Below, piece after piece: positions 1 to 64,000 of a DNA stretch of 64,000 bases. Each line of letters begins with the position of its first letter. Position 1 is the stretch's first letter. Made by a program: the position numbers and the translations under genes. The notes under the pieces are model-generated. The model ran no database searches. It saw only the letters and a program-made list of their open reading frames with translations, and was not told the DNA's origin. The stretch lies in assembly GCA_943788815.1 (NCBI GenBank), contig CALSRS010000001.1:620001-684000 (forward strand). The letters are read 5' to 3'. This DNA comes from an uncultured Gammaproteobacteria bacterium (GTDB taxonomy: Bacteria; Pseudomonadota; Gammaproteobacteria; Eutrophobiales; Eutrophobiaceae).

Positions 1-33
1 TCTGGTCAAATTAATAATCTCAGAGTATTTTAA

Positions 34-1320
<1,287 letters not shown>

Positions 1321-1347
1321 TTAACTACCTTCCTTATTGCAAAATAT

Positions 1348-3853
<2,506 letters not shown>

Positions 3854-3986
3854 TTAATGAAAATCGTTTATTATCTAAATATAAGGCAAATTTTACATTC
3901 ATAGAATGGAGCATAATGCTATCAGATATATCCTTGATATACCACGCCGATATCTATCTAATCTATAAATCGAGAGGGAAAAAATT

Positions 3987-4013
3987 GAGGAAAATACGGG
4001 ATAAAAACCGTAT
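3987..4013 (-). terminator. Probable intrinsic terminator after the 4046-4552 gene
   Basis: On the minus strand a perfect 6-bp stem (ATACGG at 4013-4008, CCGTAT at 3999-3994) with an 8-base loop is followed by TTT, CCTC and a second T-rich run (AATTTTTT). It begins 33 bases past the stop of the small membrane protein gene and before pyrG. The stem is short and the U-tract is interrupted, so efficiency may be low. Confidence 0.42.
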
Positions 4014-4045
4014 GTTGTGATAAGCGCTAAAATCCTGAAATTTAA

Positions 4046-4552
4046 TTAATATGAACTGTATGCTGAGAGGGAGACATCTATTACATGGTCGGGTTCGGCT
4101 ACAATGAAAAATGGCTCAAATCCATTCTTACTGATGGCCACGTAGACATTCTCTTTCTCACATATTTCAATCCCAAATTCCGAATATATGAAATTTCCAT
4201 TTTGATCGGTATATCGATAATCACCTGAATTAAACATTCCGACGTTATAAATTTTTACTTCTGCATTTTCTATCGGGGCACCATTATTCATTGTAACTTG
4301 CCCAGATATTCTAAACTCACAATGTGGTAAATTTTCAATAGGTGTCGCCCATTCTTCCATAGCACGAATCGCTTCTTGCTCCATACTCAGGGCCTGGACC
4401 TGGTATTGCGGCTCACTTTGGTAATAGCCTGCCAGATAATCGCTTAACCAGGCTCTAGTTGGCCTGGCCCCAAGGGTAAATAGTCCCAGGATAACCACGA
4501 CCATCGCCACACCGGCAGTAATTGCCAATAACCATTTTAGAATGGGTTTCAT
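4046..4552 (-). CDS. Membrane-anchored protein with carboxypeptidase-regulatory-like domain
   Basis: Unrecognised 168-aa protein. Residues about 7-28 form one hydrophobic N-terminal segment (uncleaved anchor or signal peptide) followed by a linker. From about residue 80 there is a beta-sandwich-like stretch (ISGQVTMNNGAPIENAEVKIY, then YTDQNGNF) typical of carboxypeptidase regulatory-like or CarboxypepD_reg folds, which are usually extracytoplasmic. No catalytic motif is visible. It starts 8 bp after the acetyltransferase gene on the same strand, so both are probably cotranscribed, and a weak terminator hairpin follows. Fold assignment is inference from pattern; function unknown. Confidence 0.6.
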   Translation of the reverse strand: MKPILKWLLAITAGVAMVVVILGLFTLGARPTRAWLSDYLAGYYQSEPQYQVQALSMEQEAIRAMEEWATPIENLPHCEFRISGQVTMNNGAPIENAEVKIYNVGMFNSGDYRYTDQNGNFIYSEFGIEICEKENVYVAISKNGFEPFFIVAEPDHVIDVSLSAYSSY

Positions 4553-4560
4553 CTTATTTA

Positions 4561-5097
4561 TCAGTCGGATACAGTCATTGTCATTTCATAATCATCCATT
4601 ATAAAGCCACCCTCAATATCCATAATAATATCACCAGATCGAGTAAATCCCATCTTTTGATAGGCTGTAATTGTCTCATCATTATACTTATTTACTGTGA
4701 GGTATAGGCAGTCAACTCCATTTGATGCTGCAATCTTATGCACTTCATTAATGACCGACCTACCATGTCCCTTAGCTCGCGCATCTTTGAATAAGTAGAA
4801 CTTGCTAATTTGAAGTGCATTTTTATCTGGTCTTGGCACAAGACCGATATAGCCAATCCTGGCTTCGTCATCGCAAATAAAAAAATAAGTATAGCCCTCA
4901 TTTAACTGCGCTGTTAATGCCTTTTCACTCTGGAACGTTTCCACCATGTAATCCACCTGTGCCTGACCAATAATGGAAGGGAAAAATTCGTTCCAAATCT
5001 CATGGGCCATCAAGGCTAATCTATGAACATCATCAACTGATGTGATGGGATGGAGTTTAGTCATAATATCAACAAGACAGGTAGCTCGTATTTGCAT
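4561..5097 (-). CDS. GNAT family N-acetyltransferase
   Basis: 178-aa acetyl-CoA-dependent N-acetyltransferase. The GNAT core is seen as the beta-4 segment ARIGYIGLVPR, then QISKFYLFKDARAKGHGRSVINEV with an R/K-x-x-G-x-G/R acetyl-CoA pyrophosphate loop, and a final YQKMGFTRSGD. Substrate unknown. Start uncertain: the first ATG (5097) gives 178 aa, while an internal ATG at 5064 would drop 11 residues; neither has a strong ribosome binding site. It lies 112 bp downstream of tag and 8 bp upstream of the membrane protein gene. Confidence 0.85.
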   Translation of the reverse strand: MQIRATCLVDIMTKLHPITSVDDVHRLALMAHEIWNEFFPSIIGQAQVDYMVETFQSEKALTAQLNEGYTYFFICDDEARIGYIGLVPRPDKNALQISKFYLFKDARAKGHGRSVINEVHKIAASNGVDCLYLTVNKYNDETITAYQKMGFTRSGDIIMDIEGGFIMDDYEMTMTVSD

Positions 5098-5209
5098 TGT
5101 ACCAAATGCCTAGCGCGGTTAAATCTTAAATATTTTTTATACCAGGGAATGATCTCCCGAACTTCGCTTATTAATATTTAAACTACACATGATATTTATT
5201 ATTGATGAA

Positions 5210-5788
5210 CTAGATCAATTTTTTGACTTCTTTATATCGAAAACAAGCCATCACATGGTCATTAACCATGCCCGTTGCCTGCATATGGGCATAGACTATG
5301 GTTGACCCAACAAAGTTAAACCCTCGATTTTTAAGATCTTTGGAGATGGAATCGGAAAGATCAGTCTTCGCGGGAATATCAGATAACTGCTTCCATGTGT
5401 TTTGTATAGGTTTACCGTTTACAAATTGCCAGATGTAGTTATTGAAGGTACCAAACTCTTTTCTTATCTCGATAAATGCCTTGGCATTTTGCACAGCCGA
5501 ATGGATTTTCAAGCGATTTCGAATGATGCCTGAATTGTTGAGTAGTTGGTTTATTTTTTTTGTTTTGTAGGTGGCGACTTTATTAAAATCAAAATTATCA
5601 AAGGCCTCTCGATAAGCGGCACGTTTTTTTAAGACCGTAATCCAACTTAATCCGGCCTGTGCTCCTTCTAATATAAGAAATTCAAAGAGCTTTTTGTCAT
5701 TATGGACAGGCACACCCCATTCCTTGTCATGGTATTTTACATACAGCGGATCACTACCACACCAGCTGCATCGAGTTTTGTTACTCAT
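5210..5788 (-). CDS. tag: DNA-3-methyladenine glycosylase I
   Basis: 192-aa base-excision repair enzyme removing 3-methyladenine from alkylated DNA. The family start RCSWCG (zinc-binding cysteines), YHDKEWG, the catalytic-region FEFLILEGAQAGLSW with its conserved Glu, and the C-terminal zinc ligands around YAHMQATGMVNDH...C are all present, and length matches the Tag family. It starts 5 bp after the OsmC gene, indicating one transcript with osmC and perhaps the upstream two-component system. The pairing with OsmC suggests a stress and detoxification operon (inference). Confidence 0.96.
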   Translation of the reverse strand: MSNKTRCSWCGSDPLYVKYHDKEWGVPVHNDKKLFEFLILEGAQAGLSWITVLKKRAAYREAFDNFDFNKVATYKTKKINQLLNNSGIIRNRLKIHSAVQNAKAFIEIRKEFGTFNNYIWQFVNGKPIQNTWKQLSDIPAKTDLSDSISKDLKNRGFNFVGSTIVYAHMQATGMVNDHVMACFRYKEVKKLI

Positions 5789-5793
5789 CCTGG

Positions 5794-6192
5794 TTATTTT
5801 ACAAGGATATTGATCTTTACAGACCCCTTTAATGTATTGGCTGATATGCAGGCCTTTTCTGACATTTCAGCAAGTCTTTTTATTTCATCGAGATCGTTAT
5901 ATTCACCCGTGACGGTCATAGTCACTTCAGAGAACCGTGGGGGAGCTTCTTCAAGTGTCCCTTCCACTTCAATTTGGATGTTAGTTGCTTCAACATCTCT
6001 TGCTCCTATCGCCGCGAGAAGATTACTCATGAAACAGCCACCAAGCCCAGCAAGTAAAAGTTCACCTCCCATGGGTCCCTTGTCTGTTCCCCCTTTGGCT
6101 TCAGGTCGGTCGATAATCACACTGTGGTTTCGTATTACAGCTTCAGATGTAATCTCACCTGTTTGTCCAATATTAATTTTAATTTGCGGCAT
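5794..6192 (-). CDS. OsmC family peroxiredoxin-like protein
   Basis: 132-aa OsmC/Ohr fold protein. These reduce organic hydroperoxides through two cysteines; here they are in GGCFMS (about residue 53) and KACISAN (about residue 113), the expected spacing for the family. The GPMGGELLLAGLGGC helix is typical. More like the general OsmC group than Ohr. It lies between the Mpo1-like gene (29 bp gap) and tag (5 bp gap), consistent with a stress operon. Substrate not determinable. Confidence 0.9.
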   Translation of the reverse strand: MPQIKINIGQTGEITSEAVIRNHSVIIDRPEAKGGTDKGPMGGELLLAGLGGCFMSNLLAAIGARDVEATNIQIEVEGTLEEAPPRFSEVTMTVTGEYNDLDEIKRLAEMSEKACISANTLKGSVKINILVK

Positions 6193-6221
6193 GGTTTTCC
6201 CTTTTTTGAGTCTATTGTAAG

Positions 6222-6548
6222 TTAGTTATTGATGTCACTGTGTATCTTGCCCGTGAGGATCTGCCAGGACATGAGAAAATCACTCATCAGGCTATATAAA
6301 GGATATTGAAAGGTCGCTGGTCGGTTTTTCTCAAAGAAAAAATGCCCTGACCAGGCAAACCCGTACCCAGCCAAAGGTATTATGAATAACAGGCTAAATA
6401 TTTGAGTCGTAATACTCACCACAAGCAGCACAATGACAATGGATGTCCCGATAAAATGTAATCGCCTGGACATAGGATGCTTGTGTTCATCAAGATAATA
6501 GGGATAAAAATCTACAAATGTGTGAAATGCTTTTTCAGTGTCTTTCAT
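6222..6548 (-). CDS. Mpo1-like / DUF962 membrane protein
   Basis: 108-aa small membrane protein of the DUF962 (Mpo1-like) family. The N-terminal FVDFYPYYLDEHKHPMSRRLHFIG signature is visible with its conserved HxxPxxRxxHxxG-type histidines, then two hydrophobic segments (about 36-68), and the GHFFFEKNRPATFQYPLYS motif. The yeast relative Mpo1 is an iron-dependent dioxygenase acting on 2-hydroxy fatty acids; whether this protein has that activity is unknown. It lies in the minus-strand stress group between the response regulator and osmC. Confidence 0.9.
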   Translation of the reverse strand: MKDTEKAFHTFVDFYPYYLDEHKHPMSRRLHFIGTSIVIVLLVVSITTQIFSLLFIIPLAGYGFAWSGHFFFEKNRPATFQYPLYSLMSDFLMSWQILTGKIHSDINN

Positions 6549-6586
6549 GATTATTAAATTCGAACAAAATACTAATGTTACTGATG

Positions 6587-7267
6587 CTAATCAGACGTCT
6601 CAAATTTATATCCAACACCATAAACAGAATGTATAAAATCATACTCAGGGATTACATCTGTAATTTTCTTCCTAAGTTTTTTAATGTGACTATCGATAGT
6701 CCGATCACTAACTACCCTGTGATCATGATAAATTCGGTCGATCAATTGATTTCGTGTATATATCCGTCCTGGATCTGATGCCAGTATTTTTAATAATTGA
6801 AACTCCACCACGGTTAAATCTAGCGGTCTGCCTTTAAGTTCGGCACGGTTCTTGGATTCATCTAGCTTGAGCTCTTCAAGGCGGATGGTATCTCCTGCTG
6901 CCCGTCTTAATACAGCCTTGACCCGGGCGACCATTTCTCTTGGACTAAAGGGTTTACAGATGTAATCATCTGCCCCTATATTTAGTCCCATAAGCCTGTC
7001 TACTTCTTCGACTCTGGCCGTAATCATAATAATGGGCAAATCGGAAAAAGTTCTGATTTCCCTGCAGATTTCCATACCATCTTTACCCGGCAGCATAATA
7101 TCCAATAATATTAATGACGGAATATTATCTCTGACAGAAGGAACAACCTTGAGACCATTGGAAATGATCTCCGTGGTATACCCACTGCTCGTTAGATAGT
7201 CATTTAAGAGTGAGGCAAGCTTTGGCTCATCTTCAACGATTAAAATTCGATTTTCTTTGGTTCTCAT
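6587..7267 (-). CDS. BaeR-like response regulator, OmpR/PhoB family
   Basis: 226-aa transcription regulator. The receiver domain (about 6-118) has the acidic pair in VEDEP, phosphoacceptor Asp56 in LLDIMLPG, Thr83 and Lys105 in DDYICKPFSP. The C-terminal winged helix (about 130-224) has RTIDSHIKKLRKK and VYGVGYKF. IGADDYICKP, RVVSDRTIDSH and other stretches closely match E. coli BaeR, an envelope-stress and efflux regulator, so BaeR-like is the best guess. Its start is 1 bp from the kinase stop, the same baeS-baeR order as in enterics. Confidence 0.93.
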   Translation of the reverse strand: MRTKENRILIVEDEPKLASLLNDYLTSSGYTTEIISNGLKVVPSVRDNIPSLILLDIMLPGKDGMEICREIRTFSDLPIIMITARVEEVDRLMGLNIGADDYICKPFSPREMVARVKAVLRRAAGDTIRLEELKLDESKNRAELKGRPLDLTVVEFQLLKILASDPGRIYTRNQLIDRIYHDHRVVSDRTIDSHIKKLRKKITDVIPEYDFIHSVYGVGYKFETSD

Positions 7268-7268
7268 A

Positions 7269-8726
7269 TTATTTTACCCATGGCAATTCAATCATGATTT
7301 TAAGCCCGCCTAATTCGGATTGTGCTGCAGATATTTTACCCTGATGTGCGTCAACAATATTTTGACATATTGCCAAGCCTAATCCGGATCCACCTGTGTT
7401 CCTGCTACGTGACGTCTCTACCCTGAAGAGGCGATCAAATAACTTGTGTAGATCTGCCTGCACTACTGTTGGTGCTGTATCATTAAATTCAATTGTCACC
7501 TTATTTAATTTTTTGGCAACAGTAATTTCCAGCTTGCCTCGCTTATCGGTATACCGTAACGAATTTGAAAGCAAATTTGAAAATAGCTGACTTAAACGGT
7601 CAGGATCCGCATGAACAAAGAGATTACCTTCAAAATTAACATTAAACATAAGTTCGATCTCATCTGATTCAAACGCGTCCTGGTAAAAATAGATGGATTG
7701 CTGAAGTTGCTCTACAATATTTATTTCTTTCTTGTTATAACTCAATGCTCCAATATCTGACATCGATAACTCATACAGATCCTTCACTAATCTATCAAGA
7801 TTTATGACTTCACTATAAATATTATCTATCGTTTCTGGTGTTAATTTTCTGATCTTGTCCTGCACGGCTTCAATCTCGCCTCGCAAAATTGCTAGTGGCG
7901 TCCTAAGCTCATGAGATATATCTGCAATCCACTGGTTGCGTGCCTTTTCGTTTTCTTCCAGCGTCGTTGCCAACTGATTAAAGTCATCAGTCAATTGTCC
8001 CAACTCATCATCGTATGATTCAGGAATACGGAAATTATAGTTTCCTGATGTAAGTTGTTTTGTTCCGTCACCAATAACATTAATTCGTTTAACCAGGTAA
8101 CTTGACAATGGTATAGAGAGAATTAATGTCAACACTGCAATTACTATAGCGGTAATTTTGATACCGCTTAACTGAAGGTTGGAGAATTCAATTTCAGGGG
8201 TTTCCAAAATTCTTGCCAGCGGTCTTGCAACGAGGAAACCAATAATGTCTTTCTCTTCTGACACCAGTGGCTTGTATTCTGTTTCTTCAATTAAAAAGTC
8301 TGTCTGGCCAACCACATGACTTCTTGTGGAATCAATCAAGGCAATATTGGAACGATAAAAGCGCTTCTCACGCCTGGACATCCTGTTTTTCTCTTCTTCT
8401 TGTAATAATGGGTCGATAGCAATATCGTTTATCAGCAGACTTTCATATTCCCGGTCACGCTTGATCTTGGCACGCGCAAAGTTTTCAGCCACCACATCAG
8501 TCCACAAATCCTGATTATTCCGGATAAATTCCCAATTACCATTAAGATGGTATTGCGCTTCGAGATTTTCAATCAGGTTTTCCTGCGCATCCTTTTCATA
8601 CTCATTTACATAGGCGAGGTAGGTCTGATCATAACTTTCTTCCAGCAATAGCACCATACTGCCCATAGCAGACATCAGCAGTAAAAGTATTGACAGGAAA
8701 ATTTTATATTTGAGTTTTATGGTCAC
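7269..8726 (-). CDS. BaeS-like sensor histidine kinase
   Basis: 485-aa inner-membrane kinase, partner of the adjoining BaeR-like regulator. TM1 about 8-28, a periplasmic sensor of about 155 residues, TM2 about 189-210, HAMP about 211-263, dimerisation and phosphoacceptor domain with His272 in ISHELRTPLAIL, and an ATPase domain with DRLSQLFSNLLSNSLRYT (N box) and GGSGLGLAI (G box). GTG start. A GTAAA-N6-GTAAA direct repeat lies about 86-101 bp upstream, suggesting autoregulation or cross-regulation. The stimulus is unknown. Confidence 0.93.
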   Translation of the reverse strand: MTIKLKYKIFLSILLLLMSAMGSMVLLLEESYDQTYLAYVNEYEKDAQENLIENLEAQYHLNGNWEFIRNNQDLWTDVVAENFARAKIKRDREYESLLINDIAIDPLLQEEEKNRMSRREKRFYRSNIALIDSTRSHVVGQTDFLIEETEYKPLVSEEKDIIGFLVARPLARILETPEIEFSNLQLSGIKITAIVIAVLTLILSIPLSSYLVKRINVIGDGTKQLTSGNYNFRIPESYDDELGQLTDDFNQLATTLEENEKARNQWIADISHELRTPLAILRGEIEAVQDKIRKLTPETIDNIYSEVINLDRLVKDLYELSMSDIGALSYNKKEINIVEQLQQSIYFYQDAFESDEIELMFNVNFEGNLFVHADPDRLSQLFSNLLSNSLRYTDKRGKLEITVAKKLNKVTIEFNDTAPTVVQADLHKLFDRLFRVETSRSRNTGGSGLGLAICQNIVDAHQGKISAAQSELGGLKIMIELPWVK

Positions 8727-8811
8727 AGTGTTGACCGTGTTTGCAAATTGAAAGCCATATCTTACCCTGATTATTCAGACTGGCATATGTGAAAGGATTT
8801 CAGACACTCAA

Positions 8812-8827
8812 TTTACACAGGTTTTAC
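8812..8827 (-). promoter_or_regulatory. CpxR-type direct repeat GTAAA-N6-GTAAA
   Basis: On the minus strand GTAAA (8827-8823), six bases (ACCTGT), then GTAAA (8816-8812), 11 bp apart centre to centre, one helical turn. This matches the published enterobacterial CpxR box (GTAAA-N4-8-GTAAA) and the general direct-repeat format of OmpR-family sites. It sits between the Rieske gene stop and the sensor kinase start, where autoregulatory sites usually lie. Confidence 0.5.
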
Positions 8828-8847
8828 ATAATTTTTGATGAGAATTG

Positions 8848-9921
8848 CTATATATCCAGCGGAATGCCTTTACGCTTTAACAGATCTCTAACACTGAGAA
8901 TGACCGGAAAGATTTCCTGGTTCCAGTCTGCCCCTTGTTCATCAAAGGCTTGCTGTTCCATCTCAACGACCCAGCGATCTTCATTAAAAATTCCATTGGT
9001 GAACCAGATAATAAAAGGCCAGAGCACATCTAGTACCAGAGGAATTGAAGGCTTTTTAATATTGATCAATCCAAATGTGTGGTTAATTCGTTGCTCTTTG
9101 TCTACCGGGAGATAGGTGATCCACAAATCCAGTGCCGGCTCATCACTACCTGCTGTCCAAAACTTGAGGATCTGGTTGGGATATTGCGTACGCACTGTCA
9201 TTAAATCTTTTCCATTGTCACCGCTGGGTTCCTTGCGTAATCCCAACATCACCTTTTCACCTATGGGTTGCTTACCCACACGGCTAAAGGTGTAATCGAC
9301 TTCCACCCAATCTTCACCTTCGCGCATTCCCAGAAAGCTGGTATTTATTTTTGACATGATACGCCTGTGTAAGAACTGATGATTCATGTCCATGAGATTC
9401 TCATGTAAAAAAGAATAGTGGCATTTAACCTGATTATTTAGATAACGGGTTTTATACTTCCCCGAAGTCCTGGCGCTGATATCTGGGAAAAATGCGGTAT
9501 CAGCCAATGCAGCGTCACCGGGAAAGACAAAAATCAAACCATATTCCTCTCGGCAGGGATACTGCTTCACGCCATTTGGAATATTTTCACTTTTTCCCAC
9601 GTAGGGAATATTTACACACTGCCCCTGATTATCGTACACCCATCCATGATAACAACACTGTATCGTATCTCCTTGAACCACACCTTGACTCAACGGCACC
9701 TGCCGGTGGGCACATCGATCTTCCAATGCAAAAACAACACCAGATGTGGTCCTGACCAGAACGATGGGTTCACCCGCAAATGTTCTACCAATTGCTTTTC
9801 CGGATTTGACATCCCCTGACACAGCCAACGGATACCAATGATCTGGATGAATTCCCGTTTTCCTTAGGTCTTGATCTTTCTTTTTTGGATCCAGCTTAAA
9901 GGTTTTAATACTTTCTAACAT
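8848..9921 (-). CDS. Rieske non-heme iron oxygenase, alpha-subunit type
   Basis: 357-aa oxygenase of the aromatic-ring-hydroxylating superfamily. The N-terminal Rieske [2Fe-2S] ligands are Cys70-X-His72 and Cys89-X2-His92 (CAH, then CYHGW). The C-terminal domain has a mononuclear iron motif with Asp178, His181 and His185 (DMNHQFLH). It resembles single-component-alpha enzymes such as vanillate or sterol/chlorophyll-type oxygenases rather than two-subunit dioxygenases. No reductase or ferredoxin gene is adjacent, so the electron donor is encoded elsewhere. It is the first gene of the minus-strand run ending at 4046, 121 bp before the kinase. Substrate unknown. Confidence 0.92.
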   Translation of the reverse strand: MLESIKTFKLDPKKKDQDLRKTGIHPDHWYPLAVSGDVKSGKAIGRTFAGEPIVLVRTTSGVVFALEDRCAHRQVPLSQGVVQGDTIQCCYHGWVYDNQGQCVNIPYVGKSENIPNGVKQYPCREEYGLIFVFPGDAALADTAFFPDISARTSGKYKTRYLNNQVKCHYSFLHENLMDMNHQFLHRRIMSKINTSFLGMREGEDWVEVDYTFSRVGKQPIGEKVMLGLRKEPSGDNGKDLMTVRTQYPNQILKFWTAGSDEPALDLWITYLPVDKEQRINHTFGLINIKKPSIPLVLDVLWPFIIWFTNGIFNEDRWVVEMEQQAFDEQGADWNQEIFPVILSVRDLLKRKGIPLDI

Positions 9922-10022
9922 TGAATTTATTTATATTTTATTAACTTAAATTTCACAAATAACATTTCTACTTATCGATTAATATGACCATATTTCATTT
10001 TATACCAAGATCATTACAACCA

Positions 10023-10637
10023 TTATAACCCGGATAATTGCTTATCGTGGAATTTGCCTAATATTGCCAGGGCCATTATCGCACCCAGTAGTGCCCATCC
10101 CATATCTGACTGGGTATCCCAGACGTAACCCTGAGTGCCCAAAAATGATTCTGCTGCGGTTTCACTCATCACAGCAACTGCCCACTCAATCAATTCATAA
10201 AAGGCACTAATAGCAAGGCAGATACACACAATAATAAATTGCATCCAGTATTTACCATTCACTACATCAAAGCGAATCAACAATTCACGCGCTATCATAG
10301 CCGGTACAAACCCTTGTGTGAAATGCCCCAGCTTGTCATAGTTATTTCTTGTACAACCAAAGATCTCTTTTATCGTGTCAAACAATGGAACTTCAGCATA
10401 AGTGTAATGCCCACCTATCATTAAAATTACGCAATGAAATAATATTAATACATATAACAAGGTGCTTAGTGGAAAACGCTTGTAGCTAAGTGCCATGATA
10501 ACAATACCAATAAGAGCGGGAATGACTTCAAGGAACCAGGTGGGATAATCATGTGGATTTATTGCTGACCAGATCAGTACCGAGAAAAATATTCCCACCC
10601 ATAATGCTTTCCTCAGATTTATAAATTTTTCTGTCAA
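10023..10637 (-). CDS. DUF2238 (YjdF-type) inner-membrane protein
   Basis: 204-aa polytopic membrane protein, about six hydrophobic segments, with the DUF2238 signature (NNYDKLGHFTQGFVPAMIARE, FYELIEWA, GTQGYVWDTQSDM). Function of this family is unknown. The start is TTG at 10637, supported by GAGGG nine bases upstream that overlaps the stop of the LapA-domain gene; no in-frame ATG lies nearby. Third in a chain of small membrane and secreted proteins downstream of the CoA-ligase genes. Confidence 0.88.
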   Translation of the reverse strand: MTEKFINLRKALWVGIFFSVLIWSAINPHDYPTWFLEVIPALIGIVIMALSYKRFPLSTLLYVLILFHCVILMIGGHYTYAEVPLFDTIKEIFGCTRNNYDKLGHFTQGFVPAMIARELLIRFDVVNGKYWMQFIIVCICLAISAFYELIEWAVAVMSETAAESFLGTQGYVWDTQSDMGWALLGAIMALAILGKFHDKQLSGL

Positions 10638-10649
10638 GCGAATATGCCC

Positions 10650-10904
10650 TCAGTGGGTATCATGGTGTTTTTTTCTTCTTGTTAGAGTCTGCCAGTTACT
10701 GACTGCAATTCCGCATATAAAACCCACTGCAAATACCACAAAGAAAATAAGCGCCCTTGGCAAAGCCAATTCCCAAATCAAAAATTTTAGGCTCGCGGTT
10801 TCTGAGTTTTGTAATGCGAATATTAAAACTAAAAATAATAAAAACAGAACTATCGCTGCCTTAATCTGCCGTGTAATTGAACTTGGTTCGTGTTGCTTAT
10901 CCAT
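10650..10904 (-). CDS. LapA-domain small membrane protein
   Basis: 84-aa protein with two hydrophobic helices (about 14-33 and 49-70), ending in a basic RRKKHHDTH tail. The pattern QNSETASLKFLIWELALPRALIFFVVFAVGFICG is typical of the LapA/YciS (DUF1049) family, which in E. coli helps assemble lipopolysaccharide with LapB. No lapB follows here, so it may be a stand-alone paralogue. It lies 12 bp upstream of the DUF2238 gene on the minus strand. Confidence 0.85.
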   Translation of the reverse strand: MDKQHEPSSITRQIKAAIVLFLLFLVLIFALQNSETASLKFLIWELALPRALIFFVVFAVGFICGIAVSNWQTLTRRKKHHDTH

Positions 10905-10923
10905 AGATCAGCACCTTATTGTG

Positions 10924-11193
10924 TTATTGCATTCTGCTCATTAAATAATCATTCCATTCATCTAGTGTTTCCTGGGCCGCTTGTTGATGAACATCTGATA
11001 AACTTTGTTGTTCCCGGATGTAATTAAACATACAGCCCTCATAGAGAATCAATTCTGCCTGAAACATTTCATGTTCCATTTCCGAGGTAATTCTTCCAGT
11101 ATTTGCAGGCTTGGGACACTCATTAGGAGAGACAGTTTCATGGGTATAGGCAGTCAGGGGGATTATCAGCATTAAGAAAATGACGATTTTCAT
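10924..11193 (-). CDS. Small secreted protein, unknown
   Basis: 89-aa protein with a signal peptide (about residues 1-17, ending near LTAYT) and a mature part with two cysteines (NECPKP, EGCMFNY) that could form one disulfide. I do not recognise the family; the layout resembles LprI-type small periplasmic proteins but the key motifs are not there. I chose ATG at 11193 because GAGG lies 7 bases upstream; the ATG two codons earlier is too close to it. It follows the CoA-ligase alpha gene by 12 bp and probably shares its transcript. Confidence 0.6.
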   Translation of the reverse strand: MKIVIFLMLIIPLTAYTHETVSPNECPKPANTGRITSEMEHEMFQAELILYEGCMFNYIREQQSLSDVHQQAAQETLDEWNDYLMSRMQ

Positions 11194-11205
11194 AACCATT
11201 CCTCT

Positions 11206-12084
11206 CTATAAAACTTCCTTTACACATTCTGCAAAGGAAGAAGGGTCGGGCACGACTTTTACGCCGCATTCTTTAAGTACTTCAATTTTTTCTGCAGCAC
11301 TTTCACCATATGCGGTTATGATAGCGCCCGCGTGCCCCATGCGTTTTCCTTTAGGTGCAGCCAAGCCCGCGATGTAACACATAACTGGTTTTTTCATATG
11401 TTCCTTGCAATACCTTGCGGCATCCACTTCCTGCAATCCTCCGATCTCACCTATCATCACTATGGCCTTGGTATCTTCATCCTTATTAAACCATTCCAAT
11501 AACTCAACAAAATTTGTGCCGGTGATTGCCTCTGATCCTATGCCTAAACTGGTAGATACTCCAATCCCCGCCTTATTCAATTGGTAAGCAGCTTCAAAAC
11601 CCAATGTGCCAGCACGCGCAATTATGCCCACGTTCCCTTCCTTATAAAGGTAAGCTGGCATGACACCCACCAGTGCCTTGCCTGGACTCATAATCCCTGC
11701 ACTCCCGGGACCAATTAACTGCATACGATCTGCTTCAGGAAAACTCCTGACATAGCGTTTAACCCGTATCATATCCTGCGCCGGGATCCTGCCGGTAATA
11801 CAAACACATAATTTAATCCCGGCATCTGCTGCTTCCATCATGGCGTCCCCGGCAAACGGAGATGAAACAAAAATAATACTGGTATCCGCGTCTGTTTTTT
11901 CAACAGCATCTCTCACCGTATCAAATATTGGCAAATCGAGATATTCGCTGCCGCCTTTTTCTGGGATTACGCCACCGACAACATTGGTTCCATATTCAAT
12001 GATTCGTTTGGTATGAAAGGTCCCTTTTTCACCCAGCATTCCCTGCACTATTACTTTATTACTTTTATCAACTAGTATGGACAT
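11206..12084 (-). CDS. Malate/succinate-CoA ligase alpha-like subunit (divergent)
   Basis: 292-aa member of the SucD/MtkB family, ADP/GDP-forming acyl-CoA ligases. Active-site His251 in MGHAGAI and MIGEIGG are kept, and VKRYVRSFP and MSPGKALVGVMPA resemble malate-CoA ligase (MtkB) more than SucD. Several usually invariant motifs differ: GPNC is GPGS (125-128), SRSG is ARAG (156-159) and GGDP is GSEA (183-186). The substrate may therefore be altered. Its partner lies 23 bp upstream. No 2-oxoglutarate dehydrogenase or malyl-CoA lyase gene is adjacent, so the physiological pathway is unclear. Confidence 0.85.
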   Translation of the reverse strand: MSILVDKSNKVIVQGMLGEKGTFHTKRIIEYGTNVVGGVIPEKGGSEYLDLPIFDTVRDAVEKTDADTSIIFVSSPFAGDAMMEAADAGIKLCVCITGRIPAQDMIRVKRYVRSFPEADRMQLIGPGSAGIMSPGKALVGVMPAYLYKEGNVGIIARAGTLGFEAAYQLNKAGIGVSTSLGIGSEAITGTNFVELLEWFNKDEDTKAIVMIGEIGGLQEVDAARYCKEHMKKPVMCYIAGLAAPKGKRMGHAGAIITAYGESAAEKIEVLKECGVKVVPDPSSFAECVKEVL

Positions 12085-12107
12085 TTCAATTTACTTTTCT
12101 TGAATTT

Positions 12108-13271
12108 TTATTTAGGAACATGCTTGACGGCCAGTTCTGCAGCTTCTCTCATGGTGTCAGCCAATATCACAGGTACCTCACTATCTTTCAGAATTTTCTT
12201 ACCCGTTTTTGCGTTCGTTCCGGCAAGCCTGATAATGACTGGTATCTTGATATTAAATTTTTGAATGGCTTTGATGAGTCCTTCCGCGACCCAGTCACAA
12301 CGATTTGAGCCTGCAAAAATATTGACCAGAATAACTTTAACATTTTCATCAGATAACATGGTATTGACTGCCTTATTCACCACGTCTGGTTGGGCACCCA
12401 CACCGATGTCCAGGAAGTTTGCCGGCTTACCTCCTGCAATATCGATAAGATCTAGCGTTGCCATTGCCAATCCTGCCCCGTTAACAATGCAACCGATATC
12501 CCCCTCGAGTCGGACATAATTCAAGCCTCTGTCTGATGCTTTTCGTGATAGAGGATCTTCTTGTGTATTGTCCCTGAGATTAGCGATTCGTTCTCTTCGA
12601 AATAAGGCGCTATCATCAAAACTCATCTTTGCATCCAGTGCGACCAAATGATCATCATCCGTCACCGCCAGGGGATTGATCTCAATCAATGTTGCATCAA
12701 GGTCTCTAAATGCGCGATAGCATCCGAGTAAGGTCGTAACCGTTTGAGTCAGTAAAGACTTGTCTATTCCCAGCTTGAATGCAATCCAACGGGCTTGAAA
12801 GGTCTGCATACCCACGGCAGGTTCTACCACGATACGGATTAAGGATTCGGGTTGCTCTTTATACCTGTCTTCGATATTCATTCCGCCGTCGGCAGAGGCA
12901 ACAACCACCACACGTTCCATTTGTCTATCCAGCACAAACCCAACGTAATATTCTTTGACGACAGTGACTTGCTCTTCTACATAAATTCGATGAACTACCT
13001 GGCCTTTGGGTCCCGTCTGACGGGTGACCAGACACTTTCCCATGAGTTCATCGGCTGCTTTGCGAATTTCTTCTTCTCCTGAGCAAGTGATGATGCCACC
13101 CGCAGCAGAACGTGCGCCAGAATGTATTTGAGCTTTTACCAGGAAATGTTCGGAATCTATGCCCTTGGCGCGATAAACCGCCTGGGCAGGACTGTAGGCT
13201 AGTCCGCCTCGGGGGACAGTCACACCGAATTCTGATAACAGTTCTTTTGCCTGGTATTCATGAATATCCAC
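12108..13271 (-). CDS. Malate/succinate-CoA ligase beta-like subunit
   Basis: 387-aa ATP-grasp subunit of the SucC/MtkA family. It opens MDIHEYQAKELL, has KAQIHSGAR, ALDAKMSFDDSALFRR and VNGAGLAMATLDLI, and many positions match malate-CoA ligase MtkA. The usual GGGA loop is GVGA (NFLDIGVGA), and IFAGI is IFAGS. Start is GTG at 13271 with AAGGA eight bases upstream; an out-of-frame ATG lies in the spacer. It forms a two-gene unit with the alpha-like gene. Malate, succinate or another dicarboxylate is possible. Confidence 0.87.
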   Translation of the reverse strand: MDIHEYQAKELLSEFGVTVPRGGLAYSPAQAVYRAKGIDSEHFLVKAQIHSGARSAAGGIITCSGEEEIRKAADELMGKCLVTRQTGPKGQVVHRIYVEEQVTVVKEYYVGFVLDRQMERVVVVASADGGMNIEDRYKEQPESLIRIVVEPAVGMQTFQARWIAFKLGIDKSLLTQTVTTLLGCYRAFRDLDATLIEINPLAVTDDDHLVALDAKMSFDDSALFRRERIANLRDNTQEDPLSRKASDRGLNYVRLEGDIGCIVNGAGLAMATLDLIDIAGGKPANFLDIGVGAQPDVVNKAVNTMLSDENVKVILVNIFAGSNRCDWVAEGLIKAIQKFNIKIPVIIRLAGTNAKTGKKILKDSEVPVILADTMREAAELAVKHVPK

Positions 13272-13356
13272 GGCATGGTTCCTTATATACTAATAAAGTA
13301 ATCAGTTTAAAGTGTAATCTACACAGAGTCACTCACTAGCCATTAAAGCTGCTTAA

Positions 13357-14547
13357 CTATATTCCTGCGATAGCCGTTTCCAGGTCATTTATTAGATCAT
13401 CAGTGGATTCATGCCCCACAGACAGCCTGATTAGCCCCTCAGAGATACCAACTTCGCTGCGTTGTTCATCGCTTAAGCGGTGATGGGTAGTAGTTGCCGG
13501 ATGTGTAATCGTACTCTTTACATCGCCTAAATTAGCCGTAATTGAAAACACATTTGTCCCGTCAATGAGTTTCCAGGCGGCATCTCTACCGCCTTTTAGT
13601 TCAAAACTGACAATCCCACCAGACCCGGATTGCTGAGTTTTACTCAACTCATGCTGAGGGTGGCTGGTCAAGCCTGGAAAATGGACTTTACTAACCGCCT
13701 TTTGTCCCTCTAACCACTCCGCAACAATCTGGGCGTTTTGGCAATGGGCCTGCATACGTATACCCAGCGTTTCCAGTCCTTTCAAAAATACCCAGGCATT
13801 AAATGGACTCATGGAAGGCCCCGCTGTTCTTAAGAATCCAAATACCTCTTCGTTCATGATGGCTTCCGGTCCGATTATCGCTCCTCCAATGCAACGACCT
13901 TGTCCATCCAGATATTTGGTCGCCGAATGAATCACAATGTCCGCACCTAATTTAAATGGCAACTGCAATGCCGGAGTACAAAAACAATTATCCACCACTA
14001 ACAGGCAATCATTATCATGGGCAAGATCCGCAAGTCTTTTTATGTCTGCTATTTCTGCCAATGGATTGGAGGGTGTCTCCAGAAACAAGAGTCTGGTTTC
14101 AGGGGTTATGGCATTCGCCCAGGCTTCATAGTCTGTCAATGCCACAAACGTGGTCGACAATCCAAATTTACTCAGGATATTATCAAACAAGCTCACGGTC
14201 GTCCCGAAGATACTTTTTGATGAAACGATATGATCGCCAGCTTTTAGTAATGACATGCAGGTCGTCATAATGGCGCTCATGCCAGATGAAGTACCAATAC
14301 AACGCTCTCCACCTTCCATCGCCGCGAGGCGTTCTTCAAATGTTCTCACCGTGGGGTTAGTAAACCGTGAATAGATATTTCCAGGTTCGTCTCCGGCAAA
14401 GCGTGCAGCCGCCTCAGCCGCATCATTAAAAACAAAACTGGAGCTTAAAAAGATTGGCTCACTGTTTTCATTTTCCGGCGTACGCACCTGACCACTTCGT
14501 ACTGAACAGGTCTGAATGTCATATTTATCTGGATTAATTTTTCCCAT
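13357..14547 (-). CDS. metZ: O-succinylhomoserine sulfhydrylase
   Basis: 396-aa PLP-dependent enzyme of the Cys/Met metabolism family; it makes homocysteine from O-succinylhomoserine and sulfide. SSSFVFNDAAEAAARFAG, SGMSAIMTT, VVDNCFCTPALQ and the PLP lysine in HSATKYLDGQG are visible; the QTCSVRSG start and C-terminal SVGHES fit MetZ better than MetB or MetC. I chose ATG 14547 because GGAGAG lies a few bases upstream and family length fits; an upstream in-frame ATG at 14619 has no good site. Its leader carries a promoter, a SAM-II-like riboswitch and a terminator, so methionine supply probably controls it. Confidence 0.92.
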   Translation of the reverse strand: MGKINPDKYDIQTCSVRSGQVRTPENENSEPIFLSSSFVFNDAAEAAARFAGDEPGNIYSRFTNPTVRTFEERLAAMEGGERCIGTSSGMSAIMTTCMSLLKAGDHIVSSKSIFGTTVSLFDNILSKFGLSTTFVALTDYEAWANAITPETRLLFLETPSNPLAEIADIKRLADLAHDNDCLLVVDNCFCTPALQLPFKLGADIVIHSATKYLDGQGRCIGGAIIGPEAIMNEEVFGFLRTAGPSMSPFNAWVFLKGLETLGIRMQAHCQNAQIVAEWLEGQKAVSKVHFPGLTSHPQHELSKTQQSGSGGIVSFELKGGRDAAWKLIDGTNVFSITANLGDVKSTITHPATTTHHRLSDEQRSEVGISEGLIRLSVGHESTDDLINDLETAIAGI

Positions 14548-14637
14548 TGTTTCTCTCCATACTTCATTACTCATGTTGCTAAATGGCAGAGTCATCTTGA
14601 AAAACTGCTGATACGACATTTTTTGAATATTAAATAC

Positions 14638-14672
14638 AAAAAAACCCGCATCAGCATTTGCTAAAGCAGGTT
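14638..14672 (-). terminator. Intrinsic terminator/attenuator in metZ leader
   Basis: Minus-strand transcript: AACCTGC (14672-14666) pairs with GCGGGTT (14649-14643, one G-U pair). The loop can form a small AGC/GCT inner stem. The run TTTTTTT follows at 14644-14638. It lies between the riboswitch-like element and the metZ start, about 90 bases before the ATG, which is the position of a transcription attenuator rather than an end-of-gene terminator. Confidence 0.8.
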
Positions 14673-14674
14673 GA

Positions 14675-14728
14675 CTCTCTTTAGCGGTATTTATTTAGCG
14701 CCCGCAAGCTGATACTCAAATCGGCGCT
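14675..14728 (-). ncRNA. SAM-II-like (SAM-alpha) riboswitch in metZ 5' leader
   Basis: Read on the minus strand: AGCGCC (14728-14723), a 20-base loop starting GATTTGA, GGCGCT (14702-14697) closing a perfect 6-bp P1, then AAATAAATACCGCTAAAGAG. This matches the layout of the SAM-II class: P1, loop opening GAUUUAA, then AUAAAU, two to three bases, GCUAAA and a purine-rich end. Context fits: metZ is downstream, a good promoter would start transcription within a few bases of P1, and a terminator follows. I did not verify the pseudoknot base by base. The loop is a few bases longer than the best-studied example. Confidence 0.72.
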
Positions 14729-14735
14729 TGTAATA

Positions 14736-14764
14736 AGAATAGGCAGATATCATCAGTATGTCAA
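14736..14764 (-). promoter_or_regulatory. Sigma-70 promoter of metZ
   Basis: Minus strand: TTGACA (14764-14759, perfect -35), 17-base spacer, TATTCT (14741-14736, 4/6 to 5/6 match for -10). The predicted start, about 7 bases later (about 14729), coincides with the first base of riboswitch helix P1, which supports both assignments. Confidence 0.75.
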
Positions 14765-14946
14765 TGATAATTATGAGGAATTTGTTGAGGATTAACGTTA
14801 ATTCTAGCAAAAGACAGCTATTTAATACCGCTCTGTAATCTATAAAAGCATTAGAGATAAGATGTGCTTATACCAAAATCCGGTAGCTGCCGTTTTATTA
14901 CTCCAAGCTTCATCTAAGTATTAAATGAGAGATAAAATTCAAAAAA

Positions 14947-15852
14947 TTAACTCTCTTTCGCTTTGCCGTCAAAGGCTTCCAGTAATTCCTCGATTAAAGA
15001 ATCAAGTTGAAATGTCATCACGGCAAAATCCTGATCGAATTGGGAGGCAAAATCATCCGCGTCAGTGACTGCCTCTTCTTGTATGGAACCTTCAAATTGT
15101 AATCTTTTTAAACTGAAATCTTCTCCAAGGACAAAGTGGATCGCGTGTTTCCATAATATGGCAAGTTGAATAACACGTTTACCCGCCTTGAGATGAGTCA
15201 TTATCTCATCACTCTCCAGGTCCTGATTCTTGCACCGTATAATATTATTACTTTCCAGGGGATTGCGTAGCTCACATTCGTTATCCAGCTCAAATCCTTT
15301 AGGGAGACGTTGTTTTAGCCAGTGCGTCATGATCTCTGAGGGATCGCCATGACAGGTTAAGGGAATGACTGGCAATTCACCGAGGGTAAAACGTAGATAA
15401 TCCAGGAACTCTTCTGCTTTCGTGGCACTTGCTGCGTCTATGACTAAGAGGTTTTTTTCGGGAGCAAAATACGCATACGTCTGGAAGGAACGTGTCAGGG
15501 CCCGCGGCAACAAGGTATGAATCACATCATCTTTGATATTGCGTTTCTCTTTTCGATAAATTCTACGATCCTGCTTGTCTTCTAGTTCATGGATTTTTTC
15601 TTCAACCATCTCATTTATGGCCGCGGGGGGTAGTATCTTTTCCTGTTTACGGGCACATATCATAGTGTAACCGTTACTGGTATGAGTATAGAGTTCGCTG
15701 TGTTTACCTAATGGGGGCACCCATCCATAACGAGAGAACTCAAGATTATTACAAGGTCGATAAAGTTGTTCTGCCAATTTCGATTCAAGTAATTCGTTTG
15801 ATGTATCGATTTCTTTGGTGAGTCGATAGATACGAAGATTTTTAAACCACAT
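14947..15852 (-). CDS. rdgC: Recombination-associated protein RdgC
   Basis: 301-aa DNA-binding protein, family length. RdgC forms a ring on duplex DNA and limits RecA loading. It opens MWFKNLRIYRL, and carries SRYGWVPPLGKHSELYTH, KILPPAAINEMVEEKI, the ALTRSFQTYAYF segment and the C-terminal KRLQFEGSIQEEA region, all typical of the family. It is restricted mainly to beta- and gammaproteobacteria, so it helps place the organism. Monocistronic: 327 bp upstream to the divergent nhaA, and about 215 bp between it and the metZ promoter. Confidence 0.96.
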   Translation of the reverse strand: MWFKNLRIYRLTKEIDTSNELLESKLAEQLYRPCNNLEFSRYGWVPPLGKHSELYTHTSNGYTMICARKQEKILPPAAINEMVEEKIHELEDKQDRRIYRKEKRNIKDDVIHTLLPRALTRSFQTYAYFAPEKNLLVIDAASATKAEEFLDYLRFTLGELPVIPLTCHGDPSEIMTHWLKQRLPKGFELDNECELRNPLESNNIIRCKNQDLESDEIMTHLKAGKRVIQLAILWKHAIHFVLGEDFSLKRLQFEGSIQEEAVTDADDFASQFDQDFAVMTFQLDSLIEELLEAFDGKAKES

Positions 15853-15877
15853 AAGATCCCTTTACAAAAAATGACGC

Positions 15878-15905
15878 ATTATGGCAGATGCGAGTAATGA
15901 TACAA
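15878..15905 (-). promoter_or_regulatory. Possible rdgC promoter (extended -10)
   Basis: Minus strand: TGC followed by CATAAT (15886-15878) makes an extended -10 element; TTGTAT (15905-15900) is a weak -35 at 16 bases. The predicted start is about 20 bases upstream of the rdgC ATG. Rest of the 327-bp gap 15853-16179, apart from the nhaA promoter below, shows no gene, repeat or RNA structure that I can support. Confidence 0.4.
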
Positions 15906-16126
15906 CCGACACGTAGCTTTCAGGAAGGGAAATCACGAGTAATGAGAATTAATAAATATAAATGGGGTGGAGTAGGATAATCAAGGTGTCAAAGAGCTTG
16001 AACGAAGTAATTGTAGGGGCTTACGTCATGAGAAATTAATAAAATTCAGATTGATATAAACAATTATAACTTTTTCAAGTACTCTGACATCTTAATCACC
16101 CAGACTTTAGCCCTATTATTTTTCTC

Positions 16127-16135
16127 TGTTATGAT
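16127..16135 (+). promoter_or_regulatory. Possible nhaA promoter (extended -10)
   Basis: TGT followed by TATGAT (16127-16135) fits the TGnTATAAT extended -10 form with one mismatch. No good -35 is present (TTTAGC at 18 bases is weak). The start point would be near 16142, about 38 bases before the nhaA ATG. No NhaR-like gene is adjacent. Confidence 0.42.
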
Positions 16136-16179
16136 GAAAAAATAATATAAAATAAGTGAAACATTGAGTTTAAAAAATA

Positions 16180-17379
16180 ATGCAAAATCGACTAACATCG
16201 TTTATTAATTTCTTTATTAAATCGGGTTCTGCTAGTGGAATTCTGCTTATGCTGGCAGCTGTCCTTGCAATTCTTTCTGCAAATTCATTTTTGGAGCCGT
16301 ATTACCAGCTTCTACTGTCTACACCCGTAGAAATTCGGGTAGGGAACCTTGAGATAGCAAAACCGCTGTTATTGTGGGTAAATGATGGCTTGATGGCTGT
16401 GTTTTTCTTTCTTATTGGACTGGAACTTAAACGCGAAGTCCTGGAGGGTGCGCTCTCTGACATTAAACAAATAGTATTGCCTGGTGTAGGTGCGGTGGGT
16501 GGCATGCTTGTTCCCGCCATGATTTATATCTATTTTAATCACAATGATCCTGTTGCAATACAGGGTTGGGCGATCCCAGCGGCCACCGATATTGCCTTTG
16601 CCCTGGGTGTATTATCCTTATTAGGTTCACGTGTTCCGGTGTCTTTGAAAATATTCCTGACATCACTTGCAATTATTGACGACATTGGTGCAATAGTAAT
16701 CATAGCAATGTTTTATACCTCAAATATATCAGTTTCTGCATTGCTCGTTGTAGCCATTTGTTTGCCAGTTCTTTATATTTTTAATAAGCAAGGCGTCTAT
16801 TCCAAAAGTCCATATCTGCTAATTGGTTTAGTTATGTGGATAGCGACATTAAAATCCGGAGTGCATGCAACTTTGGCTGGAGTGGTGTTAGCAATGTTTA
16901 TCCCGTTGCAAACCCATAATAGTTCAGCTACTTCACCTTTGAAGTCCCTGGAAAAAGATCTGCATTCAACAGTTATATTTTTCATATTGCCGTTATTTGC
17001 ATTTTCCAATGCGGGAATAAACCTGTCTGGACTAAGTGTTGATAGCCTTTTACACAGTATACCATTGGGTATTGCCCTTGGATTATTTGCAGGTAAGCAG
17101 ATAGGTATATTTATTCCCTGTTATCTGTTATTGAAATTGAAATGGGCAGAATTACCGGAAGGGATGAGTATACATGGTCTTTATGGATGTTCGGCATTAT
17201 GTGGAATTGGATTTACAATGAGTCTGTTCATTGGCTCACTAGCATTCGAAGAAACCGGAGTAAATTTATTAATTGATGAACGCCTTGGCATTCTGGTTGG
17301 ATCGATTCTTTCTGGAGTAACCGGATATTTAATTTTGAAGTTTAGTTTAAAAAAAATTAATCACTCAGGAGTAGAGTAA
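16180..17379 (+). CDS. nhaA: Na+/H+ antiporter NhaA
   Basis: 399-aa inner-membrane electrogenic antiporter exporting Na+ (or Li+) for two protons. About 11-12 hydrophobic segments. The ion-binding aspartates are present: PAATDIAFALG (Asp133 equivalent) and LAIIDDIGAI (Asp163-Asp164 pair), as are GLELKREVLEG and the C-terminal FTMSLFIGSLAF. Divergent from rdgC. Together with the Mrp-like operon at 27.5-34.8 kb it suggests marked sodium or pH stress in the habitat (inference). Confidence 0.96.
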   Translation: MQNRLTSFINFFIKSGSASGILLMLAAVLAILSANSFLEPYYQLLLSTPVEIRVGNLEIAKPLLLWVNDGLMAVFFFLIGLELKREVLEGALSDIKQIVLPGVGAVGGMLVPAMIYIYFNHNDPVAIQGWAIPAATDIAFALGVLSLLGSRVPVSLKIFLTSLAIIDDIGAIVIIAMFYTSNISVSALLVVAICLPVLYIFNKQGVYSKSPYLLIGLVMWIATLKSGVHATLAGVVLAMFIPLQTHNSSATSPLKSLEKDLHSTVIFFILPLFAFSNAGINLSGLSVDSLLHSIPLGIALGLFAGKQIGIFIPCYLLLKLKWAELPEGMSIHGLYGCSALCGIGFTMSLFIGSLAFEETGVNLLIDERLGILVGSILSGVTGYLILKFSLKKINHSGVE

Positions 17380-17425
17380 AAATTAATCTAACTAAATTCC
17401 CAATTAAAGCAGCATGGAGTCGAAT

Positions 17426-17813
17426 ATGTATCAAGGTAGTTGGCTTTGAAATAACAAGTAAAATACAAAACATTATTTACTGCCATTGCTCAAAGTGCCG
17501 AAAGGCACAAGGTAGTGCATTTGCAAGCAATGGAAATGTCGATGTAGAAGGATTTAGATTTACATCAGGTGAACATGATCTCACAGCATATGTATCATCA
17601 CCAGGCAGAACGAAATATTTTTGCAAACACTGTGGTTCCCCCATCATAAGCAAAAATGAAGCTAGCCCGAAAAAAGTACGTGTACGCCTTGGCACAATTG
17701 AATCGGATATTTCAGAAAGACCCTCAGCGCATATATTTGCCACATCAAAAGCAAACTGGGAAGAGATAGAAGGAAATCTTCCTCAATATGAAGGCTACGA
17801 ACCAAGTAGATAA
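17426..17813 (+). pseudogene. Broken GFA/CENP-V family gene, about 17-nt deletion near the 5' end
   Basis: From TTT at 17445 to the TAA at 17811 one frame encodes the conserved GFA (glutathione-dependent formaldehyde-activating-like) domain: FEITSKIQNIIYCHCSKC, then KYFCKHCGSPII and a normal C-terminus. The ATG at 17426 encodes the family start MYQGS, but in another frame that stops at 17447. Between GS and FEI four bases stand where the family has seven codons (CLCGAVK-like), so about 17 nt including the first CxC zinc ligands are missing. No ATG, GTG or TTG in the domain's frame precedes it. A sequencing or assembly error is possible. Confidence 0.75.
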
Positions 17814-17893
17814 ATCTACTCCCACAAGACGCTCAATGTCTATGCAAACTAAGTGTACTTCAAGACTACCAATAGCAAAGCAAGGTTAGCAAT

Positions 17894-18709
17894 ATGGCGG
17901 AATCTTTGAGCCAGAGTGAATTAATTAAAAAGCAATACCGCGATTCCACGAACCTTCGCGCGCGTGGCGATCTTCATCAACAATTTGGCACAAACAAACA
18001 TGGGTGGTTCGATTGGGTATTTGACCGAATCGTAGTACCAAATAACGGTCGGATTCTTGAGGTGGGATGCGGTCATGGACTTCTATGGCAAAAGTGTATT
18101 GCACGCGTTGACCCTGCCTGGACGATAGTGCTGTCTGATCTCTCGGCGGGGATGCTTGATGAAGCGTGTCATGCGCTTGATAAGTTGAACGCCACAGGCT
18201 TTAAATTTGAAATCATTGACGCACAGAATATTCCACTGGAGGACAATACTTATGACACGGTGATTGCAAACCACTGCCTTTACCATGTGCCGGATCGGCC
18301 TCGTGCCATATCAGAACTTCAACGAGTATTAAAGCCCGGAGGCAGACTACTCGCTACGACTGTTGGAGAAGGTCACATGGCAGAAATCAGAGATTTGATA
18401 TATCAATTTGATCCACGGTTACTCGAACAGGACAAAAACGTGCAAACTGGATTTACCTTGCAGACAGGAAAATCTGAACTAGACGCCCTATTCGATACAG
18501 TGCATCTTGAACAATATAATAATTCACTTGTTATAACTGAAATTAACCCATTAATTGAGTATGTGTGCTCATATGTCAATATGGATATCATGTCCCCTCA
18601 ACTAGATCGATTACACTCGTTTCTAAGTAATGAGTTTCAGCAAATGAATGGGGAATTTCCTATTACGACACAAAGCGGTATGTTTGTGGCGACGAAAGCG
18701 AAATCGTAA
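17894..18709 (+). CDS. Class I SAM-dependent methyltransferase
   Basis: 271-aa cytoplasmic methyltransferase of the Methyltransf_11/25 type. Motif I is ILEVGCGHG (about residues 54-62), motif II acidic end VLSDLS, motif III DAQNIPLEDNTYDTVIANHCLYHV, and the post motif RVLKPGGRLLATT. Substrate unknown; the GDLHQQFGTNKHGWFDWVF N-terminus is typical of small-molecule methyltransferases of this group. ATG with AAGG eight bases upstream. First intact gene of the plus-strand accessory run after nhaA. Confidence 0.9.
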   Translation: MAESLSQSELIKKQYRDSTNLRARGDLHQQFGTNKHGWFDWVFDRIVVPNNGRILEVGCGHGLLWQKCIARVDPAWTIVLSDLSAGMLDEACHALDKLNATGFKFEIIDAQNIPLEDNTYDTVIANHCLYHVPDRPRAISELQRVLKPGGRLLATTVGEGHMAEIRDLIYQFDPRLLEQDKNVQTGFTLQTGKSELDALFDTVHLEQYNNSLVITEINPLIEYVCSYVNMDIMSPQLDRLHSFLSNEFQQMNGEFPITTQSGMFVATKAKS

Positions 18710-18788
18710 GTTAATTATGTCACAATCGATTGTAATAGGCCTGCCCGCCTCTACCGCTGAGCAAGATTTTTAGACATGGGTATAAACT

Positions 18789-19436
18789 ATGCATCAGGTT
18801 CTCATATATTCAGATAGCCTTACCTGGGGAATCATTCCCAATACCAGAATGAGATTGTCATTTGATAAGCGCTGGCCCGGCATATTTGAAAAAGTACTCA
18901 TAGAAGCGGGGATTGACGTAAGAATTATTGAGAATTGTTTAAACGGTCGTCGAACCACATGGCCAGATTCTTTTAAAGACGGTAGAGATGGCTCAGACGG
19001 TCTGGCGCAAACCATTGAAATGCACTCCCCCTTAAGTTTGGTGATACTCATGCTCGGTACGAATGATTTTCAATGTACGCATGAAAATACTTCCTGGCTT
19101 TCTGCGCAAGGCACAGCCAAGCTGGTAAACATAGTGAGAAATTCCCCGATTGAACCGGGTATGTCTATACCCGAGATAATGATAGTCGCACCACCATTGA
19201 TCAAGGAGCCTAAGGGAGATATTGCGTCCAAGTTTAAAGGTGCACACATCCGATCTATCGGCTTACCAGACGAGCTTGAACGTGTTGCAAATGAACTATC
19301 TACACTCTATTTCAATGCCGGATCTGTTACCGAATCGAGTAAGGTCGATGGGATACACCTTGATGAACCACAACACGCGATTCTGGGTAATACGATAGCC
19401 AGCTTCGTATTGGATACTGGGATATTAAATCCATGA
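18789..19436 (+). CDS. SGNH/GDSL-family hydrolase (esterase-like)
   Basis: 215-aa hydrolase resembling arylesterase TesA-like SGNH enzymes. Block I is YSDSLTWG with catalytic Ser10; the usual leading Gly is Ser. Block III is MLGTNDF, and block V is DGIHLDEPQH with the catalytic Asp-x-x-His. No signal peptide, so it is probably cytoplasmic. Its last four bases overlap the start of the next gene (ATGA), so the two are translationally coupled. Natural substrate unknown. Confidence 0.9.
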   Translation: MHQVLIYSDSLTWGIIPNTRMRLSFDKRWPGIFEKVLIEAGIDVRIIENCLNGRRTTWPDSFKDGRDGSDGLAQTIEMHSPLSLVILMLGTNDFQCTHENTSWLSAQGTAKLVNIVRNSPIEPGMSIPEIMIVAPPLIKEPKGDIASKFKGAHIRSIGLPDELERVANELSTLYFNAGSVTESSKVDGIHLDEPQHAILGNTIASFVLDTGILNP

Positions 19437-19825
19437 GATCTATTACACGGCAACAATGGGCTATAGGATTCATTTTCATAGCATTAATTATTTATTATCT
19501 GGAAGGGATATTAATTAACCCATTTGCTATATGGAATGCCTCGCCTTTATTGATCAGCTATTTACTGGTAAGCAAAAGTATAGAACAGAATTCAAAACCT
19601 ATTTTTATTGGTTTTGTCTTATTTACATTTATTTCTCTGACTCTGTCACTGTTAGGTCATTTTGCCTGGCACTTTGACTGGCAACAAACAAAAACCGGTT
19701 CATCCACCTCTGCCATTCTATTTATTTTTATTCCGGCATACGCAATCATTCTTGGTGGTGTAGGTTATGTTTTAGGATTGTTTATTGGGAAATTGAAATT
19801 TATAAATAAACCTGATATTGAGTAA
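19433..19825 (+). CDS. Small membrane protein, unknown
   Basis: 130-aa protein with four predicted hydrophobic helices (about 9-27, 37-46, 56-78, 93-118). No motif that I recognise. Translation overlaps the SGNH hydrolase by four bases, which argues that it is a real gene and perhaps functionally linked to the hydrolase. A 178-bp gap follows with no clear terminator. Confidence 0.65.
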   Translation: MRSITRQQWAIGFIFIALIIYYLEGILINPFAIWNASPLLISYLLVSKSIEQNSKPIFIGFVLFTFISLTLSLLGHFAWHFDWQQTKTGSSTSAILFIFIPAYAIILGGVGYVLGLFIGKLKFINKPDIE

Positions 19826-20003
19826 CTAGCTACAATTGAGGAATGAACTACTCGCATTAACATATTTTATAAAAGACCTATGTATCGACAATCAACAAGG
19901 TTTCTATTATTTAAATAGATTTTTATTAGACTTGAAACATTACGGGATCATATACTTAATATGAATCCACATTACTATTAATCAATCTAAGCCTGGGATA
20001 AAC

Positions 20004-20507
20004 ATGAACTATTTAAAATCACTCATTATTTTTATTTTCCTTGGTTCTCCGTTAATAGCTATCTCCCAGGAAGTAGCAGAGGAAAAAAAAGTTCTGATAG
20101 ATGAATTGCTGATACTCACAGGCGCAGTAGATTTTGGCCAGTTGTTCTCAGAAATCTACATAAGTGAAATGTCCAATATAATAAGCCGAGCACAACCCGA
20201 CACGGACCCAAAAGTATTTGTCATACTTGAAGAAGAAGTCAGCACGGTCATTAAAAAAGAAGTTGGCGACAAACAGGTTTTTAATGAACTCAGTTATCCG
20301 ATTTATGATAAGTATCTAAGCATGGACGATATTGCTGAATTAATCGCATTTTACAAAACTGACCTGGGGAAAAAGACCATAGCGGTCATGCCTGCCATTA
20401 GCCAGGAAGCGACCATTGCGGGTCAGGAATGGGGTAAATCACTAGGACCTATTATTCAGCAAAGGATCATGACACGATTTGAGGAAGAAGGAATTGAATT
20501 CAATTAA
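20004..20507 (+). CDS. Secreted DUF2059 protein
   Basis: 167-aa exported protein: signal peptide about 1-21 (LIIFIFLGSPLIAISQ), then a helical DUF2059 domain with the family signature MDDIAELIAFYKTDLGKKTIAVMPAISQEA. Periplasmic; function of the family is not established. GGGAT-type ribosome binding site before the ATG. It stands alone between two short gaps in the accessory run. Confidence 0.85.
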   Translation: MNYLKSLIIFIFLGSPLIAISQEVAEEKKVLIDELLILTGAVDFGQLFSEIYISEMSNIISRAQPDTDPKVFVILEEEVSTVIKKEVGDKQVFNELSYPIYDKYLSMDDIAELIAFYKTDLGKKTIAVMPAISQEATIAGQEWGKSLGPIIQQRIMTRFEEEGIEFN

Positions 20508-20573
20508 TAAGATCGTTGAAGATAATGCTGGCTGATGATTCAAATATATTTAATGAGTAGTGACTTTAATTAA

Positions 20574-20762
20574 TTGTCCGTATACAAAACAATCGGAGCC
20601 TTACTTGCCTGCTACATAATCTATGCAGGATATACCGGCGAATTACACGCAAAATCTGGTATTAAATGGGAAATTATCAAGCGCACTAACAGCCCAGGGT
20701 ATTTTTGGCTCATCCTGCTTACTTACACAGGCTTATGTATTGCCCTGATTACCATTTTCTAA
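20574..20762 (+). CDS. Small two-helix membrane protein (TTG start)
   Basis: 62-aa reading frame starting at TTG, two hydrophobic segments (about 5-20 and 44-61) separated by a basic stretch KSGIKWEIIKRTNSPGYFW. The amphipathic layout and well-placed prolines and tryptophans look protein-like, but the ribosome binding site is weak. Family not recognised. Moderate confidence that it is expressed. Confidence 0.5.
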   Translation: MSVYKTIGALLACYIIYAGYTGELHAKSGIKWEIIKRTNSPGYFWLILLTYTGLCIALITIF

Positions 20763-20825
20763 TGGTGGCTCATTAGAAAACAGCCTTGATAAATTTAACT
20801 TATTAGAACCCTGGTGGCATTAAGC

Positions 20826-21107
20826 ATGAAAGCATACTGGAAAGAGCAATTATTAGCACAAAGTGACGATACGATTATGGTTGAAAACAATCACTACTTC
20901 CCGCCTGAATCGCTGGACATGAAATATTTTATAACCAGTGATAAGACAAGCCGATGTCCATGGAAAGGTACTGCCAACTACTATTCGATCAATGTGGATG
21001 ACGATGTCAATAAAGATGCTGCCTGGTATTACTCCGAACCAAAACAAGCTGCAATGGATATTAAGGATCGCATTGCTTTTTGGCGTGGAGTAATAATCAT
21101 AGAATAA
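20826..21107 (+). CDS. DUF427 family protein
   Basis: 93-aa protein of the DUF427 (nucleotidyltransferase-like fold) family. Signature pieces: MKAYWKEQLLAQSDDTIMVE, HYFPPESLDM, then TSRCPWKGTANYYS and AWYYSEPKQAA. I chose ATG 20826 because MKA.W is the usual family start; a GTG four codons upstream is in frame. Biochemical role unknown. It begins a tight series of five small plus-strand genes. Confidence 0.88.
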   Translation: MKAYWKEQLLAQSDDTIMVENNHYFPPESLDMKYFITSDKTSRCPWKGTANYYSINVDDDVNKDAAWYYSEPKQAAMDIKDRIAFWRGVIIIE

Positions 21108-21114
21108 TTTTAAC

Positions 21115-21438
21115 ATGATAAAAAAACCTACCGATTTTTTCTGGCGTATAGCCAGAAAGTTTCTAGAACAAAACCATGTATCCGAAGGGACGCTAATGGG
21201 ATTTCCCTGCCTTCGTTACAAAGGTGTATTCTTTGCTACAGCAGATCACCGTACGGGGGATTTGATTGTTAAATTACCAGTTGAACGTGTACAAGAGTTA
21301 ATTAACGATGGTTCAGGTCTGCCATTTGCGCCAGCGGGCAAGATATTTAAGGAATGGGTTTTAATTGAAGGAAGAAATACGCGAGAATGGGAACTATTAA
21401 TTTCTGAAGCCAAAGAATTTGTAACATATAATAACTAA
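21115..21438 (+). CDS. MmcQ/YjbR-like family protein
   Basis: 107-aa small cytoplasmic protein. TLMGFPCLRYKGVFFATAD, LIVKLPVERVQELI and FKEWVLI are typical of the MmcQ/YjbR (double-wing DNA-binding fold) or TfoX-N-like groups. It is probably DNA- or ligand-binding, with no enzyme motif. It lies 7 bp after the DUF427 gene and 12 bp before the DUF1801 gene. Exact family assignment needs a profile search. Confidence 0.7.
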   Translation: MIKKPTDFFWRIARKFLEQNHVSEGTLMGFPCLRYKGVFFATADHRTGDLIVKLPVERVQELINDGSGLPFAPAGKIFKEWVLIEGRNTREWELLISEAKEFVTYNN

Positions 21439-21450
21439 TCTGAAATACTC

Positions 21451-21915
21451 ATGGTCCAAAGCACTGCAAAAACCGTTAAGGACTACCTTAACGAGTTGGA
21501 ACCTGATAAGCGTGACATCATTACAAAGGTACGAAAATGCATTCGTCAAAACCTACCCAAAGGATATGTGGAAGTCATGAACTGGGGAATGATTACCTAT
21601 GAAGTCCCACTAAAACGCTTTGCCAATACCTATAATAAAAAACCCCTTTTGTATTGCTCATTGGCCGCACAAAAAAATCATTACGCAGTATATCTAATGA
21701 CAGTTTATTCAGGCTCTAAATATTTAAACATGTTAAAGAACGGTTATACGTCTTCGGGCATCAAGCTCGACATGGGGAAATGCTGTGTAAGATTCAAGCA
21801 ACTTGATGGCGTAGATCTGGATACAATCGGAAAAATTATTGCTGCTTGCAGTGTTGAAGACTTTATAAAAATTCATAACTCTGCACATCGATCAAAAAAG
21901 ACCAAAAAATGCTGA
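21451..21915 (+). CDS. DUF1801 domain protein
   Basis: 154-aa protein with the DUF1801 (YdhG/YobT) fold. The N-terminus TVKDYLNELEPDKRDIITKVRKCIRQNLPKGYVEVMNWGMITYEVP is diagnostic, followed by the KNHYAVYLM strand. Members are frequent in accessory regions; some relate to iron or stress proteins, but activity is unknown. The next gene starts 1 bp after the stop, so cotranscription is likely. Confidence 0.88.
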   Translation: MVQSTAKTVKDYLNELEPDKRDIITKVRKCIRQNLPKGYVEVMNWGMITYEVPLKRFANTYNKKPLLYCSLAAQKNHYAVYLMTVYSGSKYLNMLKNGYTSSGIKLDMGKCCVRFKQLDGVDLDTIGKIIAACSVEDFIKIHNSAHRSKKTKKC

Positions 21916-21916
21916 C

Positions 21917-22432
21917 ATGGACCAGCTTCAGTTAAGAAAATTTCGTGATTCTGATATTGAACGACTGGTAACGCTGGCAAACAACAAGAATGTGTCGCGC
22001 TATTTAATCGACACCTTCCCCTACCCTTATACGCCCGAGGATGCAAGGTTATGGTTACAAACTGGGCACCAACAGAATAAATCTGTTAATTATGCAATTA
22101 CATTTGATGGTGAACTCATAGGCATTATCGGAATAAAACCCAACCGGGGATGGAAATCACACCTTGCGGAAATTGGCTATTGGACAGGAGAACCCTACTG
22201 GAATAAAGGCTATGCCTCCTGGGCATTAAATGAAATGACCTCACATGCTTTTAATGAATTAAAAATAAAAAAATTATACGCACCAGTATTTGAGGCAAAT
22301 CATGCCTCAATGCGGGTGCTAGAGAAATGTGCTTACTATCGCGAGGGCGTTTTAAATCTGGAAGTCTTTAAAGATGGGAATTACCATAACATCCATTATT
22401 TTGCGAAAATCAATCCTGACGGAAATAATTAA
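21917..22432 (+). CDS. GNAT acetyltransferase, RimJ/RimL type
   Basis: 171-aa N-acetyltransferase of the Acetyltransf_3 group. LRKFRDSDIERLVTLANNKNVSRYL opens the domain, AEIGYWTGEPYWNKGYASWAL is the acetyl-CoA-binding segment, and FEANHASMRVLEKCAYYREGVL is the C-terminal signature. RimJ/RimL relatives acetylate ribosomal protein N-termini, but most such paralogues act on small molecules or unknown proteins. Start ATG lies directly after the DUF1801 stop. Confidence 0.9.
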   Translation: MDQLQLRKFRDSDIERLVTLANNKNVSRYLIDTFPYPYTPEDARLWLQTGHQQNKSVNYAITFDGELIGIIGIKPNRGWKSHLAEIGYWTGEPYWNKGYASWALNEMTSHAFNELKIKKLYAPVFEANHASMRVLEKCAYYREGVLNLEVFKDGNYHNIHYFAKINPDGNN

Positions 22433-22436
22433 TAAA

Positions 22437-22934
22437 ATGGATATTAGAATTATCATTGCAGATTACTCTAACACTGAACATGGCCAGGATATCATCTATC
22501 TTTTAAATGATTATGCCAATGATGCGATGGGCGGTGGAGAGCCATTATCTGCGTTTACTACAAGCAATCTCATCTCATGTTTGGCAAACATACCGAATGC
22601 ATTTAGTATTCTTTGTTATATCGATTCAAAACCAGTTGGTCTGACAAACTGTTTTGAAGGATTTTCTACATTTCAATGTAAGCCGTTGATTTATATTCAT
22701 GACATAGTCGTAATAAAAAAATTTCGAGGGCAAGGCATTGCTCAGGCCCTGCTACAAAAAATTGAAGATATTGCAGTAAAACGACTATGCTGCAAAATCA
22801 CACTAGAAGTCCTGGATGGTAACGAGAGTGGGATATCAGCCTACAAAAAATTTGGTTTTTCCCCTTATGAATTACAACCTGAATATGGTCACGCCTTATT
22901 TTGGGAAAAGAAAATAGTAAACGAAGGAAAATAA
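22437..22934 (+). CDS. GNAT family N-acetyltransferase
   Basis: 165-aa acetyltransferase. The acetyl-CoA loop is KKFRGQGIAQALLQKIE and the C-terminal LDGNESGISAYKKFGFSPYE is typical. An upstream in-frame ATG at 22374 would overlap the preceding gene by 59 bp; ATG 22437, four bases after that gene's stop, fits the family length better. Last gene of the accessory run. The following 308 bp to icd hold only the icd promoter as far as I can see. Confidence 0.88.
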   Translation: MDIRIIIADYSNTEHGQDIIYLLNDYANDAMGGGEPLSAFTTSNLISCLANIPNAFSILCYIDSKPVGLTNCFEGFSTFQCKPLIYIHDIVVIKKFRGQGIAQALLQKIEDIAVKRLCCKITLEVLDGNESGISAYKKFGFSPYELQPEYGHALFWEKKIVNEGK

Positions 22935-23164
22935 AACCCTTAATTACGTCAAACCCAAATCAAAGCTCTCACATTGGATGTTCATCCCTCCATTACGACG
23001 ACCTTTTCATTACTTAAGATCTAAATAATTTTCGAGATTAGGCTTTTATATTGAGTAGGCCCAAAAACAGGCGTTATAAGCGGATATTTTTAACTCTCCA
23101 GATAAACACAAAAAACCAGAAATGTTAAAAAATGCTATTTTCAGCGCATTTTGGCCAATATAGA

Positions 23165-23173
23165 TGATATAAT
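23165..23173 (+). promoter_or_regulatory. icd promoter (extended -10)
   Basis: TGA followed by a perfect TATAAT (23168-23173) forms an extended -10 element. No good -35 at 16-18 bases. The predicted start near 23180 gives a leader of about 60 bases before the icd ATG. The remainder of 22935-23242 shows no supported gene or RNA. Confidence 0.55.
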
Positions 23174-23230
23174 CGCCTGCTTTTCGGGAACTGCAAATCC
23201 CCTGTGATAATAACTAATAAACTTAATTAA

Positions 23231-25468
<2,238 letters not shown>

Positions 25469-25475
25469 GTTAACA

Positions 25476-25498
25476 CCAGGGAAAGTTACTTTTTCTGG
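25476..25498 (+). terminator. Hairpin after icd
   Basis: CCAGGGAAAG (25476-25485), loop TTA, CTTTTTCTGG (25489-25498): a 10-bp stem including two G-U pairs, 8 bases after the icd stop. No clean U-tract follows, so it may be a 3' stabiliser or weak terminator rather than a strong intrinsic terminator. Confidence 0.4.
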
Positions 25499-25580
25499 CA
25501 TTAATCATTAGAAAAGTGTCATTTACTGGCCTGCTTGATTAAACTAGGTCAGTATCATAACTGATAATATTTCTGGTCTC

Positions 25581-26585
25581 ATGCGTACTTGTTTACTCAT
25601 TGTTTTTTTAATTCTCTGTGGATGCAATTCGCATCCTGAAGATCCAGTTGTTATTCAGGGAATGACCATGGGAACCAACTATTCGATTACCCTTGGCATT
25701 CAATCCGAATTATCTATCGAAGAGATACAAGGTGAGATCGATACATTACTGGAATCAATCAACCAGCAAATGTCTACATATATTGAGGACTCAGAACTTT
25801 CGATAATTAATCAGAGTAATAGTCATGAGTGGCTGGAGATTTCTCCGGAACTATTTAAGGTCATCTCCAGCGCGTTGGAAATTAGTCAATTAACGGGTGG
25901 AGCTTTTGATATTACCGTTGGTAATCTGGTTAACCTTTGGGGCTTTGGACCGGATGATACGCACTCGATAATGCCAGATGATGAATCTATTGAATCTGCA
26001 ATGCGAGCCAGTGGTTACCTGAATATAGAATTGCAAACCCAGCCTTACGCCATCAAAAAGTTAAATTCAGATATCTATCTTGATCTTTCAGGTATTGCCA
26101 AGGGATATGCCGTAGACAGGGTGTCAGAATATCTCGATGAGAAATATTTATCCTCGTATCTGGTAGACATTGGAGGTGAAATCAGGACAAAAGGTGAAAA
26201 ACGAAATGAACAACCGTGGCGTATTGGCATTGAAAAGCCACTGGCAAAGACCCGTGAAGTCCTGCGTATTGTGACATTGGTCAATGAAGCAATGGCAACA
26301 TCGGGAGATTACCGGAATTTTTTTGTTAAAAATGGAATACACTACTCACATACCATAGACCCCAGGACCGGATATCCTATACGCTACAATTTGCTATCAA
26401 TCACCGTGCTAGACCAATCCGCTATGGTGGCTGATGCCCTCGCCACTGCATTATTAGTCATGGGGCCAGAAGGCAGCATTACATTTGCTGAAAACAATGA
26501 GATTCCAGCTTACTTAATTTATTCAGACGGGAATTTAATGATAGAAAGATTCACCAGTCAGTTTATACCTCACATAAATGAGTAA
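25581..26585 (+). CDS. apbE: FAD:protein FMN transferase ApbE
   Basis: 334-aa periplasmic lipoprotein that attaches FMN covalently to threonine of partner flavoproteins such as Na+-NQR or Rnf subunits. A lipoprotein signal (LILCGC, Cys about residue 15) is followed by MTMGTNYSITL, GAFDITVGNLVNLWGFG, LDLSGIAKGYAVDRV and the flavin-site SYLVDIGGEIRTKG. The TSGDYRNFF and SHTIDPRTGYP motifs are also intact. No Nqr or Rnf gene lies in the window. The next gene starts within 7 bp, a common gammaproteobacterial pair. Confidence 0.95.
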   Translation: MRTCLLIVFLILCGCNSHPEDPVVIQGMTMGTNYSITLGIQSELSIEEIQGEIDTLLESINQQMSTYIEDSELSIINQSNSHEWLEISPELFKVISSALEISQLTGGAFDITVGNLVNLWGFGPDDTHSIMPDDESIESAMRASGYLNIELQTQPYAIKKLNSDIYLDLSGIAKGYAVDRVSEYLDEKYLSSYLVDIGGEIRTKGEKRNEQPWRIGIEKPLAKTREVLRIVTLVNEAMATSGDYRNFFVKNGIHYSHTIDPRTGYPIRYNLLSITVLDQSAMVADALATALLVMGPEGSITFAENNEIPAYLIYSDGNLMIERFTSQFIPHINE

Positions 26586-26591
26586 TTGAGT

Positions 26592-26942
26592 ATGACTTTC
26601 TATCCCCTTGCAATACTCGGCGGCATTTCCCTGATAGTACTGGCATGGTATGAGTCCATGCGTTCACGGGAATTTGTTACTGCCGTATGCCGCAGAAAAT
26701 GCAAAGAATATGAACTACAACTTTTAGACCAGTCTGTATCTTTATCCAGAATCTTTGTGAAGAGAAAATTAACATGGGGGCTATCAGTACATCGCGAATA
26801 TCGATTTGAAGTCAGCAGTAATGGTGCCGATAGATTAAAGGGATATGTCGAGATGCAAGGCACATACCTGATTTCTTTGCATATAGAAAACACAGATGGA
26901 TTAACTATTATTTATCCTGAAAAATCCATAATGTTAAATTGA
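26592..26942 (+). CDS. DUF3301 membrane-associated protein
   Basis: 116-aa protein: one N-terminal hydrophobic helix (about 4-18), then a basic region and the DUF3301 motif CKEYELQLLDQSVSLSRIFVKRK. The family is mostly gammaproteobacterial and often sits beside apbE or nqr genes; its role is unknown. ATG 26592 chosen over the TTG two codons upstream. Confidence 0.87.
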   Translation: MTFYPLAILGGISLIVLAWYESMRSREFVTAVCRRKCKEYELQLLDQSVSLSRIFVKRKLTWGLSVHREYRFEVSSNGADRLKGYVEMQGTYLISLHIENTDGLTIIYPEKSIMLN

Positions 26943-27005
26943 AAAATGTATTGAACAAGTTATTATCAGTTAATAAAATATTAATGAAATTTTACAGGAG
27001 AAATT

Positions 27006-27491
27006 ATGCCTTCTTTTGACGTCGTATCAGAAATTGACCAGCATGAATTGACCAATGCCATTGATCAGGCTAATCGTGAAATATCTAACCGATTTGATTT
27101 TAAAGGAACTGATTCACGAATTGAAAAGTCTGAAGCCACTTTGAAACTCATCTCATCGACAGATTTTCAGGTCAATCAGGTTAAAGATATCCTGCATGCG
27201 AAAATAGCAAAGCGAAATATCGATGTTCGTTCCCTGGAAGAAGGCGAGATCACTGAAAGTAATAACGTCGCTCAAATGATTGTTACTGTACGTGAAGGGA
27301 TAGACAAAGAGCTTGCAAAAAAAGTGACCAAACTGATAAAAGAATCCAAGATCAAGGTCCAGGCCAGCATACAAGGAGAACAGGTAAGGGTATCAGGAAA
27401 GAAACGTGATGACCTGCAACAAGTCATGTCGATATTAAAAGCTGAGAAAAGTATCGAGTTACCTTTACAATTTATAAACTTCAGGGACTAA
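27006..27491 (+). CDS. yajQ: YajQ family cyclic di-GMP-binding protein
   Basis: 161-aa cytoplasmic protein, family length, with two ferredoxin-like domains. MPSFDVVSEIDQHELTNAIDQ, SNRFDFKGTDS and the C-terminal RVSGKKRDDLQQVMSILK are diagnostic. In Xanthomonas and Pseudomonas homologues bind c-di-GMP and affect gene expression; nucleotide and tRNA binding have also been reported. AGGAG ribosome binding site seven bases before the ATG. Convergent with the Mrp-like operon (26-bp gap, no terminator visible). Confidence 0.95.
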   Translation: MPSFDVVSEIDQHELTNAIDQANREISNRFDFKGTDSRIEKSEATLKLISSTDFQVNQVKDILHAKIAKRNIDVRSLEEGEITESNNVAQMIVTVREGIDKELAKKVTKLIKESKIKVQASIQGEQVRVSGKKRDDLQQVMSILKAEKSIELPLQFINFRD

Positions 27492-27517
27492 AGAGAAAGT
27501 ATAGATTTAAATATTGA

Positions 27518-29209
27518 TTATTTAACGTAATACAAAATCATATAAAGACCCAGCAATACCATCACCCATAGAGCCATACTACCCGTAGGCCATGTCCTGG
27601 CCAGAATACCATTTGGTCCATGGTGCCTTGCCAGCTTATCCAGAATGTAGCCTAAAGTGATTCGCATTGCATCGCCAAGCAACTCAAGCGATACGTTGAT
27701 GACTACTTTAACACCACGAAATATCGCCGGGAACATCCGTCGATAGAACCATTCTGCATCCAGATTAACAGACGGGATTTCATCAGGATATCGACCGGAA
27801 CGATGTAAAAACACAACGCCTAGAATCGCAAAGGCAAGCAATTGCATTTGTGTCAGGACATGGGTCATGTCATAAGGTGAATAAGGCGCATCATAGGGAA
27901 GAATGCTATAAAGCATTGTCGGATAAACACCAATGGCTACGCAGAGAATTGCTGCAATTCCCATGGCAAGCAACATATTAACCGGTGGTTCTTTTGCCTT
28001 GATACCAGCATCATGGGCAAAAAATGCAAAATAAGGAATTTTAATCCCGGCATGTTCCAGCACACCGGCAGAAGCAAATAACATTGCCATCCAGACACCC
28101 CAGTAACCTTCCTCAAGTAATGCAGACATAACCATGGATTTACTCACAAATGAACTGAACAGAGGGAATGCGGAGATAGTCAATGCACCAATAATACAAA
28201 GTGTCGTCGTGATAGGCATAGACCGATATAGTCCACCAAGATCAGATGCTTTGGTACGCCCAGTGACATATAAAACTGCCCCCATAGACATAAACAACAA
28301 ACCTTTGAAGAGCACGTCATTAAAAGCATGGCCCACTGCGCCATTCAATGCCAATGCAGAACCTATCCCAATTCCAACGACCATAAATCCGAGCTGGTTA
28401 ATCATGGAATAAGCAAGCACCTTTCTGAGATCATTTTCAATCACGGCAAAAAATATCGGGTAGCAAGCCATGAAGACACCGATATAGATCAGAATTTCTG
28501 TACCCGGGAATCCTCTCGCCATGGCATAAATTGCGGCCTTGGTAGTAAAGGCACACAGGAACACCGTTCCTGTTGGTGTCGACGTGGGATAACTATCGGT
28601 TATCCAGTTATGCAATAAAGGAAATCCGCATTTAATTCCAAACGCCATAAATATCAGCCAGGATGCACCGCTATCTAAACCGATTTCATTAAATGTAATA
28701 TCGCCGGTAGAAAACCAGATCCAAAGCGCACCACCGAGTAGTAATACCCCGGACAGTACCTGAAACAACAAATACCTCAATCCCGCATGAAATGAGCGTT
28801 CGTCGCGTGATGCCCAGATTAGAAATGCGGACGTTAATCCAAGTAATTCCCAAAAGACGAAAAGAGTAAAGAGATCCCCAGCAAAAACTGCACCGATGGC
28901 ACTACCAGCATAAAGCAGACCTGCGACATGTTGCAGGGTATCTTTTAGATGTAATGCAAAGAGAATACAAATAAATGCGCCCAGATGAAATAAATATCCA
29001 AACAACAGGCTCAATTCATCAACCCGGTAAATAGTTAATTCTAAATCCAGTACCTGTAAATAAACTAGTGTCCCAGGTACCGCCTGCATGACCTGGTAAC
29101 CACCAAAAACCGGAGCCGCCAGCATGATGACGGAACGTAACCATCCACGTGTAAATGCAGCCAGTATTGCGGCGATAAGAAAAGGCAGAAATGGATGCAG
29201 GTTACTCAT
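27518..29209 (-). CDS. Mrp-like antiporter subunit D, third paralogue
   Basis: 563-aa polytopic protein of the NuoL/M/N-MnhD family, about 14 membrane helices. The TM5 glutamate in FVFWELLGLTSAF, the lysine in GIKCGFPLLHNWITDSYPTSTPTGT and the second-channel region VIENDLRKVLAYSMINQLGF are retained, so a proton path is plausible. It carries a long C-terminal amphipathic extension. Start placed at ATG 29209 (29212 also possible), overlapping the preceding small gene's stop by 8 bases. It closes the antiporter operon and is the most diverged of the three D-type subunits. Confidence 0.87.
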   Translation of the reverse strand: MSNLHPFLPFLIAAILAAFTRGWLRSVIMLAAPVFGGYQVMQAVPGTLVYLQVLDLELTIYRVDELSLLFGYLFHLGAFICILFALHLKDTLQHVAGLLYAGSAIGAVFAGDLFTLFVFWELLGLTSAFLIWASRDERSFHAGLRYLLFQVLSGVLLLGGALWIWFSTGDITFNEIGLDSGASWLIFMAFGIKCGFPLLHNWITDSYPTSTPTGTVFLCAFTTKAAIYAMARGFPGTEILIYIGVFMACYPIFFAVIENDLRKVLAYSMINQLGFMVVGIGIGSALALNGAVGHAFNDVLFKGLLFMSMGAVLYVTGRTKASDLGGLYRSMPITTTLCIIGALTISAFPLFSSFVSKSMVMSALLEEGYWGVWMAMLFASAGVLEHAGIKIPYFAFFAHDAGIKAKEPPVNMLLAMGIAAILCVAIGVYPTMLYSILPYDAPYSPYDMTHVLTQMQLLAFAILGVVFLHRSGRYPDEIPSVNLDAEWFYRRMFPAIFRGVKVVINVSLELLGDAMRITLGYILDKLARHHGPNGILARTWPTGSMALWVMVLLGLYMILYYVK

Positions 29210-29477
29210 CATTTCCATCCCGTCGCTCATAGTAATCCTCATCCTTACCAACAACTTTTCTTAGCAATTTTGCGAGGACAACAACGCCAACCAGTGCTGC
29301 AAAACCGTATAGCGCATAAAATGCAGGTATCTTTTCTAGTGGCATATAAACATGTCGGTGAACTATAAAATCTGCCACCACGAGCAAACCACAAACCACA
29401 TACAGAACGTATCTGATTCGTTGGCGAATAACGGGCTTATCAGCCCAACCTAGATTTTCGTTATTACCGTTTTGCAT
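29202..29477 (-). CDS. Small membrane protein of Mrp-like locus
   Basis: 91-aa protein with two hydrophobic helices (about 22-42 and 51-70) and an acidic tail EDYYERRDGNDE. I recognise no domain; small two-helix proteins in this place accompany related antiporter loci in other gammaproteobacteria (memory, not verified). It sits 10 bp after one D subunit and overlaps the next, so it is translated with the complex and may be an accessory subunit. Confidence 0.7.
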   Translation of the reverse strand: MQNGNNENLGWADKPVIRQRIRYVLYVVCGLLVVADFIVHRHVYMPLEKIPAFYALYGFAALVGVVVLAKLLRKVVGKDEDYYERRDGNDE

Positions 29478-29487
29478 ATTTCACTCA

Positions 29488-30951
29488 TTAATCAACAATC
29501 ATGGATGCCAACATATACCAGGGGTCAGGATAGATAAATAAAACCAGGCACATAACAGAAGTAACCGTCATTGCGATTAAACAATTTAGCGGCGCTTCTT
29601 TTAGTCCGGGCTCCTGATTTTCTGGCTGTCTGATAAAACCACGTAATGGAATCGGCAACAAATAAGCAATGTTCAATAAAGAACTTATCATCAGAGTTGC
29701 TAACAGAAACAACTCACCTGCCTGCAATGTCCCCAGGGCAAGATACCATTTACTCCACATTCCCCCAAAAGGCGGCATGCCGATAATACTTAATGCGCCT
29801 ATGGTGTACGCAGCAAACGTAAAAGGCATTTTTCTTCCCAGACCATCCAGTTGACTGATTTCCGATTTATGTGCGGCAACAAGAATTGCACCAGCGGCAA
29901 AAAACAGGGTGATCTTTGCAAATGCGTGCATCACTATGTGCATGGAAGCACCAATAATTCCAGCACTGGTGGCCAATATCGCACCTAGCGTGACGTATCC
30001 CAACTGACTAATGGTTGAATACGCCAACCTTGCCTTTAAGTTGTCCTTGGTCATGGCCGTTAAGGAGGCAAGCAAAATTGATATGGCGACGACATAGAGA
30101 AGAATTTCTCGACCGGGTAATTCAATCAGGGTATTAATACCAAATATATATACTGAAATCTTGATGAGTGTAAAAACACCGGCTTTGACCACGGCAACTG
30201 CATGTAATAATGCACTGACCGGGGTTGGAGCAACCATGGCGGCGGGAAGCCAACGATGAAATGGCATAATGGCCGCCTTTCCTACCCCAAAGAAAAATAA
30301 CAATAAAATGACACTCAGCGTCATATTAGAGGCCGTTCCAGACAGTATCCCTCCAGATGTAAATTCAAGGGTACCCGCCAGATAATAGGTCCAGATCAAT
30401 GCCAGTAAAAGAAAGCAAATTGACGTTGATAGTAAAATACCAAGATATACCCTGCCCGCGCGACGTGCTGCGTCAGTACCCGCATGTGTAACCAGTGGGT
30501 AGGTAGATAAAGTCAGGACTTCGTAAAAAACAAATAAGGTAAACAGGTTTCCTGAAAATGCCACACCCAGGGTCACTGAAATCGCAATGGCGAAAAACAT
30601 ATAAAATCGAGTCTGATTTTTTTCGTGATGACCCCGCATATATCCAATGGCATACACAGTGGTAATGATCCACAGAAATCCGGCAATCAGGGCAAACATC
30701 ATCCCAAGCGGCTCAAGAGACAGCTCTATAGGAATACCAGGAAATGGTTCAGCGATTAAAAAGGATGGTCGCTCACCCTGCATCACCATATTTGCAAGCG
30801 GAATCAAGAGACCAAATACTATGATTGCCGTAATGATAGAAACCGCTTCACGAAGATTCGGGTTTTTGTCCCCAATAATTCGTATTAATGCTGCGGCAAT
30901 TAATGGGAGCACCATAATGAGAGGCATCAGATAATGCTGTTGCTCCATCAT
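29488..30951 (-). CDS. Mrp-like antiporter subunit D, second paralogue
   Basis: 487-aa antiporter-type membrane subunit, about 14 helices. The TM5 glutamate (FVFYEVLTLSTYPLVTH), the lysines in GVGKAAIMPFHRWLPAAMVAP and VVKAGVF, and the broken-helix DNLKARLAYSTISQLGY are conserved. Overlaps the preceding D gene by four bases (ATGA). Likely part of one cation/proton-translocating membrane arm. Which paralogue replaces the missing MnhA N-terminal domain cannot be told from motifs alone. Confidence 0.9.
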   Translation of the reverse strand: MMEQQHYLMPLIMVLPLIAAALIRIIGDKNPNLREAVSIITAIIVFGLLIPLANMVMQGERPSFLIAEPFPGIPIELSLEPLGMMFALIAGFLWIITTVYAIGYMRGHHEKNQTRFYMFFAIAISVTLGVAFSGNLFTLFVFYEVLTLSTYPLVTHAGTDAARRAGRVYLGILLSTSICFLLLALIWTYYLAGTLEFTSGGILSGTASNMTLSVILLLFFFGVGKAAIMPFHRWLPAAMVAPTPVSALLHAVAVVKAGVFTLIKISVYIFGINTLIELPGREILLYVVAISILLASLTAMTKDNLKARLAYSTISQLGYVTLGAILATSAGIIGASMHIVMHAFAKITLFFAAGAILVAAHKSEISQLDGLGRKMPFTFAAYTIGALSIIGMPPFGGMWSKWYLALGTLQAGELFLLATLMISSLLNIAYLLPIPLRGFIRQPENQEPGLKEAPLNCLIAMTVTSVMCLVLFIYPDPWYMLASMIVD

Positions 30952-32429
30952 TGTCCTGCCCCCATAAGCATTTCTGCTGCCTGTTGAGCCACGCCAATCG
31001 TTAAGTCAGTATTAATACCAAAATATATACTGGCACCGATTAATAACCACGTAGGGATCAGAAGCTGTAAGGGGGCTTCTTTTACTACAACTTCACTCGG
31101 TTCGACATTATTAAAATAGGCCGCCTCAACCAGCTTCCACATATAGATAACAGCCAATAAGGAACCAACTAGAACAACGACAGCAATTGGCCAATAACCT
31201 TGCTCCAGGGCGGCCAGTACCAGATACCATTTACTGATAAAACCTACGGTAAGAGGTACACCAATAAGACTTAAACCACCTACTACTATGGCCGCCATAG
31301 TCCATGGCATTATCTGACCCAATCCCTTGAAGTGTTCGATCCGCGCAGCGCCCATATGATAGGCGATACCGCCAAGCGCAAGAAAAAGCCCACCCTTCAT
31401 CAATGCATGATTGAAGAGATGTAATATACCAGAGGTGAGTCCCGTAACTGACGCAAAGCTAATACCTAAAATCATGTATCCAATCTGTGCAACGCTAGAA
31501 TATGCCAGCATGCGCTTTATGTTTTGCTGGAATATTGCCACAGTTGAACCGATTAAAATTGCTGGAATTGCCATTAGCATCAGCACTGTGCCCATAGGCA
31601 TAATCTCAAACGCAAATGTCACGCCAAAAATAGTAAAGACAAAACGCAATAGCACATATATAGCAACTTTTGTGGCTGTTGCAGAGAGAAACGCACTTGC
31701 CGAAGATGGTGCATAGGCATATGAATTAGGCAGCCAAAGATGCAAAGGAAACAGGGCCAGCTTGAGACAAATACCGACTGTCAGAAAAGCAAATGCTGCC
31801 CGTATCGTTCTGGTTTCTAATACCTCAGGGATCCTCTGTGCTAAATCAAGTATATTCAGCGTCCCAGTCATCATATACATCAGACCTATGCCAATCAGTA
31901 TGAATGTCGCGCCCAGCGTACCCATAATCAGATATTGAAATGCAGCAGTCAGCGCGCGCCTATCCTTACCAAGACTCACAAGGGTGTAAGTTGAAAGCGA
32001 TGATATCTCAAGAAACACAAAAATATTAAATGCATCACCAGTAATTACTATCCCGAGTAGCCCAGTAAGGCATAAAAGATAAGCAGAATAAAATAATGTT
32101 TGTTTATGAGGAGCTATCTCATGTTCTATGCTTTTCCCCGCATAAAGCATTACGACTGCACCTATCATAGAGACTATTAATAATACAAAACCACTGATTT
32201 TATCAACGCGATATTCTATACCCCAGGGTGGTGCCCAATCCCCCATTTCATAGGAGATAGGACCTGTATTGATAACTGCTGAAAGCAACTCAATGCTTAT
32301 CCCAAGACTGATCAAACAAATAAACAGGGCAAAAAGCCATACCAGTTTTGGTCTGTGAATAATCAGGCACAATGGCGCCGCAATTAAAGGCAAAACAACT
32401 TGTAATGCCGGCAAATTATCGCTGATCAA
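30948..32429 (-). CDS. mnhD: Mrp-like antiporter subunit D, first paralogue
   Basis: 493-aa NuoN/MnhD-type subunit directly following mnhC, the standard mnhC-mnhD order, so this is the best MnhD candidate. FVFLEISSLSTYTLVSLG holds the TM5 glutamate, KLALFPLHLWLPNSYAYAPS the TM7 lysine, and QNIKRMLAYSSVAQIGY the second-half channel. Four-base overlaps with both neighbours. Role: proton/cation exchange within the Mrp-like complex. Confidence 0.9.
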   Translation of the reverse strand: MISDNLPALQVVLPLIAAPLCLIIHRPKLVWLFALFICLISLGISIELLSAVINTGPISYEMGDWAPPWGIEYRVDKISGFVLLIVSMIGAVVMLYAGKSIEHEIAPHKQTLFYSAYLLCLTGLLGIVITGDAFNIFVFLEISSLSTYTLVSLGKDRRALTAAFQYLIMGTLGATFILIGIGLMYMMTGTLNILDLAQRIPEVLETRTIRAAFAFLTVGICLKLALFPLHLWLPNSYAYAPSSASAFLSATATKVAIYVLLRFVFTIFGVTFAFEIMPMGTVLMLMAIPAILIGSTVAIFQQNIKRMLAYSSVAQIGYMILGISFASVTGLTSGILHLFNHALMKGGLFLALGGIAYHMGAARIEHFKGLGQIMPWTMAAIVVGGLSLIGVPLTVGFISKWYLVLAALEQGYWPIAVVVLVGSLLAVIYMWKLVEAAYFNNVEPSEVVVKEAPLQLLIPTWLLIGASIYFGINTDLTIGVAQQAAEMLMGAGQ

Positions 32430-32782
32430 AACGAACCATCCTGTTTATGAATATCATCTTCTTCTATACTGCCGTAATCTTCATAGATTCTTACTATCAA
32501 GGCCAGGGCGAGTGCCGTGGTAGCGACACCAACCACAATAGCTGTCAGCATTAATACATGGGGCAATGGATTTGAATAAATTTCTATGCCATCAGTCAGA
32601 ATGGGGGCAGCACCATCTTTAACTTTTCCCATACTTACATACAATATAATTACGGATGTTTGAAAAATATTTAAACCAACAACTTTCTTAATCAGGTTGC
32701 CCTGTGCAATAACGATATAAAATCCCGTCATCATCAAGACAATGACTATCCAGTAATTATATAAACCTAAAAATGTATTCAT
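32426..32782 (-). CDS. mnhC: Mrp-like antiporter subunit C (NuoK-like)
   Basis: 118-aa protein with three membrane helices, homologous to NuoK. LNIFQTSVIILYVSMG and DPLPHVLMLTAIVVGVATTALALALIVRIYE-like segments (here SNPLPHVLMLTAIVVG) are diagnostic of MnhC. Overlaps the A'B fusion gene and mnhD by four bases each. It lengthens the quinone-less membrane arm shared by Mrp and complex I. Confidence 0.93.
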   Translation of the reverse strand: MNTFLGLYNYWIVIVLMMTGFYIVIAQGNLIKKVVGLNIFQTSVIILYVSMGKVKDGAAPILTDGIEIYSNPLPHVLMLTAIVVGVATTALALALIVRIYEDYGSIEEDDIHKQDGSF

Positions 32783-33741
32783 TGCTCTTCAATTGAACGA
32801 ATTCGTTTACGATCTGAAAAATCAAAAAATATGGATAACATCACAGATGTGACAGTTATACCAACACCTAATTCAATCAGTAAAATGCCATAATGTTGTC
32901 CATGTACAGGGTCATGAGCGAGAACATTATATCCAAGAAAATTACCACCTAAGAGCATGGTTACTACTCCTACTCCGGCAAAAAGGAGCACACCCGCAGA
33001 CATCAATAGATGAATAACAAAGGGGCTAATCACTTTCTGGGCACTTTCCGTACTAAAGATAATCGCATATAAAATAATTGCCGCAGCAAAAATTACCCCT
33101 GCCTGAAAACCTCCTCCAGGTCCATAGTCCCCATGAAACTGAATATACAAACCATAAAGCAAGATTAAGGGGATTAACGCTTTGGCAATTACTCGTAAAA
33201 TAAGGTGATGTGACATTGAAGGACTCGGTAATGCAATTTCAGGACGCTTACCAAATCGGCCCAGAAGTGACAGCACACCCAGTCCTGCTGCAAAAATAAC
33301 CACCGTTTCTCCAAGTGTATCGAACCCTCTATAACTGCCCAAAACTGATGTTACGATATTTGGTACTCCGATCTCTTCACCTGACTGCTGAATATATCTA
33401 GGCGCCACATGGTGATGAATTGGATCACTTGGATCTGAAAAATATGGCATATCAAGGGTGGCATAAATCAATGCCCCTCCCGTCACAACGACAACCATTA
33501 GTGGCAATGTGGAGCCATGAGAAGATTTTTTTTCTCTTCTGCTGGTTAGAGCAAGGGTCCCTAGCATTAAAACTGTTGAAATACCTGCGCCTACAGCCGC
33601 TTCTGTTAATGCGACATCGACTGCATCAAGATTCACAAAAAAACTGGCAGACACCAGACTGTAAATACCAAATAAAATAACAACGGCAAACAGATCGCGA
33701 ATAAATACAATTGATAATCCAGTAACTACCAATATACCCAT
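32779..33741 (-). CDS. mnhB: MbhD/MbhE/MnhB fusion antiporter subunit
   Basis: 320-aa membrane protein combining three units. About 1-75 is the DUF4040/MbhD helix set (DVALTEAAVGAGISTVLML), about 80-160 an MbhE-like part (NIVTSVLGSYRGFDTLGETVVI), and about 180-310 MnhB (YIQFHGDYGPGGGFQAGVI, ELGVGITVTSVM). In classical Mrp the first two belong to the C-terminus of MnhA, so here that end has been split off and joined to MnhB. It follows mnhG by 19 bp and overlaps mnhC. Confidence 0.9.
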   Translation of the reverse strand: MGILVVTGLSIVFIRDLFAVVILFGIYSLVSASFFVNLDAVDVALTEAAVGAGISTVLMLGTLALTSRREKKSSHGSTLPLMVVVVTGGALIYATLDMPYFSDPSDPIHHHVAPRYIQQSGEEIGVPNIVTSVLGSYRGFDTLGETVVIFAAGLGVLSLLGRFGKRPEIALPSPSMSHHLILRVIAKALIPLILLYGLYIQFHGDYGPGGGFQAGVIFAAAIILYAIIFSTESAQKVISPFVIHLLMSAGVLLFAGVGVVTMLLGGNFLGYNVLAHDPVHGQHYGILLIELGVGITVTSVMLSIFFDFSDRKRIRSIEEQ

Positions 33742-33760
33742 TAAAACGATGTCGATTATA

Positions 33761-34087
33761 TTAACTATTTTGATTCTCCTTATCTTTCAAAAATGGTTTT
33801 AACCCACTATGTAAGGCAGATTTTGCTAGAGAATGTGCCGAAGTTGGACTGGTATAAGCTATGATTAACAACACCAATAATAATTTAATGATCATCATTA
33901 ATGAATTTGCCTGCAGCATAAGACCTATGATTATCAGGAAAGTACTTAATGTATCCGTCACACTGGCGGCATGTAACCTGGTAAAAAAATCGGGAAATCT
34001 GAACAGACCTACTGCACCCGTTATTCCCAGAAAACCTCCTGCCAACAAACATATCCAGCTGAGCACGTTCAAAAAGATATCCATCAC
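33761..34087 (-). CDS. mnhG: Mrp-like antiporter subunit G
   Basis: 108-aa protein with three membrane helices. ICLLAGGFLGITGAVGLFRFPDFFTRLHAASVTDTLS is the strongly conserved MnhG signature. C-terminal tail KPFLKDKENQNS is polar. Overlaps mnhF by four bases. A structural subunit required for assembly of Mrp complexes in studied organisms. Confidence 0.94.
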   Translation of the reverse strand: MMDIFLNVLSWICLLAGGFLGITGAVGLFRFPDFFTRLHAASVTDTLSTFLIIIGLMLQANSLMMIIKLLLVLLIIAYTSPTSAHSLAKSALHSGLKPFLKDKENQNS

Positions 34088-34368
34088 TGCTGCTCCACGT
34101 CTGCTTGCTGTTCCTTGTTGTATTCAAAAAATCGCAACACAGCAATCACACTAATAAAATTTATCAGTGCATAGACCAGGGCAATATCTACCATGTCACC
34201 GCGTCCTGCGGTAACACTCAATACCGATAGCAATAGCACCGTTTTGGTTCCCACGACATTAACTGCAAGTATCCGATCATAAAGTGTCGGACCAAGAATA
34301 GCCCTGATGAGAGCGATGATCATCACAACGAGAATACTGATAGAAATTATGGTAAACATTACAATCAT
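34084..34368 (-). CDS. mnhF: Mrp-like antiporter subunit F
   Basis: 94-aa protein, three membrane helices. RAILGPTLYDRILAVNVVGTKTVLLL is the MnhF signature with its conserved Asp-Arg. Four-base overlaps with mnhE upstream and mnhG downstream indicate coupled translation. In other Mrp systems MnhF may also help export anions such as bile acids; no evidence here. Confidence 0.94.
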   Translation of the reverse strand: MIVMFTIISISILVVMIIALIRAILGPTLYDRILAVNVVGTKTVLLLSVLSVTAGRGDMVDIALVYALINFISVIAVLRFFEYNKEQQADVEQQ

Positions 34369-34838
34369 CTCTCCAGTTTGCTTACCCGTTTGTCCATTTC
34401 ACCGGTCAAAACACCTTCTTTTCCTTCTTCACTTAAGGCATGAACCTCAAAGGTATCACCATCTATATCAAGGGTAATTGTTCCTGGCGTCATCGTAATT
34501 GAATTCGCGTAGAGCACACGACAAACGTCACTTTTCTGAGACGCCTTCACTTTAAATACCGTCGGACTGATTGCGGCTTCTCCCTTCCATACCCTGGTAA
34601 CAACATCAAGATTGGATTTGATAATTTCAACGAGCAACCAGAATAAATAAAACGGCAAATGAATACTCATTACGATAGAGGGTTCAACCTCGCCATCAAC
34701 GTGTTCCATACGTCTACTAAGATAGAGGATGAGTCCAATAGAGATTGCACCTAGCCCAAGTAACAGGGGCGTATAATGACCTGAGTTGACCAACCAGAAG
34801 ACCGCGAGTATCACTGTTAGACTTAATAATTGTTTCAA
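34365..34838 (-). CDS. mnhE: Mrp-like antiporter subunit E
   Basis: 157-aa subunit, two or three N-terminal helices and a cytoplasmic domain with ANSITMTPGTITLDIDGDTFEVHAL, the MnhE signature. First gene of the antiporter operon. Start is TTG at 34838, decided by a strong AAGGA seven bases upstream. The divergent SCO1 gene begins 190 bp away. Confidence 0.92.
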   Translation of the reverse strand: MKQLLSLTVILAVFWLVNSGHYTPLLLGLGAISIGLILYLSRRMEHVDGEVEPSIVMSIHLPFYLFWLLVEIIKSNLDVVTRVWKGEAAISPTVFKVKASQKSDVCRVLYANSITMTPGTITLDIDGDTFEVHALSEEGKEGVLTGEMDKRVSKLER

Positions 34839-34878
34839 GGTCTTTTCCTTCTCAAATCTTTATATTCAATGCTGCATT

Positions 34879-34887
34879 AGTATAACA
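34879..34887 (-). promoter_or_regulatory. Possible promoter of the Mrp-like operon
   Basis: Minus strand TGT then TATACT (34887-34879): extended -10 element with one mismatch in the hexamer and no good -35. Start point near 34872, about 34 bases before the TTG codon of mnhE. In the same gap a perfect TATAAT at 35016-35021 on the plus strand lies just 7 bases before the SCO1 ATG; its -35 is poor, so a leaderless SCO1 transcript is only a possibility. Confidence 0.42.
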
Positions 34888-35028
34888 ATATATTTACTCA
34901 TGCTCCCAGTCACTAAACGTAGAAATTTCATGATTTTCGACAGTTTAATACTTGACATTATTATATAGAACGTGCTCCCACTCATAAATAATGAATACTT
35001 GGTATTCGACATCTGTATAATTTCAAAT

Positions 35029-35676
35029 ATGATAAAAAAACGTACTTTAAAAAGTCTATTATTGTTTGCTGGATTGTTATTCATAGGCGCTGCCATCGGA
35101 CTTTTCACGTCTCGTTTTTATTCCACAGCAGATGCCCCACCTGAAATTAGTCGCCTGTTGTGGCCTAATCCAAAGAACATCGCTGACTTTTCGATGATAG
35201 ATCAAGATGGTGACCGCTTCGGAGTTCAAAACCTTAATGACAAATGGTCTTTTCTTTTTTTTGGCTACACCTATTGTCCCGATGTATGCCCAATAACATT
35301 AACTGTCCTGGACCAATTTTATAGTGGGATAACACGTGCTGAAGATAGAGAACAAGTGCAGGTAATATTTGTGACTATAGACCCAGAACGAGACACGACG
35401 TCACGTTTAAAAGAATATCTGGATTTCTTTGAGCCGGAATTTATTGGACTAGGCGGCTCTATCGAGCAAGTGAATTCTCTCACCGAACAAATCGGGATAA
35501 CGTATTTACATCATCTACCTCAGGCTGATGATAATTATCTCGTCGATCACACAAGTTCTGTCTTTTTGCTGGATCCTCAGGCGCGGCTTGTATCCATTTT
35601 TTCTGCACCACACACTACAGATGAATTTGCGTCTAGATTCACTGATATCCGTGATTTTTTGTCTAATTATCAGTGA
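35029..35676 (+). CDS. SCO1/SenC copper chaperone
   Basis: 215-aa membrane-anchored periplasmic thioredoxin-fold protein for assembly of the CuA centre of cytochrome c oxidase. TM anchor about 8-28, copper ligands in YTYCPDVCP and the distal His in LVDHTSSVF, plus FVTIDPERDT. ATG 35029 starts just before the anchor; an upstream in-frame ATG at 34972 would add 19 unlikely residues. Its stop overlaps the GTG start of the PCuAC-PSD fusion gene, a classic Sco-PCuAC pairing. Confidence 0.93.
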   Translation: MIKKRTLKSLLLFAGLLFIGAAIGLFTSRFYSTADAPPEISRLLWPNPKNIADFSMIDQDGDRFGVQNLNDKWSFLFFGYTYCPDVCPITLTVLDQFYSGITRAEDREQVQVIFVTIDPERDTTSRLKEYLDFFEPEFIGLGGSIEQVNSLTEQIGITYLHHLPQADDNYLVDHTSSVFLLDPQARLVSIFSAPHTTDEFASRFTDIRDFLSNYQ

Positions 35677-37019
35677 ATAAGTTTGTTTTTGTATTTCTGG
35701 TTTTAATCAATCATGCATCATATGCTGATAAGCATATTGTAATATCGGCCCCATCGATAGCATTAGCACCAGCTTCCTCAACTACGTATGCTGCTTATCT
35801 AACGATTTATAATCAAACTAGCGATGATATTTCATTACGGCGTATTGAAAGTACTGATTTTCAAAAAATTGAGATCCATCAAACAGAAATAATTGAAGAT
35901 CTGTCTCAAATGCGTCATTTAGATGAAATTACTATCCCAGCAAATCAACAAGTCTCTCTTGAACCCGGTGGTTTACATTTAATGCTGCATAATGCCACTA
36001 TCCCATTGGTACTGGGTGAACAGAGACAATTGATATTTCATTTTTCAGATGGAACACAACGTACCGAAATATTCACAGTAAATAATCTAACTGATATCAT
36101 TTCACAAAACAGTATAAAAACTCCTGATGAGCCACAGACGAACTATATGAGATCCTTAAAAGTATTTTTACAACGTTTTCTTCCTCAACATACCCTTTCT
36201 GGATTAATGTATGAAATTGCTCGCGTCAAATGGGAGCCCCTTAAGAACATTTTAATCAGCAAGTTTATTGACCTCTATAAAGTTGATATGTCTATTGCAA
36301 AAAATCCGGATCCAAAATCATATGCTGACTTCAACTCTTTTTTTACGAGGGAATTAAAAACGGCTTCGCGTCCTATAGATAATACAAAGAACGTCATTGT
36401 TTCGCCAGTTGATGGAGCAATCAGTCAGTTTGGAAAAATTCAAGATGATTTGCTGATACAGGCAAAAGGAAAAAACTATTCTGTTAGCACATTATTAGGC
36501 GACAAGGCAGAAGTTGCCGATCAATTTAAAAATGGATCATTTATCACAATATATCTGTCACCAAAGGACTACCATCGTATTCATATGCCATTAGATGGAC
36601 AATTAAACAGCATGACCTACATTCCCGGGAAATTATATTCCGTCAACAAAGCGACAACGGATCAGGTAGATAACTTGTTTGCCATTAATGAACGTATTGT
36701 TAATGTATTTGATACAGACATTGGATCTGTCGCGCTGGTAATGGTTGGGGCAATTTTTGTTGGTGGCATGGAAACGACCTGGGAGGGAGAAGTAACTCCA
36801 GCATCAAATCGTCGAGGATTATCACGAAACTATGACACGCAACAAATCAATATTAGTAAAGGCGAAGAGATGGGTCGATTTAATATGGGCTCGACAGTTA
36901 TTGTGTTGTTTGAACCTGATAAAATTATATTTGAAGCAGATATTACAACGGATACTAAAGTGGTGATGGGCCAGAAGATTGCGAATAATACAAATAATTC
37001 AGTCAATACTAATAACTAA
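35673..37019 (+). CDS. Fusion of PCuAC copper chaperone and phosphatidylserine decarboxylase
   Basis: 448 aa, GTG start overlapping the SCO1 stop. Residues 1-18 are a signal peptide. About 20-138 is a PCuAC domain with a perfect H-X10-M-X21-H-X-M copper motif (His69, Met80, His102, Met104). After a short polar linker, 159-438 is a whole type I phosphatidylserine decarboxylase: MRSLKVFLQRFLPQH start, SPVDGAI (Asp247), YHRIHMP (His304) and the self-cleavage site MGST (Ser407; LGST is usual). PSD normally works at the cytoplasmic membrane face, so export would misplace it. Met159 (36147) could be a separate internal start, with no clear ribosome binding site. No stop codon or frameshift separates the halves. 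Convergent 11-bp overlap with the next gene. Confidence 0.9.
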   Translation: MNKFVFVFLVLINHASYADKHIVISAPSIALAPASSTTYAAYLTIYNQTSDDISLRRIESTDFQKIEIHQTEIIEDLSQMRHLDEITIPANQQVSLEPGGLHLMLHNATIPLVLGEQRQLIFHFSDGTQRTEIFTVNNLTDIISQNSIKTPDEPQTNYMRSLKVFLQRFLPQHTLSGLMYEIARVKWEPLKNILISKFIDLYKVDMSIAKNPDPKSYADFNSFFTRELKTASRPIDNTKNVIVSPVDGAISQFGKIQDDLLIQAKGKNYSVSTLLGDKAEVADQFKNGSFITIYLSPKDYHRIHMPLDGQLNSMTYIPGKLYSVNKATTDQVDNLFAINERIVNVFDTDIGSVALVMVGAIFVGGMETTWEGEVTPASNRRGLSRNYDTQQINISKGEEMGRFNMGSTVIVLFEPDKIIFEADITTDTKVVMGQKIANNTNNSVNTNN

Positions 37020-39414
37020 TAACACCATCTTTACGATATTGCTCCATCTGCTGCTCATTCAATCCAAGCAAATCACCGTAGATATAGTCATTATCACCAC
37101 CAAATAAGGGCGCAGTATTATAGATATCTCCCGGCGTCTCACTTAAATCAAAGGGTGGAAAATTACAGGCCAGCAAGCCGATTTCACGATGACGTCGCCA
37201 GCGCCAGGTCTCCAATTCACAAAGCTGCGGATCACTAAAAACATCGGCAACCGTATTAACTGGATAGGAGCAAATACCCTGCGACTGCAATTGTGTGGCA
37301 ACACCTAGCGCCGCCTCGGCCATGGTCCACTGACTTATTATACGATTCAATTCCACTTCATTTTCACGGCGATGTACCGCGGTATCAAAACGTTCATCTG
37401 TTAGAATATTTTTATTACTCATGATTTTTGCAAGGCGAGAAAATTCTTCATCAGACCAGCATGACAATGTCACCCATTGATCATCTATACATGGATAAGC
37501 ACCATGAGGCGCAGCAACAGCATCAGAATTCATATTTCTATCTGCGATGTTGCCATTTTCATTATAGTCAAATAAGGCACCTGCCAGAAACTGAAGGCCA
37601 GTCTCATACTGCGATAAATCGATATGCCCTCCCTGCCCCGTACGTCTACTTTTATCCAGTGCTGCCAAAACGGCAGAGGCACCATAATTGGCTGCGATAA
37701 AGTCTATATATGGGCCATATAACAACATGGGAGGGCCATCACTTGCACCGGTCAAACCACAAAATCCCGATAGCGCAGATAATTGTGAACCAAATCCCGG
37801 GGTCATAGCACGAGGGCCAGTTTGTCCCATATTACAGGTGGAAAGCATCACTAATGCCGGGTTTTGTTTAACTAGCGTTTCGTACCCCAGCCCGATTCGT
37901 GAGATGACACCAGGTCGCATATTTTCAATAATAATATCTGACCATTTAGTCAATTTTAACGCCAGGTCGATTCCACCAGGTTTTTTCACATCCAGAGTAA
38001 TGGAGTGTTTAGAATCGTTGAAGATCGCGAAGCATCCCCCTCGGTTGAGGCCTGGCTTACCATCCTTAAACGGTGGGTATTCGAGCCTGAAACCATCAGG
38101 TCGGCTTGGTGCTTCAACATGCACCACGGTTGCGCCAAAGTTTGCTAAAATTTTCCCTATCTGAGGACCGGCTGCATATCCACCAAATTCCAGAACCTTG
38201 ACACCATCTAAGGCACGTGGAGTTGAAAAATACTGTTTAGTCGTTGTAATACTTACATAAGGTTTTTCATCAATCTTTATGGCATTCAGTTTTTCAAGAA
38301 TTTGAACAGACTCATCTTTTTGTCCATCATGACGAATACCCGGGCGCTCACCATTTAATAAATAAAATACACCGCAATGCTTTTCGGCGTCTCCTTTATC
38401 TCTGCTCACATCAGACCAGAAATCCCGATCTATCAGTTGAGGATCTTTACTGATGTCGGCCACATTGAATACCGGGTAACCCAATATCTCTCGCCGACTG
38501 CCCTCTTCCAGAAATTCATCCTTGGTCAAGCTCATAAAAAATCGGGCGATAGGCTCTTCCATGGCATCAATTTCACTTTGAGTTGCCTGTACCTGGGTAA
38601 ATGTATCCCAGTCAATATCTTTGAGCACACCAGGATCTGCTCCGCAGGTCTGCATCCAGTCTAGCAGTTGTCTATTGGTGCGTTTTCCAGCTGAGCCACC
38701 ATAAATAATAAAGTTTAGATATCCGTCTTTACATGGCCAGAAGGCACGCAGCTTCGCGCCGGTCACAGAACGTCCAACTGCAAATGACCCAGCACGGGTA
38801 GGAATTTGGTTCAACATGTCCCAGTACATCGGCGCAAATGCCAAGGCTGGTATTAAACTGGCCTGGGCAGATACATGGACCTCCTGTCCTTTCTTTGTCA
38901 CATACCGAGCATTTAATGCGGTCAGTGCGCCCACAGCAGCTTGAACACCAGTCCAGGAATATGATTGGGGGACGGTAATACGAACCGGAGTGGAATCCGG
39001 TTCACCCGCAAGAGACATAGCACCACCTGCAGCCATTAGCTCAATATCTGAGGCCCGCCAATTTGCCCTGGGACCGCTTGCGCCAAAGGGGGTAATACTG
39101 ACCAGAATGACGCCGGCATTTATTTTGGATAGTCTGGAATAGTGTAAAAGATCGTCTACACCATCATCTTGTTTACAGGACAAAACGATATCGGCACTTT
39201 GAACCAGCTGATCAAGTTTTTTACGGCCATTTGAGCTTTCTATATCAACAAGACACAGACGTTTATTGACATTAAAGGCGCGCCAATCTGACGTATCTCT
39301 ATTTGATGTCGGAGGTTCAATCTTGATGACTTCGGCACCGAGATCAGCCAGCACTCGTCCGCATAACCAACCAGTCTGGTCAGTGCAATCGATGACGATG
39401 CAATCAGACAGCAT
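37009..39414 (-). CDS. Tandem CaiB/BaiF family CoA-transferase
   Basis: 801-aa family III CoA-transferase made of two CaiB/BaiF units (about 1-380 and 400-801), twice normal length. Both begin with the CoA-binding fold (GRVLADLGAEVIKIE; GKILANFGATVVHVE). In the second unit Glu604 (GGHIDLSQYE) stands where formyl-CoA transferase has its catalytic Asp169. In the first unit this position is Ala185 (VHVSAQA), so that half looks inactive. Substrate unknown. It lies 36 bp after the UbiD-like gene and is probably cotranscribed. Alternative: a non-transferase CoA-binding enzyme. Confidence 0.9.
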   Translation of the reverse strand: MLSDCIVIDCTDQTGWLCGRVLADLGAEVIKIEPPTSNRDTSDWRAFNVNKRLCLVDIESSNGRKKLDQLVQSADIVLSCKQDDGVDDLLHYSRLSKINAGVILVSITPFGASGPRANWRASDIELMAAGGAMSLAGEPDSTPVRITVPQSYSWTGVQAAVGALTALNARYVTKKGQEVHVSAQASLIPALAFAPMYWDMLNQIPTRAGSFAVGRSVTGAKLRAFWPCKDGYLNFIIYGGSAGKRTNRQLLDWMQTCGADPGVLKDIDWDTFTQVQATQSEIDAMEEPIARFFMSLTKDEFLEEGSRREILGYPVFNVADISKDPQLIDRDFWSDVSRDKGDAEKHCGVFYLLNGERPGIRHDGQKDESVQILEKLNAIKIDEKPYVSITTTKQYFSTPRALDGVKVLEFGGYAAGPQIGKILANFGATVVHVEAPSRPDGFRLEYPPFKDGKPGLNRGGCFAIFNDSKHSITLDVKKPGGIDLALKLTKWSDIIIENMRPGVISRIGLGYETLVKQNPALVMLSTCNMGQTGPRAMTPGFGSQLSALSGFCGLTGASDGPPMLLYGPYIDFIAANYGASAVLAALDKSRRTGQGGHIDLSQYETGLQFLAGALFDYNENGNIADRNMNSDAVAAPHGAYPCIDDQWVTLSCWSDEEFSRLAKIMSNKNILTDERFDTAVHRRENEVELNRIISQWTMAEAALGVATQLQSQGICSYPVNTVADVFSDPQLCELETWRWRRHREIGLLACNFPPFDLSETPGDIYNTAPLFGGDNDYIYGDLLGLNEQQMEQYRKDGVISY

Positions 39415-39450
39415 GAAACACCACTTTTTTACAAGCGGATATGCAAGCTT

Positions 39451-41007
39451 TTAGCGCCCTGTATTTGCCAGTGATAATAACCAGCCATGCATACGAGACT
39501 TGGAGTTTTGTATGTCTTCTTCAGAGAAAAAATCTTCAGCTTTAACCCTGTCCACAGGATAAACGGGCCGGTGAAAATCGTTTTCATAGCCATAGGGTAC
39601 CGTTGCATCAATACCCATACCACCCTCAAACACGGTATTGGAGGCTGTCCATTCGTTGCCACCAGACGTCATACGTTCTGAAGGCATAAATGTCTGACCG
39701 ATGCCACCCGGATGAGGATTAAGAATATCTGCCCTTGGATTAACACGGGTAGTTAGACACCACATGATGTCATCCATAGAATAGATATCAACGTCCTCAC
39801 TTACCGCAATCACCAGTCGTGCTCCCTGTGAGCAGGCAAGTATGGCTGTCAGAAAGTTACGCTGCCAACCTTCTTCTATCTTATTACGCTTTTTGACCTG
39901 AATTATGGCCCCACCCCAATCTGTCATACAAAATGGGATATGAACATTTTGAACAATACCAGGCTGCAAGCGATCACAAAGATTATATATAGCTGACTCA
40001 CGAACTGAGGTATCAATATTCGCATCGTCACTGGTATGGACACCTAGCGGAAATATGATTGGTTTGGATTCGGGTTTACGCATGGTGATGGCAGTCACAT
40101 GAAAGGTCGGCGCCTTATAGGCTTTACCCATGTATCCCGCCCATTCGGGATGAAAATGAAAACGCCCCTGAACATCGGCATCTTCTGATTCCTTGGTTTC
40201 ATACCGCTTATCTCTGGGATGTAAATATCCTTCAAGCACATATTCAGAATCTGCCAGTGCCCAGGCATCAACAGTTTGACACTTGACAATCTTTACAGCA
40301 GAACCCTGCACCGCACCTGCAATACCCACCTCATCACAACCCTTGGGCAACATGGCATAGTCAAAGCCAGCACCGGCGAGAAAGGTACATGAAGGTGGCA
40401 CACCAAAACACATGGTCAATGGGATAGGTTCATCATCTCGATAATGCTTGGTCATCACCTGCCACATATGTGAACCCGGTGATATCTGGAATGTTCCGAC
40501 ATTTCCCCAACGAAAATTCATACGGTTATAGCCAATATGGCTTCCACCATCAAAATAATCACCTATTACACAGGAAATACCCGAACCAATTGTCAATTCT
40601 GATTCAAGAGCTGTATGCCGTATTGCTGTTATCCATTTATTGACATCCAGTTCATCCGTAATCACATGTTCCTGGCAAGGCGCTTCATCCTGGGAGATTT
40701 CAACAGGTGGTATAGGGTGGTCAAGTGCATATCCGACCTTTTTTACTCGATCCAAAGAGTTTTCCCATCCAAACATTTTTTCAATGACCTTGATATCACT
40801 GAATAAATTTGTGACTGCTCTTGCATGTGGTTTGCCTTTTACATTATTGAAAAGCATAGGACAACCACCGTCCATGATCTTCTGAAGACCAGTTATTTCA
40901 AGATCAGGGTCAACTTCCTTATCTGTTTCTATCAGATCCCCCTGTTCCCTTAGCCAATCGATAGTTCCACGTAAATCCGTTGGAATTACCTTCTCTGCTT
41001 TGCTCAT
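39451..41007 (-). CDS. UbiD family (de)carboxylase
   Basis: 518-aa member of the prFMN-dependent UbiD decarboxylase family. LRGTIDWLREQGDLIETDKEVDPDLEITGLQK start, ISCVIGDYFDGGSHIGYNRMNFRWGN, EYVLEGYLHP and the C-terminal RVNPRADI segment are typical. Related enzymes decarboxylate unsaturated or aromatic acids, or carboxylate. AGGAG six bases before ATG. No UbiX (prenyl-FMN synthase) is adjacent, so the cofactor must come from elsewhere. The CoA-transferase follows; MarR and PEBP-like genes precede it on the same strand. Substrate unknown. Confidence 0.93.
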   Translation of the reverse strand: MSKAEKVIPTDLRGTIDWLREQGDLIETDKEVDPDLEITGLQKIMDGGCPMLFNNVKGKPHARAVTNLFSDIKVIEKMFGWENSLDRVKKVGYALDHPIPPVEISQDEAPCQEHVITDELDVNKWITAIRHTALESELTIGSGISCVIGDYFDGGSHIGYNRMNFRWGNVGTFQISPGSHMWQVMTKHYRDDEPIPLTMCFGVPPSCTFLAGAGFDYAMLPKGCDEVGIAGAVQGSAVKIVKCQTVDAWALADSEYVLEGYLHPRDKRYETKESEDADVQGRFHFHPEWAGYMGKAYKAPTFHVTAITMRKPESKPIIFPLGVHTSDDANIDTSVRESAIYNLCDRLQPGIVQNVHIPFCMTDWGGAIIQVKKRNKIEEGWQRNFLTAILACSQGARLVIAVSEDVDIYSMDDIMWCLTTRVNPRADILNPHPGGIGQTFMPSERMTSGGNEWTASNTVFEGGMGIDATVPYGYENDFHRPVYPVDRVKAEDFFSEEDIQNSKSRMHGWLLSLANTGR

Positions 41008-41182
41008 AACAATCTCCTGTGCATATATAACTATTAATTATTTAAAATATTCTGTGAATTATCCCAGATAGTGCAGGCCTGTCCCTTTGTTATGACTTTT
41101 GGGCAGAGGCATACTTCGATATAAAAGAATATATCATGCAGGGGTAAAAAACTATAGATTAAGTAAAAAAAAACCTGAGATT

Positions 41183-41644
41183 TCAATCAGATACTATTTC
41201 CAGCTTATGCTGCATATCTCTGAGTATTTTATGAAATGCCTTGATTTCTGCTGCGCTATAACCTTTGCGAGCAATACTATTTATAGTCATGACATCCGAA
41301 AGTAATTTTTCCTCAACACTCCGACCTTTGCTCGTAAGACTGACATTAATACGCCTTGTGTCTTTGCTATCTCTTTTTCTTTTAATTAAACCTTTTTTTT
41401 CCAGAATTTTAAGCGCAGCGACTGTTGTCGATTCCGTCAGTCCCACTGAACGACTCAATTCCTTTTGAGCGACTCCTTCTTTTTCCCATAAGGCCCTTAA
41501 AAAATACCATTGTGCGGTTGTAAGATCTTCACTGGTAATTTTCTGGGCAAGGTTCCTGTTAAATGATTGATGTAATGAGCGCACCAAAAATCCAGTACTA
41601 TCTTTAGTGGAATATTTTTTTGAACGTTTATCAGTTTTATTCAT
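41183..41644 (-). CDS. MarR family transcriptional regulator
   Basis: 153-aa winged-helix repressor-type protein. SEDLTTAQWYFLRALWEKEGVAQKELSRSVGLTESTTVAALKILEKKGLIKRKRDSKDTRRINV covers the DNA-binding wing, and dimerisation helices flank it. The basic N-terminus NKTDKRSKKYSTKD is unusual. It starts 4 bp after the PEBP-like gene and 175 bp before ubiD-like, suggesting local control of the UbiD/CoA-transferase pair, often by a phenolic ligand in this family (inference). A U9 run follows its stop but the stem before it is only 4 bp. Confidence 0.93.
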   Translation of the reverse strand: MNKTDKRSKKYSTKDSTGFLVRSLHQSFNRNLAQKITSEDLTTAQWYFLRALWEKEGVAQKELSRSVGLTESTTVAALKILEKKGLIKRKRDSKDTRRINVSLTSKGRSVEEKLLSDVMTINSIARKGYSAAEIKAFHKILRDMQHKLEIVSD

Positions 41645-41648
41645 AACT

Positions 41649-42284
41649 TCACCTTAGCTTGGGATTCAATGAGTAGGTTCCAACATATTCACCCTTGGCT
41701 AGAATATGACCTTGCATAGCCGACTCTAATTCTGGCCCCTTAAAATTGTCACCTAAATCTAGATTAATGATATCCAGGGCATACACTGTGAAGTGATAAT
41801 GGTGCAGCTTGTCATCGTTCCACGGTGGGCATGGGCCATCGTATCCACCATAGTTTCCTTTCATCTTTTCATCTGCTGCAAACCATTCAGTGTATCCATT
41901 GAGTCCTCTCACACCATGATCGGTTTTACCCGCATCTTTTCCACCAGGCTGGATACCCTGAGATTCTGCACCTTCTCCCAGGCTGGTGATAGAACCTGGT
42001 ATATCTGCCAAGACCCAGTGATACAAGGTAAACCTTGGCGCATCGACAGGAATGGACGACTCTTCATTATTCAACGTAGACAGATCCTGCGGCACATCTG
42101 GATCATGACAAACAATAGCATAAGATGCTGTCCCATCGGGCGCCCCTGACCAGCTAATGGCAGGACTGATATTCTCTCCCAGTGTGACGTGATTTTCTTC
42201 TGCAGGAATACAAAACGCGTGTTTGTCTGGAATCACATCTCCATCATTCCAGTCATTAATAGTAACTTCGAGTTTTGCTGTCAC
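41649..42284 (-). CDS. YbhB/YbcL-type phosphatidylethanolamine-binding protein (PEBP)
   Basis: 211-aa protein of the bacterial PEBP/RKIP-like family. SPAISWSGAPDGTASYAIVCHDPDVP and the HWVLADIPGS...GVRGLNGYTEWFA, YGGYDGPCPPWND, HHYHFTVYALD series form the typical ligand site. No signal peptide, so cytoplasmic. Function in bacteria is poorly known (proposed esterase or kinase-modulator roles). Same transcript as MarR; 147 bp downstream of nuoN. Confidence 0.9.
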   Translation of the reverse strand: MTAKLEVTINDWNDGDVIPDKHAFCIPAEENHVTLGENISPAISWSGAPDGTASYAIVCHDPDVPQDLSTLNNEESSIPVDAPRFTLYHWVLADIPGSITSLGEGAESQGIQPGGKDAGKTDHGVRGLNGYTEWFAADEKMKGNYGGYDGPCPPWNDDKLHHYHFTVYALDIINLDLGDNFKGPELESAMQGHILAKGEYVGTYSLNPKLR

Positions 42285-42431
42285 CAGATTTTCTCCTTAA
42301 TTTTATTTTATTTAATTTAATGAAAATAAAATATCATATCAATTTTTCATGACCAGAGATTCATTATTATGGGGTTTCAAGAAGACGCTAATAATCTTGA
42401 ATTTTGGTAATTATTTTTTTACAAATAAATG

Positions 42432-43865
42432 TCAGGAAAGTGCACTAAGACATAGCGCCATTAATGCGCCTGGAATAAAGCCGAGTATCAGTATTACCAT
42501 CCCATTCACACTAAGCACCAGACGTAACTCACGAGATGCCTTGATTGCCAACATTTCATCTGGCTCGTCAAAATACATTAATTTTATAATACGTAAATAA
42601 TAGAATGCTCCAATAACCGAAAATACTACGGCCACTGCTGCCAGCCAGACATATCCCATGGCAACGACTTCTTTTATCACAAACCACTTCGCCCAGAAAC
42701 CAATAAGGGGAGGAATTCCTGCCATTGAAAACATCAAAATTAACATAATAAATGCATACCAGGGACTACGCTTTGCCAGCCCCTTAAAATCGTCCAGTTG
42801 GTCGGCTTCGTATCCTTTTTTACCAAGGAATATAATCATACCAAACGACCCCATACTCATTATTGCATAGACGATAATGTAAAACATGGAACCGGCATAA
42901 CCACTGGCCGTGCCGCTAATAATCCCCAACAGGAAAAAACCGACATGTGCAATTGTCGAATAAGCCAGCATTCTTTTGATATTCGTTTGCGATATGGCAA
43001 TAATATTTCCAACCGCCATGGACAGCAGCGAAAGAATAATCAACATTCCCTGCCAGTCACTAAGCAGATCCTGTAAACCATCGGACAGCAAACGTATCGT
43101 CATCGCAAAAGCGGCAATCTTGGGTGCGGTACTGATAAACAATGTCACAGCAGTGGGCGAGCCTTCATAAATGTCTGGCACCCACATGTGAAAAGGGACT
43201 GCCCCTAGTTTAAAGGCGATTCCTACTACGATAAATACCAAACCAAATACCAACATGATATTCATATCAGCATCAACACCGGCATTGGCAAACGAAGAGA
43301 TACCTTGCAGGTCCAGGACGCCTGTCACACCGTATAGCATGGAAATACCGTACAACAACATCCCTGATGCCAGTGCGCCAAGAACAAAGTATTTCATAGC
43401 TGCTTCAGATGCCGTCAGGGAATCCTTATGCATGGCTATCATTGAATAAAGTGATAGTGACAATAATTCAAGCCCCAAATAAATTGTCAACAAACTGGCA
43501 GCAGAAGACATAATCATCATGCCAAGCACAGCAAAAAGACCCAACACAAAATACTCGCCTTTTACATTTTCATGTTCTTTTAAATATTCATATGAATAAA
43601 AGAATACAACCAGTGAGATAATACAGATGACTAACTTGAGTACAACACTCATGGGATCGCTTATAAAATGATTATTAAAGGCATATTCCTGAGTATCTGG
43701 TGATACTACAAAAATTAATGCTATCACTATTAAAAGTGATATCTGCACAAACCGAAAAGTCAGCACTTTATTTTTTGAAGTTGAATACGTATCAAGCACC
43801 AGTGCAATACTGGCCAGACATAAAAGAACCAGTTCAGGAATCACTAATTGTATTTGAGGAAGCAT
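42432..43865 (-). CDS. nuoN: NADH-quinone oxidoreductase subunit N
   Basis: 477-aa antiporter-like membrane subunit of complex I, about 14 helices. TM5 glutamate in YLGLELLSLSLY, GIAFKLGAVPFHMWVPDIYEGSPT and QTNIKRMLAYSTIAHVGF (second channel) are intact. Last gene of the nuo operon, 10 bp after nuoM. No clear terminator in the 147 bp after it, so read-through toward the PEBP gene cannot be excluded. Confidence 0.97.
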   Translation of the reverse strand: MLPQIQLVIPELVLLCLASIALVLDTYSTSKNKVLTFRFVQISLLIVIALIFVVSPDTQEYAFNNHFISDPMSVVLKLVICIISLVVFFYSYEYLKEHENVKGEYFVLGLFAVLGMMIMSSAASLLTIYLGLELLSLSLYSMIAMHKDSLTASEAAMKYFVLGALASGMLLYGISMLYGVTGVLDLQGISSFANAGVDADMNIMLVFGLVFIVVGIAFKLGAVPFHMWVPDIYEGSPTAVTLFISTAPKIAAFAMTIRLLSDGLQDLLSDWQGMLIILSLLSMAVGNIIAISQTNIKRMLAYSTIAHVGFFLLGIISGTASGYAGSMFYIIVYAIMSMGSFGMIIFLGKKGYEADQLDDFKGLAKRSPWYAFIMLILMFSMAGIPPLIGFWAKWFVIKEVVAMGYVWLAAVAVVFSVIGAFYYLRIIKLMYFDEPDEMLAIKASRELRLVLSVNGMVILILGFIPGALMALCLSALS

Positions 43866-43875
43866 GTTCTATCTT

Positions 43876-45393
43876 TTACCCTGTCTTGGATTGCAGCACA
43901 TGTTGAAAAAGATTTTCAACCGATGGATGCATCATATCAAAAATTGGTGCGGGCCAAATACCGAACAACAGAACTACAATTGCAAGTATGACCAGAATAA
44001 AGGTCTCACGAGAATTGATATCTTTTAATTCAGCGACGTTATCATTTGCTATTTCTCCAAATATGACACGCTTATACATCCATAAGGTGTAAGCTGCACC
44101 AAGAATTAATGTTATTGCAGCAAGAAATGCAATCCAGAAATTTGCCTGGTAACTACCCAGTATTACGAGAAATTCACCGACAAAACCAGAGGTCCCAGGC
44201 AAGCCAGCATTGGCCATGGCAAATAACATCATCAATGCAGCGAATTTCGGCATCGTGTTGGCGACACCACCATAGGAACTGATTTCTCTGCTATGTACCC
44301 TGTCATAGAGAACACCTACACATAGAAACAAAGCACCGGAAATAAAACCATGAGAGATCATTTGCATGATGCCACCTTCAAGAGCTATCACGGCCCCTGA
44401 ACTACTGTCGGTATTTGCAAATATTGCAAACCCGACAAAAAAGCCCAATGTGACAAAGCCCATATGTGATATGGAAGAATAGGCAATTAATTTCTTCATA
44501 TCAGTTTGTACCAGAGCGACAAATCCAATATAGACTACGGCGATTAATGACAGGGTGATCATAAAACCATCCAGAGCCATGCTGGCATCTGGTGTAATAG
44601 GCAAACTGAAACGTAAAAAACCATAGCCACCCATCTTTAACATGATGGCAGCAAGTATGACCGAACCTGCAGTCGGTGCTTCTACGTGGGCATCCGGTAA
44701 CCAGGTATGTACTGGCCACATGGGTATCTTGACGGCAAATGCGAGAAAAAAAGCAATAAATATCAGTTTCTGTGCTTCCAGGGATAACGGCAACTGATGT
44801 AAATCAAGAAGATTGAAGCTACCGGACTTTGAATAAAGATATAACAACGCAATCAGCATAAATACTGATCCTAGAAAGGTATACAGGAAGAACTTGATAG
44901 TTGCATAAACTCGCCTGGGACCGCCCCATATTCCAATGATCAAAAACATGGGGATTAACATGGCTTCCCAGAAGAAATAAAACAGGATTGCATCCAATGA
45001 AGCAAAGACACCTATCATCATTCCTTCGAGTATCAAAAAAGCTGCCATGAACTGGGAGATTCGAACCTCAATCACTTCCCAGGCAGAAAGAATCACCAGC
45101 ATGGTTGTAAAAGTGGTTAATAGAATCAGAGGAAAGGCAATTCCATCAACGCCAAGGTGGTAATTGATATTAAAGACAGGTATCCATTCACGAAACTCGT
45201 TAAATTGAAACTGTGACGTGCTATTGTCAAATTGACTATATGCATAAACGGAAATAATAAAAACCAGAATGGAGACTATAAAAGAGAATAGCTTTACGGT
45301 ATCTTCCTGGCGATCGCCTACATAAAGTACCCAAATTCCTCCCAATATCGGAGTCCAAATTAGCAGGCTGAGAATTGGTAAGCTTAATTCCAT
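43876..45393 (-). CDS. nuoM: NADH-quinone oxidoreductase subunit M
   Basis: 505-aa antiporter-like subunit, about 14 helices. YFFWEAMLIPMFLIIGIWGG carries the essential glutamate; AFAVKIPMWPVHTWLPDAHVEAPT the lysine and ligand-binding loop; QTDMKKLIAYSSISHMGF the second half. It starts 8 bp after nuoL on the minus strand. Proton pumping by the membrane arm. Confidence 0.97.
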   Translation of the reverse strand: MELSLPILSLLIWTPILGGIWVLYVGDRQEDTVKLFSFIVSILVFIISVYAYSQFDNSTSQFQFNEFREWIPVFNINYHLGVDGIAFPLILLTTFTTMLVILSAWEVIEVRISQFMAAFLILEGMMIGVFASLDAILFYFFWEAMLIPMFLIIGIWGGPRRVYATIKFFLYTFLGSVFMLIALLYLYSKSGSFNLLDLHQLPLSLEAQKLIFIAFFLAFAVKIPMWPVHTWLPDAHVEAPTAGSVILAAIMLKMGGYGFLRFSLPITPDASMALDGFMITLSLIAVVYIGFVALVQTDMKKLIAYSSISHMGFVTLGFFVGFAIFANTDSSSGAVIALEGGIMQMISHGFISGALFLCVGVLYDRVHSREISSYGGVANTMPKFAALMMLFAMANAGLPGTSGFVGEFLVILGSYQANFWIAFLAAITLILGAAYTLWMYKRVIFGEIANDNVAELKDINSRETFILVILAIVVLLFGIWPAPIFDMMHPSVENLFQHVLQSKTG

Positions 45394-45401
45394 TTATACC
45401 G

Positions 45402-47375
45402 TTACCCTAAAATATGATGGACAAAAACGGCAAGCAAAAGCAGCAAGCCAATAATCATTGTAAACGCGTAGTCATATAGGTGACCTGTCTGGATGTTTCT
45501 AATTTTTCCGGAAAACCATCGAATCGCACTGGCTGTTCCGTCAACTATTACCCCATCAATAATTTTCACATCACCAATTTGCCAAAGGAGACTACCTGTC
45601 TTTCTAGCCCCTCCGGCGAACACTAGCTGGTTAAAATCATCTAAGCCGTATTTATTAATCAGGATCTGGTGTATCCATTTAAATCTATTCGCAATCTTTG
45701 CAGGAATCTCAGGAAATTTAATATAGAGTAGCCAGGCTACCGCAACACCAGTCAATGCTAAATACACAGGTGCAGCCTGAAATGCATGCAGGGTAAATGA
45801 CCATACACCATGATAATCTTCACCAAGCACACCTAACACATCATGATTAGCTTGTACGTGTATGGCAGCCGTAAAATAATCCCCGAACAACATAGGCCCA
45901 ATTAGAAAAACTCCGAGGATCACCGATGGTATTGCCAACACCGAAAGAGGCACGGTGACAACAGCAGGTGATTCCTTCAGGTGCTCCCAGGTATTCCGAT
46001 CCATTCTTTCTTTGCCATGAAAAACCAGAAAAAACAATCGAAATGAATAAAGTGCCGTAATAAAAACACCTGACAACACAGCAATATAGGCCCAGTTTGC
46101 GAAAGGTAAGCTTGAGTGATGAACAGCTTCAATGATTGCATCCTTGGAATAGAAACCTGCAGTCCCAGGAAAACCGATTAAAGCTAATGACCCTATCAAT
46201 GAAGTTACCCAGGTAATCGGCATGTAGCGATATAGCCCACCCATTTTCCGCATGTCCTGTTCATGATGCATTGCCATTATGACGGAGCCAGCTGCAAGAA
46301 AAAGTAATGCCTTAAAAAATGCATGTGTTACAAGATGGAAAATTGCTGCTGAATAAGCAGACACACCAAGAGCTACTGTCATATATCCCAATTGGGAAAG
46401 GGTTGAATAGGCCACAACACGTTTTATGTCATTCTGAACCAGGCCGAGTAATCCCATAAAAAAGGCGGTGATACTCCCGATAACCAGTACAAATGTCAGT
46501 GCTGTTTCAGACAATTCAAATAAAGGTGACATACGTGCCACCATAAATATGCCTGCTGTTACCATGGTAGCTGCGTGAATCAAGGCTGATATGGGTGTTG
46601 GACCTTCCATAGAATCAGGTAACCAGACATGCAGTGGGACCTGTGCAGATTTACCCATAGCACCAATAAATAAACAGATACAGATGACTGACATTAGTGA
46701 CCAGTCTGTTCCGGAAATTATACTAATCGTGGAGTTGGCATAGTCAGGTGCCATCGCGAATACCTGGTTATAATCAAGTGTATTAAATGTCATTAAGACA
46801 GCCGCAATACCCAGCAGAAAACCAAAGTCCCCAATTCTGTTAACTAAAAATGCCTTGAGATTTGCAAAGATTGCGGATTCTCGTTTAAACCAGAAACCAA
46901 TTAGTAAGTAAGACACCAGACCAACCGCTTCCCATCCAAAAAATAGTTGGAGAAAATTGTTTGACATCACCAGCATCAACATGGCAAAGGTAAATAAGGA
47001 GATATAACTGAAAAACCGTTGATAACCGGGATCGTCGTGCATATAACCGATGGTATAAATATGTATCATCCAGGAAACAAAGCTGACCACGACCATCATA
47101 GTGACTGTCAACTGATCCACCATGAAACCAATTTCAAAACTGATCCCACCTGTAGTAAGCCAGGTATAAATTGATCTATTGAAAATTTCACCGCCATCGA
47201 ACATCAAATCTTTAAACGCGTACATGGATAATACGCTGGATATACCTACACCGATTATCGTTACCCAATGTGCACCACTACGCCCTATTAACTTTCCAAA
47301 TAAACCAGCTATTAGAGAACCCGCCAATGGGGCAAGCACAATGGCAAGGTAGATGGATTCCATATCACTACTCAT
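45402..47375 (-). CDS. nuoL: NADH-quinone oxidoreductase subunit L
   Basis: 657-aa distal membrane subunit with the long C-terminal lateral helix HL. FFGWEAVGLVSYLLIGFW (TM5 Glu), MGKSAQVPLHVWLPDSMEGPTPISALIHAATMVTAG and NDIKRVVAYSTLSQLGY are intact. ATG at 47375 has GGATGATG upstream; an internal ATG at 47363 has no good site. Seven bases after nuoK. Confidence 0.97.
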   Translation of the reverse strand: MSSDMESIYLAIVLAPLAGSLIAGLFGKLIGRSGAHWVTIIGVGISSVLSMYAFKDLMFDGGEIFNRSIYTWLTTGGISFEIGFMVDQLTVTMMVVVSFVSWMIHIYTIGYMHDDPGYQRFFSYISLFTFAMLMLVMSNNFLQLFFGWEAVGLVSYLLIGFWFKRESAIFANLKAFLVNRIGDFGFLLGIAAVLMTFNTLDYNQVFAMAPDYANSTISIISGTDWSLMSVICICLFIGAMGKSAQVPLHVWLPDSMEGPTPISALIHAATMVTAGIFMVARMSPLFELSETALTFVLVIGSITAFFMGLLGLVQNDIKRVVAYSTLSQLGYMTVALGVSAYSAAIFHLVTHAFFKALLFLAAGSVIMAMHHEQDMRKMGGLYRYMPITWVTSLIGSLALIGFPGTAGFYSKDAIIEAVHHSSLPFANWAYIAVLSGVFITALYSFRLFFLVFHGKERMDRNTWEHLKESPAVVTVPLSVLAIPSVILGVFLIGPMLFGDYFTAAIHVQANHDVLGVLGEDYHGVWSFTLHAFQAAPVYLALTGVAVAWLLYIKFPEIPAKIANRFKWIHQILINKYGLDDFNQLVFAGGARKTGSLLWQIGDVKIIDGVIVDGTASAIRWFSGKIRNIQTGHLYDYAFTMIIGLLLLLAVFVHHILG

Positions 47376-47382
47376 TATTTCA

Positions 47383-47688
47383 TCATCCTTTCAGCGTACC
47401 CAGTTCTTCCACATTGATTGTATTTCTGTTTCTAAACAGGACGACTAGTATTGCCAAACCAATAGCCGATTCTGCAGCAGCGACAGTCAAAATAAAGAAA
47501 ACGAAAATCTGTCCAGCCATATCATGAAGAAAATGGGAAAAGGCAATGAAATTCATATTGACTGACAACAACATCAATTCAATACACATTAACAAGATGA
47601 TGACATTCTTCCTGTTAATGAATATGCCAGCCACACTGATACAAAACAAGATGGCTGCCAATATGAGTACCTGTCCTAATGTGATCAT
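47383..47688 (-). CDS. nuoK: NADH-quinone oxidoreductase subunit K
   Basis: 101-aa membrane subunit, three helices, with the NuoK signature [23 protein letters not shown] holding a conserved buried Glu in the helix, and [13 protein letters not shown]. Normal length. It joins the core membrane arm to the antiporter-like subunits. Confidence 0.97.
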
Positions 47689-47727
47689 GAGCTCTTCTCA
47701 GAACAGGAAATAATAATTGTCTCTTGC

Positions 47728-48333
47728 CTACCCACTTTTTTTCTCCGATTTCATTTTCACCATACGCACTCTGTCTGCTCGTTTCACACTGACTTGTGCT
47801 GATGGGTCCTGAGTCTTCTTTGATCGGCCTGTCCTTAGTGTCAGGCTAATCGCAGCAACAATGGCAACCAGTAAAATTGCGCCTGCAATTTCAAATGGGT
47901 ATAGATATTCTGTAAATAACAACTTACCCAACTCCCTTGAGTTATTTACATCAGTTGCCGTGGGTGTAACGACATCCAGATGAGCGCCATTAAAATAAAT
48001 CGCTGTAAATACTGAGCCCATTGCTATTGCCATTAACAGCGCAATAATAATCCCCACTGGCAGAAATCGGGCAAACCCTTCGCGCATAGGCACAAGGTTG
48101 ATATCCAGCATCATTACCACAAATAAAAACAGTACCATTACAGCTCCCACGTAAACCAGAATGAGGACGATTGCCAGAAATTCTGCTTCTAGCATTAACC
48201 ATACCGCTGAAGTGGAAAAAAACGCCAACACCAGAAATAAAGCCGCATGCACAGGGTTACGTACAGTAACCACCATGCCGGCAGCTATTATCAGTAATGC
48301 TGCAAAAAAATAAAATATGTACTGAGTTATCAT
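47728..48333 (-). CDS. nuoJ: NADH-quinone oxidoreductase subunit J
   Basis: 201-aa membrane subunit with about five helices; VRNPVHAALFLVLAFFSTSAVWLMLEAEFLAIVLILVYVGAVMVLFLFVVMML is the diagnostic conserved block. The basic C-terminal tail (after about residue 170, KKTQDPSAQVSVKRADRVRMVKMKSEKKSG-type) is a cytoplasmic extension of variable sequence. 39 bp to nuoK. Confidence 0.96.
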   Translation of the reverse strand: MITQYIFYFFAALLIIAAGMVVTVRNPVHAALFLVLAFFSTSAVWLMLEAEFLAIVLILVYVGAVMVLFLFVVMMLDINLVPMREGFARFLPVGIIIALLMAIAMGSVFTAIYFNGAHLDVVTPTATDVNNSRELGKLLFTEYLYPFEIAGAILLVAIVAAISLTLRTGRSKKTQDPSAQVSVKRADRVRMVKMKSEKKSG

Positions 48334-48376
48334 TCTTGTTTGTCTTATTGTTTATCGCTAGCTAATTAATACTAAT

Positions 48377-48865
48377 TTATCTATACAGTGAATCTTTTTC
48401 TCTGGCTTCGGCGATTTGCTTTTCATACTTGTCACCATTGGCCAGGAGTTTTTGTTTATTCATCAACAGATCACCTCTTTGTTCGCCGTGATATTCAAAA
48501 ACATGAGTTTCAACAATGGAATCTACCGGGCAGGATTCTTCACAGAATCCACAAAATATGCACTTTGTTAAATCAATATCATAGCGCGTCGTCCTTCGAG
48601 TGCCATCTTCACGTTGTTCAGAATCAATTGTTATGGCTACTGCTGGACATACCGCTTCACATAATTTGCAGGCAATACATCTTTCTTCTCCGTTGGGATA
48701 GCGTCTAAGTGCATGTAAACCCCTGAAACGTGGAGACATGGGTGTTTTCTCTTCAGGATACTGTATCGTAATCTTCCTTTTAAATAGATATTTACCCGTC
48801 AGCTGCAAACCTTTTACCAATTCCCATAACAGGAGACTCTGAAAATATTGCTGTATTTTTTGCAT
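48377..48865 (-). CDS. nuoI: NADH-quinone oxidoreductase subunit I
   Basis: 162-aa peripheral-arm subunit carrying two [4Fe-4S] clusters (N6a, N6b), seen as [12 protein letters not shown] and [13 protein letters not shown]-terminal amphipathic region binds the membrane arm. [11 protein letters not shown] is typical. Full length; 43 bp upstream of nuoJ. Confidence 0.98.
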
Positions 48866-48906
48866 AATATTTTACTCGTTGCTTCTCTTAAGTAGCCTGT
48901 TGCCTA

Positions 48907-50025
48907 TCAGTTAAACCAGGGTGGAATTTCTGCTACCACCATGATTGAAATTATAACTATCCACACGATGGTTATAGGCAAAAATACTTTCCAGCCCAAT
49001 CGCATGATCTGATCATATCGATATCGTGGAAAGGTTGCCCTGAACCATAAAAAGCAAAACAGAAATAATGATGTTTTCATCAATAACCATATAAGACCGT
49101 GATCACTAAGAAACGGGATACTCCCTAATAATGGGACTCCCTGCAATGGTGATAACCAGCCACCCAGGAAAAAAATTGAAGTCAGAACTGAGATCATGAT
49201 CATATTGGCATACTCAGCCATGAAGAATATCGAGAATGCCATGCCACCATACTCAACATGAAAGCCTGCGACGATCTCTGATTCACCTTCAGCTACATCA
49301 AATGGAGCACGGTTGGTTTCAGCGACACCTGAGATAAAATACACCAGAAAAACAGGAAATAGAGGTATCCAGAACCAATGTAAGAAACTACCGCTTTGAG
49401 CTTCAATTATTTCACCAAGATTCAGGCTCCCCGCAGCAATCAATACACACACCAGAGCAAAACCCATCGCAATTTCGTATGAAATAATCTGCGCGGCAGA
49501 CCGTATGGCGCCAAGAAAGGCATATTTTGAATTTGAAGCCCAGCCGGCAATGATGACCCCATAAACTGCAAGAGACGTCAACGCAAGGATATACAACAAA
49601 CCAGCATTAATGTCCGCCAGTACTGAAACATCATCGAAGGGAATTACAGCCCAGGCTGCAATGGATGGCGCAAATGACAATACCGGAGCAATAATAAAAA
49701 GCGTTTTATTGGCCCCCGACGGAATAATGATTTCCTTGAAGATCAGTTTAAAAGCATCAGCAATCGGTTGCCCCAGACCAAGGAGCTTATATCCAAAAAA
49801 ACCAACCCGATTTGGACCGATACGACACTGCATATAGCCAATGATTTTTCTTTCGGCATAGGTGATATAAGCAACAGATAATAATAATGGGATTAGAATT
49901 GCAACAATTTTCACCAGTATGCCCAGTAGCAACAGGGCTTCGTCCTGAAATAATTCAGGGACAACAAGATTCACCAATGGTGAAAGTATTGACCCTTGAA
50001 TCCATTGAAAAATATCGCTTAACAT
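48907..50025 (-). CDS. nuoH: NADH-quinone oxidoreductase subunit H
   Basis: 372-aa membrane subunit at the quinone-binding interface, about eight to nine helices. [22 protein letters not shown], the acidic E-channel loop [25 protein letters not shown] and [18 protein letters not shown]-like motif (here [16 protein letters not shown]) are conserved. 41 bp before nuoI. Confidence 0.98.
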
Positions 50026-50030
50026 TGATC

Positions 50031-52403
50031 TCAGGCTTTCCTAATTGACACGTTTTCATACCATGCGCCCAATCCGGCAGTATCGGGATGGGCAGCGTGT
50101 ATTAGTATCGTATTTTCTGGCAGACGATTATCAATCGCATAATCCAGGTTTAGTGATGATTCAGATTGCTCAATCAATACACTGGCGCCATTTTCCAGAC
50201 CAATTTTATTAGCCAATGTCTGATTTAAATGGACCTTTCCATCTGAAATATCCTGGGTTTGCTGAAGAGATTCTGCATGTCGTACTAATACGTCCAGTGA
50301 ATTCATGCACGTATCGGTGACCCTTGCCACAGCATTATCAGATGGTTTATTCAATACGGCCTCGCGGTATTGAGCTTTATTATTTGGCGAAACATTACCT
50401 ATCAGATCATTTACTTCCTTATTAAGCCCAGTGACATCTTCATACTCAAACTTTTCCAGTTGCAAATGATTTGCTAGTACCCGAAGGACCTTCCAGCCTG
50501 GTCTGGCTTCACCCTGAGGTGAAACACAGCTGGCAAAGGACTGAGATGTACCTTGGACATTTATTAAACTACCTTCATTTTCCGCATAAATAGATATAGG
50601 CAGATAGACCGTGGCTACTTTGTCCAGTGATGGTGTCCTAAAAGCGCTAAAGGCAATAACAGATTCAGCCTGCTCAAGACTATTCATCGCTAAAGAGCCA
50701 TTCCAGGTATCACACAATGGATCAATATTAAAAAGCAGGTATGTCTTCAGTGGATTTTCAAACATGGATATTGCATTCAATCCGATCTGTGCAGAATGTT
50801 GCCCAGCCACCATGCGATGAGGAACGGCTCCAGTCAACCAGCATCCGGTTTCATTTGCAAACTCCCCAAGGAAACCAAATGTTGATGATGATAATTCTGC
50901 AATTTTACTGGCAAGAAAACGCAGTGAAGAATATTCTGGGTGTGAACTAAAAGCATTGCCTGCAAGTACAGACGTTGTTTTTACTGATACGAGCTGGTCG
51001 GCTATAGCGCGATGAGTACTGTTTATCTCAATCTTGTTTATAAAACCTGGCAGATCTTGATTCTTACCTGTTTTTTCAGCGAGGGCTTTCAGGATTGCGG
51101 CCAATTCACCCACCATTGCAAGAGGTGATACCACGATATTATTAGCAAGTTGATAATTAAAATCATATTCGATGGAGTTTAGTGCTGATATAGCAGCACC
51201 TTTCAAGGCAGCTTTACGTAACCTCAAATTTAATAGTGGCTGCTGCTTACGAGGATTAGCTCCAATAAGCAGGGCTGCATCCAGATTCTCGATTTCGGCA
51301 ATATCCTGTCCCAGCCAGGGATAGACTGGATCATTTTCCTGATCAGAAAAATCACCTTGATGTATGCGGTGATCAATATTATGACTACCCAGTCCCCTTA
51401 CAATTTTTTGTAATAAGAAGGCCTCTTCCGTACTAGATGATGGAGATACCAGGGCAGCAATGGATTTTGGATCAGCAGAGACTGATTCTTTCAGATTATT
51501 ACTGACCATGTCGAAGGCAACCGACCAGTCAACAGGTTTCCATTTACCATCTTGTTTTACCATAGGAGAGGACAATCGCTGTTCACTATATAGACCTTCA
51601 TAACTGAAACGGTCCCTGTCTGAAATCCAGACTTCATTGATTGATTCATTCTGGGCCGGGACGACTCGTTTAACCACATCTTGTTTAATATGAAAATGGA
51701 TATTAGATCCCAAACCATCGTGTGGTGCAATTCCTGATTGCTGGCTCATTTCCCAGGTTCTTGCGGAGAAGCGAAATGGCTTGGAAGTCAGTGCGCCTAC
51801 AGGACAGACATCTATCACATTCCCTGAAAGCTCTGAAACCATACTTTTTTCAACATAGGTCCCGATTTCCATGTACTCGCTTCTACCAGTGGCGCCTAGC
51901 TCACGCAGCCCAGCTATTTCCTCACCAAAACGAACACACCGGGTACAATGTATACATCGGGTCATTTCTGTTTGCACCAGTGGACCGATATTTTTGTCTT
52001 GAACGACTCGTTTCTTTTCCTGGTATCGTGAAACGTCAGAACCATACCCCATTGCCAGGTCCTGAAGTTCGCATTCCCCACCTTGATCACAGATAGGACA
52101 GTCTAGAGGATGGTTGATAAGCAAAAATTCCATGACAGACTTTTGAGCGTTGCGGGCATATTCTGATTTTGTCTGGACTTTCATGCCCTCCATTACAGGG
52201 GTGGCACAGGCCGGCAGGGGCTTAGGGGCCTTTTCTACTTCCACCAGACACATACGACAATTCGCAGCGACGGTTAATTTTTCATGGTAACAAAACCTCG
52301 GCACATAGATATCGTTCGCATCGGTTACCTCGATTAACATCTGACCCTTACGGGCCTCGAGGGTCTTACCATCTACTTCAATTGTTACTTTATCATCAGT
52401 CAT
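50031..52403 (-). CDS. nuoG: NADH-quinone oxidoreductase subunit G
   Basis: 790-aa iron-sulfur subunit. Cysteines for N1b (CYHEKL...CRMC...C), the His-Cys3 cluster N5 ([14 protein letters not shown]) and N4 (CIHCTRC...CPVGAL) are present in the first 220 residues. The C-X2-C-X3-C-X27-C set for cluster N7, found in some bacteria, is absent. A molybdopterin-like fold fills the rest. ATG 52403 preferred; a TTG at 52424 overlapping nuoF by four bases is possible. Confidence 0.96.
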
Positions 52404-52420
52404 GTTAATTTTATTACTAT

Positions 52421-53728
52421 TCAAGCTGCCTTGTATTCCGGGCTATCGACAATGCTTTTGCCACCATTGTTAATCATATAAGCAAACTCATGGCGATAGT
52501 GCTTGAGAAAACTTTGAACCGGCCAGGCTGCCGCATCGCCCAGCGCGCATATGGTCCGTCCTTCAATCTTGTTAGCAACGTCTACCAGTTTGTCCATATC
52601 TTCTTCTACACCTTTACCATCGAGGATCCTGCATAGCATTCGATGCAACCACCCAGTACCTTCTCGGCAAGGGGTACATTGCCCACAAGATTCTGCATGA
52701 TAGAAACGTGATATTCGGCATAACATTCTGACCATGCAAGTTGTATCGTCCATTATTACCACGGCACCTGACCCTAATGAAGAGCCAATTCCCTTAATAG
52801 AGTCGTAATCCATGTTTGCCTCCAGCATTATCTCGCCGGGAACAACTGGTACAGATGAACCTCCCGGAATGACAGCCTTTAATTTTCTGCCTGTTCGAAC
52901 GCCACCTGCCATTTCCAAAAGCTCCGAGAACGGCATACCCATAGGAATTTCAAAATTCCCAGGATTATTGACATGACCACTAACGGAAAAACACTTGGTA
53001 CCACCACTATTGGGTACACCTATATCTGCAAACCATTGTGCTCCATTTCGAATAATGGAAGGGACGGAAGCAAAGGTTTCTGTATTATTAATTGTGGTCG
53101 GTTTTCCATATAAGCCAAAGTTTGCAGGAAATGGTGGCTTGAACCGAGGCAATCCTTTCTTTCCTTCCAGCGAATTTAATAATGCTGTTTCCTCTCCACA
53201 GATATAGGCACCAGCACCCAAAGTGGCATGTATATCTATATTGACATCAGATCCCAGAATATTATTTCCCAGGTAATTATTTTTGTAGGCTTCTTTTAAA
53301 GCATTATCAAACCGCATGAAGGGTTCGTCCATGAATTCACCGCGAATATAGTTGTATCCAACTTTTGTTCTCATCGCATAACAGGCAATAATCATTCCTT
53401 CAACGAGTGCATGGGGGTTAAAACGTAAAATATCGCGGTCTTTGCAGGTTCCCGGTTCACTCTCATCAGAATTACAAACGACATATTTCGGGCCATCATA
53501 ATTTGCTGGCATAAAACTCCATTTCAATCCTGCAGGAAATCCAGCCCCACCCCTGCCCTTTAGTCCAGAGGCCTTAATTTCTTCAATGACTTGTTCAGGC
53601 GCAACCTTTTCATTAATTATTTTTTTAAGGGCTTCATAGCCACCAATTTTAAGGTAATTTTCCAAAGACCATGGATCCTCAATACCTACAGTGGCATAAC
53701 ATACCTGATTTATATTCTTATCCATCAT
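52421..53728 (-). CDS. nuoF: NADH-quinone oxidoreductase subunit F
   Basis: 435-aa NADH- and FMN-binding subunit with cluster N3. GRGGAGFPAGLKW (FMN/NADH loop), CNSDESEPGTCKDR, GAYICGEETALL and the cluster ligands ESCGQCTPCREG plus a distal Cys are intact. Two adjacent ATG codons (53728, 53725) and a TTG could start; I used the first ATG, which overlaps the nuoE stop. Confidence 0.97.
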   Translation of the reverse strand: MMDKNINQVCYATVGIEDPWSLENYLKIGGYEALKKIINEKVAPEQVIEEIKASGLKGRGGAGFPAGLKWSFMPANYDGPKYVVCNSDESEPGTCKDRDILRFNPHALVEGMIIACYAMRTKVGYNYIRGEFMDEPFMRFDNALKEAYKNNYLGNNILGSDVNIDIHATLGAGAYICGEETALLNSLEGKKGLPRFKPPFPANFGLYGKPTTINNTETFASVPSIIRNGAQWFADIGVPNSGGTKCFSVSGHVNNPGNFEIPMGMPFSELLEMAGGVRTGRKLKAVIPGGSSVPVVPGEIMLEANMDYDSIKGIGSSLGSGAVVIMDDTTCMVRMLCRISRFYHAESCGQCTPCREGTGWLHRMLCRILDGKGVEEDMDKLVDVANKIEGRTICALGDAAAWPVQSFLKHYRHEFAYMINNGGKSIVDSPEYKAA

Positions 53729-54222
53729 CAATCAAGCTCATCCAGAATTTTATCAATTTTTTCAGGTGTCAAATTCTCATAGTAGACATGATCAACCATC
53801 ATCATCGGCCCACCACAACAAGCAGCCAGACACTCTTCTTCCTGCTTGAGAAAAAATTTCCCATCAGCTGTTGATTCGCCTGTTTTAATCCCCAATTTTT
53901 TTTCCGTGTATTCGACTATTTCATCTGAACCACTAAGCATGCAGGAAATATTAGTGCATATAGAAATACTGTGTTTGCCTACCTTTGTAGTCTCCAACAT
54001 AGAGTAAAAACTTGCGATTTCATATACTGCGATTTTCGGCATGTCTAGATATTCTGCCACCGCATCCATTAATTCTGGCGTCAGGTAGCCCTTATTCTCA
54101 TGTTGCACTTCTCGTAACGCCGCAAGTATTGCTGATTGTTTTTGATCTTCCGGATATTTTTTTATCCAGCTATCGATCTCTTCACGGGCATGTTCTGATA
54201 GTTGTTTAGTTTCTTGTGTCAT
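53728..54222 (-). CDS. nuoE: NADH-quinone oxidoreductase subunit E
   Basis: 164-aa thioredoxin-like [2Fe-2S] subunit (cluster N1a). Cysteines are in SICTNISCMLSG and ECLAACCGGP; preceding FYSMLETTKVGKH is typical. It starts 32 bp after nuoD. Acts with NuoF and NuoG in the NADH-dehydrogenase module. Confidence 0.97.
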   Translation of the reverse strand: MTQETKQLSEHAREEIDSWIKKYPEDQKQSAILAALREVQHENKGYLTPELMDAVAEYLDMPKIAVYEIASFYSMLETTKVGKHSISICTNISCMLSGSDEIVEYTEKKLGIKTGESTADGKFFLKQEEECLAACCGGPMMMVDHVYYENLTPEKIDKILDELD

Positions 54223-54254
54223 CTTATTTGTCGCTAGTTGCTTATAGCTTGTTA

Positions 54255-55508
54255 TTACCTGTCTATTTCACCGAATACGATATCCTGCGTGCCAATGACG
54301 GCCACGACATCAGACAGCATGTGACCTTTTACCATTTCATTCATGGAAGACAGATGCGCAAAACCGGGGGCACGAATTTTCAGGCGATATGGTTTGTTTG
54401 CACCATCAGATACAAGATAGATACCAAATTCACCCTTGGGATGTTCCACGGCGGAATAGCATTCACCTTCAGGTATACAATAACCTTCTGTAAATAATTT
54501 AAAATGATGGATCAGTGACTCCATGTCATCCTTCATTTCTTCACGTGTGGGAGGTGTAATTTTATGGTCGTCCAGTATGACTGGGCCCGGGTTAGCACGT
54601 AACCAGTCAATACATTGTTTAATGATGCGATTAGATTGACGAAATTCTTCCATTCTAACCAGATAACGATCATAACAATCACCGTTTACTCCTATCGGGA
54701 TATCAAAATCGAGTTGATCATAAACTTCGTAAGGTTGTTTTTTTCTCAGGTCCCATTCTATGCCTGAGCCCCTCAACATTGGCCCGGTAAACCCAAGTGA
54801 CATAGCACGTTCAGGCGTCACGACTCCAATACCAACCGTCCGCTGTTTCCAAATTCTATTTTCTGTCAGTAATGTTTCATATTCATCAACGCAAGTAGGA
54901 AACCTGTCAGTAAATGATTCTATGTAATCAAGAAGTGAACCCTGACGATTTGCATTTAATTGTGCTACATCATTATCATTCTTCCACTGTGAGGTCTGAT
55001 ATTGGGGCATGGAATCCGGCAAATCACGATATACACCGCCCGGGCGATAATAGGTGGCATGCATTCTGGTTCCAGATACCGCTTCATAACAGTCCATCAA
55101 ATCTTCACGTTCCCTGAAACAGTACAGGAACATAGTCATTGCGCCTATGTCCAATCCATGTGAGCCCAACCAAAGTAGATGATTCAGAATACGGGTGATT
55201 TCATCAAACATGACGCGAATATACTGTGCCCTGACAGGGGGTGTGACACCCAGCAACTTTTCGATTGCAAGGACATAGGCATGTTCATTACACATCATGG
55301 AGACGTAATCCAATCGGTCCATGTATCCTATGCTCTGGTTGTACGGTTTGTTTTCAGCAAGCTTCTCTGTCGCTCTGTGTAACAGACCAATATGAGGATC
55401 GGCGCGCTCAATGATTTCGCCATCCATCTCAAGTACCAGCCGCAATACCCCATGGGCCGCAGGATGCTGCGGTCCAAAGTTCATGGTCATGTTTCTTATT
55501 TCAGGCAT
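54255..55508 (-). CDS. nuoD: NADH-quinone oxidoreductase subunit D
   Basis: 417-aa 49-kDa-type subunit forming the quinone cavity. [54 protein letters not shown] and the C-terminal DIVFGEIDR are conserved. Separate from nuoC, unlike the nuoCD fusion of E. coli and Pseudomonas. 65 bp after nuoC. Confidence 0.98.
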
Positions 55509-55573
55509 ATTTAATCTTTTTAATTATTATTTTTTACACTGTGAGCTTTGTGATAACTATCGTTCTATTTTAA

Positions 55574-56257
55574 TTACTGATTTTCTATTTCAGGTTTGTC
55601 AAACCGATTATCATGACGTATTACCTTGGGTACCAGGACGCGGTTTTTAATTGTGACGGGTTGGTAAACCACCCGCTTCTTATCAGGGTCATACCTGACT
55701 TCGACATTTCCTTCCAGAGGAAAGTCTTTTCGAAATGGATGACCAATAAACCCGTAGTCAGTAAGTATGCGTCTTAAATCAGGATGACCTTCAAACAAAA
55801 TTCCAAACAGGTCAAACGCCTCGCGCTCTAACCAGTCAGCCGATGACCATAATTCTATTGCGGAATCAATTCTGAGAGGTTCACCTTGAATATATGCCCT
55901 AACACGCAACCTGCGATTATGAGTGAGGGAGAGCAAATGATAATTAACTGCAAACCTCGCCGGTTTATTTAGTTGATCATCGTGTACACCTTTACTAACG
56001 CCTCGACTGAAGCCTGAACTGCTAGTGTCTTGTGTCTCCCAATCTGCTTTACCGTAAGCCAGGTAATCTATTCCACATAGGTCGATTAACTCTTCAAACT
56101 TAAAATCGTCATTAATTTTGAGATCTGTTAATACGCTAATAACATCAGTAGAATCGATTTCCAGGGTGATTTGATCTCGATAAATAACTGAAGAGATTAG
56201 CCTGTCTTTAAAAAATTCTTCGAGCTGGCTATGAAATTTTTCCAATAGTTCCGACAT
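55574..56257 (-). CDS. nuoC: NADH-quinone oxidoreductase subunit C
   Basis: 227-aa 30-kDa-type subunit. Signature WLEREAFDLFGILFEGHPDLRRILTDYGFIGHPFRKDFPLEG is present near residues 135-180. A low-complexity serine/glycine insertion (DTSSSGFSRGVSKG) lies in the N-terminal half at about residue 75. Bridges the NuoB/NuoD core. Stand-alone C and D genes are the ancestral arrangement. Confidence 0.97.
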   Translation of the reverse strand: MSELLEKFHSQLEEFFKDRLISSVIYRDQITLEIDSTDVISVLTDLKINDDFKFEELIDLCGIDYLAYGKADWETQDTSSSGFSRGVSKGVHDDQLNKPARFAVNYHLLSLTHNRRLRVRAYIQGEPLRIDSAIELWSSADWLEREAFDLFGILFEGHPDLRRILTDYGFIGHPFRKDFPLEGNVEVRYDPDKKRVVYQPVTIKNRVLVPKVIRHDNRFDKPEIENQ

Positions 56258-56273
56258 AAATAAAGGGACGTCC

Positions 56274-56762
56274 TTACCTTGAAAGCAATACGTTGGTTTT
56301 TCCGCGTTTTATTTTCTTTTGTAACTGTAATATTCCAAATAGCAGCGCTTCGGCAGTAGGCGGGCAGCCTGGAACATAGATATCAACTGGCACCACCCGA
56401 TCACATCCACGTACCACGGCATATGAATAATGGTAATAGCCCCCTCCATTGGCGCAGGATCCCATGGAAATCACCCAGCGAGGCTCTGGCATCTGGTCAT
56501 AAACTTTTCGCAGGGCTGGAGCCATTTTATTTACCAGCGTGCCAGCGACTATCATGACATCTGATTGCCTGGGACTGGGCCTGAAAACAATACCAAAGCG
56601 GTCCAGGTCATACCTGGAAGCCCCGGCATGCATCATTTCTACTGCGCAACAGGCAAGACCGAATGTCATTGGCCACATTGAGCCAGTACGGGCCCAATTT
56701 ACGACATTATCAACGGTGGTCGTGACTATACCTTTTTCATGAATTTGTTCGTCTACTCCCAT
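56274..56762 (-). CDS. nuoB: NADH-quinone oxidoreductase subunit B
   Basis: 162-aa PSST-type subunit holding cluster N2. [22 protein letters not shown], the [15 protein letters not shown] and [14 protein letters not shown] cysteines are all intact. ATG 56762 overlaps the end of nuoA; the seven extra upstream residues of the longer reading frame would run into nuoA and do not match the family. Confidence 0.97.
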
Positions 56763-57109
56763 TCCAGTGCACCTTTTCGCCATTCATATATAAACCCAAT
56801 TACCAGCACTCCAAGAAATAACATCATTGCCCAGAACCCCACCATACCAACTTCACGCAAAGCAACCGCCCATGGGAAAAAGAATGCAATCTCGAGATCA
56901 AATATAATAAACAAGATAGCTACCAGGTAATAACGAATATCAAATTTCATTCTGGCATCTTCAAAGGCCTCAAAGCCACACTCATAAGGAGACATTTTTT
57001 CACTGTCTGGCTTACTGGGTCCAAGCACATAACCAACAATAAAAAAACCCATTCCCATTACCAGGGTAATGGAAATAAATATCAGTATGGGTAGATAATT
57101 TTCAAGCAT
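56753..57109 (-). CDS. nuoA: NADH-quinone oxidoreductase subunit A
   Basis: 118-aa membrane subunit with three helices. [54 protein letters not shown] is the diagnostic NuoA block. ATG 57109 chosen over the TTG at 57130. First gene of the 14-gene operon A-B-C-D-E-F-G-H-I-J-K-L-M-N, with a sigma-70 promoter about 30 bases upstream of the start. Confidence 0.97.
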
Positions 57110-57145
57110 TCTTAAACTTAATTCCTGCAACTACGATCCAGCAAG

Positions 57146-57174
57146 ATTATACCGATTACACTCTATTGTGTCAG
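57146..57174 (-). promoter_or_regulatory. Sigma-70 promoter of the nuo operon
   Basis: Minus strand: CTGACA (57174-57169), 17-base spacer, TATAAT (57151-57146, perfect). Start near 57139, about 30 bases before the nuoA ATG. It is the only good promoter match between nuoA and the upstream terminator. Confidence 0.75.
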
Positions 57175-57238
57175 CGATATGATGTGTTTATTTACAGTTA
57201 ACCAAGTGTTTTAAATGAGAATGTTTTGTATCTGTGAC

Positions 57239-57278
57239 AAAAAAGAAAAAGCCCCTGTGAGCATAGCGCGACAGGGGC
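57239..57278 (-). terminator. Intrinsic terminator after the IorB-like gene
   Basis: Minus strand GCCCCTGT (57278-57271), a 12-base loop, ACAGGGGC (57258-57251), then TTTTTCTTTTTT (57250-57239). A perfect 8-bp GC-rich stem with a long U-tract, 28 bases past the IorB stop. It separates this operon from the downstream nuo promoter. Confidence 0.9.
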
Positions 57279-57306
57279 CAGGGCTGAAATTAACTAATAT
57301 ATATAG

Positions 57307-59619
57307 TTACGCCATATCCAGTGCTGCTTTCACACGCGAAGGGGTCAGTGGTATTTTACGGATACGCACACCAGTGGCATCAAATACGGCATTGGCGATA
57401 GCTGCAGGAACGACCCGCATTACCGGTTCTCCCGCACCTTTTGGTCCCAGTTCTGGCCGATTAATTTTCGTAATTTTGACTTCTTCCGGCGTATCCACAG
57501 ACTGCAATATAGGATAACTGGCCCAATCCACCGCATGGACTGTCTTTCTATCAAACCTGACTTCTTCGAATAGGGTACGGCTGGTTGACTGGATGAGATT
57601 ACCTTCAATCGTTCTGTCCAGGGTAAACGGGTTAATGATTAATCCATAATCGGATCCAACGAAAAACCGTCTCACCCATATTTTTCCTGTACGAGGATTA
57701 ATTTCAATCTCAGCAACGACCGCATTGGTTGCATTATTGCGCTGTGCATAAGAGATGCCAGTACCAATCAAAACTCCGTCTGCACCTTTTAATTTCCTGG
57801 GTGCCGTTCTTGGTTCCCAGTTAGCCAATTCCGCAGCTGCCTTAATGACAGCTGTATCCCGTGGATCCGTCACATACTTCAGGCGAAATGCCACAGGATC
57901 ATCCCCCGTTGCATATGCCAATTCATCGATAAACGACTCTGATGCAAAATGCACCTCAGGTCCATAGGGATCGCGAAAATGGGATGTGCGTAAAGGTGAA
58001 GCCATGTCTCGTAAAGATTTGATGGACGACCAGCGGTGACGCTTGTTTTCAAACCCGTATGAATTTGCAGGTTGTTGCATGGTCCAGCGACGTGGTCTGT
58101 CGTGCCCTAATAAGTGTCCTGCCAGTGTTTCACCTGGGCCATCCTCTCTTGAACTGACGTCCTGCCTTGAAAATCCCTTTAGGTGGTAATCGTAGGCAGT
58201 AACCTTACCGCTACTATCTATCGCACCACGTGTCGAGATGACTGATGCTGGTCCTTTAGGATCCCAGGCATGTCCTTCTGAACGCATCCATTGTACTCGT
58301 ACCGGCGCACCTGTCTTCATGGACAGTACGATGGCATCGGCTACGCCATCACCGGAATCTGAACGACCGTATGAACCTGGACCAGGTGCCCATATGGCAC
58401 GGACCGGTACCTCTTTGTCTTTTTCAAAAACACCCATAAATTTTGCAGCAAGGATGGCGCCATCATAGAATTTCTGGGAGTCTGTCCACACAGTCCCTTC
58501 TCCACCTTTGATATCAGCTACACCCAGTGCGGGCCCCATGCGGGCGTGGGTTTGAAATGGCCACTCATACTCCGCCTTAACAACATGACCCGAACCAGAT
58601 ATTGTCGCATCCACGTCCCCAATTTCAGTATCAGCCTCTGATTTTTCAACATCTGCCTGACGAATATAGTCGTGTAGTTCATCAGAAGTTGTGGGAAATC
58701 CTGCATCTGATTCATCCCAGTTTACCTTCAATTCTCTTGAGGCCTTGATAGCATCCCATTCGTTTTCTGCCACTACACCAATGAAGTCTTTTTCGACAAC
58801 AACCTGTGCACCACGGATATGGCTGATAGATGCTTTATCTACAGAAGCAATCGTTGCTCCTGCAGATGGCGGTCGAACCATCCTGCCGTGTAACATTCCT
58901 GGAACGCGAACATGGGCAGCAAATTCAGTTTCAGGAATAATCTTACCGGGAAGGTCTTTACGACCAACGGATGTTCCAACGACCTTGTATTCAGAGAAAT
59001 CTTTAATTTTCGCACGGCCTTTCAAACCCAGACCATTTCCATAACGCCCATTCCATTCCAGTGACACTGTTGAAAAATCATTACCGATGAGATCGCCGTA
59101 AGAAATTTTCTTTGATGCATCATTAATTGCTGAGATTACACCATCATTAACCGTCAACTGTTCCACAGGCACGCCCAGTCTGGCAGAAGCCTTTTCAACT
59201 AGCACCAACCTGGCCTCTGCTGCGGCCTGGCGTAGCGCCACACCTGAATTACTACAACCCGTACTTCCACTGGCACCCCCCTGATCGACAGCTACAAAAC
59301 TGTCACCAAAAAAGGTATTAACGCGTTCAATATTGACATCCAGTTCTTCAGCAGCAAGCTGTGCAATGGCGGTATCCACACCTTGTCCCATGTCCATCTT
59401 TCCCCAGTACACTGTTACGCTACTGTCTTGATGTACTGCAATCCAGGTTCCCAGTTTTGATGGGTCAAGATCTCTTGCTGCAGGAAATGCATCACTGGTT
59501 TGTGCCATGAGGGCATCTATAGGTAATGAGCAACCCAATACCAGGGCCCCTCCACCTTTTAATGAGTTTACCAGCAGGTCTCGTCTTGCAATCTTTATTT
59601 CTGTCAATTCTTCTAACAT
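57307..59619 (-). CDS. Tat-exported molybdopterin oxidoreductase, IorB-like large subunit
   Basis: 770-aa xanthine-oxidase-family protein resembling isoquinoline 1-oxidoreductase beta subunits. Twin-arginine-type N-terminus (KIARRDLLVNSLKGGGALVLG). Molybdopterin motifs include MDMGQGVDTAIAQLAAEEL, the GGASGSTGCSNSG run, and the active-site glutamate in GPKGAGEP near the C-terminus. GGAGGG before the ATG. The small FeS subunit is 12 bp upstream; no cytochrome c subunit or XdhC-like chaperone is adjacent. Substrate could be an N-heterocycle or aldehyde; unknown. Confidence 0.92.
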   Translation of the reverse strand: MLEELTEIKIARRDLLVNSLKGGGALVLGCSLPIDALMAQTSDAFPAARDLDPSKLGTWIAVHQDSSVTVYWGKMDMGQGVDTAIAQLAAEELDVNIERVNTFFGDSFVAVDQGGASGSTGCSNSGVALRQAAAEARLVLVEKASARLGVPVEQLTVNDGVISAINDASKKISYGDLIGNDFSTVSLEWNGRYGNGLGLKGRAKIKDFSEYKVVGTSVGRKDLPGKIIPETEFAAHVRVPGMLHGRMVRPPSAGATIASVDKASISHIRGAQVVVEKDFIGVVAENEWDAIKASRELKVNWDESDAGFPTTSDELHDYIRQADVEKSEADTEIGDVDATISGSGHVVKAEYEWPFQTHARMGPALGVADIKGGEGTVWTDSQKFYDGAILAAKFMGVFEKDKEVPVRAIWAPGPGSYGRSDSGDGVADAIVLSMKTGAPVRVQWMRSEGHAWDPKGPASVISTRGAIDSSGKVTAYDYHLKGFSRQDVSSREDGPGETLAGHLLGHDRPRRWTMQQPANSYGFENKRHRWSSIKSLRDMASPLRTSHFRDPYGPEVHFASESFIDELAYATGDDPVAFRLKYVTDPRDTAVIKAAAELANWEPRTAPRKLKGADGVLIGTGISYAQRNNATNAVVAEIEINPRTGKIWVRRFFVGSDYGLIINPFTLDRTIEGNLIQSTSRTLFEEVRFDRKTVHAVDWASYPILQSVDTPEEVKITKINRPELGPKGAGEPVMRVVPAAIANAVFDATGVRIRKIPLTPSRVKAALDMA

Positions 59620-59631
59620 TGCTCTACCCTC

Positions 59632-60099
59632 CTATCCTGCCATCTCATCAGCCGCTTTTCTGACTGATCTTAGTATTGCCATGTGTGTACCACATCGGCA
59701 TTGAAGTCCCGCAAGTAAATCGCGGATTTCGGCATCTGTTCGTTTTGGGTTTTCTTCCAGGAAGGCAACTGCGGTCATCAACCAACCATTTATACAGTAT
59801 TCACATTGCCCTGCTTCTTCTTCGATAAAGGCTTTTTGCACGGGATGAGGATTTTCTTTGGTACCTATACTGTCCAGTGTACGAATATTACCTGTTACAG
59901 CTGATACGGGTGTCACACAAGAGCGGATTGCCACACCATCTTGTATCACGGTGCACGCTCCACATTGAGCTAGTCCACATCCAAATTTTGGTCCTTTCTT
60001 TTCAAGGTCGTTCATTAAAGCATACAACAGTGGCATGTCGGGATCTGCTTCAATTACATGCGATTTACCGTCGACATTAAGGGTAAATTTCTTAGACAT
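59632..60099 (-). CDS. (2Fe-2S) small subunit of molybdenum hydroxylase, IorA-like
   Basis: 155-aa electron-transfer subunit. Plant-type cluster ligands in KFGCGLAQCGACTV..C, second helical cluster ligands in GQCEYCINGW and QCRCGTH. ATG 60099 chosen because AGGGGG lies about eight bases upstream; a start ten codons earlier lacks one. Partner of the IorB-like subunit; lacks its own signal, so it would be co-exported by the Tat signal on the large subunit if export occurs. Confidence 0.95.
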   Translation of the reverse strand: MSKKFTLNVDGKSHVIEADPDMPLLYALMNDLEKKGPKFGCGLAQCGACTVIQDGVAIRSCVTPVSAVTGNIRTLDSIGTKENPHPVQKAFIEEEAGQCEYCINGWLMTAVAFLEENPKRTDAEIRDLLAGLQCRCGTHMAILRSVRKAADEMAG

Positions 60100-60141
60100 A
60101 TCTACGCCCCCTGGCTGGTTTATGTTCAAGTGTTGGAATTT

Positions 60142-60170
60142 ATTAAAGTTTAGCGTAATTAATTAATCAA
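60142..60170 (-). promoter_or_regulatory. Promoter of the IorAB-like genes
   Basis: Minus strand TTGATT (60170-60165), 17-base spacer, TTTAAT (60147-60142). Start near 60135, about 36 bases before the ATG. The AT-rich surroundings make chance matches easier. Confidence 0.5.
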
Positions 60171-60294
60171 TTCATGGAGTGTACAACGAATTGCGCCCCT
60201 TTCCATATTTTTTACACCACTGTAGGGCTCTTTACTTATGAATTGTTAAAATCCATTAATAATTAGGCATATTTATGTGCTTAAAACATGTAGG

Positions 60295-61974
60295 TTAATT
60301 GTCATCATCAGGCGCCAGATAAACGCGCCTCCCTGCAACATAGGCCTCCAGGGCTTTAATATCCTTAATCTCAGCCTCTTTTACGCTAAGAATATCATCA
60401 GATATTATAATAAAATCTGCGAATTTCCCGGGTTCTATCGAACCGGTAACATTTTCATTAAACATCATGTAGGCATTATTCAGGCTCATGACCTTGATGG
60501 CTTGCTGGCGGCTGATTTTTTGATCGATACCAACCGGTCCCAAGTCCTGAGTGTCCCGGGTAACGTAGTAATAAATATTGATAAATGGATTATTGGGTGC
60601 ACCCGGCCAATCACTGCCCCCGGAAACAATAATTCCGGCATCCATCAGATCCTTAATCCGCATGGCACTCTGGAACCGTTCTTTTCCCCAGCGGCGCATG
60701 CTGCCTGAGGCACGTAAGTAAGGTTGAAACTGGGCAGAGACCAACACACCCATATCTTTAATTCTTTTTATCTGGTCATCGTGCACCAGTTGAATATGTT
60801 CAACGATCCATCGCCTGTCTTTGATGCTCCTGTCCATGTCAGCTGCTTCATAGGCGTCAAGAACCAGATCCAGAGTCCTGTCACCTCCCACGTGGATAGA
60901 AGGCCGCCATCCATATGTATTAAACTTTCGAATCGCGGCAATAAAATCTTCAGGCGATAGACGAAGTTGACCAATATTTCCACTACCAGAGTTGCTGTAT
61001 GGTTCTCTCATCCAGTCCCCGGGGTTATATTCGGCAACACCATCAATTCTTAACCATTCATCTCCAAAACCACTAGCCACCCCCCAGGGTGACAACATGT
61101 CATCAATCTTGTTTTCTTCACCGGCATTTATCTCCAGGCCAATATTCATCCGTAAGGTCAACGCACCTTCGCGCCAGAGCTCAAAATAGGCCTGCATTAC
61201 ATCTGGATACAATTGCAGATCTCGAATACCAGTCAAACCTTTGGCATTTTGCTCGGCCTGAATAACTTTGATTAATTCTTTTTTTTCCACCAGCGTGGGT
61301 TGCGGCACAATCCGGGCAGCAAAAATCATAACTGCCGCGGGCTGACCTGTAACCAGGCCTGTGGGAATACCTGAATTATCGCGGTGAACAATGACTCTAG
61401 GTGGCGCATCAGTATCCAGCCCTATGCCCAGGGCCTGCAATGCTGCAGAGTTTAAATGTATGCGGCTACGGGTTTCATAAATAACAATAGGATTGGATTG
61501 TGCGATCTCATCTAGCTCGGCCCGGGTGGGCCCACGTAGTTCTACCAGGCTATTTTCACTCCAACTCATGGTGGTGTATATAGTTTCCCCGTATCCAGCA
61601 GACACGACCGCCGTCTTTAATCGTGAAAACATATCCTCCAGAGATTTGATCTCCTTAAGATCAACCCCTCGTAATGTCAATAAACCCACATGGTATTGAT
61701 GATTATGGTTATCCATTAGTCCCGGCAATACCGTGTGCCCTGCCAGGTCCACCTTATTTGTCGACGCGCCGGCTAATGAAAGAATATCTCTGGATACACC
61801 AATTGATTGAAATTTACCATCACGTACAGAGAAGGCCTCAGCAAGCTGATACTTATTATCGATGGTGACAACCTGACCATTATAGTAAATAGTATCTGGT
61901 ATTTGACCTGCCATGGATTGAGCCATGCAGTCGTGGCACAGAAAAATCAGACCTAAGGCAATCAACCGAGACAT
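60295..61974 (-). CDS. Secreted YtcJ-like amidohydrolase
   Basis: 559-aa metal-dependent hydrolase of the amidohydrolase_3 (YtcJ/LAF) family. Signal peptide about 1-18 (LIALGLIFLCHDCMA) predicts periplasmic location. Composite beta-sandwich with DTIYYNGQVVTID, metal ligands in GLMDNHNHQYH, IHVGGDRTLD, VEHIQLV and SGGSDWPG near residue 440. The TTG three codons upstream is in frame, but ATG 61974 has CGGG about nine bases upstream. Substrate unknown. Starts 15 bp after doxX. Confidence 0.92.
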   Translation of the reverse strand: MSRLIALGLIFLCHDCMAQSMAGQIPDTIYYNGQVVTIDNKYQLAEAFSVRDGKFQSIGVSRDILSLAGASTNKVDLAGHTVLPGLMDNHNHQYHVGLLTLRGVDLKEIKSLEDMFSRLKTAVVSAGYGETIYTTMSWSENSLVELRGPTRAELDEIAQSNPIVIYETRSRIHLNSAALQALGIGLDTDAPPRVIVHRDNSGIPTGLVTGQPAAVMIFAARIVPQPTLVEKKELIKVIQAEQNAKGLTGIRDLQLYPDVMQAYFELWREGALTLRMNIGLEINAGEENKIDDMLSPWGVASGFGDEWLRIDGVAEYNPGDWMREPYSNSGSGNIGQLRLSPEDFIAAIRKFNTYGWRPSIHVGGDRTLDLVLDAYEAADMDRSIKDRRWIVEHIQLVHDDQIKRIKDMGVLVSAQFQPYLRASGSMRRWGKERFQSAMRIKDLMDAGIIVSGGSDWPGAPNNPFINIYYYVTRDTQDLGPVGIDQKISRQQAIKVMSLNNAYMMFNENVTGSIEPGKFADFIIISDDILSVKEAEIKDIKALEAYVAGRRVYLAPDDDN

Positions 61975-61989
61975 ATGGAACAACCCGTC

Positions 61990-62436
61990 TTAATCAGTTT
62001 TTTTTCCGAATAGTTTCGCATCCAGGCTGAACGGTCCCGGACCATAGGCAAAGATAGCCATAAAAACAAGAAAATATACCGTGGCCAGTTCACCGCCGTT
62101 AAAGGTGGGGAACCATGCCGCATGTGATGACAGATAGGCCATAACCATGAGGATGGCCGTTAAAAGGGCTGCAGGACGGGTAAACAAGCCGAGTATAATC
62201 AACAGCCCGACATAAAATTCAATAACGCCAGCCACAAACAGCATATTAATTCCAACATCTATCCCAAAAAAATCTTTGCCACCGGTAAGGGCTTGTGCTC
62301 TCTCACCAAACATCTTTCCATATCCATGACCAAACACCATCATGATCCCACATCCTATCCTTAGACACTCCCAACTGATGGTCTGGATCTTGTTTGCGAT
62401 AGATTCAAGCCTGGCATTGATTGAAGTAAAGATCAT
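61990..62436 (-). CDS. DoxX family membrane protein
   Basis: 148-aa protein with four membrane helices. LRIGCGIMMVFGHGYGKMFG, NMLFVAGVIEFYVGLLIILGLFTRPAALL and YFLVFMAIFAYGPGPFSLD are the DoxX/SURF4-like signature. In Acidianus the name-giver is a thiosulfate:quinone oxidoreductase subunit, but most homologues have no known role. Upstream of the amidohydrolase and cotranscribed with it. Confidence 0.92.
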   Translation of the reverse strand: MIFTSINARLESIANKIQTISWECLRIGCGIMMVFGHGYGKMFGERAQALTGGKDFFGIDVGINMLFVAGVIEFYVGLLIILGLFTRPAALLTAILMVMAYLSSHAAWFPTFNGGELATVYFLVFMAIFAYGPGPFSLDAKLFGKKTD

Positions 62437-62457
62437 TGTTTGCTCCTTGGTCAGTTT

Positions 62458-62559
62458 TTAATAGATAGTATCGGGGACAGAAGACAGCTTTTGTTGAGCT
62501 GAAAGTGGAGCAGCAACTAGCAACAATAAAACTATGGTTCCATATATTCGATTGCTCAA
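62458..62559 (-). pseudogene. 33-codon remnant resembling an exported amidohydrolase N-terminus
   Basis: TTG-started frame (TTG at 62559-62557, stop at 62458): a hydrophobic signal-peptide-like core GTIVLLLLVAAPLSAQ, then QKLSSVPDTIY and stop. The last residues match the mature start of the nearby amidohydrolase (IPDTIYYNG). Best read as the leftover of a second, truncated amidohydrolase, or a very small secreted peptide. AGGA about 13 bases upstream is a possible ribosome binding site. It ends 21 bases before doxX starts. Confidence 0.45.
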
Positions 62560-62651
62560 ATGTTTTTTTTTCCTGATTTTAGTATTTAACTAGGGCCTAG
62601 CGAGTCATATTGTGCCAATTTTCAAGCTAATCATAGAACAAATAGCGCTGG

Positions 62652-62729
62652 CTTGCATACCACAACTTAAGCCGTAATATTAATATTTCCTTTAATTTAA
62701 CAAGTAAATGTTTAAAATCAGTATGCAAG
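62652..62729. repeat. Long-range inverted repeat upstream of the dehydrogenase
   Basis: CTTGCATAC (62652-62660) and its exact reverse complement GTATGCAAG (62721-62729), separated by 60 AT-rich bases, in the 269 bp before the D-2-hydroxyacid dehydrogenase gene. May be paired operator half-sites or the stem of a leader RNA. TTGCAT...TAATAT here could also be a weak promoter. Nothing else supported in 62560-62828. Confidence 0.4.
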
Positions 62730-62828
62730 TATTATGAAATCTTCAGCAACACCTTAAAAATTATTTAAGTTAAATAAATATTTCCATATAGTGGGACTTA
62801 TAAGGTTTAACTAACACAGGCAATCAAT

Positions 62829-63965
62829 ATGATTAAATTCAAAATTAAATATGCAATTATTATTGCACTTGGCATTTCTCCGATTGCATCACTACAAGCA
62901 CAGAATCTAGACCAGCAAACCGCCTTATTGGTCGAGGAACTGAGACTGGAAGAATCTGATATGGCGATGAGGGATCTCCCACGCTGGAAAAAACCGGATA
63001 AAGTCTATATAAATATCTCAAGATTTACCCCTGACAGCGAAGAACAAAAAATGATGCTCGACGCGGCGAGAGAGGTAGCGGGTGATGTGGAAATCATCCC
63101 TGTTAAGAATAATCTGGATGAGGAAATCGTAAATAACATGGAGGTATTAATTAGTCGCTGCGACATCGATGACATGCTGAATGCGAAAAACCTTCTTTGG
63201 TTTCAACATTCAGCCCATGGTGTAGATGATTGTCTAACACCTGACACAATAAGAAAGGACTTTGTCCTCACCAATGCACAGCATACCTCGGGACCACCCA
63301 TAGCTGAGCATGTCATAGGCATGATAATGATGATGAGTCGGGGCTTGCTACAACTACATTCGGCCCAGATAGAGCATAATTGGATCCGTCGTGCTTCAGG
63401 TATACCCATAATTGAAATCAAGGGTAAAACATTGCTTGTAGCAGGACTTGGAGGCATAGGCACAGCTGTAGCATACAGGGCCCACGCCCTAGGGATGCGT
63501 GTATTGGCAACGCGTAACTCCAGCCGGAGTGGACCTGATTTTGTTGAATACGTAGGACTGTCTGATGAATTATATGAACTTTCCAAACAGGCTGACGTGG
63601 TCGTAAATACCCTGCCCATGACACCAGATACGGCTGGCTTATTTAATAAACAGTTTTTCGACACGGTAAAGAAAGGCGCCTATTACATATCTGTAGGCAG
63701 AGGCGAGACCACGGTAACCAGTGACCTGATAGACGCCCTTAAGGATGGTAGACTGACCGCCGCTGGCCTTGATGTGACCGTTCCTGAACCCTTACCCAGT
63801 GATCATGAACTGTGGACCTTACCCAATATTATAATCACACCGCATATTGCGGCCCTTACTGATCAAGGTCGCTGGCGGCGTTGGCTAGTCGTCAGGGAAA
63901 ACCTGAGACGATATATCAATGGAGACAAGCTCCTGAATGTTGTTAACAAGGAATTGGGATATTAA
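62829..63965 (+). CDS. D-2-hydroxyacid dehydrogenase with N-terminal signal peptide
   Basis: 378-aa NAD(P)-dependent dehydrogenase of the D-isomer 2-hydroxyacid family. Signal peptide about 1-24 (SPIASLQA) is followed by the catalytic domain. Nucleotide-binding GLGGIG at 206-211, with TRNSS after the second strand suggesting NADP use; catalytic Arg291 (SVGRGE), Glu320 (VPEPLP) and His339 (TPHIAA) are all kept. A cofactor-using dehydrogenase in the periplasm would be odd. It may be retained as an unusual exported enzyme, or the signal is an uncleaved anchor. Substrate unknown. Confidence 0.9.
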   Translation: MIKFKIKYAIIIALGISPIASLQAQNLDQQTALLVEELRLEESDMAMRDLPRWKKPDKVYINISRFTPDSEEQKMMLDAAREVAGDVEIIPVKNNLDEEIVNNMEVLISRCDIDDMLNAKNLLWFQHSAHGVDDCLTPDTIRKDFVLTNAQHTSGPPIAEHVIGMIMMMSRGLLQLHSAQIEHNWIRRASGIPIIEIKGKTLLVAGLGGIGTAVAYRAHALGMRVLATRNSSRSGPDFVEYVGLSDELYELSKQADVVVNTLPMTPDTAGLFNKQFFDTVKKGAYYISVGRGETTVTSDLIDALKDGRLTAAGLDVTVPEPLPSDHELWTLPNIIITPHIAALTDQGRWRRWLVVRENLRRYINGDKLLNVVNKELGY

Positions 63966-63978
63966 TAGTTTGTGATGT

Positions 63979-64000
63979 GGGAGTGTCATTGCTCACTCCC
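63979..64000 (+). terminator. Probable terminator stem at window end
   Basis: GGGAGTG (63979-63985) and CACTCCC (63994-64000) form a perfect 7-bp stem with an 8-base loop, 13 bases after the dehydrogenase stop. The window ends at the stem, so any U-tract is not visible. Confidence 0.5.

Follow-up and report, generated by a model that had tools for sequence, protein, structure and literature searches.

A PCuAC copper chaperone fused to phosphatidylserine decarboxylase in a gammaproteobacterial genus, with a possibly periplasm-facing lipid enzyme

Results

The locus and the fusion gene

The window, i.e. the whole stretch of 64,000 nucleotides analysed, belongs to a genome of 3.2 Mb in three contigs and carries a gene that joins a periplasmic copper chaperone (PCuAC) to phosphatidylserine decarboxylase (PSD) (Table 1). 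The gene is one uninterrupted frame from a GTG at 35673 to the TAA at 37019, with no stop codon inside, and the TGA stop of the upstream sco gene overlaps its GTG; the true start of sco is probably internal, around 35029 as placed by eye. Profile matches recovered both halves: Pfam PF04314 (PCuAC) at residues 25-129 (E 1.9e-24, 86.1 bits for a cut-off of 29.4), Pfam PF02666 (PS decarboxylase) at residues 220-437 (E 9.2e-67, 225 bits for a cut-off of 22) and NCBIfam TIGR00163 at residues 206-439 (257.4 bits for a cut-off of 111.75). On the minus strand, a gene run beside the sco-fusion pair (32426-34838) appears by eye to encode Mrp-type cation antiporter subunits, and a convergent CoA-transferase III gene (37009-39414) overlaps the fusion gene by 11 bases (37009-37019).

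Table 1 Features of the fusion locus (positions in the window)
Feature	Position	Strand	Details
sco (SCO1/SenC), upstream of the fusion	34972..35676	+	PF02630, E 5.5e-39
PCuAC-PSD fusion gene	35673..37019	+	448 aa; PF04314, PF02666 and TIGR00163 matches
Signal-peptide-like N-terminus, residues 1 to ~19	35673..35729	+	hydrophobic core FVFVFLVLIN; cleavage site inferred by eye
PCuAC copper-chaperone domain, residues 25-129	35745..36059	+	PF04314; ligands H69, M80, H102, M104
Linker, residues 130-157	36060..36143	+	model and alignment
Three N-terminal PSD helices, residues 158-202	36144..36278	+	model; counterpart of E. coli PSD membrane-binding helices
In-frame ATG (Met159)	36147..36149	+	weak ribosome-binding-like site, -1.9 kcal/mol
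PSD catalytic domain, residues 206-439	36288..36989	+	TIGR00163 and PDB alignment; D247, D299, H301, H304
G406-S407-T408, self-cleavage/pyruvoyl site	36888..36896	+	motif and alignment

The copper-binding motif H-x10-M-x21-H-x-M is exact in the window fusion, as the first-pass annotation had stated in calling the PCuAC part complete, and it is exact in all five fused proteins of our comparison (see below). The hydrophobic N-terminus, previously described as a signal peptide, does look like one by eye, and all five fused proteins begin with such a segment as judged from sequence. Alignment to the solved E. coli PSD covers fusion residues 156-406. Counted along it, D247, D299, H301, H304 and G406 correspond to E. 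coli D90, D142, H144, H147 and G253, and S407-T408 to S254-T255 by continuation, the solved E. coli chain ending at G253. PMC7952604 treats these E. coli residues as the self-cleavage machinery, with H144 as its main histidine. All are kept in the window fusion. The earlier reading had singled out Asp247, His304 and the GST site, and these are indeed present, but the counterpart of the main histidine is H301, His304 being that of H147. In the same alignment, E. coli PSD begins one residue away from Met159.

Structure model

The fusion was modelled with AlphaFold2 from an alignment of 39 rows; separate PCuAC proteins were left out because in a joint alignment they spread into the PSD part. Mean pLDDT was 89.6, with both the PCuAC and the PSD parts confident and values below 50 at residues 13-19, 147-153 and 446-448. 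A strand (129-137) extends into the linker, and three helices open the PSD part (158-167, 172-183 and 188-202), which in the model appear to be the equivalents of those by which E. coli PSD binds the membrane. Foldseek matched E. coli PSD 7cnx to the PSD part at TMt 0.94, and 3zja to the PCuAC part at TMt 0.91.

With E. coli Psd (6l06, 7cnw, 7cnx), the fusion shares the whole fold, the three helices, the Asp/His residues and the GST site, at 45-46% identity in the structural matches; it differs in its N-terminal copper-chaperone domain, its signal-like start, its lack of cysteines and possibly the membrane face that it occupies. It resembles PCu(A)C chaperones (2k6w, 3zja) in fold, exact motif and sco neighbour, but here the chaperone forms part of a lipid enzyme, whereas each of the 59 other pcuAC genes read next to psd is a gene of its own. 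The PCuAC domains of PmoF1 and PmoF2 (6p1g, 6p1e), compared at the level of PDB-listed domains only, have the same fold.

Distribution and origin of the fusion

Four of the five genus genomes compared carry the gene (the window genome G000, plus G001, G002 and G004), and in all four it is fused in one frame, the three other proteins being 46-59% identical to that of the window. The fifth, G003, gave no match for Sco, PCuAC or PSD, which is either an assembly gap or a loss. An assembly or sequencing error, i.e. a missed stop codon or frameshift, is refuted for the genus, because the same single-frame architecture recurs in three other genus genomes, with junction sequences that differ among the four; nothing in the genus speaks for such an error, to which only a second case outside it (L002), resting on one metagenome-assembled genome (MAG), would be open. 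The claim that one gene fuses PCuAC to PSD is therefore confirmed by frame, profiles and relatives, and the fusion is real and intact. The suggestion of a recent stop-codon loss is not borne out, since the stop had already gone before the genus members, at 46-59% identity to the window protein, diverged.

We compared 141 loci with a PSD, i.e. 59 in which pcuAC is adjacent but separate (52 distinct PSDs), 74 without a pcuAC neighbour (73 distinct) and 8 fused (5 distinct). Among the loci of relatives (L085-L113, n = 29), 3 were fused, 22 had separate neighbours and 4 had psd alone. Had relatives always kept the two genes apart, the fusion would have been in doubt: this holds outside the genus for the 59 adjacent pairs, with one fused exception, L002, and fails within it (4/4 carriers fused). 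L002, an unrelated MAG contig, was the only other fusion among the loci read; G034 and G055 looked fused by their open-frame figures and turned out to have separate genes when their loci were read. In the 52 distinct adjacent cases, the PSD domain starts a median 39 nt past the stop codon of pcuAC. The sco gene lies upstream in 5/5 fused and 52/59 adjacent loci (repeats included), vs 7 of the 70 sufficiently long loci in which psd has no pcuAC neighbour.

A class survey covered 274 gammaproteobacterial genomes, 236 of them with a match. Among the matches listed (E up to 1e-30), nine spanned both halves with stops inside, and only that of the window genome did so without stops. Further fusions may exist, because the survey gives only matches at E up to 1e-30, of which there are at least as many as those listed. 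A scan of genome contigs kept the best 80 of at least 589 matches.

A maximum likelihood PSD tree was inferred from 72 rows (the 57 distinct fused or adjacent PSDs and the first 15 of 72 without pcuAC). The four genus fusions form one clade (support 100/99), and the sister of L002 is an unfused Ectothiorhodospiraceae MAG (support 98/95), so that the tree requires two fusion origins, one for the genus clade and one for L002. By these placements, the fusion is old within the genus and arose at least twice, the L002 origin resting on one assembly.

Other PSD genes in the genus

All five genus genomes (5/5) encode pssA. In G000, G001, G002 and also G013, a short PSD-like gene lies between pssA and an ilvC-like gene (named by eye); in the window genome it is located outside the window, at C3:180485-181132 (L117:2986-3633). 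Its product lacks the pyruvoyl-forming serine, the cleavage site reading FSG in G000, FAG in G001 and FSG in G002; the shifted serine of FSG presumably cannot serve. The same serine is missing in 22 of 23 short copies (L133, L134 and L137-L156 included), 13 of which read FGG, only the class relative G050 having FGS, and the rest of the protein is conserved. From its sequence, the short protein looks like a PSD pseudoenzyme, and it is perhaps a partner of PssA; no paper in the open-licence literature carried both 'phosphatidylserine decarboxylase' and 'pseudoenzyme'.

The short gene is missing in G003 (L132) and G004 (L131), where the ilvC-like gene adjoins pssA. G004, rated 100% complete, gave no PSD match beyond the fusion, and no PSD of any kind was found in G003, yet it keeps pssA. 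The fused PSD thus appears to be the sole competent PSD in these genus genomes, because the short gene either lacks the cleavage serine (G000, G001, G002) or is absent (G004). A redundant second PSD that would free the fusion from its lipid role was considered and rejected, the second gene being serine-less in G000, G001 and G002 and none being found in G003 and G004.

Cysteine content and net charge

The PSD domain is devoid of cysteine in 4/5 fused proteins vs 10/124 distinct unfused ones (3/52 adjacent and 7/72 without a pcuAC neighbour), after removal of duplicates and of one row with unknown residues. Fisher's test gives p = 4e-4, a value that ignores kinship, the pattern amounting to two evolutionary events. 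In 34 separate relatives, the commonest cysteine positions are 344, 185 and 244 (14, 13 and 10 rows, respectively), all of them non-cysteine in the five fused proteins. L002 has one PSD cysteine vs three in its sister. PSD cysteines are likewise missing from L105 and L126, members of the family in which the genes are not fused. A low cysteine content fits export to the oxidising periplasm, with the sister of the genus clade ambiguous in the tree. Net charge, considered as another sign of relocation, gave no clear signal and did not separate the fused proteins (mean 0.6, vs 4.2 for adjacent PSDs and 0.9 for those without pcuAC).

Discussion

A possibly exported decarboxylase

The compartment paradox raised by the first-pass annotation, a periplasmic PCuAC joined to an enzyme of the cytoplasmic side, is a genuine one. 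The reading that we favour, to which we give about an even chance, is that of one exported protein whose PSD acts on the periplasmic face of the inner membrane. An ancestral sco-pcuAC-psd cluster would have lost the pcuAC stop before the genus diversified, which the comparison of loci and the tree support, leaving one frame. Translation would begin at the GTG overlapping the sco stop, and a ribosome starting at pcuAC makes a chain that carries the signal-like segment ahead of PSD; the PCuAC signal peptide would then take the whole chain through Sec. Self-cleavage between G406 and S407 would yield an N-terminal product made of PCuAC and the PSD beta chain, with a calculated mass of about 43.5 kDa if the signal peptide is removed after residue 19, and an alpha chain of about 4.6 kDa. 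The PSD, its three N-terminal helices lying against the inner membrane from the periplasmic side, would decarboxylate phosphatidylserine there, while the tethered PCuAC, together with Sco, would help to supply cytochrome oxidase with copper on that side. Since no other competent PSD was found in the genus genomes, the phosphatidylethanolamine that the cell makes by decarboxylation would come from the fusion.

Several observations are in keeping with this reading, among them the fused state in all four carriers, the signal-like N-termini, the low cysteine content, the sco neighbour and the apparent lack of another competent PSD. Both active sites are intact by their residues, both domains are modelled confidently, and profile matches reveal COX2-domain proteins (PF00116), CuA ligands aside, in 5/5 genus genomes. 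According to PMC7952604, E. coli PSD is monotopic, bound to one membrane face via three amphipathic helices, so that nothing in the fold forces one side. Against export, the same paper places the action of E. coli PSD on the cytoplasmic side, and phosphatidylserine would need to reach the outer leaflet. Conservation of the frame adds modest evidence for selection only: in a simple neutral simulation with 2-3 hits per site, a fraction of about 0.2 of the single lineages kept an open linker.

Mitochondrial Psd1 has a membrane anchor of its own and no known copper domain. Like the fusion, it is a PSD of the inner membrane; it is an integral protein that faces the intermembrane space (PMC13425903), the equivalent of the periplasm, and the exported PSD would face the same way. 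More tentatively, and below an even chance, the genus may have moved its only PSD to the periplasmic face by means of an exported chaperone, making phosphatidylethanolamine on the outer leaflet as mitochondria do and tying it to cytochrome oxidase assembly. In mitochondria, inner-membrane phosphatidylethanolamine is essential for cytochrome bc1 function (PMC6441012). If the fused PSD does act outside, bacteria would provide a natural instance of phosphatidylethanolamine being made in the periplasmic leaflet, which would require phosphatidylserine to move outward and would offer a bacterial parallel to the PSD of the intermembrane space.

Two products from one mRNA, and other alternatives

A serious alternative, somewhat less likely than the favoured reading, is that one mRNA gives two products, an exported full-length PCuAC-PSD and a cytoplasmic PSD (beta chain about 28 kDa by calculation) translated from a start at the junction, the latter doing the lipid work and the fused tail being tolerated or minor. 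Such an internal start would solve the compartment problem. Start-like codons were scored by upstream pairing with the anti-Shine-Dalgarno sequence, and in 3/4 genus genes an in-frame start at the junction is preceded by a strong ribosome-binding-like site (ATG of G002, -7.5; GTG of G001 and G004, -7.2), stronger than at any other in-frame start-like codon scored elsewhere in the same gene (28, 30 and 25 codons in G002, G001 and G004, the strongest at -6.5, -5.8 and -5.3, respectively); for separate psd genes, the best candidate start has a median of -2.4 and goes down to -6.6. The ATG of Met159, close to the E. coli start as noted above, is found in G002 too. However, the Met159 site of the window is weak (see Table 1), the strongest of 19 elsewhere in the window gene reaching -5.8, and the junction of L002 scores -0.5. 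G001 and G004 have no junction ATG and their GTG would leave a His-rich tail; as these two are close kin, the strong sites count as independent only twice, and they were selected post hoc. In L002, chance alone brings codons elsewhere in the gene to -10.8, and the purine-rich codons of EVRK can mimic a ribosome-binding site. Moreover, initiation at pcuAC would go on yielding the fused protein, and the cysteine pattern would be left unexplained. The earlier proposal of Met159 as an internal start is a rival, no more: the ATG is common to G002, but its site in the window is weak, and G001 and G004 have a strong in-frame GTG in its place. By these pairing scores, an additional PSD made in the cytoplasm is plausible for the relatives and has less support in the window itself. 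Synonymous conservation at the internal site was uninformative between G001 and G004, with 6/34 identical-residue codons differing in the linker vs 15/112 and 48/254 in the two domains. Should an internal start supply the PSD, the gene would clearly exemplify a single fused frame whose two products reside in different places.

It is improbable that the fusion is exported and its linker then cut by a periplasmic protease, PCuAC and PSD acting as separate periplasmic proteins: the linker does vary among fused proteins and is of low confidence in the model at 147-153, but its length is near-constant in the genus (36-37 residues by eye, measured from V136 to H173 or the equivalent positions). Very unlikely, too, is a protein that stays cytoplasmic with PCuAC as a non-exported remnant and PSD working as usual; the PSD part looks normal, but none of the five fused proteins has lost its hydrophobic N-terminus or any of the four copper ligands.

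Relation to separate gene clusters and to published work

On the architecture, which the first reading regarded as undescribed, a search of the open-licence literature, which leaves subscription papers mostly outside, gave no paper that names both 'PCuAC' and 'phosphatidylserine decarboxylase'. The looser name 'PCu' with phosphatidylserine decarboxylase brought up no bacterial paper by title, 'copper chaperone', or 'periplasm' with 'outer leaflet', none on this architecture by title and opening of the abstract, and protein fusions and signal peptides no title on it among the matches listed.

A close comparison is offered by the separate sco-pcuAC-psd clusters, e.g. that of Thiohalophilus thiocyanatoxydans (L011), which have the same genes, order and strand as the locus studied here, except that pcuAC and psd are two genes there and one here. 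These relatives show the likely ancestral state, so that topology before and after the fusion can be compared directly. The cluster is recurrent among gammaproteobacteria (L011, L003-L016 and others, including T. thiocyanatoxydans DSM 16326), a linkage which suggests that copper delivery and phosphatidylethanolamine synthesis are co-expressed in many of them. A His-rich tail immediately ahead of psd is common at the end of pcuAC in the adjacent loci.
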